A DNA stretch of 64,000 nt from Bacteroidales bacterium (GTDB taxonomy: Bacteria > Bacteroidota > Bacteroidia > Bacteroidales > UBA932), in the NCBI GenBank assembly GCA_028724885.1, contig JAQYTJ010000013.1:62001-126000 (forward strand). The letters are read 5' to 3'. Below the pieces are notes generated by a model. The model searched no databases. It had not been told where the DNA came from and saw only the letters and a list, made by a program, of their open reading frames with translations. The first letter of the stretch is position 1. Each line of letters begins with the position of its first letter. Positions 1-64,000 of the stretch are shown piece by piece. The position numbers were made by a program, and so were the translations under genes.

Positions 1-25
1 AACATTCTCATAAGAAATTTTAGCC

Positions 26-1012
26 ATGGAACTTGAACTAAAGAGGCCTTTGCTCTTTTTCGACATAGAGAGCACTGGACTTAATCTAGTGAATGACTCT
101 ATCGTTGAACTTAGTTTCTTGAAGGTTTTTCCAGATCGCAGCACGAAGGTGAAAACATGGCGCGTGTGTCCTTGGGACTACGAGGCTGGCAAGCAAAGGA
201 CAATAGATCCTCAAGCATCAGAAGTGAACGGAATCAAAGACGACGACGTCGCTCACGAGCCGAAATTCATAGAAATAGTTACTGAAGTCGTAGATTGGCT
301 GAGGGATAGCGACCTTGCCGGATTCAATTCGACCAAATTCGATCTGCCGATGCTTTCGGAGGAGATCGAGAGGGTAAGAGCCTACTGCCTGAAGAGGCTC
401 CGCAATTCAAAGATTTCCCCAGATGCCAGGCAGAAGGCACAGGCAACTCTAGACAGCCTGAATATTGATTTGCACGAGAAACTTATGATTGATGTGCAGA
501 CAATTTATCATTATATGGAACCGAGAAACCTTCGCGCAGCCTACAGATTCTATTGTGGTGGCGAGGATTTCGAGAATGCCCACACAGCCGAGGCCGACAC
601 GATTGCCACATACAAGGTGCTGAAAGGTCAGTTGGAAATGTACCAGATGGCTGATAAATACCATGATGTTGCCCTGAAGAACGATGTGGAATTCCTTTCT
701 GGAGTTGGCGGAAGGCCTCGCACGATTGATTATGCCGGCAGACTGATTAGCGGCAAAGACAATGAAGCTGTGATTAATTTCGGGAAGCATCGAGGCAAGA
801 CAGCAAGGGAGATCTTCGAAACAGAGCCAACATACTATGACTGGATTGAGAAAGGCGAGTTCACGATGGACACGAAACGTCAGTTCCAACGCCTGAAAGA
901 GCTGTTCGAGAAAGAGAAAAAAGAGGCCGTGCCTAAACCACTTGGCGAAGATGAGATATCGGATGCAGCCGCTAAGCTGAAGGCAAAATTCGAAGGAGGC
1001 GAGCTGTTCTAA
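26..1012 (+). CDS. 3'-5' exonuclease, DnaQ/Pol III epsilon-like, with C-terminal exonuclease-associated domain
   Basis: ORF 328 aa; N-terminal FFDIESTGL (DEDD exonuclease motif I), GFNSTKFDLPML (motif II), AHTAEADTIATYKVL (motif III); C-terminal INFGKHRGKTAREI...YYDWIEKGEF. Confidence 0.88.
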   Translation: MELELKRPLLFFDIESTGLNLVNDSIVELSFLKVFPDRSTKVKTWRVCPWDYEAGKQRTIDPQASEVNGIKDDDVAHEPKFIEIVTEVVDWLRDSDLAGFNSTKFDLPMLSEEIERVRAYCLKRLRNSKISPDARQKAQATLDSLNIDLHEKLMIDVQTIYHYMEPRNLRAAYRFYCGGEDFENAHTAEADTIATYKVLKGQLEMYQMADKYHDVALKNDVEFLSGVGGRPRTIDYAGRLISGKDNEAVINFGKHRGKTAREIFETEPTYYDWIEKGEFTMDTKRQFQRLKELFEKEKKEAVPKPLGEDEISDAAAKLKAKFEGGELF

Positions 1013-1034
1013 ATGGATATTCCAACGAGGAGCA

Positions 1035-1610
1035 ATGAATATTCTGACGAAAACTTTCGGAGGGCGCATAGTCTGCCGCCCGGACACGACGTGGGAGAAG
1101 GATAACGCAGATTTCTATCCGCCGCAGTTTGTCGAGGCTCTGACCTACGCCCCTGTGTTTTTCGCCCATATCCTGAAGCCGGGGCGAAGCGTACAAAAGA
1201 AATTCGCCGGCAGATATTTCGACGGGATAGGATTCGGAATCTTGCTATACCCTCAGAACATCATGGATGGCAGCCCTGAAGGCTATGCCGAAGCATTGTG
1301 CCTTGACAAGACTTCTTACCTCCCTGCTCCATGCATCTCTCCAGCCGAATATTCGTCGCTTCCTTCAGAGACAGAATTCATATTGAAAAAAAACGAGCAT
1401 ATTCTGTTCAGATGTGCTATCCCTCCGCTCAGCATGGTGGAAGATGCAATTGTACAAGCATCCCGCCTTGCATACATCCGAACTGGCGATGCCGTCGCCA
1501 TAGAATTGGCCGCAAGATCGCCTTTAATGCAAAAATCCGAACTTCGGGACACAATTGCTTCCGGGCAGGTAGGTTCTGGCGGGAAATTAGATTTCTCTAT
1601 AATTTTCTAG
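1035..1610 (+). CDS. Fumarylacetoacetate hydrolase-fold-like protein, probably catalytically degenerate
   Basis: ORF 191 aa; PDTTWEKDNADFYPPQF...KKFAGRYFDGIGFGILLY resembles the remembered FAH pattern PDTS...DFYYPDF...FAHRYYDEITVGIDF, but the ExE metal-ligand segment is not preserved. Confidence 0.5.
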   Translation: MNILTKTFGGRIVCRPDTTWEKDNADFYPPQFVEALTYAPVFFAHILKPGRSVQKKFAGRYFDGIGFGILLYPQNIMDGSPEGYAEALCLDKTSYLPAPCISPAEYSSLPSETEFILKKNEHILFRCAIPPLSMVEDAIVQASRLAYIRTGDAVAIELAARSPLMQKSELRDTIASGQVGSGGKLDFSIIF

Positions 1611-1632
1611 GACGGACGAGGATTCTCAAGTC

Positions 1633-2055
1633 TTATTCTTTACCAGAACATTCAGGACATATTCCTCTTAGAACATAGCTAGAGCCAGTGGCTTCATAGC
1701 CGTTTGGCAGGGGTACCTTCGGAATAGGCATATCCTTAAGGCAGAATGTCTTGTGGCACTTCTCGCAATAGAAATGGACATGGACGTCATCGTCATTCTC
1801 ATCATCCTCGCTAAGGCACAGCTCGTATCTAGTTCCTTCGCTGCCACCTTCAATCGCATGCACAAGATGATGATCCTTGAATAGTTCCAAGGTTCTGAAT
1901 ATTCCAGACTTATCCACTGTCTCAAGCCTTTCCTCCAGCTCCGCCATGCTGAGCGGTCGCTTCTCATCGGCAAGAGCCATAGCCACCAGCACGCGATTGG
2001 GCGTCACCCTCACACCATGCCTTTCCAGAAGCAACAATATTTCCGAATTGTCCAT
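1633..2055 (-). CDS. Fur/Zur-family transcriptional regulator
   Basis: Within ORF 1633..2136; likely start MDNSEILLLLERHGVRVTPNRVLV; winged-helix core plus FYCEKCHKTFCL...GICPECSGKE Cys pairs; downstream of a metal P-type ATPase. Confidence 0.8.
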   Translation of the reverse strand: MDNSEILLLLERHGVRVTPNRVLVAMALADEKRPLSMAELEERLETVDKSGIFRTLELFKDHHLVHAIEGGSEGTRYELCLSEDDENDDDVHVHFYCEKCHKTFCLKDMPIPKVPLPNGYEATGSSYVLRGICPECSGKE

Positions 2056-2132
2056 AACATCCATATAATCAAGAATTCCTAATAGCAAAGTTATGAATAT
2101 TCCGAAAATATCATCATTCAATTCTTGAGCTC

Positions 2133-4097
2133 TCACCTGAGCGTGCGGAGAGAATTAAGGACAGCTAGGACGGTGACGCCGACATCAGCGAAGACGCTCA
2201 TCCACATTGTAGCGAAACCTAAAGTGGCGAGGCCTAAGACCAAAAGCTTGATGCCGATGGCAAACCAGGTGTTTTCATGGGCGATGCGGAGAGTTCGGCT
2301 GGCGATGCGGATTCCAGCGGCTATCTTGGATGGCTTATCGTCCATTAGGACAACGTCAGCAGCCTCGATTGCGGCATCGGAGCCAAGTCCGCCCATGGCA
2401 ATGCCCACATCAGCACGTGCAAGCACCGGTGCGTCGTTGATTCCATCGCCTACGAATGCCAAGGTTTTCCCGGCAGGACTATCCTTAAGCAGACTCTCAA
2501 CGCACGAGACTTTATCTGCAGGCAGCAAATCAGATCTATATTCATCAACACCGACCTGCGAAGAGACATACTCTCCGACCTCTTTCTTGTCGCCAGTCAG
2601 CATCATCGTCCTCCGCACTCCCAAAGTCTTAAGCTCTGCGATAGCAGCCTTGGCATCGTCCTTTATGACATCTGAAACTATGATGTGCCCGAGATATTCC
2701 CCATCGGAGCATATATGAATAATCGTTCCAACCTTCTCGCAAGGCTTCCAATCGGCACCGGCCTCTTCCATCATCTTGGAATTGCCCACGCAAACCATAT
2801 GTCCGTTAACCTTGGCTCGCACTCCCCTTCCAGCAATTTCCTCAACGTTTTCCACGGAACAGCCATCATCGATGTGCGGATAGGCATTCCTCAGAGAAAT
2901 TGCGATAGGATGGGTAGAGAAGCTCTCGACATGAGCAGCCAGATGCAGCAGCTCTTTCTCCTTCTCCTCAGCGCTTTCCAATGGGGAGTCCAGAGGATGC
3001 GCGGCAAACGGATGCACGGCATTTACCTCGAAGATGCCCTTGGTAAGTGTGCCGGTTTTATCGAAAATAACAGTATCAAGCTTTGAGAGTGCCTCCAGAT
3101 AATTGGAACCCTTGACCAGAATACCATTCCTAGATGCTCCTCCTATGCCGCCGAAAAAAGACAACGGCACCGAAATCACGAGGGCGCATGGACAAGAGAC
3201 TATAAGGAATATGAGTGCGCGGTAAAGCCACGTTGGGAACGCTGCCATGAAGCTGCCAGAAAGCAAAGGCGGTAGCAAAGCAAGCAACACTGCAGCAGCG
3301 ACAACCGAAGGAGTGTAGACCCGAGCGAACCGAGTTATGAAATTCTCGCTTCTGGACTTGCTAGACGAAGCATTTTCGACCAGATCGATGATTTTTGAAG
3401 CCGTAGACTCGCCGAATGATTTAGTGACGCGAGCCTTCAGAAGCCCACCCTGATTCACGCAGCCAGAAACAATGGAATCACCAACAGAAATGTCTCTCGG
3501 AATGCTCTCACCGGTCAACGCTACAGTATTCAGAGAAGAAGAGCCCTCCAAAACGACACCGTCCAAAGGCACCTTATCGCCAGGCTTTATCACGATCATT
3601 TCCCCGATAGCCACTTCCGATGGATTGATGCTCAGCAACTTGCCATCACGTTCCACGGAAGCAATGTCAGGCCTTATATTCATTAAAGAAGAAATGGACT
3701 TGCGGCTTTCCCCCTCTGCGACGCTCTCGAAAAGCTCTCCAATCTGAAAGAACAGCATGACCACGACTGCTTCTGGGAACTGATTCTCGGTATTTGGCAA
3801 GAAACCAATCGCTAAAGCCCCTATCGTCGCCACGCTCATCAAGAAATCCTCATCCAAGAGCTCTCCCTTGAATATTTTCTCCCCAGCCTCAAGCAGCGTG
3901 TCACCACCAACAATGAAATATGGAACCAGATAAATGAGAAGCAGCTGCCATGTGCTGAGGGCAGAATATTTCTCAACGATCACGGCAGCCGCAAGCAAGG
4001 CTCCCGAGACTATGATTTTCAATAGCGCAATCTTATTCTCTTTTTCCATATTCATTGAATATTTTGTACCTGCGAATATGGCGATAAATTCTCGCAA
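2133..4097 (-). CDS. Heavy-metal translocating P1B-type ATPase (ZntA/CadA-like), no N-terminal HMA domain
   Basis: 654 aa; SCPCALVISVP, DKTGTLTKG, STHPIA, GDGINDAPVLARADVGIAMG motifs. Confidence 0.93.
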   Translation of the reverse strand: MREFIAIFAGTKYSMNMEKENKIALLKIIVSGALLAAAVIVEKYSALSTWQLLLIYLVPYFIVGGDTLLEAGEKIFKGELLDEDFLMSVATIGALAIGFLPNTENQFPEAVVVMLFFQIGELFESVAEGESRKSISSLMNIRPDIASVERDGKLLSINPSEVAIGEMIVIKPGDKVPLDGVVLEGSSSLNTVALTGESIPRDISVGDSIVSGCVNQGGLLKARVTKSFGESTASKIIDLVENASSSKSRSENFITRFARVYTPSVVAAAVLLALLPPLLSGSFMAAFPTWLYRALIFLIVSCPCALVISVPLSFFGGIGGASRNGILVKGSNYLEALSKLDTVIFDKTGTLTKGIFEVNAVHPFAAHPLDSPLESAEEKEKELLHLAAHVESFSTHPIAISLRNAYPHIDDGCSVENVEEIAGRGVRAKVNGHMVCVGNSKMMEEAGADWKPCEKVGTIIHICSDGEYLGHIIVSDVIKDDAKAAIAELKTLGVRRTMMLTGDKKEVGEYVSSQVGVDEYRSDLLPADKVSCVESLLKDSPAGKTLAFVGDGINDAPVLARADVGIAMGGLGSDAAIEAADVVLMDDKPSKIAAGIRIASRTLRIAHENTWFAIGIKLLVLGLATLGFATMWMSVFADVGVTVLAVLNSLRTLR

Positions 4098-4115
4098 CCT
4101 GGTTGCAAAGGGTCT

Positions 4116-5195
4116 CTAACGGATTACGCGATAATATGTCTCGTTTCCCCCACCGTCCCCAAATATTCCCACTAGGTCTCGCATTACGAGATCTGGCCGC
4201 ACGACTCCAGATTCCCAGAAATCGTTGCCACCGCGCGGGTTCAGACGCAGATTGTCATTCCAGACCACAGAAGTTCGGTCATACCCTCTGGCGGCAGCAT
4301 TATTCTGAATATTCGTCAGCATATTTTCAAACAAAGGGTTAATCCCACGCAGCTGATCCAAAGACTGGCACCAGCCCACATTAAGCCACAGGTCAGCCTC
4401 TTTTGACAATGCATATGCCGTTTCAATGAATATGCTAGATGAGGTTGCCTTCCCGCCCATGCTGCCCAGCACCTCGCCCCCCGCATCGCACACTAGCTGA
4501 GAGAGATAATTATTCCTTCCTGGGATGAACCAGGAATCGTTATAGGGAATATTCACCAGTACTTTTCTTCTAGGGCGGACATTCTGTCTCACTGAGTCAG
4601 CCAGAGCCTCATACTTTGAAGAGACTGCCGAAAGAATGGAATCTGCGGCAGCCATCTTTCCCGTGAGCGCTCCGAAAAACCTTATGTAGGAAGCCCTAGC
4701 AAGAGGATTGCTTTCCAAGTGTTCGTGAAGAACGAAGACCGGTATGCCTAAAGCCTCCAGCTTCGAGAGGAATTGGGATTTTGCCCCACTGACCTGGTAA
4801 GTGAGAAGGACATCGGGATGCAGAGCCATGATTTTCTCGTAATCTGGATTCGCCTCATACCCCACGTCTGCAACACTGCGAGAGCGTAATTCTGGGGAAG
4901 ATACATAGTTCACTCCTGACACTCCGCAAATCACGGAATCGCAGCCCAAGGCATCCAGAAAGCCAACGTAGGAAGTAGACATAGCTATTATCTTGCTGAC
5001 GGGGCGGCTTATGTCAAGAGTGTCCTTGCTTCCATCAAATGGAGAGATTGATACTGCAATCCAGCCCTGCCTCTGCTCCGAGATATTCAAGAAAGACGCT
5101 TCGTGGCTATGGAAATGGTACTCCGCCCTGCCGCAGGAATGACCTGCGAGTATAACGAGAAAAAGTGAAAATACTGTAAGCAAACTGTGATTCAT
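4116..5195 (-). CDS. ABC-transporter periplasmic substrate-binding lipoprotein (BtuF/FepB-like)
   Basis: 359 aa; signal with lipobox-like LAGHSC; VSKIIAMSTSYVGFLDALGC...PDYEKIMALHPDVLLTYQ typical of TroA/BtuF-like folds. Confidence 0.8.
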   Translation of the reverse strand: MNHSLLTVFSLFLVILAGHSCGRAEYHFHSHEASFLNISEQRQGWIAVSISPFDGSKDTLDISRPVSKIIAMSTSYVGFLDALGCDSVICGVSGVNYVSSPELRSRSVADVGYEANPDYEKIMALHPDVLLTYQVSGAKSQFLSKLEALGIPVFVLHEHLESNPLARASYIRFFGALTGKMAAADSILSAVSSKYEALADSVRQNVRPRRKVLVNIPYNDSWFIPGRNNYLSQLVCDAGGEVLGSMGGKATSSSIFIETAYALSKEADLWLNVGWCQSLDQLRGINPLFENMLTNIQNNAAARGYDRTSVVWNDNLRLNPRGGNDFWESGVVRPDLVMRDLVGIFGDGGGNETYYRVIR

Positions 5196-5200
5196 TAGGC

Positions 5201-5208
5201 AAAATTAA
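5201..5208 (-). promoter_or_regulatory. Bacteroidota -7 element TAATTTTG
   Basis: + strand CAAAATTA; matches TAnnTTTG; only a few nt upstream of the start codon at 5195. Confidence 0.45.
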
Positions 5209-5279
5209 TATATTTTGCTATTTTAGCATATTCACAATGCACTTTGAAACAAATATCCTATATCCATAAAAAACAAATG

Positions 5280-6536
5280 ATGAGCAAGTATAATTTCGAT
5301 GAGATGACAGTCAGGCGCGGCACCAGCTGCGTCAAATGGGATGCGCCAAGCCCTGCAGGTTCCATTTCCGAACACGTAATTCCAATGTGGGTGGCAGACA
5401 TGGACTTCAAGACCGCTCCGGCGGTTCAAGAGGCAGTGAGAAAGAGGGCTGAGCAGGGCATATTTGGTTATACCCATGTCCAAGACTCATATTTCGAGTC
5501 TTCCATCAATTGGTGGCTAAGTAGACGGGGCTGGCATACCAAGAAAGACTGGTACATTCCGATTGACGGTGTCGTGCCAGGAATGTCGATAGTCATCGAG
5601 GCCATAACTCATTATGCGGTCTCAGGCGGGAAGGTGGTCAGAAAACCGAATGACGGGAAGGGACCGAACGGAGAACTTCCAAAGGTGATAATACAGACAC
5701 CTGCATATAACTGTTTCTTCTCCGCTGTCCGGAATCAGGGCTGTGAACTGGTAGAGAATCCGTTAATCTATGACACAGAGGGAGATGTTCCTACATGGTA
5801 CCTTGATTTCGAAGACCTGGAAAAGAAGTGCGCCGATCCTATGGTGAAGGCTCTGCTATTCTGCAATCCTCACAACCCTTGCGGCAGGGTGTGGCCGAAA
5901 GAGGATCTGCTTAAGGTCGGGGAAATATGCCGTCGGCATAGCATCGTAGTGATTAGCGACGAGATTCACTGCGAGCTGGAGATGCCGGGATACCATTTTA
6001 CTCCTATGGCATCGCTGTCTCCTGAGATTCAGGACAATACGATACAAATGAGTTCGCCTAGCAAGTCTTTCAACATTGCCGGACTGGAAATATCGAACAT
6101 AATTACCAGCCGAAAGGACTGGAAGATGATGATTGACAAGGTCATAAATATTTACGAACACTGCGACCTGAATCCTTTCGGAATAGTTGCCCTGCAAGCT
6201 GCATACAACGAAGGGGAAGATTGGCTCAAAGAACTCAACCAGTATCTATGGGACAATTATCTGGAACTGGTGAATTTGTTCGAGGATGAAATTCCAAATG
6301 TACTGGTGAGCAAGCTGGAAGGCACTTATCTGGTGTGGATAGATGTCCGCTCAGTGGGAATGCCGACAGAAGAGATTGAGAAAAGCCTTATAGAGAACGA
6401 ACACGTCTGGATTAATTCCGGGGTGATGTACGGGAAAGAAGGTTTCATGAGAATAAATATTGCCTGTCCTCGCACAAGGCTGCTGACAGGCATCGAAAGA
6501 ATAGCCCAAGGGCTTAAAAGGCTTTCTCGGAAATAG
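5280..6536 (+). CDS. PatB/MalY-type PLP-dependent aminotransferase / cystathionine beta-lyase
   Basis: ORF 5244..6536, probable start MSKYNFDEMTVRRGTSCVKWD; VIPMWVADMDFKTAPAV, NPHNPCGRVW, SDEIHCEL, SPSKSFNIAGLEIS motifs. Confidence 0.92.
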   Translation: MSKYNFDEMTVRRGTSCVKWDAPSPAGSISEHVIPMWVADMDFKTAPAVQEAVRKRAEQGIFGYTHVQDSYFESSINWWLSRRGWHTKKDWYIPIDGVVPGMSIVIEAITHYAVSGGKVVRKPNDGKGPNGELPKVIIQTPAYNCFFSAVRNQGCELVENPLIYDTEGDVPTWYLDFEDLEKKCADPMVKALLFCNPHNPCGRVWPKEDLLKVGEICRRHSIVVISDEIHCELEMPGYHFTPMASLSPEIQDNTIQMSSPSKSFNIAGLEISNIITSRKDWKMMIDKVINIYEHCDLNPFGIVALQAAYNEGEDWLKELNQYLWDNYLELVNLFEDEIPNVLVSKLEGTYLVWIDVRSVGMPTEEIEKSLIENEHVWINSGVMYGKEGFMRINIACPRTRLLTGIERIAQGLKRLSRK

Positions 6537-6563
6537 GGTTCATTGCCATTCCGAGCTTTCCCT

Positions 6564-7178
6564 TTAGTAGAGCTTGGAGCTTACTACGTTCTGTACGAAG
6601 TTCATGCTGGCGGTCGGCTCGAAACGAGCTACGACATTACCATCTTTGTCCACCAAGAACTTAGTGAAATTCCACTTGATGTCACTTTTAGAAGCATAAT
6701 CTGGGTCTTGCTTCTTCAGCATTGCATCCATTTTCTTAGCCATGTCCCCTGAGCCGAACCCCCTGAACGTCTGCTTAGACTTCAGGAACGTGTAAATAGG
6801 ACTTTCGTTCTCGCCATTGACGTCAATTTTGCCAAACTGTGGGAATGTGGTCTTGTATTTCAGCGTGCAGAACTGATGAATCTCATCAATGCTCCCAGGA
6901 GCCTGGCCGCCGAACTGGTTGCAAGGGAAATCCAGAATCTCCAGCCCATTGTCCTTGAATTTGTCGTACATAGCCTGCAATGCCTCATATTGAGGAGTAA
7001 AACCGCACTCTGTGGCAGTATTCACTATCAGCAGGACCTTACCTTTGTATTGCGACAATGAAACATCATTGCCCTTCATATCCTTTACTTTGAAATCGTA
7101 AATGCTTTGCGCGCTCAGTGCAGAAGCCATGCCTGTTCCTACCATGATTGAAAATAAAATTTTAATAAGTGTTTTCAT
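6564..7178 (-). CDS. Glutathione peroxidase, secreted (Cys type)
   Basis: [52 protein letters not shown]-terminal signal peptide. Confidence 0.93.
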
Positions 7179-7222
7179 TTTGCTAAAATATATGAAAATT
7201 CAAAATATTCAAAATGAATATA

Positions 7223-8035
7223 TCATATTTCATAGAACGGAGATGCCTTGCCCCTTGGGAGAGTTCGCAGGGAGGTTTCGTCTTTCGCAGTTAGCCCATC
7301 TTCCAGAATAATTCCTTGAAGCACATCGGCAGTCGACTCATAGGCTTTTAACGGGTCATTATTGTTATCGCTCAGATGGCAGAGGAAAATGTTCTTTAGC
7401 TCCTTGTGCCATACCTTTCCGATTGTGTAAGCACACTCGTCGTTGCTCAGATGCCCGTTTCCACCGCGGATCCTGCGCTTTAGCTCCTCTGGATATCGGC
7501 CTTTCAATAGCATTGGCAAATCATAATTGGATTCAATTACAAGCGCATCCGCCGATTGGGCATATTCAATGGCTTCTTCCGTCATTGTCCCCACGTCGGT
7601 CATCAGGACAAAGCGCTTCCCACCCCATTCTATGCTGTAGCCGACGGTCTGAGAGGCATCGTGCGGCACTATGAAATATCTTGCCAACACTCCCGGAAGC
7701 ACTTCTGTGGGGCCATCGTCCGAAAGATTCCTGCGGCAGGCCCCGACCCAGCCTTCAGTATATTCATTATTGCAAATTGCCTCGTGCAGCACTGAAGTGG
7801 CAAAAACTGGCAGCGAAAGCCTCTTACAGAACGTTCCGAGGTGGCGGATATGGTCCATGTGGTCGTGCGTTAATAGCACACAGCGTAAGGAATCGAAACC
7901 AAGACCATTTGCCAGCATGGCCTTCCTTACCATCCGTAGGCTCACGCCTGCATCTATCAGAAGCCCTTTTTCCCCATCAAATAAACAATAGCAGTTCCCA
8001 GAGCTGCCGCTAGAGAAACTAATGAATTTCAGCAT
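7223..8035 (-). CDS. MBL-fold metallo-hydrolase (YycJ/WalJ-like)
   Basis: MLKFISFSSGSSGNCYCLF...LLIDAGVSLRMV...LLTHDHMDHIRHLG. Confidence 0.9.
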   Translation of the reverse strand: MLKFISFSSGSSGNCYCLFDGEKGLLIDAGVSLRMVRKAMLANGLGFDSLRCVLLTHDHMDHIRHLGTFCKRLSLPVFATSVLHEAICNNEYTEGWVGACRRNLSDDGPTEVLPGVLARYFIVPHDASQTVGYSIEWGGKRFVLMTDVGTMTEEAIEYAQSADALVIESNYDLPMLLKGRYPEELKRRIRGGNGHLSNDECAYTIGKVWHKELKNIFLCHLSDNNNDPLKAYESTADVLQGIILEDGLTAKDETSLRTLPRGKASPFYEI

Positions 8036-10068
8036 TACTTATTTCCCTCCTCGCAATACTTGGAGATGACTGCATAGGAATCCGCAACCCCTAATTCTCC
8101 GGCCCTGGACAGGTCTATGCAGCCCTTTTCCTTATCCTTAATGTAAATCAACACTAGCCCTCTATTGAAGTAGGCATCCCCCATATAAGGATAATATTGG
8201 ATGGCTTTCGAGTAATTTTCCACAGACTCCACGAACTTCGAAGACAGGCAGTAAAGGTTACCCAAGTCGAAGTAGATGTAAGGCACTCCTGGCATCAGCT
8301 TCGCAGCCTCTGTAAGATCCTCTATGGCATCGGAGTAGTCATAAGACCTGCTCACCTGGTCCCTAACCCTAGCCCTTGTCGTTCCTTGGTCATCCATTGT
8401 GAGCGTTTGGACATTGCTCTCGATAGAAGATATAAAATCTATCATTTCCGCCCTCAGCACTCCTCGGTTAATCCTATAGAATGCCTTGTAATAGTCTGAA
8501 TATGCCCCAGACGCAGAAGCCTCAACAGCAGAATTATATTCATCCAGAGCCTTTGAATACTGCTTGGACTGAACGTAATATATTCCTTTGATGAAGGCTC
8601 TGTCGGCATCTGTCAGATTGCCGTAGTCCCCTGCAGAGAGATTCGTATCGCCATATATCTCATTATCAATGTTATTGTCGCTGTATCTTGGATGGTGCAG
8701 AGTGTCAGAATTTGATATAAGCAGAGGCACCTTTGAATCGGCGATAAACTTATTAATGAGAGCGTTATCGTACCTGTGGCTGAGGGCATATCTCTGATTG
8801 TCGGCATCAGTAGAAATTTCGAACCTGTACATAGGCCGCAGACGGATGTTGATATCACTGTTCTGCAGCAATTCGTTTTCGAAATCTTTCTTAGCAAAAT
8901 CAGCGTCTAGCTCCAGCAAGCTGCTGTATTTCTTGGTAGTGTCCGCAAACGAAGTGGAATCTTGCGCCTGGGCGGTCCTATATTCCTGAACCTTCTTCTG
9001 GGCAGTTTCATAGTCTTGTTTTGATGAATTATGCCTGCCCAGCATATTCTTGACGTAAGACCTGTTTAGGTAGGCCTTCGCAAAGTCTGGATATAGCTCT
9101 ATTGCCTTGTCATAATCATCCAAGGCATCAATCAAACGCCCCATCTGAACGAAATAGGATGCTCTGTTGTAGTAAGCAAGCACATTTTCCGGATTGATAT
9201 TTATAACCCTATCCATGTCGGCAAGAGCTCTATCGAAATCCCCGACCTGGGCATAGATGAGACTTCTGTTGTATAAGGTGAGAGCATTTCCAGGCTCGTC
9301 TTTTAGGACTCGGTTGAAATCGGCAACGGCAGAGTTGAAATCCTGCTTGTCATAATAGAGTATTGCCCTGTTAAAATAAGCAAATGTGTTAGCCGTGTCG
9401 AGGGAAATGGCCTTATTCAAATCCGTTATGGATTCATCGTATTTATTTTGCAGGGCATAGACGCGAGCCCTGCGGATATAGCCCTCGGGGTCGAATCTGT
9501 CCAGCTTAATAGCTCTGTTATAGTCTTCTAGAGCCTTCGCCGTATCTTTCAAAAATAGATATGAAGCGCCACGATTCAAAAAAGCGGACGGATCTTTTGG
9601 CTCTTTCTTGATGTACCTGTCGAAGTCTTGCACAGCATTATCGAACCGCTGGGCAAGAAAATATGTCACGCCCCTGCTAAAATACAGGCCAGTCATACCA
9701 GGCCTAAGCTCTATGGCATGCTGCAAATCTGCAAGAGCATCGTCGTATTTGCCCATGCGGCTCTGCGTTATGGCTCTGAAATGATAGCCGTTAGTAAAGA
9801 CAGGATTCAGCCTCACTGAATTGTTGAAGTCGGCGTAGGCACCTCTAATGTCTCCCAGATTGTACTTTGCTATGCCTCTGTAGAAGAATGTCCAACAATC
9901 CGTGGAATCCAGACGAGCCAAGACATTGAAATTCGATATGGCATCTGAATACCTGCCCTCCGACAAAGCCGAACGTCCCCTGAAAGAGAAAACGTCCTTG
10001 TCGTACTGAGCCAGAGCAGAGAATGCGGACAAAATGATGAACAGCACAGCAGAGGCAAACCTTTTCAT
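8035..10068 (-). CDS. Tetratricopeptide-repeat protein, exported
   Basis: Within ORF 8035..10110; start MKRFASAVLFIILSAFSALAQ; long run of TPR units (e.g. AYYNRASYFVQMGRLIDALDDYDKAIELYPDFAKAYLNRSYV). Confidence 0.92.
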   Translation of the reverse strand: MKRFASAVLFIILSAFSALAQYDKDVFSFRGRSALSEGRYSDAISNFNVLARLDSTDCWTFFYRGIAKYNLGDIRGAYADFNNSVRLNPVFTNGYHFRAITQSRMGKYDDALADLQHAIELRPGMTGLYFSRGVTYFLAQRFDNAVQDFDRYIKKEPKDPSAFLNRGASYLFLKDTAKALEDYNRAIKLDRFDPEGYIRRARVYALQNKYDESITDLNKAISLDTANTFAYFNRAILYYDKQDFNSAVADFNRVLKDEPGNALTLYNRSLIYAQVGDFDRALADMDRVININPENVLAYYNRASYFVQMGRLIDALDDYDKAIELYPDFAKAYLNRSYVKNMLGRHNSSKQDYETAQKKVQEYRTAQAQDSTSFADTTKKYSSLLELDADFAKKDFENELLQNSDINIRLRPMYRFEISTDADNQRYALSHRYDNALINKFIADSKVPLLISNSDTLHHPRYSDNNIDNEIYGDTNLSAGDYGNLTDADRAFIKGIYYVQSKQYSKALDEYNSAVEASASGAYSDYYKAFYRINRGVLRAEMIDFISSIESNVQTLTMDDQGTTRARVRDQVSRSYDYSDAIEDLTEAAKLMPGVPYIYFDLGNLYCLSSKFVESVENYSKAIQYYPYMGDAYFNRGLVLIYIKDKEKGCIDLSRAGELGVADSYAVISKYCEEGNK

Positions 10069-10098
10069 ATATATTTTTTGTGATAATTTTAATTTTCC

Positions 10099-10106
10099 TA
10101 CCTTTG
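10099..10106 (+). promoter_or_regulatory. -7 element TACCTTTG for the M28 peptidase
   Basis: TAnnTTTG match about 18 nt upstream of ATG 10124. Confidence 0.5.
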
Positions 10107-10123
10107 TCAAGTTTCGTGCTAAA

Positions 10124-11140
10124 ATGCAAAATTATACTTTGAAAACGAATTTACCTAAAATTTTCTTAATGCTGATTCTGGCTGCCTGCCCCTATTTTTC
10201 AGAGGCACAGCAAAAAAGGAAGATGGTAGCGTCCGGAGTCAATGCTGAGAAGATAATAACAGAAGATAGGTTACAAAGAAATATAGAATTTTTAACTGAT
10301 CCTCAATATAATGGCAGGCGCACAGGGACGCTGGGCGCAACAGAGGCGGCTTTTTGGATTGCAAGAAAATTTCAGAAAGATTCCCTGCTACCTATAAATG
10401 AGCTTTGGAGCCAGTCTTTCAAAGCAGGAGACTCCATAGGACACAACATAATCGGATTCATGCCAGGCAGGAGCGACAGAGACTTCCAGCTATACACGAT
10501 AATTGCCGCTCACTACGACAGTTATGGAATGATGAATGGCACCCTGTATCCTGGAGCAGACAGCAACGCCTCTGGAGTAGTTGCCATGACAAGCCTCGCG
10601 GACATGTTCACGAGAATGAAACAGCTGAACAGAACTTACGGAGACAATCTGATTTTCGTGGCTCTAGATGCAAGGGAGATTAACTCCGCCGGTGCCGAAG
10701 CATTATGGAAGGCCCTGTCTGCCGGCGAGTTGAAAAATCCCTTGACTGGGGAGTCCATATTGCCTGGCAAGATTCATGCTTTCGTATCGCTTGACATCCT
10801 AGGAAGCACTCTCTCCCCTCTCAAGAAGGGGCGAAAGGACTATCTGATCATGCTCAGCAATGGACGTTTTGCGGCAGACCTTATGGAAGCCAATGCGAAA
10901 GATGGACTTGGGCTGGACATAGCCTTGAACTACTATGGGAGCGAGAGCTTCACTAGGATGTTCCACGACAAGGTCGGGGATCAGAGGATTTTCGTCGAGA
11001 ACGGGGTTCCTTGCGCAGTGTTCACATCTGGCATAACTATGAACACGAACAAGCCTTCGGATACGGCCAGGACCCTGAATTACAATATATTCAAAAAAAG
11101 AATATTTTTAATATTCCATTGGCTCACAAAAATGATGTAA
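10124..11140 (+). CDS. M28-family zinc peptidase, exported
   Basis: Start MQNYTLKTNLPKIFLMLILAACPYFSEAQ inside ORF 10034..11140; IIAAHYDSYG...YPGADSNASGVVAMTSLADMF. Confidence 0.85.
   Translation: MQNYTLKTNLPKIFLMLILAACPYFSEAQQKRKMVASGVNAEKIITEDRLQRNIEFLTDPQYNGRRTGTLGATEAAFWIARKFQKDSLLPINELWSQSFKAGDSIGHNIIGFMPGRSDRDFQLYTIIAAHYDSYGMMNGTLYPGADSNASGVVAMTSLADMFTRMKQLNRTYGDNLIFVALDAREINSAGAEALWKALSAGELKNPLTGESILPGKIHAFVSLDILGSTLSPLKKGRKDYLIMLSNGRFAADLMEANAKDGLGLDIALNYYGSESFTRMFHDKVGDQRIFVENGVPCAVFTSGITMNTNKPSDTARTLNYNIFKKRIFLIFHWLTKMM
10127..10134 (-). promoter_or_regulatory. -7 element TAATTTTG for the TPR gene
   Basis: + strand CAAAATTA upstream of minus-strand start 10068. Confidence 0.5.
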
Positions 11141-11144
11141 GGCT

Positions 11145-12995
11145 ATGAGAGAATTCTGGAAAATGGTAAAGCGATATATTTCGCCTTACAGGACATATTT
11201 GGGATGGTCGGTAGTGCTGAATATTTTCTCGGCGCTGTTCAACATATTCTCTTTCGCCCTCATAGTCCCTATGCTGCGAATCCTTTTCGGCATCTCAGGG
11301 AAAGTGTACTCATTCATTCCTTGGGAACAGGTGTGGTCCAGGCCTATCTTCCAGATGGGAGACGCATTCATGGGTAACGTCTATTTCTATCTAGAAAAGG
11401 CAATAGGAGATTACGGCCCGATAATGGTTCTGGTGCATCTCAGCTTGTTCTTGATGATCATGACAGCCCTCAAGACAGCTTGCTATTTCGGCTCTGCAGC
11501 CATTATGGTGCCAATCAGGACAGGCGTTGTAAGGGACATAAGGCTAGATATTTATAGGAAGATATTGTCCCTCCCTCTGGGTTTTTTCTCAGAAGAAAGA
11601 AAGGGGGATATCATAGCCAGGATCAGCGGTGACGTGATGGAGGTTGAGAACTCAATCACTGGCTCGATGGAAATGCTCATCAAGAATCCTATCCTTATTA
11701 TATTCTATTTTCTGGCTCTTCTAGTGATAAGCTGGCAGATGACTCTGTTCACCATCATATTCGCCCCACTGTTCATCTGGGTGATGGGCATCGTAGGCAG
11801 GAATCTGAAAAAGAAATCGCTGGACGTTCAGAGGCTCTGGAGCGACACTATGTCGCAGGTAGAAGAAACCCTCGGAGGGCTCAGAATCGTAAAGGCCTTC
11901 GTGGCAGAAAAGAATATGGGGAAGCGTTTTGATGATGTGACTGACAGGATGAGGAAGAAGAATGCAAGGGTTATGGTGCGTCAGTCTCTTGCACATCCGG
12001 TGAGCGAATTCATGGGAACGGTGATGATTCTGATAGTGCTATGTGTTGGCGGTGCACTGATCCTTAGCGGCAAATCCAACATAGATGCTCCTATATTCTT
12101 GTATTTCATGGTCATACTTTATAGCATAATCAATCCCATCAAGGAATTCGCTAAGGCAAGCTATTCGATTCCTAAAGGAATGGCCTCTATTGAGAGAATC
12201 AACAAGATACTTGATGCCAAGAACGACATCGTGGAGCCAGCTGATGCCAGGCCTTGCAAAGGATTCAATGAAAGCATAAGCATAGAACACGTTTCATTCA
12301 AATATCCGGAAGGCTCGAAAATCATCCTCAACGACATAAGTCTCAAGATAGAGAAAGGCAAGAATATAGCCATCGTAGGTGAGTCTGGTGCAGGCAAATC
12401 AACTCTCGTGGATCTAATTCCTAGGTTCTATGACCCACAGAAAGGCTCGATCAAAGTCGATGGCGTGGACATTCGCGACTTGAAGATTACCGACCTCAGA
12501 GGATTGATTGGAAACGTGAATCAGGAGCCTATCCTGTTCAACGACACCATATTTAATAACATAGCCTTTGGCGTCGAGAATGCGGCCAGGGAAGAGGTCA
12601 TAGAGGCCGCTAAGATTGCCAATGCGCATGACTTCATAATGGAGAAGGACGAAGGTTATGATTTTGTGATTGGAGACCGCGGCGTAAGGCTTTCCGGAGG
12701 CCAGAGGCAGAGAATAAGCATCGCTAGGGCAATCCTCAAGAATCCCCCTATACTGATTCTGGACGAGGCCACTGCATCACTGGACACCGAGTCGGAGAAG
12801 ATAGTTCAGGAGGCCTTGGAACGGCTGATGTCCAACAGGACTACAATAGCCATTGCTCACAGACTCTCCACCATCAAGAATTCGGACGAGATAATAGTGA
12901 TGCACGAAGGGAAAATTGTGGAGAGAGGTAAGCACGATGAGCTGCTGGCTCTGAACGGATTCTACAGGAAACTTAATGACATGCAAGCGCTTTAG
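11145..12995 (+). CDS. ABC transporter, fused permease/ATPase (MsbA-like)
   Basis: 616 aa; Walker A GESGAGKST, signature LSGGQRQRISIARAIL, Walker B ILILDEATASLD, six-TM N-terminal half. Confidence 0.94.
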   Translation: MREFWKMVKRYISPYRTYLGWSVVLNIFSALFNIFSFALIVPMLRILFGISGKVYSFIPWEQVWSRPIFQMGDAFMGNVYFYLEKAIGDYGPIMVLVHLSLFLMIMTALKTACYFGSAAIMVPIRTGVVRDIRLDIYRKILSLPLGFFSEERKGDIIARISGDVMEVENSITGSMEMLIKNPILIIFYFLALLVISWQMTLFTIIFAPLFIWVMGIVGRNLKKKSLDVQRLWSDTMSQVEETLGGLRIVKAFVAEKNMGKRFDDVTDRMRKKNARVMVRQSLAHPVSEFMGTVMILIVLCVGGALILSGKSNIDAPIFLYFMVILYSIINPIKEFAKASYSIPKGMASIERINKILDAKNDIVEPADARPCKGFNESISIEHVSFKYPEGSKIILNDISLKIEKGKNIAIVGESGAGKSTLVDLIPRFYDPQKGSIKVDGVDIRDLKITDLRGLIGNVNQEPILFNDTIFNNIAFGVENAAREEVIEAAKIANAHDFIMEKDEGYDFVIGDRGVRLSGGQRQRISIARAILKNPPILILDEATASLDTESEKIVQEALERLMSNRTTIAIAHRLSTIKNSDEIIVMHEGKIVERGKHDELLALNGFYRKLNDMQAL

Positions 12996-12999
12996 GAAC

Positions 13000-13656
13000 A
13001 TGAAAACCACGAAAAGAATAAAGGTACCTTTCATTGAAGGGCTGGAATCCATGAATATGTCTCAGCTGGATCTGGCGATGGAAAAGTCTGCCGCCAAATT
13101 CGCCGTATGCGAGAACAACTGGGAAAAGCAATACCCTTACGGGCCAGACTGCAATGGCTCTATAGCCTATTGCAAGGACTATATGGCCGTAATGTTTCAT
13201 GTCAGAGGACTGGACTTGCGAGCTACGACACTGGAAGATAATGGAAACAGTTGGGAAGACAGTTGCTGCGAGTTTTTTGTAACCGACCCTTACGATGGGA
13301 CATATTACAATTTCGAGCTGACAGCTATCGGCTCCCTGCTATCTTCAAAACGCACAAGCCGGTACGACAGCAATCAAAGAACCTTGGAAGAATTGTCGAG
13401 AGTCATTCGTCATAGCACGCTGGAACACAGGGCATATGATGAAAAAGACAAAATATTTTCTTGGAGCGTCGCGATGCTCATTCCTTTCGACTTGATAGGA
13501 ATAGATAAAAACGACATTCCTGTGAGCGTAAGGGCTAATTTCTACAAATGCGGCGATAAAACAGCCCATCCGCATTTTCTTAGCTGGACCCCCATCGTTT
13601 CGTCAAAACCAGATTTTCACAGACCAGAATTCTTTGGAGAGCTGATCCTTCATTAA
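13000..13656 (+). CDS. Carbohydrate-binding family 9-like domain protein
   Basis: Start MKTTKRIKVPFIEG in ORF 12976..13656; YMAVMFHVRG...NSWEDSCCEFFVTD...YYNFELTAIGSLLSSKR resembles CBM9-like domains. Confidence 0.6.
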   Translation: MKTTKRIKVPFIEGLESMNMSQLDLAMEKSAAKFAVCENNWEKQYPYGPDCNGSIAYCKDYMAVMFHVRGLDLRATTLEDNGNSWEDSCCEFFVTDPYDGTYYNFELTAIGSLLSSKRTSRYDSNQRTLEELSRVIRHSTLEHRAYDEKDKIFSWSVAMLIPFDLIGIDKNDIPVSVRANFYKCGDKTAHPHFLSWTPIVSSKPDFHRPEFFGELILH

Positions 13657-13657
13657 T

Positions 13658-16600
13658 ATGTTAAAACTCAGAACCATCCTATTTTTTGCCGCAGTCACGG
13701 CGACCATTTTCTCCTTAAAAGCTCAGACGACCAGAGAGCTGAAGCCTACCTGCGATTCCTTACAGGTGTTAATGCAGGAAAGGACTGGCGTCGAGAACGA
13801 GCTGGTGCTGAAACGCATCACGAAAAGAAATTCGTTCTTAGACCTAAGATTCAGCTCCAGCGCTGGGAACTATCCGTGGAGAGCGGACGACGTGGAGTGG
13901 TTCAAGGAGAAGTTCATCGAACTGGCACCTGAAAATTGCAAGAAATATTCCGTAGGTAATATATTCGTAGAAACGAACCCCATATCAGATTACGTGATGC
14001 CTCTCTCTGGCAATGATGGTCGTCCTGTATCTTCACTTTTTAGGACTGAGAAGGATCCCCGTCCGCAGCATTCATTCATCGAGCAGAAAGATAGAATGCA
14101 TTTTAGCAGAGGCCTGAGTGGCAGGAACATTGCTCTTTGGCAAAGCCACGGACGTTATTACGAGGAAAAGACAGATCGCTGGGAGTGGCAGAGGGCACCT
14201 GTTTTCCAGACCGTCGAGGACATGTACACTCAGAGCTATGTTCTGCCTTTCCTTATCCCAATGCTGGAGAACGCTGGGGCCTACGTCATGACGCCTCGGG
14301 AAAGGGACATTCAGCGACACGAGATAATCATGGATAATAACCATTCTTTCGGGTCAGAAAGAGACGATGGCGTGCGTATCAAAGGCGCCTACGAAGAAAA
14401 GGGCGATTGGGATGATTGCGGTGTTGGATTCGCAGATGCGAAGGCCGTGTACACAGGGGTTGAGAACCCTTTCAGGATGGGCACTGCAAGACAAGTTTCT
14501 TGTAAAAAAAATGCAAAGGCCATCTGGACTCCAGACATACCGGAAACTGGAGAATATGCCGTTTACATTTCTTATAAATCCTTGCCTAACAGCACTCCTT
14601 GCGCTCATTACACTGTTAATCACGCTGGTGGCTCCACCGAATTCTACGTGAATCAGAAAATCGGCGGCAGCACTTGGATCTATATTGGGACCTTCCCTTT
14701 CGAGAAAGGAAACGATGCTTCCGTGACCCTTGATGCCGAAATTCCAGGGGGCAGAGAAATACCTCGCAATGCGGTTTTAACAGCAGATGCAGTGAGGCTC
14801 GGCGGAGGGATGGGGAAAATTGCCAGAGGGCCGAAGGATACGCTCGTTTCTGAATATGCCACATCAGGCATGCCGTCTTATGCCGAGGGTGCATTTTACT
14901 GGATGCAGTGGGCTGGGGCTGACTCTACCCTGCTGCAGCTGCACGAAGACGATTATACTTCCGATTATGCCGACAGGGGTGCCTGGGTCGCATGGATGAG
15001 CGGAGGATCGCGGACGAACCCTAAAGGAGAAGGGTTAGGAATACCGATCGATTTATCTTTCGCATTCCACTCCGATGCTGGAACTTACCCAAACGACTCA
15101 ATAGTTGGAACTCTAGCTATTTACACTTTGAAGGCAGACGGAAGCGACAAACTGCCTAACGGAGAAAGACGCTTGCAAGCTAGGATGCTCTGCGATTTCA
15201 CCCAGACGCAGATAGTGAACGACATCAGGGCCAAATACGATACTGCCTGGACTAGAAGAGGGATCTGGAACCGCTCTTACAGCGAGTCCCGTACTACGAC
15301 TGTGCCAGCTATGCTTCTGGAGATGCTCTCGCACCAGAATTTCGCAGACATGAAATACGGCCTGGATCCTTCGTTCCGCTTCACTGTGAGCCGCGCTGTG
15401 TACAAAGGAATGTTGAAATACCTCAGCAACCGCTACGGCTGCAACTATGCAGTTCAGCCGCTGCCAGTAAACTCCTTAGCGACATCTTTTAAGAATGTTT
15501 CAGGGTCGGGCAAGGCCCGCATTGAAATAAGCTGGAAGCCTACACCAGACTCCCTTGAAGCCACTGCAGACCCGAAAGGATATATTCTTTACACCAGGAT
15601 AGACGATGGTGCATTCGATGCTGGCACTGTCGTTAATGCCTCTGGCAATAAGGTCTCCGTAATTAAAGACATTGAGCCTGGGCATATCTATAGCTACAAG
15701 GTAGAGGCTTTCAACAATGGCGGAAAGAGTTTTCCTTCCGAAGTGTTAAGCATAGGCGTGCCGAAATATGCTAAAGGCAAGACAGTGATGGTGGTAAACA
15801 ACTTTACTAGAGTTGCCGCTCCTGCATGGTTCGATTTTCCGGAATATGCCGGATTCCGTAACGACATAGATGCAGGGGTTCCATATATCAAGGAAATAAA
15901 TTTCATTGGCGAGCAGTTCGAATATCGGCGCTCTATGCCGTGGCTTGATGATGATAATCCTGGGTTCGGAGCATCATTCACTGACAAGGCCGGCTCAGTG
16001 GTGCCTGGTAACACTTTCGACTTCACTTACATTCACGGCAAGGCTATCATGGCAGCAGGCTATCCTTTCCACTGCGTCTCTACTGCAGCATTCCAGAGCG
16101 ACAACACCCTTGCCAATGATGATTTCACAATTGACTTGCTTTGTGGGAAACAAGTCACGACTATGGTAGGAAACGGCCACGTGCAGAATAAATATCAGGT
16201 GTTCCCTACTAGACTACAGAGCGCATTGAAGAGTTGCACTGAGGCAGGGAAAAACATTCTCGTGACTGGTTCTAGGATCGGGACTGATGTCTGGGACCGA
16301 ATATATCCTGTGCAAATAGACAGCGCTTATTCTGCCGACACTCGCTCGTTCGTCGAGACTGTTCTCGGTTACAGGCAGATTTCCGACCATGCTACGAGGA
16401 GCGCATCTCTTATGGCTCAGCGAAACTCTTCTGTGAGGCTGAATAAGATTTGCGGCGACCTGAATTATTACAATTCTCTGAATCAGGAAATCTATTGCGC
16501 GGAGCAATCGGACGGCATCGTGCCTGCGTCAAAAGATGCCAGCAGCATATTAAAATATTCAGATTCCGAGATTTCTGCCGCCATTTGTTTCAATGGGGAT

Positions 16601-16702
16601 GGCTATAGAACTGTTTGTGTCGGCTTTCCGTTAGAGACAATAAAAAAAGAAAAAGGACGCATGTCGCTGATGTCAGCAGTGCTGTCCTTCTTCGAAAAGT
16701 AA
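13658..16702 (+). CDS. Large exported protein: amidase-like N-terminal domain, golvesin-like domain, fibronectin type III segment
   Basis: 1014 aa with signal peptide; GRNIALWQSHGRYYE...VEDMYTQSYVLPFLIPMLENAGAYVMTPRERD; GEYAVYISYKSLPNSTPCAHYTVNHAGGSTEFYVNQKIGGSTWIYIGTFPFEKG (golvesin-like); KARIEISWKPTPDS...GHIYSYKVEAFNNGGKSFPSEV (Fn3-like). Confidence 0.7.
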   Translation: MLKLRTILFFAAVTATIFSLKAQTTRELKPTCDSLQVLMQERTGVENELVLKRITKRNSFLDLRFSSSAGNYPWRADDVEWFKEKFIELAPENCKKYSVGNIFVETNPISDYVMPLSGNDGRPVSSLFRTEKDPRPQHSFIEQKDRMHFSRGLSGRNIALWQSHGRYYEEKTDRWEWQRAPVFQTVEDMYTQSYVLPFLIPMLENAGAYVMTPRERDIQRHEIIMDNNHSFGSERDDGVRIKGAYEEKGDWDDCGVGFADAKAVYTGVENPFRMGTARQVSCKKNAKAIWTPDIPETGEYAVYISYKSLPNSTPCAHYTVNHAGGSTEFYVNQKIGGSTWIYIGTFPFEKGNDASVTLDAEIPGGREIPRNAVLTADAVRLGGGMGKIARGPKDTLVSEYATSGMPSYAEGAFYWMQWAGADSTLLQLHEDDYTSDYADRGAWVAWMSGGSRTNPKGEGLGIPIDLSFAFHSDAGTYPNDSIVGTLAIYTLKADGSDKLPNGERRLQARMLCDFTQTQIVNDIRAKYDTAWTRRGIWNRSYSESRTTTVPAMLLEMLSHQNFADMKYGLDPSFRFTVSRAVYKGMLKYLSNRYGCNYAVQPLPVNSLATSFKNVSGSGKARIEISWKPTPDSLEATADPKGYILYTRIDDGAFDAGTVVNASGNKVSVIKDIEPGHIYSYKVEAFNNGGKSFPSEVLSIGVPKYAKGKTVMVVNNFTRVAAPAWFDFPEYAGFRNDIDAGVPYIKEINFIGEQFEYRRSMPWLDDDNPGFGASFTDKAGSVVPGNTFDFTYIHGKAIMAAGYPFHCVSTAAFQSDNTLANDDFTIDLLCGKQVTTMVGNGHVQNKYQVFPTRLQSALKSCTEAGKNILVTGSRIGTDVWDRIYPVQIDSAYSADTRSFVETVLGYRQISDHATRSASLMAQRNSSVRLNKICGDLNYYNSLNQEIYCAEQSDGIVPASKDASSILKYSDSEISAAICFNGDGYRTVCVGFPLETIKKEKGRMSLMSAVLSFFEK

Positions 16703-16726
16703 ATTTATTTAAAAAACTTATTGATA

Positions 16727-17851
16727 ATGATGAAACATTATGTTTTGGCCGCAATGCTTGTTCTGTCCCTGACAGGATGTGGCAATTCTCTGAAAAAGTA
16801 CAACGACAAACAGGACGATGTGATCCTTAGGCAGGACATTTTCAATACCTCTATGAAAGAAGGCATATCCTGCTACAGGATTCCTTCGATAGTTACCGCA
16901 CCTAATGGTGACCTCATAGCAGCCATTGATGAAAGAGTTCTTTCCTGTGCCGATCTTCGAGGGGGGAGAGACATAAACATAGCGATTCGCAGAAGTTCCG
17001 ACAATGGAGCAACATGGGGACCGATTGAAATTGTGGCCGACTTTCCTCTTGGCAAATCTTGCTCTGATCCATCAATGATAGTGGATAACATTTCTAAAGA
17101 GATATTCTTATTTTACAATTTCATGGATCTGGACAACGAACCAGATGTATACTATTTGCACGTTATGAGGAGCAAAGACAATGGATTGACATGGTCAGGC
17201 CCAGAGGACATAACTTCGCAGATCACAGACTCAACATGGCATAATGACTTAAAATTCATTACATCTGGCAGGGGTACGCAAACCTCTGACGGGACTTTGC
17301 TTCATACATTAGTGAACTTACAGCATGGGCTTCATGCTTTTGGAAGCGAAGATCATGGGAATTCATGGCATCTTTTCAGCAAGGCTCTTCCCTATGGCGA
17401 TGAATCTAAAATCGTAGAACTTCCCGATGGGCGATGGATGATAAATTGCAGACTGAACAAGATGCCAGGCAGACAAATTTATGTTTCTGACGACAGGGGC
17501 AAGACATGGTCTGGCCGAATCGATCCGACTCTCGTTGATCCAGGATGTAACGCAAGCATCATCACATACACTTCCAAGCGTTATGGCTCAGATAAGGACA
17601 GACTGCTTTTCGCGAATGCAAATGACTCCTCAGCAAGGCAGAATCTAACGATAAGAATCAGCTATGACTGCGGAGAGACTTGGAGCGAAGGAAAGACAAT
17701 TTACAGTGGGGAATCGGCATATTCATCAATGACTATTCTTCAGAATGGAGATATTGCCGTATTTTATGAAAAAGATGACTATTCCAAAAATGAAGTAGCT
17801 GTCTTTTCTCTTGAATGGCTCACTGATGGAACTGACCACTACAAAAAATAA
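16727..17851 (+). CDS. Exo-alpha-sialidase (BNR/Asp-box neuraminidase), lipoprotein
   Basis: CYRIPSIVTAPNGDLIAAIDER (RIP motif), Asp boxes SSDNGATWG, SKDNGLTWS, SEDHGNSWH, SDDRGKTWS, SYDCGETWS; lipobox LSLTGC. Confidence 0.92.
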   Translation: MMKHYVLAAMLVLSLTGCGNSLKKYNDKQDDVILRQDIFNTSMKEGISCYRIPSIVTAPNGDLIAAIDERVLSCADLRGGRDINIAIRRSSDNGATWGPIEIVADFPLGKSCSDPSMIVDNISKEIFLFYNFMDLDNEPDVYYLHVMRSKDNGLTWSGPEDITSQITDSTWHNDLKFITSGRGTQTSDGTLLHTLVNLQHGLHAFGSEDHGNSWHLFSKALPYGDESKIVELPDGRWMINCRLNKMPGRQIYVSDDRGKTWSGRIDPTLVDPGCNASIITYTSKRYGSDKDRLLFANANDSSARQNLTIRISYDCGETWSEGKTIYSGESAYSSMTILQNGDIAVFYEKDDYSKNEVAVFSLEWLTDGTDHYKK

Positions 17852-17899
17852 TTCACGCCTGCACTATGGATGATAAAGGCTAGTAGGATGTCATTCACT

Positions 17900-17930
17900 C
17901 TTATCCAGCATCTTGACAATTCTGGATAAG
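17900..17930. terminator. Candidate bidirectional stem-loop between convergent sialidase and alkaline phosphatase genes
   Basis: CTTATCCAG ... CTGGATAAG, perfect 9-bp stem, 13-nt loop. Confidence 0.45.
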
Positions 17931-17967
17931 AAGTGTTTTAGGAATCTACCTGGGGAAGATAAATCCG

Positions 17968-19065
17968 TTATTTCTGCAGCACTGACATTATTCTCTTGCA
18001 TACATCGGTGTTCTCCATGATGCCGCTGAACTGGCACGCAGAGACTCCAAAAGCATAGAGAGGCACTAATGAGGCTGAATGACTGCCGGTAGCGAATCCA
18101 ACCGTAACCCCACTCTCCCCTTTCGTGAAATCTTTGTCATTCGAGAGAACATAAACAGCTCCGGTCTCATGGTCAGCCGTCACGATTACTAGCGTCCCAT
18201 CATGTGTCTGGGCATAATCGAATGCTGAATTAACCGCTTTGTCGAACTCTTCCATCTCGAACATAAGCTGCTCTGCATTTCCGGCATGCGCTGCATGATC
18301 GATGTGCGAACCCTCAACCATCAGGAAAAATCCGTTTTTATCATCGTCCAAGAGATCGATCGCATGAGAAGTGACATCCGAGAGGTAATCTGTACCGTGG
18401 TCAATAGCCATCGGATACGAACCATCTGCAAACAATGCAAGCACGGGTGCCTCAGAGATCGCAGCAAAATCCTCCGGAGTCTCTACATAGGTGTAGCCCG
18501 CATCCTTCATTTCTTCCAGTAGCGATCTGCCATTATTGCTTTTGTTCCTTTCAAAATATTTTCTTCCGCCGCCTGCTAATACATCGGGCTTTAATTCAAC
18601 CAGATCCTCTGCTATTTCGTCTCTGTCGTCCCTTGACTTTTGATGTGCGATGAACCCAGCTGGCGTGGCATCAACTACGTGAGACGTAACGACGATTCCT
18701 GTGGACTTCCCAATTGCTTTGGCATATTCGGTTAGATTCTGAACCCTGGTCTCATCGGGGAGCATCCCTATCATTCCATTGTTTGTCTTGTTTCCTGTAG
18801 CAAGAGCCGTGGCTGAAGCAGCTGAGTCGGTGACCCTGTTGTTCTTAGAATATGTCTTGCACAACCCAACGAATTGAGCCCTATCGAAGCATGTCATTTC
18901 GTAATTCTGGTCAACCATCCATGCGGAAACCGCCCCGAGGCCCATTCCGTCACCGATGAACATGATCACATTCTTAACCTTATCCTCCTTTGGAGCCTTA
19001 TCTTTCGAATACGCCTGACTGACAAGCAATAATGCAGCAGACAGCACCAGAATCAATTTTTTCAT
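17968..19065 (-). CDS. phoA: Alkaline phosphatase
   Basis: VIMFIGDGMGLGAVSAW, VTDSAASATALATGNKTNNGMIG, VEGSHIDHAAHAGN, VIVTADHETGAV. Confidence 0.94.
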   Translation of the reverse strand: MKKLILVLSAALLLVSQAYSKDKAPKEDKVKNVIMFIGDGMGLGAVSAWMVDQNYEMTCFDRAQFVGLCKTYSKNNRVTDSAASATALATGNKTNNGMIGMLPDETRVQNLTEYAKAIGKSTGIVVTSHVVDATPAGFIAHQKSRDDRDEIAEDLVELKPDVLAGGGRKYFERNKSNNGRSLLEEMKDAGYTYVETPEDFAAISEAPVLALFADGSYPMAIDHGTDYLSDVTSHAIDLLDDDKNGFFLMVEGSHIDHAAHAGNAEQLMFEMEEFDKAVNSAFDYAQTHDGTLVIVTADHETGAVYVLSNDKDFTKGESGVTVGFATGSHSASLVPLYAFGVSACQFSGIMENTDVCKRIMSVLQK

Positions 19066-19081
19066 GAAATATTATTTTTTA

Positions 19082-19089
19082 CAAATTTA
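19082..19089 (-). promoter_or_regulatory. -7 element TAAATTTG for alkaline phosphatase
   Basis: + strand CAAATTTA upstream of 19065. Confidence 0.5.
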
Positions 19090-19334
19090 ACGAAAAATCC
19101 TTTTCTGACCTACCTGGCCCAATATTGTCATAAAATTATAACATACGAGAAAACTTCATGTCACCGCAGCCACTGAAAAAGTTCCTTCGGTGTAATTTAT
19201 GAGAGTGATCTATTCTTACTCATCCGAAAACAAATTCAAATATTAAATTATCATAGAGTTAAAACTCCTCTAATAATACTTTTCGGTACCATCTAGTCAC
19301 CATGTTTTCTCAGCCTGTCGAACGGCACTATCTA

Positions 19335-19934
19335 TCAGGAAAAGGCTATCCAGATGGCGCAGAAAGCCAGCAGGACTGCCATCACAATGCTGGTCTGCCT
19401 CCGGTAGTTCTTGAAGAATCTGCTCAGAAAGCCACCTGCCAGCAGCCAAGCTAAATTCGCTCCAGGGCCAGCAATCTCGAGGAAAAGAACCAACACCAAA
19501 AGATCGGAGAATCTGTTGCTGTACGGAAGCACGAACATATTGAATGCCATCAAGTCGAACACAATCATCTTCGCATTAGTCAGCTGAACTATCATCCCGG
19601 AGACGAAAGTGCATGCCTGGTCTTCTTCATCCCGGATTCCGGTGCTTCGGAGCGTCCTGTAAGCAAGATACAGGATGTAGGCAGCCCCGAGATATTTAAT
19701 GTAAGCGACATAACTGCCCAGCATGGATCCCAGGACGTGCGCCATGGCCGCCGCTATGACTGCCGCAATGGTGAAGCCCGTCAGCATGCCATACCATACC
19801 CTCATAGCAGCCTTCCGTCCGTAGCGAATGGAGACAGACAATGCAAAGATATTCGCGGGTCCAGGCGTGAATCCGACAAGCAGGACCTGCGTGAGAAGCG
19901 CAGGCAGTATTAGCAGGAGATAGCCCATGGGCAA
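19335..19934 (-). CDS. LysE-family translocator
   Basis: 199 aa; FTPGPANIFALSVSIRYGRKAAMRVWYGMLTGF; multiple TM segments. Confidence 0.85.
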   Translation of the reverse strand: MPMGYLLLILPALLTQVLLVGFTPGPANIFALSVSIRYGRKAAMRVWYGMLTGFTIAAVIAAAMAHVLGSMLGSYVAYIKYLGAAYILYLAYRTLRSTGIRDEEDQACTFVSGMIVQLTNAKMIVFDLMAFNMFVLPYSNRFSDLLVLVLFLEIAGPGANLAWLLAGGFLSRFFKNYRRQTSIVMAVLLAFCAIWIAFS

Positions 19935-19956
19935 TTCGCATTTTTGTTTCCGATTT

Positions 19957-19964
19957 CAAATTTA
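19957..19964 (-). promoter_or_regulatory. -7 element TAAATTTG for LysE-family gene
   Basis: + strand CAAATTTA upstream of 19934. Confidence 0.45.
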
Positions 19965-21208
19965 ATAATTTACATGCAATTCCCAGCCCAGCCTCGACTG
20001 GCAGCGTATAGTCAGACTAACCTCAACGCACGCCACTCAGAGACACTTCGACTCCATCGCCGAAGACCTCGTGGGACGGTACAGCACCGATGGACGAAAC
20101 CCGGAACTGCCATGCCATGAAACCCGATATCGTGATAGCTGAAAAGACAAAGACTGGTGCAATGAAGTTCTTCAAAACTGAGCCAGAGAAGGAGTAAAAT
20201 ATCTCTATTTTTAGATTTCCTCTCGGATTTTATCGTTGTTATAAAGTAAATTCCGGATGCACATATAGGAAGACTAGCAGGGAGGGACTATTTGTCTTTA
20301 TTACGAATACCTTATCTTGATGCTGGCTACTATAACCTAGTTAATTGCATAACAATGAGCCCTACAGTTCGGCTGAAGCTCTTAAGGACGAAATTCTTCA
20401 AGTCCGATGACGGTCAGACCATTCGCAAGGTACTGTTCTCAAGCCCCTGATAAACTACGAAACTTAAAATTGGGTGAATCTCGATGAAATCGGAGATACT
20501 TACTTCGAAGGAGGTCATATGCCGCAGGACACCCGAGTCGACAAAGCGTTCAGCCTCTCTTGTGACTGTAGCGCCGATTCTGGTTAGAGCCCAGAAAAAG
20601 TGCGGAAAACAGGAAATTGATTTTTCTTTTGAATATAGGATTTCTGAGGATGGGAATACTTTTTTGACAGAGTCTTCAGGAACTTTCATCCCAAGCATGA
20701 CCAGGGCTAGATGACGACATGCATTCTTGACGATCAGCAGGAGTTTATTCCTGTTTTCAGCAATGGGACATCCATTTGAGCAGTTTGCTGAGATGATATT
20801 GAGTGGCACGGTTACTTCTGGCTCCTCTTTCGCATGAAGGATAGCCGATTGGGTCTTTTTGCCGTAGGGGTTCACGTAATAGCTTCGGTATATCTTCTCC
20901 GCAATGAAGTGTGTCTTCTCCAGCGTGCTGTGGGGCTGACCGTTGCTGAGGCTCGTGCGCTTATAGCGATAGAGATTCTGTAGAAGATAATCTTTCCCCA
21001 CCTTGTCCCCTTGCAACTCACTCGGGAGTGGATATGGCGTGCATGGCGATGTAGTGGTGGATGACCGATTTTTGCCAGTCTCAACTGCCAGCCAAAAGTC
21101 AGTGCAACTCCAATCCATACGCCCCATGGGCACTTCTCCTCCCGAGCGATTTGCATGGAGGCTTTGCGACAGGGAAAACGCAAGGGTGAGACTATTGGAC
21201 GTAAACCT

Positions 21209-21243
21209 AAAATGGGCTGTGCCATTTTCGATGGCGCAGCCCA
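21209..21243 (-). terminator. dnaK intrinsic terminator
   Basis: Minus strand TGGGCTGCGCCAT-CGAAA-ATGGCACAGCCCA-TTTT: 13-bp stem with one mismatch position followed by a short T-run, just after the dnaK stop. Confidence 0.7.
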
Positions 21244-21262
21244 CTGACATTATGCGTATGCT

Positions 21263-23155
21263 TTATTGCTCATCTGGACCTTGGTCCGGACCATTCTGAG
21301 GACCCTGAGGGCCTGCCTGAGGACCTTGCGGACCTTGTTGTGGCCCCTGCTGGGCGCTCTGACCAGCCTGGTACATCTTCTCGAAGGCCTTGCTAAGGTC
21401 AGAAGAGTACTTGTCGATGTCTGATAGGTTCTGATTCTTGATGGCCTCCTTCAAAGAAGTGATGTCAGACTCAACCTCGGACTTGACGTCAGCTGGAACC
21501 TTGTCCCCGTTCTCTTTCAGGAATTTCTCAGCCTGGAAGCAGAGAGAATCAGCGTTGTTGATTTTGTCGGCCTTCTCCTTAGCCTCCTTATCGGCATCCT
21601 CGTTAGCCTTAGCCTCGTCACGCATCTTCTGTATTTCTTGCTCGGACAATCCCGAAGAAGCCTCGATTCTGATGTTCTGCTCCTTGCCAGTAGCCTTATC
21701 CTTTGCAGATACGTTCAGAATGCCATTGGCATCGATGTCGAAGGTAACCTCTATCTGAGGCACTCCCCTAGGAGCAGGAGCGATTCCATCAAGATGGAAT
21801 ATTCCCAATTCCTTATTATCCTTTGCCATAGGACGCTCGCCCTGAAGCACGTGGATTTCAACAGAAGGCTGATTATCAGCCGCAGTGGAGAACACCTGAG
21901 ACTTCCTGGTAGGAATCGTGGTATTGGACTCGATGAGCTTAGTCATCACACCTCCAAGAGTCTCGATCCCGAGAGACAGAGGAGTAACATCCAGCAGAAG
22001 CACGTCCTTCACGTCGCCTGCAAGCACGCCACCCTGGATTGATGCGCCGATGGCAACGACCTCGTCCGGGTTAACGCTCCTATTTGGTTCTTTGCCGAAA
22101 AAGCTCTTCACGATTTCCTGAATCTTAGGGATACGCGTAGAACCACCTACGAGCAGAACTTCATCGATGTCGGAAGGCTGCAGGCCTGCATCTTTGAGTG
22201 CCTTACGGCAAGGTTCAACCGTCTTCTGGAACAGGTTATCGCAAAGTTCCTCGAATTTGGCTCTAGTAAGAGTCTTCACAAGGTGCTTCGGAACTCCGTC
22301 AACCGGCATGATATAAGGCAGGTTGATCTCCGAAGATGTCTGGTTGGAAAGCTCAATCTTTGCTTTCTCGGCAGCTTCCTTAAGCCTCTGCAATGCCATT
22401 GGATCCTTCTTAAGATCCACCACGCCGCCATTGTCCTTTGCGAACTCGCTCGCAAGCCAGTCGATGACAACCTGATCGAAATCATCACCTCCCAGGTGAG
22501 TATCGCCATTTGTGGATTTAACTTCGAACACGCCGCCGCCTAGTTCAAGTATGGAAATATCGAAGGTACCACCGCCGAGGTCGTACACAGCGACTTTCAT
22601 ATCCTTGTTTTTTTTGTCAAGGCCATAAGCCAATGCTGCAGCAGTAGGCTCGTTGATGATTCTCTTGACATCCAAGCCTGCAATCTTACCTGCCTCCTTA
22701 GTAGCCTGACGCTGTGAGTCAGAAAAGTATGCTGGAACAGTGATGACGGCCTCGGTGACCGGCTGGCGCAGATAATCCTCGGCTGTCTTCTTCATTTTCT
22801 GAAGAATCATTGCCGAAATCTCCTGTGGAGAATAGAGTTTGTCATTTATCTTTACGCGAGGGGTGTTGTTGTCACCTCTCACTACCTCGTAAGGCACCCT
22901 CGCAATTTCCCTCTGTACCAAGTCATAAGTCTCCCCCATGAATCTTTTGATCGAGAATACGGTGTTCTTAGGATTTGTGATTGCCTGACGTTTTGCAGGG
23001 TTACCTATTTTTCTCTCTCCTCCATCTGTGAATGCAACGACGGACGGAGTAGTTCTCTCACCTTCGTTGTTAATTATGACGGTTGGCTGATTGCCTTCCA
23101 TGACTGCAACGCACGAATTCGTGGTTCCAAGGTCAATTCCAATGATTTTTCCCAT
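21263..23155 (-). CDS. dnaK: Chaperone DnaK (Hsp70)
   Basis: [27 protein letters not shown]...[16 protein letters not shown]...[13 protein letters not shown]; Gly/Gln/Pro-rich C-terminal tail. Confidence 0.98.
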
Positions 23156-23298
23156 ATTAATTTATCTCCTATTATTTGCTTTTGAATATTTTACCGTGCC
23201 TGATTTTCAGATGCGACGCTGGAGATAATAACGAATGTTGTGCCATTTATACGAATATGCCAAAATGGCAGGATATGAATATGCGATGTCCGGATGGC

Positions 23299-23754
23299 CT
23301 ATTCATGCGACTCGAAGCGCTTTTGGGCAAGCACCTCATACTTAGTGCCTGGACGGCCATAATTAGCATAAGGGTATATGGATATGCCTCCGCGAGGGGT
23401 GAAGAAGCCTGTTACTTCAATATATTTAGGATCCATCAGCTTGACAAGATCCTTCATGATAGTGTTGACGCAGTCCTCATGGAAATCGCCGTGGTTACGG
23501 AAACTGAACAGATAGAGTTTCAAGCTCTTGCTTTCCACCATTCTGACATCAGGAATATAACTGATTCGTATTTCGGCGAAATCAGGCTGTCCGGTAATCG
23601 GACAGAGAGACGTGAACTCCGGGCAGTTGAACCTCACCCAATAGTCATTTCCTTTGTGCCTGTTCTCGAAAGTCTCGAGAACCTCGGGAGCATAATCCAT
23701 TTTATATTCAGTCTTGTGGCCCAGCTCCTTCAGGCCTTCATTAGTCCTATCCAT
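23299..23754 (-). CDS. queF: NADPH-dependent 7-cyano-7-deazaguanine reductase QueF
   Basis: [28 protein letters not shown]...[24 protein letters not shown]. Confidence 0.96.
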
Positions 23755-23763
23755 AATAATATA

Positions 23764-24441
23764 TTATATGTCTTTAATTTTAAAAGGATTATAAGAGATG
23801 TTCTCGTCGAATGCATCCTCGCCCTCTACTGCCTTGATTTTTCTAACCACGATATTAGTGATAGGTAATATGACAATTTCATAAAGGACCTTGAAAGAGA
23901 CTTGGCAGAGCATCATAACTGGCAGTTGACGTATTCCTGTACCCCAAAAGGCGATAGGCATGAACACTAACGAATCTAGGCACTCTCCAGCAATAGATGA
24001 AACGATTGCCCTCCATGAGAAGCCGCGGCCTTTCTGAGCCACTTTCATCCTGCTGAGGACAAAGGCATTAAGGGTAGAGCCTGCAAGAAATGCCAGTAGC
24101 GAGGCGAAAGTAACTCTAGGGGCCATATTGAACATATAGTCAAAGTGGGCTCCTCCATCCCAGAATGGAGCCGAAGGCAGCCAGACTACGATCTGACCAA
24201 CGACCACGACGAAAAAGTTCATCGCGAAGGCAGTCCATATGACAAGACGTGCCTTGCGATACCCCCAAACCTCCGCAAAGCAATCGTTCAATATGTATGA
24301 CACAGGGAAAATGATGACTGCGCCTGGCAGTGATATGTTTCCAATCGCAAATACTTTTGTAGCGAATAGGTTTGATGCTATGAGGCAGACCGTAAAAAGG
24401 ACTGCCATCAATAAAAATACAATAGAAAATTTTTGTTTCAT
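23764..24441 (-). CDS. Queuosine precursor transporter (YhhQ/QPTR family)
   Basis: 225 aa membrane protein; GAVIIFPVSYILNDCFAEVWGYRKARLVIW; directly upstream of queF. Confidence 0.9.
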   Translation of the reverse strand: MKQKFSIVFLLMAVLFTVCLIASNLFATKVFAIGNISLPGAVIIFPVSYILNDCFAEVWGYRKARLVIWTAFAMNFFVVVVGQIVVWLPSAPFWDGGAHFDYMFNMAPRVTFASLLAFLAGSTLNAFVLSRMKVAQKGRGFSWRAIVSSIAGECLDSLVFMPIAFWGTGIRQLPVMMLCQVSFKVLYEIVILPITNIVVRKIKAVEGEDAFDENISYNPFKIKDI

Positions 24442-24444
24442 TAT

Positions 24445-24474
24445 CTAGTTTTTTAAGAGGTTACCTAGTACTCT
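24445..24474 (-). promoter_or_regulatory. Candidate preQ1-I riboswitch aptamer
   Basis: Minus strand AGAG-UACUAGGUAAC-CUCU-UAAAAAACUAG-AUAAUG: P1 AGAG/CUCU, loop CUAG able to pair with tail CUAG (H-type pseudoknot), A-rich tail; next to the ATG of a queuosine-precursor transporter/queF operon. Confidence 0.72.
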
Positions 24475-24475
24475 A

Positions 24476-24493
24476 TGATGGGGCGCTGCCCCC
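24476..24493 (+). repeat. Direct repeat copy 1 (TGATGGGGCGCTGCCCCC)
   Basis: Same 18-mer recurs at 24586; contains GGGGC-GCT-GCCCC mini-hairpin. Confidence 0.85.
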
Positions 24494-24585
24494 TACTATC
24501 CCCCGCGGCTCACGGCCTTCTGGCATTCGCTTGGCTAATCGCCTCGCGGATGCCCGGCCTACGCCGGTCGCGTGACCGCGACTGC

Positions 24586-24604
24586 TGATGGGGCGCTGCC
24601 CCCC
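24586..24604 (+). repeat. Direct repeat copy 2 (TGATGGGGCGCTGCCCCCC)
   Basis: Same 18-mer as 24476, plus one C. Confidence 0.85.
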
Positions 24605-24610
24605 ATAACT

Positions 24611-25702
24611 TTATTCTCCGGCAGCCTTGAGACGCTCGGCGTTCTCGGCGATGGTGAGATGATCAATGCACTCCTGGATGTCACCGTCCATGAAACATGG
24701 AAGGTTGTACATGGACCAGTTAATGCGATGATCTGTCACACGTCCCTGCGGATAATTATAAGTGCGAATCTTAGCCGAACGGTCGCCAGTGGAGACCATA
24801 GTTTTACGCTTAGCCCCAATTTCGTCAAGATATTTCTGGTGTTCCAGGTTATACAGACGAGATCGCAATTCCTCGAAAGCCCTCTCCTTATTCTTGATTT
24901 GCGAACGTTCCTCTTGGCACTGCACTACCAAGCCAGTAGGAATATGTGTCAGACGAACAGCCGAATATGTCGTATTCACCCCTTGTCCGCCAGGACCCGA
25001 AGAGCAAAACAAATCTAGACGAATATCATCCCACTTCAGATCCACATCGAACTCACCTGCTTCAGGGAAAACAGCCACGGAAGCAGCAGAAGTCTGAATT
25101 CGGCCTTGAGTCTCAGTCTGTGGCACCCTCTGAACGCGATGCACCCCAGATTCATATTTCATGACGCCATAGACTCCATCAGTCGAAGAAGACAACTTGA
25201 AGACAATGCTCTTGAATCCACCTGCTGTGCCAGGATTCTCGTCATTCACTTCCAGCTTCCATCCACGATTCTCCGCAAACTTGGAATACATACGGAACAA
25301 ATCGCCCGCGAAAATAGCAGCCTCGTCACCACCCGTGCCTCCACGAATCTCGACGATTGCATTCTTGCTGTCGTCAGGATCGGCAGGGAGCAGCAGTATC
25401 TTTATCTGCTCTTCCATCTCAGGAAGCTTTGGCTCGATCTCGGCGAGCTCTTCTTTTGCCATATTCCTTAAATCCTCATCCTTCTCGTTCGCTAATATAT
25501 TCTTTGCCTCACTAAGTTCATCTACCTGTTTCTTATAATCTAAGCCAGCCTGGACGATAGGCTCAAGCTCCTTATAGTCCTTGCTGAGCTGGACGAATTT
25601 CTTCATATCCGATGTCACGGATGGGTCGGACAGCTGATTCTGAAGAGAAAGGTATTTATCCCGTAAAGCCAGGATTTTTTCTATTAATGTATTTTCTGCC
25701 AT
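24611..25702 (-). CDS. prfA: Peptide chain release factor 1
   Basis: 363 aa; GGTGGDEAAIFAGDLFRMY, GPGGQGVNTTYSAVRLTHIPTGLVV (GGQ). Confidence 0.97.
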   Translation of the reverse strand: MAENTLIEKILALRDKYLSLQNQLSDPSVTSDMKKFVQLSKDYKELEPIVQAGLDYKKQVDELSEAKNILANEKDEDLRNMAKEELAEIEPKLPEMEEQIKILLLPADPDDSKNAIVEIRGGTGGDEAAIFAGDLFRMYSKFAENRGWKLEVNDENPGTAGGFKSIVFKLSSSTDGVYGVMKYESGVHRVQRVPQTETQGRIQTSAASVAVFPEAGEFDVDLKWDDIRLDLFCSSGPGGQGVNTTYSAVRLTHIPTGLVVQCQEERSQIKNKERAFEELRSRLYNLEHQKYLDEIGAKRKTMVSTGDRSAKIRTYNYPQGRVTDHRINWSMYNLPCFMDGDIQECIDHLTIAENAERLKAAGE

Positions 25703-25724
25703 AAATTATGGTAGCTCCTTTTAG

Positions 25725-26846
25725 TTATTTAATATTCTTTACATAGCAGCGGCGCCGCATGTAAATTTCGTTGTTGTACTCGTGCCACACATTCACGGCA
25801 CTGTTCGTCTCAATCTGGGGATTAGTGATCGACCACTTGGCCCCCACATTCAAATATTTTTGCGCCATGGAGCAATGATAGATTGAAGATATTCCTTTAT
25901 TCTGCCATCCTGGCACCGCCCCATTAATCATAAGGTCAAGAGTCTTGTAGTCCCGCATTCCTCTCAAAAGATGAATCCAGCCGAAAGGGAAAAGTTTTCC
26001 TTTGCACTTCTGTAGAGACTCCGACATTGATGGGAAAGCAATCCCGAAAGCTACAAGCGCATTGTCCTCATCCAGCACGATTGAACTAATCTTGTCAGAG
26101 ACGAACTTCATCATGGACTTTCTCTCCTCTTCTATCTCCTCGTCGGTGAACGGTATGAAGTTGTACACGGCAGAAGCAAAGCTTTCGTTGTAGACTTTGA
26201 AGAAGTGATCCACCAGCTTCTTGTCTCTTTTCAGCTTGGAAATCTTCCCCTCATGCAAGTTGTAGCGCTGCTTTAACAACCCCGCTATCCTCTTCATCTT
26301 GTCCTGAACCCCCTGATCTGCAGGCAGCTTATACTGAAGCCAGTCGCACTCTTTGACGAAGCCAAGCTTAGTCACCAAGTCATTGTAATAAGGATAGTTG
26401 TAGAGGCAATTAAATGGCGGGACGTTCTCGAAACCTTCCACAAGCATTCCCTGCTTGCCAAGCGTATTGTAGTATAGAGGGCCATGAATCTCGGTCATCC
26501 CATTCTCTTTCGCCCAAGCCTCAGCAGTGCCTATCAGCAGTTTAGCCACCTCCAAGTCATCGATGAGGTCGAACCAGCCAAATCTTGCCCTCTTCTTATT
26601 GTACAGCTCGTTGTAGCGAGGATTGATCATTCCACAGATTCGTCCCACGACATTCTTTCCCTCCTTTACCAGCCACATCTTTCTCTTGCAGTAAGACAGG
26701 GTTGATGTCTTCGTAAGCGAGAAAACCTGATCTGCATGCAACGCCGGAACATACTGAGGGCATCCCTTATATAGTTTATCAGGGAATTTGATGAACTCCA
26801 TCAATTCCTTTTTTGTTTGTACTTCGACTAACTTGTATTCCGACAT
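25725..26846 (-). CDS. GNAT-like acetyltransferase family protein
   Basis: Likely start MSEYKLVEVQTKKELMEFIKFP; VVGRICGMINPRYNE...RFGWFDLIDD...MTEIHGPLYYNTLGKQGMLVEGF. Confidence 0.65.
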   Translation of the reverse strand: MSEYKLVEVQTKKELMEFIKFPDKLYKGCPQYVPALHADQVFSLTKTSTLSYCKRKMWLVKEGKNVVGRICGMINPRYNELYNKKRARFGWFDLIDDLEVAKLLIGTAEAWAKENGMTEIHGPLYYNTLGKQGMLVEGFENVPPFNCLYNYPYYNDLVTKLGFVKECDWLQYKLPADQGVQDKMKRIAGLLKQRYNLHEGKISKLKRDKKLVDHFFKVYNESFASAVYNFIPFTDEEIEEERKSMMKFVSDKISSIVLDEDNALVAFGIAFPSMSESLQKCKGKLFPFGWIHLLRGMRDYKTLDLMINGAVPGWQNKGISSIYHCSMAQKYLNVGAKWSITNPQIETNSAVNVWHEYNNEIYMRRRCYVKNIK

Positions 26847-26885
26847 CAGTTTCGCTGACAATTATCCTTAATTACAACCGAATTG

Positions 26886-26893
26886 CAAATTTA
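26886..26893 (-). promoter_or_regulatory. -7 element TAAATTTG for GNAT-like gene
   Basis: + strand CAAATTTA upstream of 26846. Confidence 0.45.
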
Positions 26894-26997
26894 ATCATTT
26901 GTTGAATTCTGACAAAGTGTTTCAGACGCTTACACGGGTTAATGCAAGATATTTATAAATCTTAATAAATTATTATTGTTTTATATTAATAAAATAA

Positions 26998-27005
26998 TAT
27001 ATTTG
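26998..27005 (+). promoter_or_regulatory. -7 element TATATTTG for NfeD-like/flotillin operon
   Basis: TAnnTTTG match 24 nt upstream of ATG 27029. Confidence 0.5.
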
Positions 27006-27028
27006 CAATAACTAATAAACCTAATGCC

Positions 27029-27655
27029 ATGATTGATTGGTGGAATTCATTAGACCTTTTCATGAAGATAATGTGGGCTATAACCATAGCCGCATCTTTG
27101 ATCTTTGTTATTCAGACTATCCTAACTTTCATCGGAGCAGGAGGCTCAAATTTCGACACAGATGCCAGCGAGCTGGATTTTGGCGGGATGGATGCCTCCG
27201 GAGCTGATGCGAGCGGTGCATTCGATGCCGACCCTAGCATGAACCTCCTGACATTCAGAAATTTCATAAATTTCTGCCTAGGTTTTGGCTGGGCCTCGGT
27301 GCTACTGCATGACAAGATCTCATCGACCAGCATATTGCTGATCATTGCGCTCATGATTGGCGTTGCTTTAGTCGCTGCAGTCATGATGCTTTTCAAATGG
27401 CTGAGCGGAATGCAGCAAGCCGGCAACATCAATGTTTACAGAAGTGCAGTCGGCTGCAATGGTATTGCCTATCTGCCAATACCTGCCGAAAGGAAAGGCC
27501 TCGGCAAAGTGCAAATATCAATCAATAATGCCATAAGGGAATTTGACGCCGTCACCGATGGAGACGCCATACCTACCGGAGCTTCAATCAAAGTGGCGGA
27601 AGTCATTAATGGACAAACGCTATTAGTGGAAACCACAGCCCCAGAAATAATTTAA
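27029..27655 (+). CDS. NfeD-like membrane protein (flotillin partner)
   Basis: 208 aa; TM segments and a C-terminal OB-fold-like region GCNGIAYLPIPAERKGLGKVQISINNAIREFDAVTDGDAIPTGASIKVAEVINGQTLLV; followed by flotillin. Confidence 0.7.
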   Translation: MIDWWNSLDLFMKIMWAITIAASLIFVIQTILTFIGAGGSNFDTDASELDFGGMDASGADASGAFDADPSMNLLTFRNFINFCLGFGWASVLLHDKISSTSILLIIALMIGVALVAAVMMLFKWLSGMQQAGNINVYRSAVGCNGIAYLPIPAERKGLGKVQISINNAIREFDAVTDGDAIPTGASIKVAEVINGQTLLVETTAPEII

Positions 27656-27690
27656 ATGAATATATCATATTAATTCTTAAAATTCAGAAT

Positions 27691-29136
27691 ATGGAACTTT
27701 ATCTTATCCTGATAATAGTCTTCGTGCTTTTCGTCACGCTGACTGCTATCCTAAGGCGCTACAAGCGCTGCCCTTCAGACAAGATCCTCGTCATCTATGG
27801 TAAGACTGGCAAGAGCAAGAGTGGTGCTGTATCTTCTGCGAAGTGCATACATGGCGGAGCCGCATTCATCTGGCCTGTATTCCAAAGCTATGACTTCCTG
27901 GACCTCAAACCTATCTCAATTGAGTGCAACCTGACAAATGCGCTTTCAAAGCAGAATATCCGAGTGGACGTTCCTTGCCGCTTCACGGTAGGTATCTCTA
28001 CTGATCCGGACACTATGACAAACGCAGCAGAAAGACTTCTTGGGCTACGAACAGAAAATATTCAGAACATAGCTACCGACATCCTCTTTGGCCAGCTCCG
28101 TCTGGTCATAGCCACAATGGACATAGAGGAAATCAACTCCGACCGTGACAAGTTCCTCGCAAACGTGAGCGCTAACGTGGAGGCAGAGCTTCGTAAAATC
28201 GGACTTAAGCTCATAAACGTTAACGTTACCGATATACGCGATGAGTCTGGCTACATAGAAGCCCTAGGAAAAGAAGCCGCTGCAAAGGCGATAAACGATG
28301 CCAAGAAGAGCGTAGCAGAGCAGAATCGCTACGGAGAAATCGGGAAGGCTGAGGCGGACAGGGACAAAGACATCAGGATTGCCGAGACCACCAGAGACAC
28401 CAGAATCAAAACTGCAGAGGCAAATGCCCTGGCCGTCGAGGGAGAAAACAATTCCAAAATCGCCATCGCTAATTCAGACGCTAATCGTCGCGAGAAAGAG
28501 GCCGAGGCATCAAGAATCGCAGTCGCCGCAGAGAAAGTTCAGGCGGCAAAAGCCTTGCAGGAGGCTTACCAGAGCGAGCGCGACGCAGAGCTGGCTCGCG
28601 CAGAAAGGGAGAAGGCTACTCAGCAGGCCAATACCATCGTTCCTGCAGAGATTGATAAGGAAAGACAGATAATCGAGGCCGAGGCTGAGGCTGAAAAGCT
28701 TCGCAGGACTGCGAAAGGCGAAGCAGACGCAATATTCGCGAAAATGGATGCTCAGGCTCGCGGTACACTGGAGATTCTCTCCAAGCAGGCCGAAGGATTC
28801 AATGAAATGGTCAAGGCTGCTGCCGGAGATCCTCAGAAAGCCGTCCTCATGCTCATTGCAGACAAGCTGCCAGAACTCGTGAAGACACAAGTTGAAGCTG
28901 TCAAAGGCATAAAGATCGACAAGGTTACAGTTTGGGACAGCAATGCCTCCAAGGATGGCAAGACATCCACCGCCAACTTCATTTCCGGGCTTATGGGCTC
29001 CGTTCCCCCACTTCAAGATTTGTTCAAGATGGCAGGAATGAACCTCCCTGACTATCTGAAAGGAAAAGAATATGCTTCAGAGCAAAAACCCGAAGATCTC
29101 AAGGAAGAGCCAGAGAACGAAAAGGAGGTGAAATGA
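27691..29136 (+). CDS. Flotillin-family SPFH protein (YqiK/FloA-like)
   Basis: 481 aa; N-terminal TM, SPFH region, long Ala/Glu coiled coil (AEADRDKDIRIAETTRDTRIKTAEANALAVEGEN). Confidence 0.9.
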   Translation: MELYLILIIVFVLFVTLTAILRRYKRCPSDKILVIYGKTGKSKSGAVSSAKCIHGGAAFIWPVFQSYDFLDLKPISIECNLTNALSKQNIRVDVPCRFTVGISTDPDTMTNAAERLLGLRTENIQNIATDILFGQLRLVIATMDIEEINSDRDKFLANVSANVEAELRKIGLKLINVNVTDIRDESGYIEALGKEAAAKAINDAKKSVAEQNRYGEIGKAEADRDKDIRIAETTRDTRIKTAEANALAVEGENNSKIAIANSDANRREKEAEASRIAVAAEKVQAAKALQEAYQSERDAELARAEREKATQQANTIVPAEIDKERQIIEAEAEAEKLRRTAKGEADAIFAKMDAQARGTLEILSKQAEGFNEMVKAAAGDPQKAVLMLIADKLPELVKTQVEAVKGIKIDKVTVWDSNASKDGKTSTANFISGLMGSVPPLQDLFKMAGMNLPDYLKGKEYASEQKPEDLKEEPENEKEVK

Positions 29137-29351
29137 TCATGCCGATAATCGTGAACATCGACGTGATGCTTGCCAAAAGGAAGATGACTTCTCAAGAGCT
29201 CGCAGAAAAAATTGGGATATCCCCTGTCAATCTATCCATTCTTAAGACTGGGAAAGCGAAAGGAATCCGCTTCATGACGCTTGATCACATTTGCCGGGCC
29301 CTTGACTGTAAACCAGGCGACATACTTGAATATGAAGAAGAGACCCCTTGA
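29133..29351 (+). CDS. Small Cro/CI-type HTH regulator (YozG-like)
   Basis: 72 aa; MLAKRKMTSQELAEKIGISPVNLSILKTGKAKGIRFMTLDHICRALDCKPGDILEYE; ATGA overlap with flotillin stop. Confidence 0.88.
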   Translation: MIMPIIVNIDVMLAKRKMTSQELAEKIGISPVNLSILKTGKAKGIRFMTLDHICRALDCKPGDILEYEEETP

Positions 29352-29374
29352 TTCCGAATATTCCAACAACTGAA

Positions 29375-29409
29375 AAAGAGCGGCTGCCATTCAAAGGAGA
29401 CCGCTCTTT
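29375..29409. terminator. Bidirectional intrinsic terminator
   Basis: AAAGAGCGG ... CCGCTCTTT, perfect 9-bp stem with A/T flanks between convergent genes. Confidence 0.65.
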
Positions 29410-29430
29410 AACATATTCTGTGAATATTAT

Positions 29431-32253
29431 TTATTCGGTGCTTTTGCCAGGCCTCTGAACAACCTCGATGAAGTTGCCAGAGTCGAGCAGAGCCTTCGCT
29501 GCAGCCTTGATGCTCTCTTTGGAGAGAGCGGAAACAGCCTCCTCAGACTCTTTGTCATTGTCATTGCCGAATCTCAGGTAATCCTCGATGTTGCCTCTCC
29601 AATAGCCGTTATTGATTCTCCGTTCAGGAAGGTTCTTCTTGAAGTTCTCTACAGTCTTCTGGAACTGCTCATCGGTAGGACCTTCCTCTGCAAGTTTCCT
29701 TAAGCCGTCTTTTGCAAGCTCAATGAGCCTGTCCGCTTTCTCTGGCTTAGAATTGAATACGACCTGCAAATAATAGTTGCCCTCAGGAAGCCGACTGGCA
29801 TCTGCGTAAGACTGAGCTCCGTAAGTACCGCCTTCTTCCTCACGCATCGTATCTGTGTAAATCTGATCGAGAATGTAAGAGACAGCGCTTAGCATGGTTT
29901 CATCCTTGACAGTATAAGGCATATAGCGCGAATAGAGCTGCAATACGGTAGTCATAGGTGTCTCCATATCCTGGCTGTACGCATTCTCCACTTGTCCTTT
30001 AGCAAACACGGTGGCATTCTTCTTATCCCATTTTAGGGCTTTGTTGCCCTTTGGAAGAGAGCCAATGTATTTCTCAACAAGAGGCTTAAGAGTATCCAGC
30101 TGCACATCTCCGACAACAACCATCGTTGCACCTGCGGCATCGGCGAATAGTTTTCTGTAATTTCTCTCAATAGCCTCAAGGTTCATCTTGCCAAGCTTAT
30201 CCTTTGAAAGTACGGTCATCCTAGGGCTGTTTCCATAGAGAGTGCTTATGGCATTCTTCTGGAATACATAATTAGGGTTCTTCTCCATATTATCTATGAA
30301 ACTTTCAAGCTGCCCCTTGACAGTATTGAAGTCATCCTGAGTAAAGCGTGGCTCGGTATATTTAAGATAGAGGAGCTGTAGAGCCGTCTCAAAATCCTTC
30401 ACCGATGAAGATCCGCTGATTCCATTCGTCAGCTTGCTGATATAAGGATTGACGCTCACGACCTTGCCGGAAAGCATCTTAGTAAGCTTGTTCCCGTCAT
30501 ATTTGGAAACGCCAGCTATTTGGTTGAAAGATGACATGAAGCTACCATCGAACGAAGGGACATCTTCATCCGGAATCAGGCTCTCACCACCATCTTTATA
30601 GATGTTGAAAAGAATCTGGTCTTTTTTATATTCAGTAGGAAGGACCACGACCTTCACGCCATTGCCAAGAGTCCATTCAGTTGCGCCATAGATGGTCTTG
30701 GACGTTTTCTTCACGGAAGAGCCTTTTAGAGATGAAGCGTCTATCAGAGGCTCATTGGAGACTTCTTCCGCATTAGCCTGTATGTCAGATTCCTCTACCT
30801 TTGCGATAGCACCTAGAATTTGCTCTTTGGTAGGCGTAGCAACCCCGTCTTTCTCAGGACCGCTGTAAATGATTACCTCGTTCCCCTTGAAATCCATCTG
30901 CTTTATGACCTGATTCAGAACCTGAGCATTGATGTTGGCAAGTATGCTCTTCGCAAACTCATATTCCTTGTCAGGCTCCATGTAGGCTTTGCTGTCGAAG
31001 AAGTTTTTCACGAGAGGTGCTATGAACTCCGAATTCTTTCGAGTGTCTGCCTGGTTCTTGGCTCTTTCGTAAGCAGAGAGGATATTATCCTTTGCCCTGA
31101 CAACTTCTGCTTCATTCAAGCCATATCTCTTCAATTTTTCAATTTCGGAATAGAAGGCTTCAAAACCACCCAGGATGTTGTTCTCCCTGAGCGTCACGGA
31201 GCCGAACATAGCTTCCATCGCTTCGTTCATTTTGCCGATTCCGAAGCCAGCTCCGAGATAAGGAGCATCTGGCTTAGAAGTAATGTCTTTGAAACGCTCG
31301 TCCATCACGTTGCCAACGATATTCTTGATGAGGTCAGTCATCATGCCTATGGCAGTACTGTTGTATTCCTCAGGATCAGCATCGCTCTCCCAATATAGCT
31401 CAATTGAAGGAGCCGTCGTTTCAGGATCTGTGATGATTCCGACCCTAGGCTCCGAGAAAGGAGTAAGTGTAATTTTATCCTTTGCCTTAGGATTCTCAGC
31501 CTTTGGGATGTCAGAGAATACTCTCTTAAGAGCCGCCTCTGTATAATCGACATCAATGTCACCTACGACGATGACTGCCTGCATATCAGGACGATACCAT
31601 GTACGATAGAAGTTCACGAGGCTTTCCGGCTTGAAGCTTTCAAGATTCTCTTGGCTGCCAATTAGGGTGCAAGTGGCATATTTAGAGTCACCATAAAGGT
31701 AAGGCAGGCTCTTTTCTAAAGTTCTCCAAGCTGCGTTTCTGCGAGACCTTTTTTCCTCGATGATCACAGGACGCTCTTTGTCGATTTCCTCAGGATCATT
31801 CGTCACGAAATGAGAATAATCGTGAAGGATAAGTAAGCAAGTGTCAACGACCGTCTGTCTCACCAGAGGAATGTTGTTCAGCATATACTGAGTCTGATCT
31901 ATCCCAGTTGCGGCATTCACGTTGCCTCCGAAAGAAGCACCGATGCTCTGAAGCCAGTTCAATATACCCTTTCCTGGGAAATTCTTGGTGCCATTGAAGC
32001 ACATGTGTTCAAGAAAATGAGCCAGACCGTCCTGGTCAGGAGTCTCTTGGATAGCGCCTACATTGGTAGCAAGATAGAACTCAGCCCTTTGAGCAGGCTT
32101 GTCATTATGTCTTATGTAATATGTCAGGCCATTGTCAAGCTTTCCAACGCGGACCGCCGGGTCGTTTGGCAATTGCGGGGCCTCTTGTGCGCCTGCTACT
32201 AATGAAGCAGCAGCTAACGCAAATGCAGATAATAGTATTAAGATTTTTTTCAT
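29431..32253 (-). CDS. M16-family zinc metallopeptidase (pitrilysin-like)
   Basis: 940 aa; HFLEHMCFNGTKNFPGKG (HxxEH), two M16 halves, signal peptide. Confidence 0.95.
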   Translation of the reverse strand: MKKILILLSAFALAAASLVAGAQEAPQLPNDPAVRVGKLDNGLTYYIRHNDKPAQRAEFYLATNVGAIQETPDQDGLAHFLEHMCFNGTKNFPGKGILNWLQSIGASFGGNVNAATGIDQTQYMLNNIPLVRQTVVDTCLLILHDYSHFVTNDPEEIDKERPVIIEEKRSRRNAAWRTLEKSLPYLYGDSKYATCTLIGSQENLESFKPESLVNFYRTWYRPDMQAVIVVGDIDVDYTEAALKRVFSDIPKAENPKAKDKITLTPFSEPRVGIITDPETTAPSIELYWESDADPEEYNSTAIGMMTDLIKNIVGNVMDERFKDITSKPDAPYLGAGFGIGKMNEAMEAMFGSVTLRENNILGGFEAFYSEIEKLKRYGLNEAEVVRAKDNILSAYERAKNQADTRKNSEFIAPLVKNFFDSKAYMEPDKEYEFAKSILANINAQVLNQVIKQMDFKGNEVIIYSGPEKDGVATPTKEQILGAIAKVEESDIQANAEEVSNEPLIDASSLKGSSVKKTSKTIYGATEWTLGNGVKVVVLPTEYKKDQILFNIYKDGGESLIPDEDVPSFDGSFMSSFNQIAGVSKYDGNKLTKMLSGKVVSVNPYISKLTNGISGSSSVKDFETALQLLYLKYTEPRFTQDDFNTVKGQLESFIDNMEKNPNYVFQKNAISTLYGNSPRMTVLSKDKLGKMNLEAIERNYRKLFADAAGATMVVVGDVQLDTLKPLVEKYIGSLPKGNKALKWDKKNATVFAKGQVENAYSQDMETPMTTVLQLYSRYMPYTVKDETMLSAVSYILDQIYTDTMREEEGGTYGAQSYADASRLPEGNYYLQVVFNSKPEKADRLIELAKDGLRKLAEEGPTDEQFQKTVENFKKNLPERRINNGYWRGNIEDYLRFGNDNDKESEEAVSALSKESIKAAAKALLDSGNFIEVVQRPGKSTE

Positions 32254-32271
32254 ATTAAAATAATAAAAGTT

Positions 32272-34407
32272 TTAAATCTCTTTAATGAACCTTGCTATTG
32301 AATTGAAGAAGTCAGCCCTATAGAAATACAGAGGGTCAGACTGGTATTTGTTTTCGATGAAACCATATCCGTGTCCGCCTTCAGGGAAGGCATGCATCTC
32401 GCAGCGCACCTTGTTATTCACGAGCGCTCTGTAGTAACGAAGCTCATTCTCGGGAGGCACGCTACCGTCATTTGAACTGAACACGATTAATGTAGGAGGA
32501 GTGTCAGGCGTCACTTGTTTATCCAATGAATATCTCTCTAGCAGCTTCTTGTATGTTTCTTTCCTGCCATCCCAGTCAGATAAAGACGATGCCGTAGTGT
32601 CGGACGAAGCTTTTCTCGAATTCCATTTGTTTGGACTCCCAAGTAAGTTCCGGAATGAGCTCTCATGAGCCACTCCCTTTTCCGAGGATATCACAGGATA
32701 CACCAGAATCGAGAAATCCGGCCTAGTGATAGGATCCACATACAGAGTTGAAGCAGTCGCGGCAAGATGCCCTCCGGCAGAGAAGCCCATGATGCCTATT
32801 TCGTTCATGCCCCACTGCTTCGCATAGTGGCGGCAGTAGCGGAATGTGTTCTGCACGTCTCTCAGCGGCACGTTCCAATGGCCGTTTGGCAAACGGTAAT
32901 TCAGAACTGCCGCACTTACTCCTTGGTCATTAAGCCACTTTGCCGCCATTTTCCCATCTGTGATACCAGCTGTGATGGAATAGCTTCCACCAGGAGTTAT
33001 GATTACCATCTTGCCATTAGGATGCTTAGCGAAATATAGATCGAAACGGACGCTATCTCCAGTAAAGGAATGATACTCATTCTTTGGATTGATTTCTTCC
33101 GGCTTATCGAAGCCATTAGGCTCGCCAGGGCCTAGGGTGATTCCAAAGATGCCTTCATCGACATTCTGTCCCTTAGGATAAAGCAATATGGTACTGTCTG
33201 GATCATAGGAAAATACCTGCTTCTTTGCATCCTGAGCAGCCAGGAATTCCTTGGTATTGTCTGTCAGTCTTAGTTTCAGCCAATTTTCAAGCGCCGCCGA
33301 GAATTCTGGCCGGCAAGAGCCTAGATTGTCTTTGAACTTATTCGAATCCAAGCCTATCTCTGGAGTCGTAAAGCCCCAGCCGTGGCCTCCGAAAGGATAA
33401 ATTTGCAATTCAGAATGGATCCTCATTTGGACAAGCGAACTGTAAAATTTCAATGAATTCTCGACAGGAACCGTCTTATCGTCTGTGCTCACGGCAATAA
33501 ATGTCGGAGGCGTGTCCTGGGTAACATTCAGGTAAGTAGAATACTTCGTGACAAGTTCCTGAGATTGCTCCCGGTAATCGTACCATTCATCAAATGTGAG
33601 CTTGTCTCTATCCACCATATACGGCGGTTCGCCTATAAGGTTATCTTTAGTTCCCTTGTGAGTCACGTTCTCGCTAAAAGAGATGACGGGGTATATCAGG
33701 ATAGAGAAATCCGGCTTAGTGACGGCATCCACGTACATAGTAGTGACAGTGCTCGCAAGATGCCCGCCAGCTGAGAATCCGATGACGCCGATCTGGCTCA
33801 CGCCCCATTCTTTAGCATGGAACCTGCAATAACGAATAGCATTCTGTACGTCTTGAAGCGGAACTTTCCAATGACCGTTAGGCAGGCGATATTTCACCAC
33901 TGCACAAGCTATTCCCCTGTCGTTCATCCACTTAGCGACATAGACACCTTCATTCCATGTAGACAGATTATAATAACCACCACCGGGACACGAGATGACC
34001 ATAAGTCCGTTCGGATTCTTTGGAAGATATATGTCAATCCTTGCGCTATCAGACACGTCTGTCAAGAACCCCCATTTCTCGGCCTTTTCGGGAGTAGTTA
34101 CGCCATTAGACTCAAGTGGGCCCTCTGTGACGTCTATTTCATCTTCTTCGATTCCCTGATCAACGTTCTGCCCCTCAGGATAAAGATAAATTGTCTTCGT
34201 TGGATTATAATCTATAGCTATTTGAGAATTGGCTTTCAATTTTTCTTCTACTGAAGCAGCCTTCCTGTCAGGATGAACATAAACCTGAGTTCCATCTAGA
34301 ATGCGAAGACCTGACTTTGATTTTTTTTGAGCCGTCAGATCATGCCCAGAAATGAAGCTAAGACCCAGGGCAAGAATCGCCAGAGATTTAAATGCAGTAT
34401 CTCTCAT
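32272..34407 (-). CDS. Exported protein with two tandem alpha/beta-hydrolase (BD-FAE-like esterase) domains
   Basis: 711 aa; GFSAGGHLAST and GFSAGGHLAAT nucleophile elbows, duplicated KYRLPNGHWKVPLQDVQNAIRYCRFHAKEWG / NYRLPNGHWNVPLRDVQNTFRYCRHYAKQWG. Confidence 0.9.
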   Translation of the reverse strand: MRDTAFKSLAILALGLSFISGHDLTAQKKSKSGLRILDGTQVYVHPDRKAASVEEKLKANSQIAIDYNPTKTIYLYPEGQNVDQGIEEDEIDVTEGPLESNGVTTPEKAEKWGFLTDVSDSARIDIYLPKNPNGLMVISCPGGGYYNLSTWNEGVYVAKWMNDRGIACAVVKYRLPNGHWKVPLQDVQNAIRYCRFHAKEWGVSQIGVIGFSAGGHLASTVTTMYVDAVTKPDFSILIYPVISFSENVTHKGTKDNLIGEPPYMVDRDKLTFDEWYDYREQSQELVTKYSTYLNVTQDTPPTFIAVSTDDKTVPVENSLKFYSSLVQMRIHSELQIYPFGGHGWGFTTPEIGLDSNKFKDNLGSCRPEFSAALENWLKLRLTDNTKEFLAAQDAKKQVFSYDPDSTILLYPKGQNVDEGIFGITLGPGEPNGFDKPEEINPKNEYHSFTGDSVRFDLYFAKHPNGKMVIITPGGSYSITAGITDGKMAAKWLNDQGVSAAVLNYRLPNGHWNVPLRDVQNTFRYCRHYAKQWGMNEIGIMGFSAGGHLAATASTLYVDPITRPDFSILVYPVISSEKGVAHESSFRNLLGSPNKWNSRKASSDTTASSLSDWDGRKETYKKLLERYSLDKQVTPDTPPTLIVFSSNDGSVPPENELRYYRALVNNKVRCEMHAFPEGGHGYGFIENKYQSDPLYFYRADFFNSIARFIKEI

Positions 34408-34456
34408 ACAGCTTAAAATTTACTTGATTAGCAGCATAAAATGGAGCTATTTCGCA

Positions 34457-34464
34457 CAAATATA
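34457..34464 (-). promoter_or_regulatory. -7 element TATATTTG for esterase gene
   Basis: + strand CAAATATA upstream of 34407. Confidence 0.45.
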
Positions 34465-34540
34465 TCCAAAAAATCTTTCAAAAAGAATAAGATTTCAAGA
34501 TTTTTAGAATAAAAATGTAAAGATTATTTAATGAATATAT

Positions 34541-34548
34541 TAAATTTG
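34541..34548 (+). promoter_or_regulatory. -7 element TAAATTTG for LysR gene
   Basis: TAnnTTTG match about 18 nt upstream of ATG 34566. Confidence 0.5.
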
Positions 34549-34565
34549 CAACATAAGAATTGCTT

Positions 34566-35378
34566 ATGATAGAGGATTTCAGACTCAGAGTTTTCAAGAC
34601 CGTCGCAACAAGAGGGAGCTTCACCCTAGCTGCTAAAGAACTAGGAATATCCCAGCCTGCCGTAAGCCAGAACATCGCAGAGCTTGAGAAAAGCCTTGGC
34701 TGCGAGATCTTCATGAGAAATCGCAGCGCCGTAACCCTCACTGCTTCAGGGAAAAGTTTCCTTGAATATGCCGACAAGATTCTTTACTGGTACCATGCAG
34801 CAAGTAATTTGTTCAGTGCAGGAAGCCAACTGAAGAAAACGAGGCTCCGAATCTGTGCCGATACATTCATTGCAGAGGCCTTGTTACCGAAGGTAGTGAA
34901 CGCTATCTCGGCAGTATCGCCAAATGTCATATTCGATATATTCAATGATAGCGATAAAGAATACGACGTCAGACTCTCGTTCCATGATGCTTCCAAGCCT
35001 CTCTCCTTGATGCAGAGCCGACTTGCAGTGACTACGATAAACGCCTCTGCGATGACATCTAATGAGAGATTTTCGCATGCTGAGAGCCTCTTTCAGATTC
35101 CTGACGAAGTTTCATTCGCAGTCTGGTCTGGATATTCAGAGAATCTCTCCCCGGACATTGCATCAAAAGCGAAAATATATTCAGACAGTCCTTCGCTCAT
35201 CTGCGAGAAAGTGTCATCATCTCCTCTGACGATAGGGATTCTGCCAGAGATGGCCGCCAGTGAAAAACTGATGAGGCTTCCTATTATTTTTGATGCCATG
35301 AAAATAGATATTCTCCTTGAAACTTCAGAAACCCTAACAGACGATGTTTTAATAGGGCTGATAAAAAAATCTTTATAA
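34566..35378 (+). CDS. LysR-family transcriptional regulator
   Basis: MIEDFRLRVFKTVATRGSFTLAAKELGISQPAVSQNIAELEKSLGCEIFMRNRSAVTLTASG. Confidence 0.9.
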   Translation: MIEDFRLRVFKTVATRGSFTLAAKELGISQPAVSQNIAELEKSLGCEIFMRNRSAVTLTASGKSFLEYADKILYWYHAASNLFSAGSQLKKTRLRICADTFIAEALLPKVVNAISAVSPNVIFDIFNDSDKEYDVRLSFHDASKPLSLMQSRLAVTTINASAMTSNERFSHAESLFQIPDEVSFAVWSGYSENLSPDIASKAKIYSDSPSLICEKVSSSPLTIGILPEMAASEKLMRLPIIFDAMKIDILLETSETLTDDVLIGLIKKSL

Positions 35379-35501
35379 GGCATAAAAATATATATTTCTG
35401 TTTTTTTTACTTTTTTACATTTATTTAGCCAATATTTGCAAGGTTTTCAGAAAATAGGATTTAAGTAAAATGAAAACTTACTATTGCAAATTTAAGAAAC
35501 T

Positions 35502-37922
35502 ATGAACGTAACAAACGGGTGGTGTGCAGCCATCCTTATTTTTGCTCTGGGAACATGCCAGAGCATTAATCTTTCCGCGCAGCAATTCACCGTGAGCGGG
35601 CATATCACGGATAAAGCATCTGGAGAGACGTTAATCGGAGCAGGAGCAGCCTGCGGACAGACCGGAGCGGTGACAAATGAGTACGGATTCTACACATTGA
35701 CTCTTAAAAGCGGCATTGGCATAAGCATAACGTATTCTTATGTTGGCTATGATGAGCAGACAGTGGTGATAAACCTACGGCAAGACACGACAATAAACGT
35801 AGCTCTCACCGCAAATTCCAAAATCACCGAGGCCGTAGTGTCAGCTAAGAAGGAGTCTGGAATACAGGCGACGAAAATGAGCGCAATAGAAATTCCCATT
35901 AATATAGTGAAAGCAACTCCTACGCTTTTCGGCGAGGCAGACGTACTGAAAACAATCCAGCTGATGCCTGGGGTACAGGCTGGAAACGAAGGGTTCTCGG
36001 GAATATACGTCCGTGGAGGAGGTCCGGATGAGAACCTGTTGCTTCTGGACGGCATCTCGATGTACAATGCCGAACACATGCTAGGCCTATTCTCCATCTT
36101 CCAGCCTGAGGCAGTGAAGAAGGTCACTCTGTACAAAGGCTCGTTTCCGGCACGTTACGGCGGAAGGATTTCCTCCATAATCGACATTAGGACGAACGAT
36201 GGAAACATGGAAGAGACACATGGCACGATCGGGGTCGGGGTGATAAGTGACAAATTCCACCTGGAAGGGCCTATTTTCAAGGGCAAGACATCTTATTCAA
36301 TCAGTGCCAGGGGGATGCACACGATTCTTTTCGACCCGCTGATACGCCTTGCAAGCAAGTCGTTTTCCGCTGAAGGGGGCACTGTCTATGGCAATTACTT
36401 TTTTTATGACCTAGATGGGAAGATATCTCACCGATTCAACAACTCGGACCGGCTATTCTTCAACACATACTATGGCCGTGATGCCCTCCTGGCAAAAGAA
36501 GTCGAAGACGACACCGATAGCTACGGCTCTTCGTGGAATGACAAATCTTTCATTCGCTGGGGCAATGCCCTTGCATCTTTAAGGTGGAACCACATATTCA
36601 ATGGCAGGCTGTTTTCCAACGCTTCGATTGCCCTGACAAACTATAGGATGCACATGGGTTATGACAGCAAGACCACCGATGCCTACAGTGATGGCACTAA
36701 GTCCAAATCAAATTACGAGTTCGACTACAATTCAGGGATGCGGGACATTACGGCCATGATGGATTTCGACTACACTCCGAGTCCTCGCCATTCTATTAAG
36801 TTCGGCGGGCAATATATCTATCACACGTTCATTCCTGAAACGTATTCCACGAAAGAATCTGAAAAAGCTAACGGGCATGCCGTCACCGACACGTCGTACA
36901 GCAACCATTCCGAGAGCCTTCACGGGCATGAGATATCCGCATACATAGAAGACGACTTCACCATCGGGCGGTGGCTGGACCTCAACCCGGGCATTCATTT
37001 CGCTGTGTTCAATACTCAGGGCAAGTTCTACATGTCTCCAGAGCCAAGAATATCGGCAAAGGTGAATTTCGGAAAAGGACTCAGCACGAAAGCATCATAT
37101 TCAAGGATGGCGCAGTACGTTCATCTGCTGTCTTCTTCCATGATCACCCTACCCCTGGACCTCTGGGTGCCAATCACGAAAGAGATTAAGCCTGTGACAT
37201 CGAACCAATATTCATTGGGACTGTATTACGACAATATTCCAGGCTGGGAATTCTCCATCGAAGGGTACTGGAAAGAGATGGAAAATATTCTGGAATACAA
37301 GGACGGCGTTTCTTTCGTCGGCTCTTCGCAGGGATGGCAAGATTTGGTGGTTATGGGCAAAGGACGCGCCTATGGAGTGGAATTTTTCTTACAGAAGACA
37401 ATGGGAAATACGACCGGGTGGATAGGTTACACGCTAGCGAAGAGCGAAAGACGCTTTCCTGGCGGGGAAATCAATTTCGGGAATTGGTTCCCTTACAGAT
37501 ACGACCGCAGGCACAATGTCTCGATTGTCGTCAATCACAGGTTCTCTAAAAGAGTAGACATGAGCGCCACATGGGTTTATGCCACGGGCGGAACAACTAC
37601 GATTCCAGAAAGAACCATGACCGTGGAGGGACCTGACGGAACGATTCATCAGGTTAATTACGCTCCTTATAGAAACAATTACCGTCTGCCTGCAAGCCAC
37701 AGGCTGAACGTGAGCGTAAACATACACAAACAGAAGAAGCGTGGCGAAAGAACCTGGAGTTTCGGCCTCTACAATGCCTACAACAGGATGAATCCGAATT
37801 TCGTCTTCGTCAAGCAAGACGACAGCTACAATTCAGGCGAGACCTACATCCGAAGGATGAAGCTGAAATCTATAACCATCCTTCCTATAATCCCGTCGAT
37901 AAGTTATGCTTTTAATTTCTAA
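35502..37922 (+). CDS. TonB-dependent receptor with carboxypeptidase-regulatory-like N-terminal domain
   Basis: 806 aa; FTVSGHITDKASGETLIGAGAACGQTGAVTNEYGFYTL; plug GFSGIYVRGGGPDENLLLLDGISMYNAEHMLGLFSIF. Confidence 0.93.
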   Translation: MNVTNGWCAAILIFALGTCQSINLSAQQFTVSGHITDKASGETLIGAGAACGQTGAVTNEYGFYTLTLKSGIGISITYSYVGYDEQTVVINLRQDTTINVALTANSKITEAVVSAKKESGIQATKMSAIEIPINIVKATPTLFGEADVLKTIQLMPGVQAGNEGFSGIYVRGGGPDENLLLLDGISMYNAEHMLGLFSIFQPEAVKKVTLYKGSFPARYGGRISSIIDIRTNDGNMEETHGTIGVGVISDKFHLEGPIFKGKTSYSISARGMHTILFDPLIRLASKSFSAEGGTVYGNYFFYDLDGKISHRFNNSDRLFFNTYYGRDALLAKEVEDDTDSYGSSWNDKSFIRWGNALASLRWNHIFNGRLFSNASIALTNYRMHMGYDSKTTDAYSDGTKSKSNYEFDYNSGMRDITAMMDFDYTPSPRHSIKFGGQYIYHTFIPETYSTKESEKANGHAVTDTSYSNHSESLHGHEISAYIEDDFTIGRWLDLNPGIHFAVFNTQGKFYMSPEPRISAKVNFGKGLSTKASYSRMAQYVHLLSSSMITLPLDLWVPITKEIKPVTSNQYSLGLYYDNIPGWEFSIEGYWKEMENILEYKDGVSFVGSSQGWQDLVVMGKGRAYGVEFFLQKTMGNTTGWIGYTLAKSERRFPGGEINFGNWFPYRYDRRHNVSIVVNHRFSKRVDMSATWVYATGGTTTIPERTMTVEGPDGTIHQVNYAPYRNNYRLPASHRLNVSVNIHKQKKRGERTWSFGLYNAYNRMNPNFVFVKQDDSYNSGETYIRRMKLKSITILPIIPSISYAFNF

Positions 37923-37926
37923 GGCC

Positions 37927-39018
37927 ATGAAAATAAACGACATATTCATTTATTCGCTTTTGCTTGTCTCTCTGGCATCCTGCCAAAAAGACATTCCGTA
38001 CGATTTCGATGCTGCCGAAAACAAGGTGGTAATGAATGCGCAGATACACACAAACGAGGATATTCATGCAGTGTATCTTTCCATCAGCACGTCGCTGTCC
38101 ATCCAAAAAATAAAGTCTGGAAGCGTAACTTGCTACATCAATGGCAACATGGCAGCAGAAGCGCAGCTTGACACCTCAAAAGATGATGACGATTTCATCC
38201 GAGACGAGGCTCTCTACGGTTACAATGCCGTGGGTTCCGCCCCAAGCAGGACAAGGCAGACGAGATTCGTGTTCAAGGCCAACTTCAAGCCCGGGGATAA
38301 AGTCAGGCTGGAATGCACTGCAAACGGCGGGGAATATTCAGCATATTCCGAAGTGATTGTTCCGCAGCCGCCATTATTCCAAGCAGTTGACACGAGCCGC
38401 TACTACAACTCCGACGAGAACAGCAATTCTTTCAATCGCTGGGTGTACAGGATCCGGATAAAAGGCAATGACATCGCGGGAGAAAGAAACTATTTCAGGC
38501 TGACAAGCGAATACGACAAGACATTGCACGTGGAATATATGGACGGTGAGGATGAGCCGGAAGACGATGAATCCTACGAGGAGGGGCCGCTTCACATAGA
38601 CAGAGGCAAAGATCCCATTCTGTTAGATGGGGCCACCGAAACCGACATGGACATTTCGGGGGCATCAGAGAATTATTACAATGCATTCTCCGATTACCTG
38701 TTCAGAGATGGAACTTACGATTTCACGTACCAGGTGCGAGAATCCGCATTCCTGAGTGGCAGCGAATACGACACCGCTTCAAAGAGGGTAGATCTTACCG
38801 CCAGAGTCTACCCTATCTTATGGGGAATCACTGAGGCTGAATACAACTTTCTGAAAGCCCTGAGCTTGTACATCTACAATGGGGACGACATCACGTTCAC
38901 AGGTCCTATCTCAATTCCGACTAATGTAGAAGGCGGACTAGGAGTTGTGAGCATAGCCACGCCATCCAGAGACACAGTCGTTTTCAACCGCACGCTGTAC
39001 AAGAACCCGAATCTCTAG
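37927..39018 (+). CDS. DUF4249-family lipoprotein, partner of the TonB receptor
   Basis: Start MKINDIFIYSLLLVSLASCQKD (lipobox); FDAAENKVVMNAQIHTNEDIHAVYLSIS...VTCYINGN. Confidence 0.8.
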   Translation: MKINDIFIYSLLLVSLASCQKDIPYDFDAAENKVVMNAQIHTNEDIHAVYLSISTSLSIQKIKSGSVTCYINGNMAAEAQLDTSKDDDDFIRDEALYGYNAVGSAPSRTRQTRFVFKANFKPGDKVRLECTANGGEYSAYSEVIVPQPPLFQAVDTSRYYNSDENSNSFNRWVYRIRIKGNDIAGERNYFRLTSEYDKTLHVEYMDGEDEPEDDESYEEGPLHIDRGKDPILLDGATETDMDISGASENYYNAFSDYLFRDGTYDFTYQVRESAFLSGSEYDTASKRVDLTARVYPILWGITEAEYNFLKALSLYIYNGDDITFTGPISIPTNVEGGLGVVSIATPSRDTVVFNRTLYKNPNL

Positions 39019-39041
39019 CAGAAAAGTTCGTGACTCCGGAT

Positions 39042-39974
39042 TCAGTGGCGTGGGATGTCAAATACATCCAGGTCATTGGCCGCATACGACTCTGGAAATA
39101 TGCTCCTGCACTCGCTCTGAAATAGCGCGATGTCCCTGATTCTGGAAGAGTAATGGCCGATGACAAGTTTACCCACTCCTGCCTCCAGTGCGCATTGTGC
39201 AGCCTGGAGCGTGGTGGAATGATATCTTTTGGCCGCCTGGTCGGCATATTCGTTGGTATAGGTAGCCTCATGATACAGAAGATCCACGTCTCTCACCCAC
39301 TCAGCCTCCTTCGGGAATGGAGCAGTGTCGGAGCAATAGGCAAAGGAGCGAGGCTCGAATGGCTTGTAGCCTAATTCTGCGAAAGGCAGCGTTTCTGAGC
39401 CGCCGTCAGCATATTCACGAATCACGTCTTCTCCCCTCTTCACCGTCCCTATCTCGGCAAGCGAAAGCCTATACTCCTCAATTTTCTCCTTCCTGACGTT
39501 CATCATCGGTTCCTTCTCTCTGAATATGTAGCCGTAAGTTTCTATCCTGTGATTCAGAGGGAAGGCCAGGATTTCAATGGACTTCGTGGAATATATCACC
39601 TCCGGCTCCTTAATATTCAAAGGATTGAACTTTATCACAAAGAAACTATCATCCCAGAAATATGATTTATAGAATTTCAGGATCGGCCCCAGATTCGATG
39701 GGCCGTATATATTCACAGGAGCAGTCCTCCCCTGCATTCCAAGAGTAGAGAGAAAGCCGAAGATTCCGAAAATATGATCCCCATGTATGTGAGAAACGAA
39801 TATGGAATCTATCTTCATCGGAGATATGCCAGCCTCCTGAAGACGTGTCTGCACGCCTTCTCCGCAGTCAATTAAAAAGAAGCGCCCATGTACGCAAAGT
39901 ACCTGGGCGCTCTGAAATCTTCCTGGAGCCGGCTTGGCCGAGGCCGAGCCTAGCACCGTCAAAGTGAAATTCAT
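39042..39974 (-). CDS. rnz: Ribonuclease Z
   Basis: LTVLGSASAKPAPGRFQSAQVL, FLIDCGEGVQTRLQEAGI, FVSHIHGDHIFGIFGFLSTLGMQGR, LYHEATY. Confidence 0.93.
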   Translation of the reverse strand: MNFTLTVLGSASAKPAPGRFQSAQVLCVHGRFFLIDCGEGVQTRLQEAGISPMKIDSIFVSHIHGDHIFGIFGFLSTLGMQGRTAPVNIYGPSNLGPILKFYKSYFWDDSFFVIKFNPLNIKEPEVIYSTKSIEILAFPLNHRIETYGYIFREKEPMMNVRKEKIEEYRLSLAEIGTVKRGEDVIREYADGGSETLPFAELGYKPFEPRSFAYCSDTAPFPKEAEWVRDVDLLYHEATYTNEYADQAAKRYHSTTLQAAQCALEAGVGKLVIGHYSSRIRDIALFQSECRSIFPESYAANDLDVFDIPRH

Positions 39975-39980
39975 ATATTA

Positions 39981-41768
39981 TTATTCACTTTTCTCAAGCT
40001 TGTCTTTGAGGGCAGCAAGCTCGCTGATGTCTCCGAGAGTCGTCTTCTCAACATTGGCGTTGATCTTCTTAACGGCCTTCTTCGTGTTCTCAGCCTCACT
40101 AGCCACCTTTTCAGCAGCAGCCTCAGAATATGTTCTTACGTGAGAGAGCAGGATTCGGCGTGTGCTTCTGCGAAGTTCAACCACCTTGAATGGAAGGGTC
40201 TCACCAGCGGTTGCAGGCTTGCCGTCTTCCTTTATGAGGTCGCGAGTGAATGCGAATCCCTCGTCATCACCTTCCAGCTTGATGTTAGCGCCCTTATCTG
40301 TCATAGAAGTGATCGTACCCTCTACGGTAGAGCCGACAGGATATTTCTCCTCAATTGCGTCCCAAGGGTTAGGAGTAAGCTGCTTATGACCCAAGCTGAG
40401 CTTGTGATTCGCCTCATCGAAGTCAAGGATCACGACATCAATCTCATCTCCAGTAGAAACGATTTCTGAAGGATGCTTGATCTTGCTCCAAGACAAATCG
40501 CTGATATGGATGAGTCCTTCTACTCCGTCCTCAGGCTCCGCAAACACGCCAAAGTTCGTAATGTTGCGAACGATTGCCTTGTGAACTGAACCGATAGGAT
40601 ATTTCTCGCGAATATTCTCCCACGGATTGGCAGTGAGCTGCTTGAGACCGAGAGACATCTTCCTGTTCTCGCGATCAATTGATAGAATCTGAGCCTCAAC
40701 CTCATCGCCTACCTTAACAAACTCCTGAGCACTGTGAAGCCTAGGAGACCAGCTCATCTCGGAAACGTGGATGAGTCCTTCTACGCCTGGCTTAATCTCA
40801 ACGAATGCACCATAGTCCTGAATGAGGACGACTTTACCCTTAACGACATCGCCAACCTTAAGGTTAGGATCCAAGCTGTCCCAAGGATGCGGAGTGAGCT
40901 GCTTGTATCCGAGAGCGATTCTCTTCTGCTGAGAATCGAACTCCTTAACGACGACTTTAATCTTCTGGTCAAGCTGCACGACTTCCTCTGGATTTTCGAT
41001 CCTGCCCCAGGAAAGATCGGTGATGTGAATGAGACCGTCAACTCCGCCGAGGTCTACGAACACGCCATAATTAGTGATGTTCTTAACTGTACCCTCAAGA
41101 ATCTGGCCTTTTTCCAGCTTGGACATAAGCTCCGCTTTCTGTTTCTCTTGCTCAGCCTCAAGCAGAGCCTTATGAGAAACTACTACGTTCCTGAACTCCT
41201 GATTGATCTTCACGATCTTGAAGTCCATCGTCTGATTAACGAACGCATCGTAATCGCGAATAGGCTTGATGTCAATCTGCGAACCAGGCAGGAATGCCTC
41301 AATTCCAAATACGTCTACGATCATGCCACCCTTCGTGCGAGTCTTGACAAAGCCTTTAACGACTTCGTTATTGTCGTACGCTTCGTTAACCCTCTCCCAA
41401 GATTTGAGAGCACGCGCCTTCTTATGAGAAAGGATGAGCTGCCCCTTCTTGTCCTCTGCGGACTCGACAAGCACCTCAACCTTGTCCCCGACCTTCAGAT
41501 CAGGATTGTAACGGAATTCAGGAGCTTGGATCACGCCCTCGCTCTTGTATCCTATGTTGACGATCACTTCCCTCTTGTTGATTGATGTAACCGTTCCTTC
41601 AACGACCTCATTCTCAACTACGTTAGAGAGAGTCTGATCGTAAGCTTCTTCAATTTTCTCTTTGCTTTCGCCGCCATAAATATTGTCCTCGTTCTCGAAA
41701 GAATCCCAATCGAAATTCTCAGGAGCGACTGAAGCGTTGAGTTGTTGTTTTTTAACTTCTTCTGCCAT
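39981..41768 (-). CDS. rpsA: 30S ribosomal protein S1
   Basis: 595 aa; repeated S1 domains (GVFVDLGGVDGLIHITDLSWGRIENPEEVV, GAFVEIKPGVEGLIHVSEMSW, GVFAEPEDGVEGLIHISDLSWSKIKHPSEIV). Confidence 0.97.
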   Translation of the reverse strand: MAEEVKKQQLNASVAPENFDWDSFENEDNIYGGESKEKIEEAYDQTLSNVVENEVVEGTVTSINKREVIVNIGYKSEGVIQAPEFRYNPDLKVGDKVEVLVESAEDKKGQLILSHKKARALKSWERVNEAYDNNEVVKGFVKTRTKGGMIVDVFGIEAFLPGSQIDIKPIRDYDAFVNQTMDFKIVKINQEFRNVVVSHKALLEAEQEKQKAELMSKLEKGQILEGTVKNITNYGVFVDLGGVDGLIHITDLSWGRIENPEEVVQLDQKIKVVVKEFDSQQKRIALGYKQLTPHPWDSLDPNLKVGDVVKGKVVLIQDYGAFVEIKPGVEGLIHVSEMSWSPRLHSAQEFVKVGDEVEAQILSIDRENRKMSLGLKQLTANPWENIREKYPIGSVHKAIVRNITNFGVFAEPEDGVEGLIHISDLSWSKIKHPSEIVSTGDEIDVVILDFDEANHKLSLGHKQLTPNPWDAIEEKYPVGSTVEGTITSMTDKGANIKLEGDDEGFAFTRDLIKEDGKPATAGETLPFKVVELRRSTRRILLSHVRTYSEAAAEKVASEAENTKKAVKKINANVEKTTLGDISELAALKDKLEKSE

Positions 41769-41852
41769 AAATTCTAGGAAAAAATAAGTTGTTTAACATT
41801 ATGTCTTGATGCCCTACCGCACTACGCTGCCGCGCGCCGGTCAAAAGGCTTG

Positions 41853-41860
41853 CAAAAGTA
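41853..41860 (-). promoter_or_regulatory. -7 element TACTTTTG for rpsA
   Basis: + strand CAAAAGTA upstream of 41768. Confidence 0.45.
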
Positions 41861-41898
41861 GAGAAAAATTATTGAACTTCAAACTCTAGGGAGAAAAA

Positions 41899-42846
41899 TC
41901 AGAACATTTTCTTTTTCTTGAAAATGTATATTACGAAAACTACCAGAATTAGCATGAATATCACTATGCCAAGCCAAGCGAAATGCCATCTCTCGAACGG
42001 CAAATACACATTCATGCCATAGAAACTGGCCACGAGAGTTGGCGGCATCAGCAGGACAGACACCATGGTGAATATTTTCATGATATTGTTCTGATCCAAG
42101 TTTATGAGACCTACCACGGTGTCTTGCAGATACTCTAGCCTCTCGAAACTGAAATTCGTATGGTTGATCAGGGATGTAATGTCCTGCAGGAGAACGCCGA
42201 ACCTCCTGTTCAGGGCATCAGGACATTTCTCGCTTTTCAGCAGGTTAGTAATCAGCCTCTGCTTATCGACTATGTTCTCGCGCACGATCATCGTGTTTTC
42301 CTGCAACTGGTTAATGTCCAGGAGGAACTCCTCATTGATGTCTTCTCTCTGGTTGATGCGCTTGCTGAACTGTGAAATTTCCTTGGTCATCAGCTCTATC
42401 ATGTCCGCATCAAGATCGATTCGCTGATCCATGATGCTGGCAAAGACAGAGTAGCCGCTCACATAACCTTGCGGCATAGCCATAATTCTTCTTTGAAGCT
42501 CCGTGAAGCTACGCAGAGGCACGTCTCTTAGCGTTGTCATGCAGTTATCCACGAAAGTGAATGACACGGCCTCCATAGTGTAGTCTTCCGGCCCAGGCAT
42601 AAGGAAGTTGGTGTTGGCGAATATTGCCCTCTCGTTCTCGGAGAAACGGGAAGAGCTCTCGATTTCCTCTGCTTGAGCCCTGCTCTGAATGATTATTCCC
42701 AAGAAATCATCAACAGAATGCTTTTCCTCACTGGTAGGGGCGAGGATGTCTATCCAAAGGACATCTTTAGTCGTAAGTTTGGAAAGCTCCGTTTCTGACT
42801 GTGACATCAGCAGCTTGCCGCCAAGTCTGTAGAATATTGTTATCAT
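41899..42846 (-). CDS. CorA-family divalent cation transporter
   Basis: 315 aa; ASFYGMNVYLPF (GMN motif), two C-terminal TM helices, KKKK tail. Confidence 0.9.
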   Translation of the reverse strand: MITIFYRLGGKLLMSQSETELSKLTTKDVLWIDILAPTSEEKHSVDDFLGIIIQSRAQAEEIESSSRFSENERAIFANTNFLMPGPEDYTMEAVSFTFVDNCMTTLRDVPLRSFTELQRRIMAMPQGYVSGYSVFASIMDQRIDLDADMIELMTKEISQFSKRINQREDINEEFLLDINQLQENTMIVRENIVDKQRLITNLLKSEKCPDALNRRFGVLLQDITSLINHTNFSFERLEYLQDTVVGLINLDQNNIMKIFTMVSVLLMPPTLVASFYGMNVYLPFERWHFAWLGIVIFMLILVVFVIYIFKKKKMF

Positions 42847-42924
42847 ACTCTTCCAGGTTTATCCCGACCATCGAGTCGGAGGGTTCTACATCAATGACGC
42901 TGACATTACGGAGAAGTCAGTCAG

Positions 42925-42932
42925 CAAAAGTA
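42925..42932 (-). promoter_or_regulatory. -7 element TACTTTTG for CorA-family gene
   Basis: + strand CAAAAGTA upstream of 42846. Confidence 0.45.
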
Positions 42933-42996
42933 GGAATATTTTTTTAAAATACCCCCTACTGACAATTTTTTTCAATGATTATTATATAGAATATTC

Positions 42997-43548
42997 CTAA
43001 TGCAGCATGCTGACTCCAATTCCAATCAGCACTATTCCGCCGACGATTTCGGCAATTCGGCCTAGGCGCATCCCTAAAGCCTGGCCGCTGTACATTCCAG
43101 CGATGACGCTCAAGGAGGTTATAACGAAAACGGAGCCTAGAGAAGAAACGAGATACCGTGTTTCAGGGTGGCTCATAGGGAGACTTATTCCAACTGCCAG
43201 AGCATCTACGCTAGTGGCTATCGCACCTAGAATGACGTTCTTGAAACCATTGAGTTCCAGGGGCTTTTCTGCCTTATTGAGAAGAGTTTTCAGCAGCATT
43301 GAGCCGCCAACATAAAGCAGGAGCAGAAAGCCTATCCATTTAGCGATATGCTCGACAAGGCCTACGAACATGTCTCCGAACAGCCAGCCTGCTGCGAGGA
43401 AAGCTGTCTGCACGAAACCGAACACAAGCGCTATTGGTGCGACCTTTTTCCATGATACTTCTCTCAGGGTTATGCTGGAGCAAGTCGTGACTGCGAAACA
43501 GTCGGCACAGAGCGACAATGCAAGAAGTATTGATTCAAGAAGCCACAT
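42997..43548 (-). CDS. mntP: Manganese efflux pump MntP
   Basis: 183 aa; LLALSLCADCFAVTTCSSI...AIATSVDALAVGISL; six TM segments. Confidence 0.9.
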   Translation of the reverse strand: MWLLESILLALSLCADCFAVTTCSSITLREVSWKKVAPIALVFGFVQTAFLAAGWLFGDMFVGLVEHIAKWIGFLLLLYVGGSMLLKTLLNKAEKPLELNGFKNVILGAIATSVDALAVGISLPMSHPETRYLVSSLGSVFVITSLSVIAGMYSGQALGMRLGRIAEIVGGIVLIGIGVSMLH

Positions 43549-43596
43549 AACAATTTTAGAATATTATAAACTGAATCAAGTTCAGGATGACATGGT

Positions 43597-44235
43597 CTAC
43601 TCTGGCTTGAATGGCTGGCGGCCAGTGATGGAGCGACCTAGCGTGAGCGCATCGGCATATTCAAGGTCATCTCCGAAGCCGAGGCCTCTGGCTAAAGAAG
43701 ACACCTTCACTCCGAATTTCTCAATCTGGCGATAAATGTAGAAGGCCGTCGTCTCCCCTTCCACATCCCCTCTAAGGGCCATGATGACCTCCGCAGACTC
43801 TGAAGCCGAAGATTTCACAAGCCTCTCTATTCTGGAAACCAGTTCAGAAATAGTAAGGTCAGAAGGGCCAACGCCATCAATCGGAGAGATTATGCCGCCC
43901 AGTACATGGTAAACCCCATGATACTGACCAGTATTTTCTATGCTCATCACATCCCTGACATTCTCCACGACGCAGATTGCGCTATGGTCACGAGACTTGT
44001 CGCCGCAAATCGAGCAGACATCGTCATCAGAAATCATCCAGCACTCCTTGCAATATTTCACGTCGTCGCGCAAATGGATTATTGCGTCGGCGAAATGATG
44101 CACGCTCTCAGATGGTTGGCGAAGAAGGTGCAGGGCGAGCCTGAGTGCACTCCTCTTCCCTACCCCAGGCAGAGAACCAATTGCCTCCACGGCATCTTCG
44201 AGCAATTTAGACGGATATTGTTCTTTCGGACTCAT
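43597..44235 (-). CDS. recR: Recombination protein RecR
   Basis: Start MSPKEQYPSKLLEDAVEAIGSLPGVGKRSALRLALHLL; C4 zinc motif CKECWMISDDDVCSICGD; TOPRIM ICVVENVRDVMSIE. Confidence 0.96.
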   Translation of the reverse strand: MSPKEQYPSKLLEDAVEAIGSLPGVGKRSALRLALHLLRQPSESVHHFADAIIHLRDDVKYCKECWMISDDDVCSICGDKSRDHSAICVVENVRDVMSIENTGQYHGVYHVLGGIISPIDGVGPSDLTISELVSRIERLVKSSASESAEVIMALRGDVEGETTAFYIYRQIEKFGVKVSSLARGLGFGDDLEYADALTLGRSITGRQPFKPE

Positions 44236-45053
44236 TTGCCTTTGTCTTTTTGCCAAGCCTCAACCGCAGCCCTTACCTGGCCATATTCCAGCAAAAGCTT
44301 ACGGGCATAGCCATAATCGTCTATTCCTGTCTGCTTCATGATCATCCTAGTGCCACGATCCACCAACTTATGGTTCGTTAGCTGCATGTCCACCATCATA
44401 TTCCCCTTTACATGGCCAAGACGAATCATTGCAGTCGTCGAAATCATGTTCAAAACAAGTTTCTGCGCTGTTCCAGACTTCAACCTGGTACTCCCTGTCA
44501 CGAATTCAGGCCCCACAACAACCTCAATAGGGATTTCTGCCGCCTTTGCTAATTCAGAGCCTCTATTGCACGTTATGCAGCCGGTCAGCATGCCCTTGGA
44601 ACGGGCTTTTTTAACAGCGCCCACAACGTAAGGCGTACCGCCAGAGGCAGCGATTCCAATAACGGCATCATTGACCGTAGGTTTGTATGGCAGCATGTCA
44701 CGCCATCCGCCTTCAGAATCGTCCTCTGCACCTTCCACGGCATTTCTAATCGCCCCGTCGCCGCCTGCCATAAGCCCGATGAAAACGTCCCGCACTCCAT
44801 AAGTCGGAGGTATTTCGGATGCGTCAACTATGCCCAGCCGGCCACTGGTGCCAGCCCCGAGATAGAACACCCGTCCACCTTTCGGCATCCTTTCTACGAT
44901 GCCGTCAACAAGGGCACGAATATGTGGAATAGTGCCTGCGACAGCCACTGGGACTGTTCTGTCCTCAGCATTCATGGCTTCTAGCAGCTCCTCGGTGGAC
45001 ATTTTGTCCAGATTGCTGTAATTAGATGCCTGTTCAGTAGTTCTGTTTTCCAT
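44232..45053 (-). CDS. murQ: N-acetylmuramic acid 6-phosphate etherase
   Basis: 273 aa; VFYLGAGTSGRLGIVDASEIPPTYG...GGDGAIRNAVEGAEDD...IGIAASGGTPYVVGA. Confidence 0.96.
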   Translation of the reverse strand: MENRTTEQASNYSNLDKMSTEELLEAMNAEDRTVPVAVAGTIPHIRALVDGIVERMPKGGRVFYLGAGTSGRLGIVDASEIPPTYGVRDVFIGLMAGGDGAIRNAVEGAEDDSEGGWRDMLPYKPTVNDAVIGIAASGGTPYVVGAVKKARSKGMLTGCITCNRGSELAKAAEIPIEVVVGPEFVTGSTRLKSGTAQKLVLNMISTTAMIRLGHVKGNMMVDMQLTNHKLVDRGTRMIMKQTGIDDYGYARKLLLEYGQVRAAVEAWQKDKGK

Positions 45054-45056
45054 GAC

Positions 45057-45932
45057 TTAATCTCTAGTTAGATGATATTCCACCAATCCTTCGATCGGAG
45101 CAGCTATTATTTTAGATATTTTAATTCCATAAGACGTTGCGACTTTTATGAATATAGCCCTATGGGCATAGCCGAAGCCTCCGACGATGCCTACAGGATA
45201 TTTATCTATTTCATATTGCTTTAATGCCCTTTCAATGAAATCTTTAAAATTGCCATCGACTATTTTACGAATATACTCGCTGCCATTATACCTATCAAGC
45301 AGCCACGGTGCAAAGCTGCCTAGGTACCTTGAAGGGACTTCTCCGCGATAAACATTCGCTACTATATTCATATAATCTGCGCCGAACTCCTCATAGAAAT
45401 CCTTTGAGACGTCCTCAGGCACAAGGCCCTTTATATAGTCAGAAATAAATATCCTACCAAGCCTTGCCCCTCCCCCTTCATCACCTAGGATGAAGCCGCC
45501 AGAACGCACGTTCTTTACTATCCTCTTGCCATCGTAGAAGCAGCTGTTCGATCCAGTGCCCAGGATGGCGGCAATTCCAGGCTTGTGACCACAAACGGCG
45601 CGAGCCGCATCTAGCAAATCGGAAGCATATTCAATTACCCCGTCTGAAAATATTTTTCTAAATATTCCATCTAAGCCTTTAGCCGCATCTGGCACCTTCT
45701 GTCCTTCAGGCACGATTAGTCCGGCAGCATAAAAATGCACTTGGCAATCGCCAGGGAAAGATATTCCTGCTTTTTTAAACTTTTCCAAGGCTTCGTCCAC
45801 TATGCTTTCGATAGCCTGCTCTGACATAACAGAGAGGTTCATGCCGGCGGTTCGGACATTCACTTGCAATTTCTCGTTCCTCACGGCACACCAATCTGTC
45901 TTTGTTGCCCCACTTTCTATGATAAGGATCAT
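45057..45932 (-). CDS. BadF/BadG-type ATPase, N-acetylglucosamine/MurNAc kinase-like (MurK-like)
   Basis: Start MILIIESGATKTDWC in ORF 45057..46019; AAILGTGSNSCFYDGKRI, GGFILGDEGGGARLGR. Confidence 0.87.
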   Translation of the reverse strand: MILIIESGATKTDWCAVRNEKLQVNVRTAGMNLSVMSEQAIESIVDEALEKFKKAGISFPGDCQVHFYAAGLIVPEGQKVPDAAKGLDGIFRKIFSDGVIEYASDLLDAARAVCGHKPGIAAILGTGSNSCFYDGKRIVKNVRSGGFILGDEGGGARLGRIFISDYIKGLVPEDVSKDFYEEFGADYMNIVANVYRGEVPSRYLGSFAPWLLDRYNGSEYIRKIVDGNFKDFIERALKQYEIDKYPVGIVGGFGYAHRAIFIKVATSYGIKISKIIAAPIEGLVEYHLTRD

Positions 45933-45956
45933 ATTCGTTGAATAATTTATAGCTAG

Positions 45957-45964
45957 CAAATATA
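45957..45964 (-). promoter_or_regulatory. -7 element TATATTTG for murK-like/murQ/recR/mntP operon
   Basis: + strand CAAATATA upstream of 45932. Confidence 0.5.
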
Positions 45965-46003
45965 ATACTTTGGATTGGTATTCCATTTCAAATTCATATT
46001 CAT

Positions 46004-46011
46004 TAAATTTG
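46004..46011 (+). promoter_or_regulatory. -7 element TAAATTTG for SGNH hydrolase
   Basis: TAnnTTTG upstream of ATG 46040. Confidence 0.5.
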
Positions 46012-46039
46012 TCAATCACTTTTGATTAAAACCCATATC

Positions 46040-46723
46040 ATGAAAAGGTTATTCTTATTCTTGGCATCAGCTGTTTTAATTTCTATTAATGTAAATGCTC
46101 AAGACAAGGTCTGGGCGAATTTCGCTCGTTACGAGAAAGCTAATCGGCAGGTTCTCGAAGCCCAGGATAAAGGAGCCAAGAAGCCATTAGCCGTACTCAT
46201 GGGAGACTCAATCACGGACGGGTGGTACATCAGCGACAAAGACTTCTTCACTGATAACAATTTAATAGGTCGCGGAATCAGCGGGCAATGCACTTCTCAC
46301 ATGCTGGCAAGATTCCAAAGGGACGTGGTTGAACTAAATCCTAAATATGTCGCCATCCTCGCAGGAATCAACGATATTGCCCATAATGACAATTACGTAG
46401 ATGTGGGAGACGCTTTCCTGAATATAGTGTCAATGTGCGACATAGCGGACAGGTACGGGATTAAGGTTGTGCTATGCACCACGACTCCCGGTAATCCTAA
46501 GTGGAGGCCGCAGCTAACGAATATGCACGAACATGCGCTTTGGCTGAACGACCAGATCCGTCAGCTGGCGAAGGATCGTCGCTACAGGCTGGCAGACTAT
46601 GCCGCCGCCCTACAGGACGAAACAGGAATGACATCGTCTGAATATTCAAAAGACACCGTGCACCCAAACTTAGATGGGTACAAGGTGATGGAAGGCATTC
46701 TGCTGAAGCTTCTGAAGAAATAG
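46040..46723 (+). CDS. GDSL/SGNH-family hydrolase, exported
   Basis: MKRLFLFLASAVLISINVNAQ; LMGDSITDGW (block I), GISGQ, AGINDI, KDTVHPNLDGY. Confidence 0.92.
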   Translation: MKRLFLFLASAVLISINVNAQDKVWANFARYEKANRQVLEAQDKGAKKPLAVLMGDSITDGWYISDKDFFTDNNLIGRGISGQCTSHMLARFQRDVVELNPKYVAILAGINDIAHNDNYVDVGDAFLNIVSMCDIADRYGIKVVLCTTTPGNPKWRPQLTNMHEHALWLNDQIRQLAKDRRYRLADYAAALQDETGMTSSEYSKDTVHPNLDGYKVMEGILLKLLKK

Positions 46724-47338
46724 CTAACCAACATTCACGTACACGCCTTTGCGCTTCCAGAGGACGAAGCCAATAACGGAAGCTACCACATAAGCGAAGT
46801 ACAGGAGAGCCATCCACCAGCTCTGCTGCAGGATGCACATGAAAGTGAGAATCGTGTCTGCCAAAATCCACAGATACCAATGATACCTGTAGGACTTTGC
46901 AAGCCAGACCATGGCCACGATGCTAAGCGCAGTGGAGATGCCATCCAGAACCACATTGTTGCCATTCAGCAATTTCAGGATCCAAATCAGGATGACAGAA
47001 AGGGCCAAAATCGCTACCATGCTACAGAGGAAGGTCTTAAGCGACATCTTGTTGAGATGAATCATCAACTCGTTCGCCCCCCCATTGATCTTCGCCGAAT
47101 CCTTTCTCCACTGATACAAGCCCCATACGGCCATCACGGCATAGTAAATGTTCAGGCCCATCATTGCCCAGTTGCACTGCACGCCGAACGTGAAAGCGCA
47201 TGCTATGCCAGTAAAAAAGCCAAAGTACCACATTATGTTTTTCTGCAGCACTTCAAAAATCATGTACGGAATCCCAGTCACAAGGGCTAGGATGGAGATT
47301 ATCTGAACTATAAGGTCAAACGTGATTGGCATCGTCAT
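46724..47338 (-). CDS. pnuC: PnuC-family vitamin (nicotinamide riboside or thiamine) transporter
   Basis: Start MTMPITFDLIVQIISILALVTGIPYMIFEVLQKNIMWYFGFFTGIACAFTF; NIYYAVMAVWGLYQWRKD. Confidence 0.88.
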   Translation of the reverse strand: MTMPITFDLIVQIISILALVTGIPYMIFEVLQKNIMWYFGFFTGIACAFTFGVQCNWAMMGLNIYYAVMAVWGLYQWRKDSAKINGGANELMIHLNKMSLKTFLCSMVAILALSVILIWILKLLNGNNVVLDGISTALSIVAMVWLAKSYRYHWYLWILADTILTFMCILQQSWWMALLYFAYVVASVIGFVLWKRKGVYVNVG

Positions 47339-47353
47339 AGTTTTTTGATTCTG

Positions 47354-47361
47354 CAAAATTA
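47354..47361 (-). promoter_or_regulatory. -7 element TAATTTTG for pnuC
   Basis: + strand CAAAATTA upstream of 47338. Confidence 0.5.
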
Positions 47362-47393
47362 GCAAATCCAGAGACTCTTTCAATTTCTTTCGA

Positions 47394-47401
47394 TAACTTT
47401 G
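47394..47401 (+). promoter_or_regulatory. -7 element TAACTTTG for TonB receptor
   Basis: TAnnTTTG match only 8 nt before ATG 47410. Confidence 0.5.
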
Positions 47402-47409
47402 CGCACAGA

Positions 47410-49344
47410 ATGCGTAAATACCCGATAATAACAGCCCTCTTCGCGGCTATCCCTGCAATGCATATTGCTGCGCAGGAACTGCCGCCGGCTTTGAAACTGG
47501 CACCGCTTCCAGCAGCATCCGGAGACACAGTCAGCAGGGAAAAGCTGCACACAGAGAGCGGCATCGCAGATGTCATACGCTCATTCTCAGGGGTGCAGAT
47601 AAAGGATTTCGGCGGGCTAGGCGGACTGAAGACGGTGAATGTACGAAGCATGGGAAGCGAATATACTGGCGTGTTCATTGACGGCCTGCAGGTCGGCAAT
47701 GCCCAGAACATGCAAGTGGACCTAGGGAAGTTCTCTACCGACGGGCTGGACGCGGTCATTCTTTACAATGCCCAGAAGGGCGGGCGGCTTCAGAGCGCTA
47801 AAGAATATGCCTCAGGAGCAGCGGTGCATCTTGTTTCAGCTACGCCTGCATTCGTGGAGAGCAAGGTTAGGAATATGTTGGCGAGGGTTCGTGGTGGAGC
47901 GTTTGGCACGATTGAGCCGACTATTGAATACGAGCGCAAGTTCAGCGATAAAAACTCACTGAGGCTCATCGGAGATTATCTCTACGCCGACGGCCACTAC
48001 CATTTCCGCAAATTCGACTCGACGATGGTCCGCCAGAACACTGACCTGCGCAGCTTCAGGGCCGAAGGCAGCTTCTATCATCGAGGTTCTTCGTACTGGA
48101 ACCTGAGAGCGTGGTACTACGATTCCGAGCGTGGGCTCCCTGGGCCTGTCGTAAGACAACTCGCGGTAACGACTGCCGACCGCCAAATGGACAAGGACGC
48201 ATTTTTACAGGGCAAATGGTCCAAGAGATACGGTAATCTAGGGAACTGGGGTTCAGAGGGTTCTGCTGCTGGGAAATATTCATTCTACTACACTCGGTAC
48301 AGGACAAATCCATTCAAGGACCCTGGGGCGCTTCCGATTGACAACACCTACAGGCAGCACAATGCCTATGGGACATATTCGCATCTGTTCAGCAACGGGA
48401 AATATTCAATCGGACTGGCTCAGGATGCCGAATTTTCCTATCTGAACGCAAATCTTCGCGACTTCGCATGGCCGAAGCGGCTTAGCACTTGGGATGCCGT
48501 TTCCTTCGCCGTTGCCGACGAACGCTTCAGCATATCACTCAATCTGCTGTACAGTTTTGCGGCAGACTGGTTTTCTAATAATAAAGGTGGTTTCAAGAAA
48601 GACTCCGAAATCCGCAGCTTTTTTACCCCGTCATTTACATTCGGATTCACGCCTGATGAACATTGGACACTCTCAGGGTTCGTCAAGAAAACACGCAGGA
48701 TGCCTTCTTTCAACGACTTGTATTATACTCTGATCGGGAATTCTTCTCTTGAGCCTGAGAAGGCATGGCAATTCGACGTTGGTGCCGTCAGGCGGGGCAA
48801 TCTTGGCGAGGCGCTCTCGGAGGCCAAGATTGACACCTACTTCTACATGGTTTCGGACAAGATAGTGGCCGTGCCTACTTCTAACCAGTTCCGCTGGTCA
48901 ATGTACAACATTGGGGAGACCAGGATATTCGGAATAGAGCCGACTTGGAAATTGTCTGGTTCTGTTGTAGCAAAGTGGGAAGTTTTGTTTAAGTACACTT
49001 ACCAAATGGCGATGGACTTCACCGACAGAGAAAGCATTACATGGAAAGGGCAGATTCCTTACGTTCCGAAACACGCAGGGACTATTTCCATGAACGTTTC
49101 CTGGCACGGTTGGAGGGCCGATGCCGTGTGGATGATCACAGGGCGGCGCTGGAGTTCCTCAGCAAACCTTACCGATTATGGAATCGATGCCTGGAGCACC
49201 TTAGATTTGAGATTTTCAAAGACTTTCAGGAATATCACATTCCGTCTTAACGTGAACAATATCACAGACACGCATTACGAGATCGTAATGAGCTATCCAA
49301 TGCCAGGAGCGAATGTCACCGCAAGCATTGAATATTCGTTCTGA
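47410..49344 (+). CDS. TonB-dependent receptor (BtuB-like)
   Basis: 644 aa; signal peptide; plug VIRSFSGVQIKDFGGLGGLKTVNVRSMGSEYTGVFIDGLQVGNAQNMQVDLGKFS; C-terminal beta-strand ASIEYSF. Confidence 0.9.
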   Translation: MRKYPIITALFAAIPAMHIAAQELPPALKLAPLPAASGDTVSREKLHTESGIADVIRSFSGVQIKDFGGLGGLKTVNVRSMGSEYTGVFIDGLQVGNAQNMQVDLGKFSTDGLDAVILYNAQKGGRLQSAKEYASGAAVHLVSATPAFVESKVRNMLARVRGGAFGTIEPTIEYERKFSDKNSLRLIGDYLYADGHYHFRKFDSTMVRQNTDLRSFRAEGSFYHRGSSYWNLRAWYYDSERGLPGPVVRQLAVTTADRQMDKDAFLQGKWSKRYGNLGNWGSEGSAAGKYSFYYTRYRTNPFKDPGALPIDNTYRQHNAYGTYSHLFSNGKYSIGLAQDAEFSYLNANLRDFAWPKRLSTWDAVSFAVADERFSISLNLLYSFAADWFSNNKGGFKKDSEIRSFFTPSFTFGFTPDEHWTLSGFVKKTRRMPSFNDLYYTLIGNSSLEPEKAWQFDVGAVRRGNLGEALSEAKIDTYFYMVSDKIVAVPTSNQFRWSMYNIGETRIFGIEPTWKLSGSVVAKWEVLFKYTYQMAMDFTDRESITWKGQIPYVPKHAGTISMNVSWHGWRADAVWMITGRRWSSSANLTDYGIDAWSTLDLRFSKTFRNITFRLNVNNITDTHYEIVMSYPMPGANVTASIEYSF

Positions 49345-49388
49345 TTGCTTAAATTCGCAATTGATCAAGTTCTTTAACATATCGCTTA

Positions 49389-50555
49389 ATGAAAAAGCAG
49401 ACACTGCTGATTTTCAGCTGCGTTCTGGCACTGGTGGTGCTGGGATGCGACAAGGATGAGACATCATCCTTCACCTCCGAGGATGAGACCCTTGCGGGTG
49501 AGACAGTCACTGCAGGTGACAAAGATGCTCGTTACGTAAAATTATTCGTGCTGAACGAAGGCTCATACGGGCAGAACAACTCTACTCTGGATTTCTTCCG
49601 TTATTCGGACGGGACGTATGTCAGAAATTCTTTTGCTAAAATGAATCCGACGATTTCCGCCGGACTGGGTGACGTGGGTAACGACATTGTGATTCGCGGA
49701 GAGGAAGCCTGGATCGTGGTGAACAACTCCGGGCTGGTCGAAATCGTCAGCACCAAAGACGAGAAGCACATAGCCACGATTGAAGTGCCGACCCCTAGAA
49801 ATATTGCTTTCGACAATGAATATGCCTACGTGACGTCCTGGGCAGGTGCCTATTATGGCGGCGATGCCAGGAAAGGGGCAGTTTACCGCATCGGGCTGCA
49901 TAACAAGACCGTCAAGGACACCGTGAACGTGGGTTATCAGCCAGAGGGCATCACGCTCAGCGGTGGAAACCTTTATGTTGCCAATTCCGGCGGGGTGAAT
50001 CCAGGTGGTTACGAGAACACGATTTCCATAATAAGCCAGGCCGAATTCAAGGTGACAGGCTCAATCTCACTGCCTTCGCAGAAAAATCTAAAAGACGTCG
50101 TTGCCTCTGGCGGGTACCTGTGGGTCAGCAGCCTTGGGGACTACTACAGCGTGCACTCTGGGCTTGCCAGGATAAATCTTGAGACTAAGCAAGCAAATGA
50201 ATATGACGACGTAAGGGTCGGGACCTGCCTCTGGAACGATGCTGCAAATGGCAGAATATGCTTCATCGGCACGCAGGATGAGTGGGTGTGGACACCTGGT
50301 GTCAAGAAGACATATTCAATATACATGGCAAACACTGCTTCTGGCAACGTTTCACAGCATAGCCTGCCCGACGGCATAACTTATCCTTACTCCATCGCAG
50401 TTGATGGCGGTTCAGGTGACATATTCATAGGAGATGCCGCAGACAGCAAGACCCCTGGCAGCATCAGGTGCTACGATGCAAAATATTCATTGAAATGGAA
50501 GGCCACCGCCGGCCTTTTCCCCGGACATTTCGCTTTCCTCGACGCAAAACGCTGA
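49389..50555 (+). CDS. Surface beta-propeller lipoprotein (YncE/DUF5074, BtuG-like)
   Basis: Lipobox VVLGCDKDE; LFVLNEGSYGQNNSTLDFF; repeated blades (VGYQPEGITLSGGNLYVANSGG, KNLKDVVASGGYLWVSSLGDYY, YPYSIAVDGGSGDIFIGDA). Confidence 0.85.
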   Translation: MKKQTLLIFSCVLALVVLGCDKDETSSFTSEDETLAGETVTAGDKDARYVKLFVLNEGSYGQNNSTLDFFRYSDGTYVRNSFAKMNPTISAGLGDVGNDIVIRGEEAWIVVNNSGLVEIVSTKDEKHIATIEVPTPRNIAFDNEYAYVTSWAGAYYGGDARKGAVYRIGLHNKTVKDTVNVGYQPEGITLSGGNLYVANSGGVNPGGYENTISIISQAEFKVTGSISLPSQKNLKDVVASGGYLWVSSLGDYYSVHSGLARINLETKQANEYDDVRVGTCLWNDAANGRICFIGTQDEWVWTPGVKKTYSIYMANTASGNVSQHSLPDGITYPYSIAVDGGSGDIFIGDAADSKTPGSIRCYDAKYSLKWKATAGLFPGHFAFLDAKR

Positions 50556-50881
50556 TGCGCCTAAAACATCCACGGTGATAATCGCCACATAGCCGCATCA
50601 TAAGAGCAGTTGACGTTATTGATGGCAAGTAGGGACTTACAAGCAGGCAGATGGCGAATGCATCACAGAAGGGGCTGTGGTGGCATGTTCATGGATTTGC
50701 CATGCCTCCGCAGATGTGACAAATTTGGTCAATCGGACTCACATGGCACTGCATCGCACTTTCACCAACTGCCATCCTGCAGGCCCCCTTCCTCCCACTG
50801 ACATGGCCGTAGGGTAAGTGTATTTCAGCGAAGCCATACGTCTGACAGAAGATAAAATACAAAATGGCGTTTTCTGTACTG

Positions 50882-51253
50882 CTAGGGTTTCATGAAGACA
50901 AGGTAGACTGCGGCGACCAAGAATACAAAAGCCAGCGCATGATTCCATTGCAGATTCTGGCCTTGGAATAGGATATTAGCCACCATGGCAAAGACTACCA
51001 GCGAAATGCATTCTTGGATGACCTTTAGTTGGACAAGAGAAAATGGGCCTCCGTTGCCAGAGAAGCCAATGCGGTTTGCAGGTACCTGGCAGCAATATTC
51101 AAAGAAAGCTATTCCCCATGAGAAGGCGATCACCCCTATCAGAGACCAATGCGACGTGACTCCAGTTTGCTGGAGGCGCAAATGACCGTACCAAGCAAGC
51201 GTCATGAATATGTTGCTGCAGAATAGAAGCAGCACTGTGTAAAATCCTGTCAT
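50882..51253 (-). CDS. Small DMT-family (DUF486) membrane protein
   Basis: 123 aa; MTLAWYGHLR...VIAFSWGIAFFEYCCQVPANRIGF...LVQLKVIQECISLVVF. Confidence 0.85.
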   Translation of the reverse strand: MTGFYTVLLLFCSNIFMTLAWYGHLRLQQTGVTSHWSLIGVIAFSWGIAFFEYCCQVPANRIGFSGNGGPFSLVQLKVIQECISLVVFAMVANILFQGQNLQWNHALAFVFLVAAVYLVFMKP

Positions 51254-51264
51254 ATCAAAACAAA

Positions 51265-51291
51265 GGCCGGCTAAAATAGAATTAGCCAGCC
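51265..51291 (-). terminator. Intrinsic terminator after aldolase gene
   Basis: GGCCGGCTAA ... TTAGCCAGCC (9/10 bp stem) with T-rich 3' flank on minus strand. Confidence 0.65.
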
Positions 51292-51314
51292 TAAAAAAGC
51301 ACTATTGATTGATA

Positions 51315-52316
51315 TTATTCGGCTTTCCCGTCAGAACCAAGAACGTCAACGATCTTGTGTTCATAGAGTTTCTTCATCTCGTCGCGGGCAGGCCCCAAGT
51401 ATTTACGAGGGTCGAACACCTCTTGATGATCGTGGAAAACCTTGCGGATCATCGCCGTCATGGCAAGACGAGAGTCGGAGTCGATATTAATCTTGCAAAC
51501 AGCACTCTTAGCGGCCTCGCGTAGCTGCTCTTCAGGAATGCCGACTGCATCTGGAAGATTTCCGCCATATTCGTTAATCATGTCAACATATTCCTGAGGA
51601 ACTGAAGAAGAACCGTGAAGAACGATTGGGAATCCAGGTAGCTTCTTCTCAATCTCATGCAGCACATCGAAAGCAAGAGGTGGCGGCACAAGGCGACCTG
51701 TCTGAGGATCCCTCTTGCACTGCTCCGGCTTGAATTTGTAAGCGCCATGAGACGTACCTATTGAGATGGCAAGAGAGTCGCAGCCCGTGCGGGTAGAGAA
51801 ATCAATCACTTCCTCTGGCTTCGTGTAATGAGACTCCTCAGAAGAAACCTCTTCCTCAACGCCAGCCAATACACCCAGCTCAGCCTCAACAGTCACATCG
51901 TACCGATGAGCATAATCAACGACTTTTCTAGTGAGAGCGATGTTGTCTTCGTAAGGGAGAGAGGAGCCATCTATCATGACTGATGAGAAACCGAAATCTA
52001 CGCAGCTCTTGCATAGCTCGAATGTGTCACCGTGATCCAAGTGAAGCACGATTTGCGGGTGCTCCCATCCAAGCTCTTTAGCATATTCAACCGCCCCCTG
52101 TGCCATGTAGCGCAGAAGCGTCTGGTTGGCATAGTTACGGGCTCCCTTGGATACCTGAAGAATCACAGGAGACCTCTTTTCTGCCGCAGCCTGAATTATT
52201 GCTTGAAGCTGCTCCATGTTGTTGAAATTGAAAGCTGGGATGGCATAGCCACCTTTCACGGCCTTAGCAAACATTTCTCTGGTGTTTACCAAGCCAAGAT
52301 CTTTGAAAGAAACCAT
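51315..52316 (-). CDS. Class II fructose-bisphosphate aldolase
   Basis: AIPAFNFNNMEQLQAIIQAA, VLHLDHGDTFELCKSCVDFGFSSVMIDGS, AISIGTSHGAYKF, VLHGSSSVP. Confidence 0.95.
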   Translation of the reverse strand: MVSFKDLGLVNTREMFAKAVKGGYAIPAFNFNNMEQLQAIIQAAAEKRSPVILQVSKGARNYANQTLLRYMAQGAVEYAKELGWEHPQIVLHLDHGDTFELCKSCVDFGFSSVMIDGSSLPYEDNIALTRKVVDYAHRYDVTVEAELGVLAGVEEEVSSEESHYTKPEEVIDFSTRTGCDSLAISIGTSHGAYKFKPEQCKRDPQTGRLVPPPLAFDVLHEIEKKLPGFPIVLHGSSSVPQEYVDMINEYGGNLPDAVGIPEEQLREAAKSAVCKINIDSDSRLAMTAMIRKVFHDHQEVFDPRKYLGPARDEMKKLYEHKIVDVLGSDGKAE

Positions 52317-52371
52317 AATTCTATAATGATTTAGAAATTTTTTCCGCCCATATCTGGCTTCAAAAGTTATG

Positions 52372-52379
52372 CAAAAATA
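52372..52379 (-). promoter_or_regulatory. -7 element TATTTTTG for aldolase
   Basis: + strand CAAAAATA upstream of 52316. Confidence 0.4.
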
Positions 52380-52692
52380 GTCATTTTTAACTAAATGATT
52401 CTAATATTTTTTACCCGAGCACCAAAACTGAAGACATCAGAACCCACCAGCATCTGCCGACAAGCACTGACTGTCTTATTGTAAATTCAATCAATATGTC
52501 GTCTTTGGCGCTTTTTATTCTTAATTGGCTAAAGGAATAGGATTTAAAACATCTTTCTTCATATCTTGGAGAAAATTTTTAAAACAAAAACTTTATACAA
52601 AATAATATTCATTGACATATCCAATACGCTTAACTACTTATAAGCAATATAATAGCATAGACCAATCATTATTTGTCCATAAAACATTAGAC

Positions 52693-55644
52693 ATGTTAAC
52701 CATCATTAATCAACAGAGGCGCATTATGATGTGCATTTTTTTGCTCATAATGCCAAGCATTATTTCATTTGCACAGGACAAGACCCAGACTATCAATTGT
52801 TCCGGCCAGATAACCGAAGGGAATGGCACGCCAGTGATAGGGGCGTACATTCTCCAAAAAGGGACACAGAATGGGACCATAACTGATGCCGATGGCAAAT
52901 TCTCATTTACTGTACCGGCAGGGGCCAGCTTGTCAATCTCCTGCATAGGGTATAAAAACCTGACCATCGCCGCCTCCACCGACATGAAGATTTCGATGGA
53001 AATTGCTTCTGAAGAGCTAAACGAAATCGTGGTCGTCGGATACGGAACTTCAGTAAAGAAGGACCTTACTACTTCCGTAGTCAGCGTCCGAAGCAAGGAC
53101 TTCCTGCAGGGTGCCACTAATGATGCAATGCAGATGATAGACGGCAAAGTCGCCGGAGTGACGATAAGCAGCACGGCGGCAGCTGACCCTAACTCATCTT
53201 CAAGCATTCAGGTCCGCGGAGCCGGTTCATTCAAAGCCGGGAACTCCCCTCTGATCGTAATAGATGGAATGCCGGGCGGAGACCTAAAGAACCTCGCACA
53301 ACAGGACATCGAGTCCATTACCGTCCTGAAAGATGGCAGTGCGGCTGCCATCTACGGATCACAAGCTGCGAATGGAGTCATCCTCATTACCACCAAGCAG
53401 GGGAAGCCCGGCAAGACCAGCATTTCCTACGATGGCTACGCAGAGCATGACTTCATTACAGCCAAGCCTGATGTCCTGAGCAAGAATGAATATCTTGAAA
53501 AAGTCAACGGCGCCATAGACCATGGATCAGACACCGACTGGTATGACTCGCTCTTAAATAAGGACAATTTCGGACACAATCATGACCTCTCGATATCCGG
53601 AGGAAGCGAGTCAACGGTATTCCGAATGTCAGCGAACTACCGTACCAAAGATGGTCTTGACATAAACTCAAGGAGAGAAGAATACGGCTTCAGAGGCAAC
53701 TTCAAGCAGACGACTCTGAAAGGCATTCTGGAAGTATCCGGCAATTTCTCCTATCGAGTAGCCAACACGCACGACTGCCCCGACTATTCTACATTCAAAA
53801 TGGCTCTCCAGCAGAACCCTACCTACAATCTGCACTCCGATGAGATGGGTTACAGCGGTTACAACTACAACCCTTACAATGCGCTGAAAAACCATTCAAT
53901 AAAAGACAAATACCAATATGCCACAATAGACCTCAACTTCAGAGTAAATTTCTCTGATAATCTCTACACTGAATTAAAGATAGGTCGTCAGTCCGTAGGG
54001 CAGAACAGGTACGAGTATTATAGCAAATACTCTCGCGACTGTGTTGAGAATAATTACGATGGACATGCCCAAATCAACAGGTACGACAGCGTAGACTGGA
54101 CATCCGAATTCACAGGAAACTACAATTTCAAAATCCAGAACAAACATGATTTTAAGCTCATGGCAGGATATTCATTTCAGAAATTCGATGACTACAATTT
54201 CGCCGCCGAGAACAGGGACTTCCCTACAGATGTATTCGGTGTCTGGAATCTGGGTGCAGGAAGCTACAATAAAGTTCAAGGCCGAAATGGAATGTCTTCC
54301 GACAAGGGCCAAGAAAAAGACATCGCCTTTTTAGGCCGCTTGAATTACAATTTCAATGACCTGGTCCTTTTCACAGGATCCCTGAGGTATGAAGGCAACT
54401 CGAAATTCGGGAAAGACAATAAATGGGGACTATTTCCTGCCGCTTCAGCAGCGCTTCGTCTGTCCCGTCTGAGCTTTTTTAGCAACATCAAACAAATCGA
54501 CGACATGAAACTTAGGTTCTCTTATGGCATCACTGGCCGTTCAGGCTTCTCAAGATACATCTCTCTTGCCAAGTACACAGGCTTCGGGATGTACTGGAGC
54601 GACACGTACGGGAAATTCATAATGGGTTACGGTCCAGGCAACAACCCTAACAAAAACCTGAAATGGGAAAAGCAAATCTCTTACAACATGGGAGTAGATT
54701 ATTCTTTGTTCGATTACAGGCTCTCCGGAAGTCTCGACGTGTTCTTGCGTCAAGGCAAGGATCTGATCAGCGACTACTCAGTTCCTCTGCCACCATATCT
54801 CCATTCGTCCATCACGACAAATGTCGGCACAACGCAGTCGACCGGCTTCGAGTTCACTGCTAACTGGATTGTAGTCAAGAAAAAAGATTTCAACTATTCT
54901 ACCAGCTTGACATTCTCCTACATGAAGACAAAGCTCAAAAAATTCTCCAATAAAGATTACAAGCTTTCTTACATGGAAGGAGGCGGATTCCCTTCGCCGG
55001 GAAATCCTGGATCTGCACAGCGCCTGAAAGACAACACTGAAATAGGCACATACTACATGTCTCGCTATGCAGGAGTTGATGATAGCGGCAACATCCTAAT
55101 ATGGGAAGACGGGAAAATTGGAGGTAAGAAGAAGCTTGGTTCCGATGCCGACGAGACCGACAAAGTCTATCTGAACTGCTCCGGGGTTCCAAAGTGGGAA
55201 GCCGCATGGGGCAACTCATTTACTTACAAAGGATTCGATCTCTATATTTTCTTCCGTGGCAAATTCAACTATAAGATTATGAACCAGTACGAGATGTACT
55301 ATGGTCTCCAAGTGACCTCTGGAGACAACAAGCTCAAGTCTGCCTATAAGAAAAATGCCCACATAAAGGGTCCTAAGCTGATGTGCGACTACGACGGATT
55401 CCTCCAAAATGGCGATTACATACGCTTGGATAACGTAACCCTAGGCTATAGCCCTAAGCTGAAAACCGACTGGATCGCCAACCTAAGGGTGTATGTGACG
55501 ATGAAGAATTTATTCACGATCACTGAATATACCGGACTGGACGTGACAAACGTCAACACAAATGGCATCTGGCCTGGAATTGGCGGCATGGAAGTTTATC
55601 CATCAGCACGCAGCCTGACCTTAGGCGTTCAAATCACTTATTAA
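52693..55644 (+). CDS. SusC/RagA-family TonB-linked outer-membrane protein (pair 1)
   Basis: Probable start MLTIINQQRRIMMCIFLLI in ORF 52612..55644; GQITEGNGTPVIGAYILQKGTQNGTITDADGKFSF; NEIVVVGYGTSVKKDLTTSV; IQVRGAGSFKAGNSPLIVIDGMPGGDLKNL. Confidence 0.96.
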   Translation: MLTIINQQRRIMMCIFLLIMPSIISFAQDKTQTINCSGQITEGNGTPVIGAYILQKGTQNGTITDADGKFSFTVPAGASLSISCIGYKNLTIAASTDMKISMEIASEELNEIVVVGYGTSVKKDLTTSVVSVRSKDFLQGATNDAMQMIDGKVAGVTISSTAAADPNSSSSIQVRGAGSFKAGNSPLIVIDGMPGGDLKNLAQQDIESITVLKDGSAAAIYGSQAANGVILITTKQGKPGKTSISYDGYAEHDFITAKPDVLSKNEYLEKVNGAIDHGSDTDWYDSLLNKDNFGHNHDLSISGGSESTVFRMSANYRTKDGLDINSRREEYGFRGNFKQTTLKGILEVSGNFSYRVANTHDCPDYSTFKMALQQNPTYNLHSDEMGYSGYNYNPYNALKNHSIKDKYQYATIDLNFRVNFSDNLYTELKIGRQSVGQNRYEYYSKYSRDCVENNYDGHAQINRYDSVDWTSEFTGNYNFKIQNKHDFKLMAGYSFQKFDDYNFAAENRDFPTDVFGVWNLGAGSYNKVQGRNGMSSDKGQEKDIAFLGRLNYNFNDLVLFTGSLRYEGNSKFGKDNKWGLFPAASAALRLSRLSFFSNIKQIDDMKLRFSYGITGRSGFSRYISLAKYTGFGMYWSDTYGKFIMGYGPGNNPNKNLKWEKQISYNMGVDYSLFDYRLSGSLDVFLRQGKDLISDYSVPLPPYLHSSITTNVGTTQSTGFEFTANWIVVKKKDFNYSTSLTFSYMKTKLKKFSNKDYKLSYMEGGGFPSPGNPGSAQRLKDNTEIGTYYMSRYAGVDDSGNILIWEDGKIGGKKKLGSDADETDKVYLNCSGVPKWEAAWGNSFTYKGFDLYIFFRGKFNYKIMNQYEMYYGLQVTSGDNKLKSAYKKNAHIKGPKLMCDYDGFLQNGDYIRLDNVTLGYSPKLKTDWIANLRVYVTMKNLFTITEYTGLDVTNVNTNGIWPGIGGMEVYPSARSLTLGVQITY

Positions 55645-55659
55645 TCAATTCGAGCTAAT

Positions 55660-57540
55660 ATGAAAGCAATGAATATCTTCAAAATTTCCGTGCTGACAGG
55701 CCTTTTGACTCTGGTTTCATGCACAGACTTGAACGAGAATCTATATTCTCAGCTAGCAAAAGATAATTATTATGTCGACCAGCAGTCAGTTGAGGCTGCC
55801 GTCCTCAGATCCCATGAGCATGGAGACAACGTTTGCTGGAGAGGCTCAGTATTCCTACTTGAAGAACTTACAGCCGACCAGTTCGTATGGACTCAAAAAG
55901 GCCGCCACGGTTACGATGACGGACAGTGGGATCGCCTGCACAGGCACACATGGAACTACATCCAAGGCGATGTTAACGGAGCCTGGCAAGGCGCATTCCA
56001 AGGAGTATCCCAATGCAACGTAGTTCTTAGGGATTTCAACAATGTAGATTTCCAAAGCATAGGGGTAAGCGATGAGCAAGAGAAGGCATACAAGGCTGAG
56101 CTACATGTCCTAAGGGCATGGTACTACTATTTCCTTCTGGATTTGTTCCGTAACGTTCCTATAGCAACAGAAGAATATAGCGAGACAGAACTTGTACCGC
56201 AAGGCACCGCCAAAGAACTATTCGACTTCCTAGTCAAAGACATCACCGCCTCCATCCCGGATCTTCCGAAACAAAAACGTCTATCGCGCTGGACACAAGC
56301 ACCTGCTGCAGCCCTCCTTGCAAGGCTTTACCTTAATGCTCAGACTTACATCGGGGAAGATCACACAAGCGACTGCATCAAAATTTGCGAAGACATCATA
56401 AACGGCACCTATGGGACTTATAGCCTAGACACCGACTACCGAGGTCCGTTCAGTTCTGGCATTGACGGCTATGAGTCACCAGAGAACCTTTTTGAGTTTA
56501 AACACCAGTATGGCGAACTTCAGCAATATACATGGTGGAGTCACGCATCGCATTATAAAGCGAATATGTATCTCGGAGCCAGCGGAGGCGGATGGAATGC
56601 CATCCTCATGCAGCCTTCACGAGACCTGCAAGGGAATATTTATGACATTGAGAGCGGACTGGGCAATCCGTACGAGAATTATGCCGCAACCGATGTGCGC
56701 CGCACCCCTTTCAGGGTACACGCAAAAGACGAGAAAGGCTTCAGGTACGACGGTTACTTTCTAATGGGACTCATGCGTTCCGTCAACAGTTCGGGAGATG
56801 GCTACATTGACTATGATCTCTCTTCCTTGAATGCCTCTACGAACGTCAACGGACAGGAAGAATGGAGCGGCTCTCCGCTTGTGTTCGTAGACCAAGTAGG
56901 CAGATTTTCCGAAGATCCTGCGGTAAAAGCCCTTGACCAGAGCGGTAAGGCCAATCTGCTCATGGAAGTCGCTCAGCGTGGCTATTTCATAACGAACGCT
57001 ACCGAAGTTACAAGCAAAGGCAGCGACGTACATCCAGAGGATAACGGTTCGAATGTATTCCTCGGAGAGGAGAACTCCGGAATTCGATTAAATAAATTCC
57101 CATATCTTCCGGAAGTGACTGGTCAGTTCCGCAGTCAGTGTACTCCGGAAGTGAGGCTCGCCGAGATTTACTTCACGCTCGCCGAATGCTACTACCGGCA
57201 ATCCAATAAGGCCAAGGCTTGCGAACTGCTTGATGCCGTGCGCAAGCGTTACTTCTCAGATGAGGATTGGCCGGAGCAGAGTTACGTACAGCATCCAGAC
57301 AGGCTTACAGACATTGAATTCGTGAGAGAATGGGGCAGGGAATTCATTGGTGAGCGTCGCCGCAGGATCGACCTGGTGCGCTGGGGCATGTTCAGTAAGG
57401 CATGGTGGGCAAAAGCCGACGACTCCACAATAGGCGACAACAAGGAAAGGTCATACTTCCCTATTCCTCAGAGACAGCTGAATGCCAATCCTAATCTCAA
57501 GCAGACGACCCCTGGGTGGGAAAGTGCCAGCACTAAATAG
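55660..57540 (+). CDS. SusD/RagB-family nutrient-binding lipoprotein (pair 1)
   Basis: 626 aa; lipobox TLVSCTDLNEN; KAYKAELHVLRAWYYYFLLDLFRNVPIATE; C-terminal EFIGERRRRIDLVRWG. Confidence 0.95.
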   Translation: MKAMNIFKISVLTGLLTLVSCTDLNENLYSQLAKDNYYVDQQSVEAAVLRSHEHGDNVCWRGSVFLLEELTADQFVWTQKGRHGYDDGQWDRLHRHTWNYIQGDVNGAWQGAFQGVSQCNVVLRDFNNVDFQSIGVSDEQEKAYKAELHVLRAWYYYFLLDLFRNVPIATEEYSETELVPQGTAKELFDFLVKDITASIPDLPKQKRLSRWTQAPAAALLARLYLNAQTYIGEDHTSDCIKICEDIINGTYGTYSLDTDYRGPFSSGIDGYESPENLFEFKHQYGELQQYTWWSHASHYKANMYLGASGGGWNAILMQPSRDLQGNIYDIESGLGNPYENYAATDVRRTPFRVHAKDEKGFRYDGYFLMGLMRSVNSSGDGYIDYDLSSLNASTNVNGQEEWSGSPLVFVDQVGRFSEDPAVKALDQSGKANLLMEVAQRGYFITNATEVTSKGSDVHPEDNGSNVFLGEENSGIRLNKFPYLPEVTGQFRSQCTPEVRLAEIYFTLAECYYRQSNKAKACELLDAVRKRYFSDEDWPEQSYVQHPDRLTDIEFVREWGREFIGERRRRIDLVRWGMFSKAWWAKADDSTIGDNKERSYFPIPQRQLNANPNLKQTTPGWESASTK

Positions 57541-57651
57541 GAATAATTCGCAGTAGAGCATCATAATTTAACTTATTTTTCCCGACGGAAGCAGCTGGCA
57601 CATCATGAACCCAGCTGCTTCCTTTAGGTTATCCACATTCTGACATTATTA
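57496..57651 (+). repeat. 156-bp direct repeat copy 1 (SusD-1 C-terminus, stop and terminator)
   Basis: CAAGCAGACGACCCCTGGGTGGGAAAGTGCCAGCACTAA... recurs with scattered mismatches at 63411-63566. Confidence 0.9.
57587..57625 (+). terminator. Intrinsic terminator after SusCD pair 1
   Basis: GGAAGCAGCTGG / CCAGCTGCTTCC, perfect 12-bp stem, 12-nt loop, then TTT. Confidence 0.75.
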
Positions 57652-57914
57652 AATGTCATTTCCTGACTTTGGCAGTCTAAAAGTTCGCCATTATAATTAC
57701 CTTAGAGTCAATTGCTTTCGAAAAGGCTACCGGTGACGCGGGTGACGCAAGGAAAAAAGACGGATGCTGATTGTCAGCTACTCTGACACCCCGACCAGCT
57801 ATCCTGAGCTCTCAATTTCAAATCTCGATAATTATATAGTTCTTTCAAATATCTCTCTTAAGAGAAATATTTAAAATCGGACAATAATGCCATAGCATTT
57901 CGCAAATTAAATTT

Positions 57915-57922
57915 TATCTTTG
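57915..57922 (+). promoter_or_regulatory. -7 element TATCTTTG for SusCD pair 2
   Basis: TAnnTTTG match about 65 nt upstream of ATG 57988. Confidence 0.5.
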
Positions 57923-57987
57923 TAAAATAAAATCTTTTTAAGTGTCAGCCATACACTACTATCATTAAATTTTTTAACTCAAACGCA

Positions 57988-60900
57988 ATGGAAGTTACAT
58001 TTAACTTTGTTAGAAAGCTCAGAAAGGAATGCATAGCTCTCATTCTAATTTTCTCGGCACCTAGCATGTTCGCACAGAATATCACAGTCAGCGGTACTGT
58101 TACTGATGCTTCTGGTGAAACAGTAATCGGAGCCGGTGTCGTTATCGTTAATACGGGTAATGGCGTCATCACTAACAACAACGGCGAGTATACTATAAAG
58201 TGCGCCGCTAAAGACACGCTTCAATTCTCCTACATCGGCTACAACGCCAAGGTAGTGCCAGTCAATGGCAGGAGCATAATCAACATTACATTCGATGAAA
58301 CATCCACAGCCCTGAATGAGGCTGTCGTGACAGCCCTCGGCATGAAACGAGAAACTAAAGCTTTAGGATACGCAGTGACGACGGTCAAGAGCGATGAAAT
58401 CGAAAGGGCAAATACCATCTCTCCGGTCGCAGCCCTCCAAGGAAAGGCCGCCGGAATCGAAATCAACCAGTCCGATGGCGGTATGTTCGGATCGACTAAG
58501 ATTCAGATCCGTGGGGCTTCCACGCTTCACGCTAACAACCAGCCTATCTTCGTGGTCGATGGTGTTATCCTAGACAACGCAACCAGCAACACTGGAGACG
58601 CAGACTGGGACGGAGAGATTCACGACTACGGCAACCAGCTGAAGAACCTAAACCCTGACGACTTTGAAAGCGTCAGCGTGCTGAAGGGTGCTGCTGCAAC
58701 GGCGCTTTACGGTTCCAGAGGCTTGAACGGAGCTGTAGTCATCACTACTAAGTCTGGGAAAAGCGGGAAGGGACTCGGAATACATTTCTCTCAGACCGTG
58801 GGCATCGACTATGTGTACAAAGCTCCAGATTTGCAAAATGAATATCTGGAAGGCGCTTTTCCTGGATATGTTTACTACGGTGACGACTATGACCAGACCG
58901 GAAACCGCTGGTCTAATAATATGACAGCATATTCAAGGAACAGCGACAAAAAGTATTCAATGATCAGTCAGCATGAGGGTGATGGCGGAGGCGTTGGCTG
59001 GGGTCCTCATATTTCTTGGGCAGAAGGAAAGACCTTCGAACAATATGACGGGACTATGGGTCCAATGAAAATCTACAAGAATAACTACAGAGATGCTTAC
59101 CGCACCGGCTGGAACTCAGATACCAACGTCTCTCTGCAGGGAGGAACTGACAGGACAACGTTCTATGCCTCAGCTTCTTATAAGTATAATCAGGGAACCA
59201 CCCCGAGGAACACATTCTACCGTTATTCCTTCCTCGGAAAGGCCTCACAGAAAATCGGCAGCAGGGTGAAACTTGATTTCAGCATATCATACGTTCAGTC
59301 TCAGCCTAGGAACGCCCAAAGGAATATCGGTTCTTATTTCGCTGAAGGCACATTCCCAAGAGAATATGACGTGAACAAATATAAGCATCTCTATAAAGGG
59401 ACGCACGGAGGTATCGCTTCAGGCACATATGGAGATGCGTATCGCTCAGTACCAGGCAGAGGTCTCTGGTGGAGCATTTACGAAGACAATTATAGCCAGA
59501 CAGAAACTACCATCAGGCCAACGGTGAACCTGACTGTTGATGCAACCGACTGGCTTCAGTTCTCTGTAGGAGGCAACCTGAACCGTTATCTGATTGATTC
59601 CGAAGGCAAGTACCCAGGCTCTGGCTATGCGAATGAGGGCGGATCCTATAGCATTGGCCACAGCCAAATTCTTCAGGAGAACGGCTACGCTTCTATGAAC
59701 GTGAATAAACGTTTCAATGACGACTGGGAAGCGCACGGTTTCTTACGCGAGGAATATTTCAATCAGCATGCGCAGTACAACGGAGAATGGACTAATGGCG
59801 GACTCGTAGTGCCGAACCAGTATTTCATCGGCAATTCCAAGAATCAGGCCGGATTCGGTGGTTACAAATACAATACAAAACGAATCGTATCCACTATCTT
59901 CCAGGTAGGAACAAGCTGGAGGGATCAGGTGTTCCTTGATGTTACCGGCAGAAACGACTGGTCTTCCGCCCTCATATATACTAACGGAAGAGGCAACTAC
60001 TCGTATTTCTATCCTTCCGTATCTGGTTCTTGGATCATCAACCAGACATTCAGGGAGCAGCTCCCTATTTGGATCTCATTCGCTAAGATCCGTGCTTCAT
60101 GGGCGCAAGTTGGTAACGACACCGACCCATACTATATTAATTCAGGATATTCTCTCACAACTCTCGAGAAGAATGGAAGCAAAGTCTATGGACTGGGCCT
60201 GTCTTCACAGATCAAGAGCCCTGACCTGAAACCCGAGAAAAAGACCTCTTGGGAAGTCGGTCTTGACTGGCGTTTCTTAAACAATAAGATTGGAATCGAC
60301 TTCACCTATTACAAAGAAAACACTAGGAATCAAATCATGAGCGTCTCAGTTCCTTGGTGGTCTGGAGTTTCTTCAGAACTTATCAATGCAGGAAACATTC
60401 AGAATAAAGGTGTCGAGCTCGAATTGAAAACGACCCCTGTTCAGAGCCGGGATTTCCAATGGGATCTCAATTTCACATACACCCGCAACCGCAACAAGAT
60501 CATATCCCTACATGAAGATGTCGCAAACTGGATAACGCTTGATGGTTCTACCAATTATGGTAACTACCGGATCGGATCTGTAGCAAAAGTTGGTGCTGAT
60601 TACGGTTTACTGATGTCCGACTCTATGCCGAAGATTGACGAAAAAACAGGGAAGCAAATCGTTGGCTATTCGAATGAAGCTCACACCCCGTATCTGAAAC
60701 GTGCAGGAAAAGTGCAGGAAATAGGTTCCATGATTCCAAAATTTCTTGGCTCCATGAATACTACGTTCCGTTACAAGAACTTGAGCCTTTATCTCTCATT
60801 CGATGCCCGTTTCGGAGGGTATGTTGCATCCTACGGATCTCGTTACGCCACTGCATACGGATATTCAGGTGCTACTGAAAAATATCGTTTAGGGGAGACA

Positions 60901-61386
60901 TGGACAAGCAATTTCGCAGACTGCGCCGGCATTACGTATTCCGATGGCTTCATTCCTGACGTTATCTTCGATGAAGGGACTAAGGTCACTGTCCCAGGAG
61001 GAGAAACCGTTGATGTCGGCGGCATGACTTACCAAGAGGCTTACGACAAAGGTTATGTCGAATATGCTCACTTACAGACATGGGCATACTTCAAGAATAA
61101 TTGGGGCAATGGCGTCGTGAATAATGACTGGTTCAAGAAACTAAACTACATCTCACTTCGCGAAATTACTCTTGCATACGCTCTGCCTGAGAGAATTTAC
61201 TCTCATCTGGGAGCAAAGGGGCTTTCAGTCAGCCTGACAGGCAGAAATGTCTGCTACCTTCTGAACACTGCTCCTAACCACGAGAATCCAGAGAGCGTAA
61301 GGGGAACCGGAGCTGCTCAGTTCCGTATGCGTTCATACAGCCCTTACACGGCTAGCTGGCTGTTTACTATCAGCGCCTCATTCTAA
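57988..61386 (+). CDS. SusC/RagA-family TonB-linked outer-membrane protein (pair 2)
   Basis: 1132 aa; ITVSGTVTDASGETVIGAGVVIVNTGNGVITNNNGEYTI; IQIRGASTLHANNQPIFVVDGVILDNA; VLKGAAATALYGSRGLNGAVVITTK. Confidence 0.97.
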   Translation: MEVTFNFVRKLRKECIALILIFSAPSMFAQNITVSGTVTDASGETVIGAGVVIVNTGNGVITNNNGEYTIKCAAKDTLQFSYIGYNAKVVPVNGRSIINITFDETSTALNEAVVTALGMKRETKALGYAVTTVKSDEIERANTISPVAALQGKAAGIEINQSDGGMFGSTKIQIRGASTLHANNQPIFVVDGVILDNATSNTGDADWDGEIHDYGNQLKNLNPDDFESVSVLKGAAATALYGSRGLNGAVVITTKSGKSGKGLGIHFSQTVGIDYVYKAPDLQNEYLEGAFPGYVYYGDDYDQTGNRWSNNMTAYSRNSDKKYSMISQHEGDGGGVGWGPHISWAEGKTFEQYDGTMGPMKIYKNNYRDAYRTGWNSDTNVSLQGGTDRTTFYASASYKYNQGTTPRNTFYRYSFLGKASQKIGSRVKLDFSISYVQSQPRNAQRNIGSYFAEGTFPREYDVNKYKHLYKGTHGGIASGTYGDAYRSVPGRGLWWSIYEDNYSQTETTIRPTVNLTVDATDWLQFSVGGNLNRYLIDSEGKYPGSGYANEGGSYSIGHSQILQENGYASMNVNKRFNDDWEAHGFLREEYFNQHAQYNGEWTNGGLVVPNQYFIGNSKNQAGFGGYKYNTKRIVSTIFQVGTSWRDQVFLDVTGRNDWSSALIYTNGRGNYSYFYPSVSGSWIINQTFREQLPIWISFAKIRASWAQVGNDTDPYYINSGYSLTTLEKNGSKVYGLGLSSQIKSPDLKPEKKTSWEVGLDWRFLNNKIGIDFTYYKENTRNQIMSVSVPWWSGVSSELINAGNIQNKGVELELKTTPVQSRDFQWDLNFTYTRNRNKIISLHEDVANWITLDGSTNYGNYRIGSVAKVGADYGLLMSDSMPKIDEKTGKQIVGYSNEAHTPYLKRAGKVQEIGSMIPKFLGSMNTTFRYKNLSLYLSFDARFGGYVASYGSRYATAYGYSGATEKYRLGETWTSNFADCAGITYSDGFIPDVIFDEGTKVTVPGGETVDVGGMTYQEAYDKGYVEYAHLQTWAYFKNNWGNGVVNNDWFKKLNYISLREITLAYALPERIYSHLGAKGLSVSLTGRNVCYLLNTAPNHENPESVRGTGAAQFRMRSYSPYTASWLFTISASF

Positions 61387-61406
61387 TGTTCAAAAAGATC
61401 ACTATC

Positions 61407-63323
61407 ATGAAAAACAAAAATATATTCGTAAGATTTCTAATTTTACTGCTATCCACTGGCATCCTGTTATTCTCCGCAGGTTGCTCGAAGGACGAATTCG
61501 CAGATATTAATACTGATCCTAGCAAGATTGGCAAAGGCAATATACCATATCTGCTCACTCAGGCAATGGTAAATTATCAGCCATTCGACTACCTTCTGTG
61601 GTTCTATGATGCTAGATACACATCCCAATTCATTCAGTCATATACTCCATCTGGAAGTTTCGGAGACTTGTTCAATCAGATGGGCGAATTAGGAGGCATT
61701 GGATCTCAGTTCATTAATGTGAGAATTTACGAAAAAGAAATAGCCGACATGATTTCTCAGATGAGTGCTGAAGATGGCGCAAAATACGCGACAATTCAAT
61801 GCATCGCAAACGTGCTAAGCATTTCGCTCGCCATTAACGACTCAGACCTTTATGGATCAATGCCATACTCAGAGACAGTGCAGCTACGTTATGGAGGCAC
61901 GCTGACTCCGAAATACGACTCTCAGGAAAATCTATTCAATACTTGGCTGGAGGAACTTGACAATGACATCAGCACATTTTCCAGCGCCACAGATCAGATC
62001 CAGGCTGGTAGCAATGACATCACCTATGGCGGCGATCTTACGAAGTGGAGAAAGTTCGCTAACGGATTGAAACTGAAAATCGCCGTTCGTCTGCTACATC
62101 AAAATAAGAGCAAAGCCCTGGAAATCGCCCAGCAGGTAGGTTCAAGCGATAGCAACATCATGTCTGGCCTGAGCGATGACTGCATTTTCAATCGTTCTAC
62201 CGATGCGAACAATGGCAACTACACCTACCAGACAGAAAACACATACAGCCTTGGAGCCGCCAGCAAGAATGTGATCGATTTCATGAAGAAGAACGAGGAT
62301 CCAAGGATGCTAGTTATCTTCACTAAGAATTCTTTCAACAAAGAAGTCATTCAAGCTTTCTTCGATGCCCAGGCTAACGGAGATGACCGCTGCGCAGTAC
62401 CAAAATATATTCTCGACAATGTGAATTATACTACTGATGCTCAGGGGAAAAGGACTTTCGTGTCTTGGCAAGGTCAAGGAGAACCTTGGGTACGCTATTA
62501 TGGAATTCCTATCGGGACCAATCTATCCGATGACCCTCAATATACCGGTGAATATAATTACTTCACTAGCACCCGTTGGGAAGTGACAGATGGTGATGCT
62601 TCTAAGACTTACAGACCTTATTCGACATTCAACGAGGAACTCACTCGTGGCCGTTGCGACTTCACTTTCCCTACCAAGCCTAAAGGACGCACGCTGCAGG
62701 ATACCGACGACGTGCCTTGGTGGGGAATGACTATGAGCACTGGAGAAATGAATCTGTATCTTGCTGAATTCAAGCTCCTTGGAGCTAATCTCCAAAAGAC
62801 TGCACAGGAATATTTTGAAGCAGGCGTTCGTGCTTCTGCCAAGGAATATAACCAACTGGCTACTTTGAACAAAATCCCTTATTATAACGAAGGGCAGTGT
62901 CATGAAGGATTGGATGACAAGCCAATAACTTATGGTGATGATGAAATTAACGAAATGCTGACTCATGAAGACTACAAGCTGACAGGTGATCAGGCATCAA
63001 ATCTTGAAAAGGTCTATATTCAGCAGTATCTTCACTTCTACTATCAGCCAGTCGACCAGTTCGTGACTTCAAGGCGTTCTGGAATACCTAAGGTTGGCAG
63101 CACTCTCATTCCTTGGGTAAATCTGAAGGCAAGCAACGAGATTCCTCGCAGGCTATACTCAGTCGCTCCGACTGACGAAGATAAAATGAAGTCACAGGTA
63201 GAGGCGGCTTTTGCTGAGGAAGGCTTTACCTTCTGCGATGGAACCCGTCCTGGAATTCTCAGCAGAGAAAGAGTGTGGTACGATAAACCAGCACCTGAAT
63301 TCGGAGCTGGTCCGAACTATTAA
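61407..63323 (+). CDS. SusD/RagB-family lipoprotein (pair 2)
   Basis: Start MKNKNIFVRFLILLLSTGILLFSAGCSKDEFADINTDPSKIG in ORF 61386..63323; translationally adjacent to SusC-2. Confidence 0.93.
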   Translation: MKNKNIFVRFLILLLSTGILLFSAGCSKDEFADINTDPSKIGKGNIPYLLTQAMVNYQPFDYLLWFYDARYTSQFIQSYTPSGSFGDLFNQMGELGGIGSQFINVRIYEKEIADMISQMSAEDGAKYATIQCIANVLSISLAINDSDLYGSMPYSETVQLRYGGTLTPKYDSQENLFNTWLEELDNDISTFSSATDQIQAGSNDITYGGDLTKWRKFANGLKLKIAVRLLHQNKSKALEIAQQVGSSDSNIMSGLSDDCIFNRSTDANNGNYTYQTENTYSLGAASKNVIDFMKKNEDPRMLVIFTKNSFNKEVIQAFFDAQANGDDRCAVPKYILDNVNYTTDAQGKRTFVSWQGQGEPWVRYYGIPIGTNLSDDPQYTGEYNYFTSTRWEVTDGDASKTYRPYSTFNEELTRGRCDFTFPTKPKGRTLQDTDDVPWWGMTMSTGEMNLYLAEFKLLGANLQKTAQEYFEAGVRASAKEYNQLATLNKIPYYNEGQCHEGLDDKPITYGDDEINEMLTHEDYKLTGDQASNLEKVYIQQYLHFYYQPVDQFVTSRRSGIPKVGSTLIPWVNLKASNEIPRRLYSVAPTDEDKMKSQVEAAFAEEGFTFCDGTRPGILSRERVWYDKPAPEFGAGPNY

Positions 63324-63347
63324 TAGATGCTATTCTTACAGTAAAGA

Positions 63348-63467
63348 GCTGCGAGTTCATTGTGAGCATCGCCTCGTTAGTTGGAGACATGTTCAAAAAA
63401 GTTTGGCAGACCCAAGCAGACGACCCCTGGGTGGGAAAGTGCCAGCACTAACTAGGAATAATCCCCA
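63348..63467 (+). pseudogene. Decayed SusD C-terminal remnant
   Basis: GAGTTCATTGTGAGCATCGCC...GACATGTTCAAAAAAGTTTGGCAGAC aligns by eye to SusD-1 GAATTCATTGGTGAGCGTCGCC...GGCATGTTCAGTAAGGCATGGTGGGCA, then runs into the SusD-1 C-terminal sequence PKQTTPGWESASTN*. Confidence 0.75.
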
Positions 63468-63566
63468 GTAGAGCAGCTTAATTTAACATATTCTTTTCGA
63501 GGAAAGCAGCTGGCGCATCATGAACCCAGCTGCTTCCTTTTGCTCATTCACATTCTGACCTTATTA
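63411..63566 (+). repeat. 156-bp direct repeat copy 2
   Basis: Near-copy of 57496-57651 located downstream of SusCD pair 2. Confidence 0.9.
63504..63541 (+). terminator. Intrinsic terminator inside repeat copy 2
   Basis: AAGCAGCTGG / CCAGCTGCTT stem followed by CCTTTT. Confidence 0.7.
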
Positions 63567-63584
63567 TTTTGCCAAGTCTTGGCA

Positions 63585-64000
63585 CTACTCCGTATTGCTT
63601 TGTGGGGCAAGGAAGGTCTCTCCGCACACGTCGCAGGTCCTCTCCTGAGTCTGGAGATGCAAATTGGTGGCTTCGCGCAGCCTGCTGATAAACTCCGTGA
63701 CTGCGCGTCGCTGATAGGAATCCGCCAGCGTAAGCACTGACGTAGGCAGCATGATCTGCTCTTCCAGAGCGATTCTAACGATTCCGCGCACAGCAAGCGT
63801 TGCCGCATCGGGCAGTATGCTGACCCATCGATTGCTGTTCACCATATATATTATATGCGACAAATCGTCAATTTCTACCGCTGGCCACACCTCGATGCCT
63901 AGCCTTTGGGCCTCATCGTCAATACGCTGACGGATATAGAGGTTGCCCGAAGGAAGCACGAGAGGATGCATCGCAATCTGGCTCAAGTTAATCGATGCCT
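63585..64000 (-). CDS. LysR-type regulator, C-terminal effector-binding domain (truncated by window edge)
   Basis: LPSGNLYIRQRIDDEAQRLGIEVWPAVEIDDLSHIIYMVNSNRWVSILPDAAT...VRIALEEQI; frame stays open to the window end; tail RTCDVCGETFLAPQ. Confidence 0.75.
   Translation of the reverse strand, partial: ASINLSQIAMHPLVLPSGNLYIRQRIDDEAQRLGIEVWPAVEIDDLSHIIYMVNSNRWVSILPDAATLAVRGIVRIALEEQIMLPTSVLTLADSYQRRAVTEFISRLREATNLHLQTQERTCDVCGETFLAPQSNTE

Follow-up and report, generated by a model that had tools for sequence, protein, structure and literature searches.

The 30-nt element that lies directly upstream of yhhQ is, with high confidence, a class I, type II preQ1 riboswitch that controls the translation of yhhQ and probably of queF too. 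A preQ1-I riboswitch had been proposed at this site by a sequence-only reading, and the identification is supported by sequence comparison. Class I preQ1 riboswitches were already known in Bacteroidota (PMC11625349), as was the control of yhhQ by preQ1 riboswitches (PMC5372724). New here are a Bacteroidales group that Rfam misses and an expression platform that is free of a Shine-Dalgarno (SD) motif. The features in the window (the whole stretch of 64,000 nt that was analysed) are as follows, in the order of transcription.

26886..26893, minus strand: candidate Bacteroidales-type promoter -7 element (TAAATTTG), from the pattern TAnnTTTG, ahead of the gene upstream of prfA
24611..25702, minus strand: prfA (release factor 1), the gene upstream of the switch (NF001859, 492 bits; synteny in relatives)
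24445..24474, minus strand: preQ1-I (type II) aptamer core, 30 nt (direct reading, held-out covariance models and covariation in both helices)
24474-24471/24459-24456, minus strand: P1 (AGAG/CUCU), 4 bp (direct reading)
24470-24469, minus strand: L1 (UA) (direct reading)
24468-24465/24448-24445, minus strand: P2 (CUAG/CUAG) (direct reading)
24464-24460, minus strand: L2 (GUAAC), with C24460 as the predicted specificity base
24455-24449, minus strand: L3 (UAAAAAA) (direct reading)
24439..24455, minus strand: expression platform, with the A-tract (-13 to -8), the P2 3' strand (-7 to -4), the AUA spacer and the yhhQ AUG (direct reading; leader statistics)
23764..24441, minus strand: yhhQ, queuosine precursor (preQ0/preQ1) transporter, 225 aa (PF02592, TIGR00697)
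23299..23754, minus strand: queF, preQ0 reductase (preQ1 synthase), 151 aa (PF14489, TIGR03139)

Read on the minus strand from 24474 to 24445, the core consists of AGAG, UA, CUAG, GUAAC, CUCU, UAAAAAA and CUAG, followed by AUA and AUG. Its architecture is an H-type pseudoknot, and 3 bases separate it from the yhhQ start codon (24441-24439). Type II aptamers carry AC before the 3' strand of P1 (P1'), and the C is the specificity base (PMC11625349). The window has this AC (GUAAC-CUCU), together with a P1 hairpin, the loop of which forms P2 with the A-rich 3' tail, a uridine opening L1 (U24470), an A-rich L3 running into the C of the P2 3' strand (UAAAAAA-C), and a position in the leader of queuosine transport and synthesis genes (yhhQ-queF). 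Type I elements have UC before the P1 3' strand and UU atop the 5' strand, where the window has AC and UA. Type III elements are marked by a UU motif, a short pyrimidine-rich loop and an AAGG tail, where the window has the loop UACUAGGUAAC and the tail CUAG.

The window was compared part by part with the queC aptamer of B. subtilis (Bsu, AGAGGUUCUAGCUACACCCUCUAUAAAAAACUAA; PMC8494917, PMC10639078) and the aptamer of Thermoanaerobacter tengcongensis (Tte, CUGGGUCGCAGUAACCCCAGUUAACAAAACAAGGG; PMC10639078), both class I type II. The comparison was made by hand because a MAFFT alignment with the two sequences misplaces P1'. Both known aptamers have a P1 of 5 bp, an L1 of 2 nt, a P2 of 4, an L2 of 5 (Bsu) or 3 nt (Tte) plus C, and an L3 of 8 or 9 nt (PMC8494917, PMC10639078). 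The corresponding values in the window are 4 for P1, 2 for L1, 4 for P2, 4 plus C for L2 and 7 for L3. Bsu shares with the window the H-type topology, the 2-nt L1, a P2 5' strand CUAG that pairs with CUA in the tail, the AC before P1' and an A-rich L3 that runs straight into the C of P2, whereas both L2 and L3 of the window are shorter by 1 nt. Bsu acts by transcription termination, while the window element abuts a start codon. Tte has the same fold and the same GUAAC-C segment, a likeness that the sequence-only reading had pointed out. It also acts on translation, the start codon following closely on its P2 3' strand, and its CAAG tail is found in relatives of the window. In contrast, what Tte hides is the start of a Shine-Dalgarno (AAGG), which the window does not have; the element hidden here would be the A-tract. 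That P1 has only 4 bp, where the aptamers of B. subtilis and Thermoanaerobacter have 5, was counted against the riboswitch reading. So were the low Rfam score, the lack of a stable fold in the free strand, the orthologous leaders without the element and the queC leaders with a distant one, all described below. The type III riboswitch of E. coli yhhQ (PMC10622847) serves the same transporter family (COG1738), is translational and has AC before P1', but differs in the UU at the top of P1, the short pyrimidine-rich loop and the buried AAGG Shine-Dalgarno. Type III riboswitches are almost confined to proteobacteria (PMC10622847).

The genes behind the switch are a YhhQ-family transporter and then QueF, as the sequence-only reading had it. 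The yhhQ product scores 156 bits with PF02592 and 95.7 bits with TIGR00697 (cut-off 50.95), and the queF product, a QueF-II preQ1 synthase, scores 173 bits with TIGR03139 (cut-off 86.9). The gap between the two genes is 9 nt. The genome contains tgt and two QueA-family genes (G000 contigs C11:127131-128168 and C8:19977-21152). QueD was not found in the genome, and the sole QueC-family match, a 26-bit candidate, was rejected as argininosuccinate synthase. With no queD and no true queC, the organism probably has to salvage the precursor, relying on YhhQ to obtain preQ0 or preQ1, with QueF making preQ1 from imported preQ0, and repression of the importer and the reductase by preQ1 is coherent with such salvage.

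The same aptamer might instead respond in the cell to preQ0, or to both preQ0 and preQ1, so that the switch monitors the imported precursor. preQ0 is what the operon brings in and what QueF uses up, E. coli YhhQ transports preQ0 (PMC5372724), the preference of the Thermoanaerobacter type II aptamer for preQ1 is only about 17-fold (PMC10622847), and in a genome without queC and queD preQ0 comes solely from outside. We nevertheless consider this unlikely, since preQ1, which QueF produces, is preferred by the class I aptamers that have been characterised (PMC11625349, PMC10622847), and end-product feedback is the most straightforward scheme.

No Shine-Dalgarno motif is present in the yhhQ leader of the window. 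Among 96 riboswitch leaders, an SD-like motif occurs in one, and in 93 the distance from the P2 3' end to the start codon is 2-6 nt (mode 4). The window's own genes carry SD-like motifs in 4 of 47 cases, versus 2.7 in shuffled sequence, and such a near-background level is expected for Bacteroidota (PMC6847099, PMC7366714). In the SD-less Flavobacterium F. johnsoniae, initiation is stronger when positions -12 and -13 hold adenines (PMC6847099). Adenine occupies -11, -12 and -13 in 96%, 92% and 78% of the riboswitch leaders; in the window's genes it occupies -12 and -13 in 49% and 45%. The -12/-13 adenines of the leaders are the L3 adenines. In known structures, L3 adenines contact the P1 groove and the ligand. 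As the initiation region and the ligand-contact strand coincide, ligand binding should hide the initiation element.

Translational control had been judged likely because the tail abuts the AUG. It is now very likely, favoured both by a start codon only 2-6 nt away and by the intercistronic position after prfA. Class I type II riboswitches can also act on transcription, by ligand-dependent termination or pausing, the B. subtilis queC switch (Bsu) being an example (PMC10639078). We give such transcriptional control only a small chance at this site, since the core ends 3 nt from the AUG and the 2-6 nt gap of nearly all the leaders is too short to hold a terminator hairpin with a U-run, and no terminator is apparent at the start of the yhhQ reading frame.

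For translational control, the following mechanism is proposed. At low preQ1, the A-rich strand and the P2 3' strand would be single-stranded, and the ribosome would initiate on yhhQ. At high preQ1, the ligand would lie between P1 and P2, paired with C24460, the A-tract would dock in the P1 groove and P2 (CUAG/CUAG) would close. With about -33 to -4 folded, the 30S subunit could not engage the start codon, and preQ0/preQ1 import and preQ0 reduction would be switched off. The A-tract would then have a double role, as the ligand-contact strand of the aptamer and as the ribosome-recruiting element that replaces the Shine-Dalgarno in Bacteroidota. Most likely, preQ1 folds the ribosome-recruiting A-tract into the pseudoknot and thereby blocks initiation. 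We lean slightly towards a broader reading, that of a Bacteroidales-wide preQ1-I subgroup with SD-free translational control, in which the L3 adenines are the A-tract (about -14 to -11) hidden by the ligand, and a switch placed between operon genes, after prfA, controls only the downstream ones. Riboswitches in SD-less mRNAs were named as an open challenge in a 2024 review (PMC11625349). The group would offer many small natural cases, with a fixed spacing of 2-6 nt and a built-in A-tract, of an SD-free initiation block by a metabolite-bound pseudoknot.

The search with the Rfam preQ1-I model, which the sequence-only reading had put forward as a check, gave an insignificant score. A scan of the window with the Rfam library returned nothing above any gathering score, and on a 57-base stretch with the site RF00522 (PreQ1) reached 11.9 bits (E 1.6), against a gathering cut-off of 39 bits that is a detection threshold and not a structural feature. 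The RF00522 alignment of the site misplaces P1 at AGG/CCU, where the true P1 is AGAG/CUCU. In the whole genome, RF00522 gave no match at E <= 0.001, while a control search of B. subtilis was positive. Among 20 relatives with clear motifs there was no preQ1 match above the cut-off, two relatives searched on short stretches gave none even at E 10, and the RF00522 cut-off was passed in 0 of 393 Bacteroidales genomes. Because relatives with clear motifs are missed as well, the low score reflects a limitation of RF00522 in this group. RF00522 models the same riboswitch class and its tail consensus AUAAAAAACUAA agrees with the tail of the window, although the site scores below its cut-off. Rfam-based annotation of Bacteroidales therefore misses a common queuosine riboswitch, and reports on gut and rumen communities probably understate how much queuosine regulation occurs there.

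Since Rfam misses the site, covariance models were built from the family itself. Two held-out models, trained on 23 relatives with the window and the copy closest to it set aside, gave the site 40.6 bits (E 8.7e-9) and 41.8 bits, and the next-best candidates in the window 10.1 and 11.1 bits. In the whole 2.74-Mb genome the site was the sole significant match (40.6 bits, E 3.8e-7; runner-up 16.9 bits, E 1.2); these E-values are rough.

Conservation upstream of the orthologous transporter, another check named for the proposal, came out decisively in its favour. With yhhQ orthologues from 150 genomes of the family and from named genomes, the motif was found just before the yhhQ start codon in 49 of 56 Bacteroidales loci (L010 and L055 being one and the same record), and both helices show compensatory changes. 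P1 appears in these leaders as AGUG/CACU, AGAG/CUCU and CGUG/CACG, and P2 as CUUG/CAAG, CUAG/CUAG, CCAG/CUGG and CAG/CUG. In L032 and L039, whose proteins are 96-97% identical to that of the window, both helices are nevertheless changed in a compensatory way. In L011-L013 a P1 of 6 bp occurs together with an L3 of 11-12 nt, the two being lengthened jointly because the fold requires it. Some orthologous leaders have lost the switch. In L005 (upstream of position 632) P1 and the A-tract are kept and the P2 3' strand is now poly-A, and in the yhhQ leaders of L008 and L019-L023 the motif was not found, L020 showing a partial one with an odd loop.

The covariation was quantified on 25 distinct cores. 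Standard pairs made up 95% (79.3% in shuffles), both sides were changed in 26 cells (8.1 in shuffles), and the covariation score was 0.337 (0.105 in shuffles), a value reached in 0 of 500 shuffles. With the partners shifted by one to three columns, the score was 0.052 or less. The outermost P2 position is unpaired in 10 of the 25 cores. The AGAG/CUCU stem and the CUAG/CUAG pseudoknot with the A-rich tail were correctly read, and P1 and P2 both pair and covary across orthologues. Order-wide, P1 is paired in all 61 distinct cores, and P2 takes the forms CUUG/CAAG, CUAG/CUAG, CCAG/CUGG, ACAG/CUGU and AUUG/CAAU. AC stands before P1' in 60 of the 61 and C in 61, the parsing script having required the C and not the A. 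The first base of L1 is U in 61/61, a count to which the site finder contributed by demanding this uridine, as the covariance-model search did not. AAAAA or UAAAA precedes the C of the P2 3' strand in 61/61.

Another conserved leader structure, such as the operator of an RNA-binding protein, could have evolved beside queuosine genes and be no preQ1 aptamer. The insignificant Rfam score would fit this, and preQ1 binding is deduced from sequence comparison. It is very improbable, since the element agrees part by part with the solved Bsu and Tte aptamers, in topology, loop lengths, the AC, the L1 uridine and the A-rich L3, and the gene associations are those of preQ1 riboswitches. Chance resemblance within an A+T-rich spacer, for which the short helices and a single-strand fold no better than shuffles could be cited, has a negligible probability and is already refuted by the conservation in orthologues, the 40.6 bits of the held-out model, the covariation at 61 distinct cores and the 0.15 descriptor matches expected.

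That descriptor is a loose one for the pseudoknot (helices, spacings, C before P1' and a linker ending in AAA). It gave 2 matches on both strands of the window, at the core and at 6092-6064, and the expected 0.15 is for a random 64-kb sequence with the same dinucleotide make-up. Single-strand folding of the core (z +0.84) comes from a thermodynamic method that cannot model a pseudoknot and is uninformative here. As the free strand has no stable fold, folding must rely on the ligand and on tertiary contacts.

The site belongs to a Bacteroidales-wide preQ1-I group. The family-built model found the motif in 55 of 393 sampled Bacteroidales genomes. Of 55 order-wide matches inspected, all outside the set used to build the model, 44 precede yhhQ, 7 queC and 1 queD, so that 52 stand before queuosine genes. 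The other three (L097, L117 and L118) have no queuosine gene, and two of them are among the weakest matches. L097 (G277:C26:20688-20716) is a 34-bit match, AGUGGAGCAGAAACCACUAUAAAAACUGA, that lies 65 nt before a small membrane-protein gene and has no L1 uridine; it is either chance or a variant. In L079, L084, L088, L089 and L106 the aptamer lies about 70-190 nt before queC and does not abut the start codon, so another expression platform (a long leader, a small ORF or attenuation) must act there. A phylum-wide draw gave matches in 3 of 396 genomes, all Bacteroidales, with filters so strict and a model so narrow that absence outside Bacteroidales cannot be read from it.

The simplest reading of the operon is one transcript with regulation limited to yhhQ-queF. 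The candidate promoter at 26893 could mark where the transcript with yhhQ-queF begins. One further TAnnTTTG match lies inside prfA (25017), and none was found in the window between prfA and the switch. In L003, L033 and other relatives, TAnnTTTG-like promoters stand directly before the switch. The distance from the prfA stop to the riboswitch is 136 nt in the window and 11-62 nt in L048, L040 and L002, the 11 nt being that of L048.

The gene before prfA is an ORF of 378 aa (window 25725-26861, minus strand) whose synteny is kept in relatives. No Pfam or NCBIfam model matches it; by eye it resembles GNAT acyltransferases. The prfA-yhhQ spacer (window 24476-24603, minus strand) contains a repeated element of ~110 nt, with GGGGGCAGCGCCCC palindromes at its bounds. 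This REP/BIME-like repeat is also found at G000:C7:31094-31217 and in L150-L152, L031, L032 and L039, and the GGGGGCAGCGCCCC palindrome occurs 7 times in the genome versus 0 in the reversed control. Close relatives carry 1-3 copies of the repeat in the prfA-yhhQ spacer, and the riboswitch is left intact.
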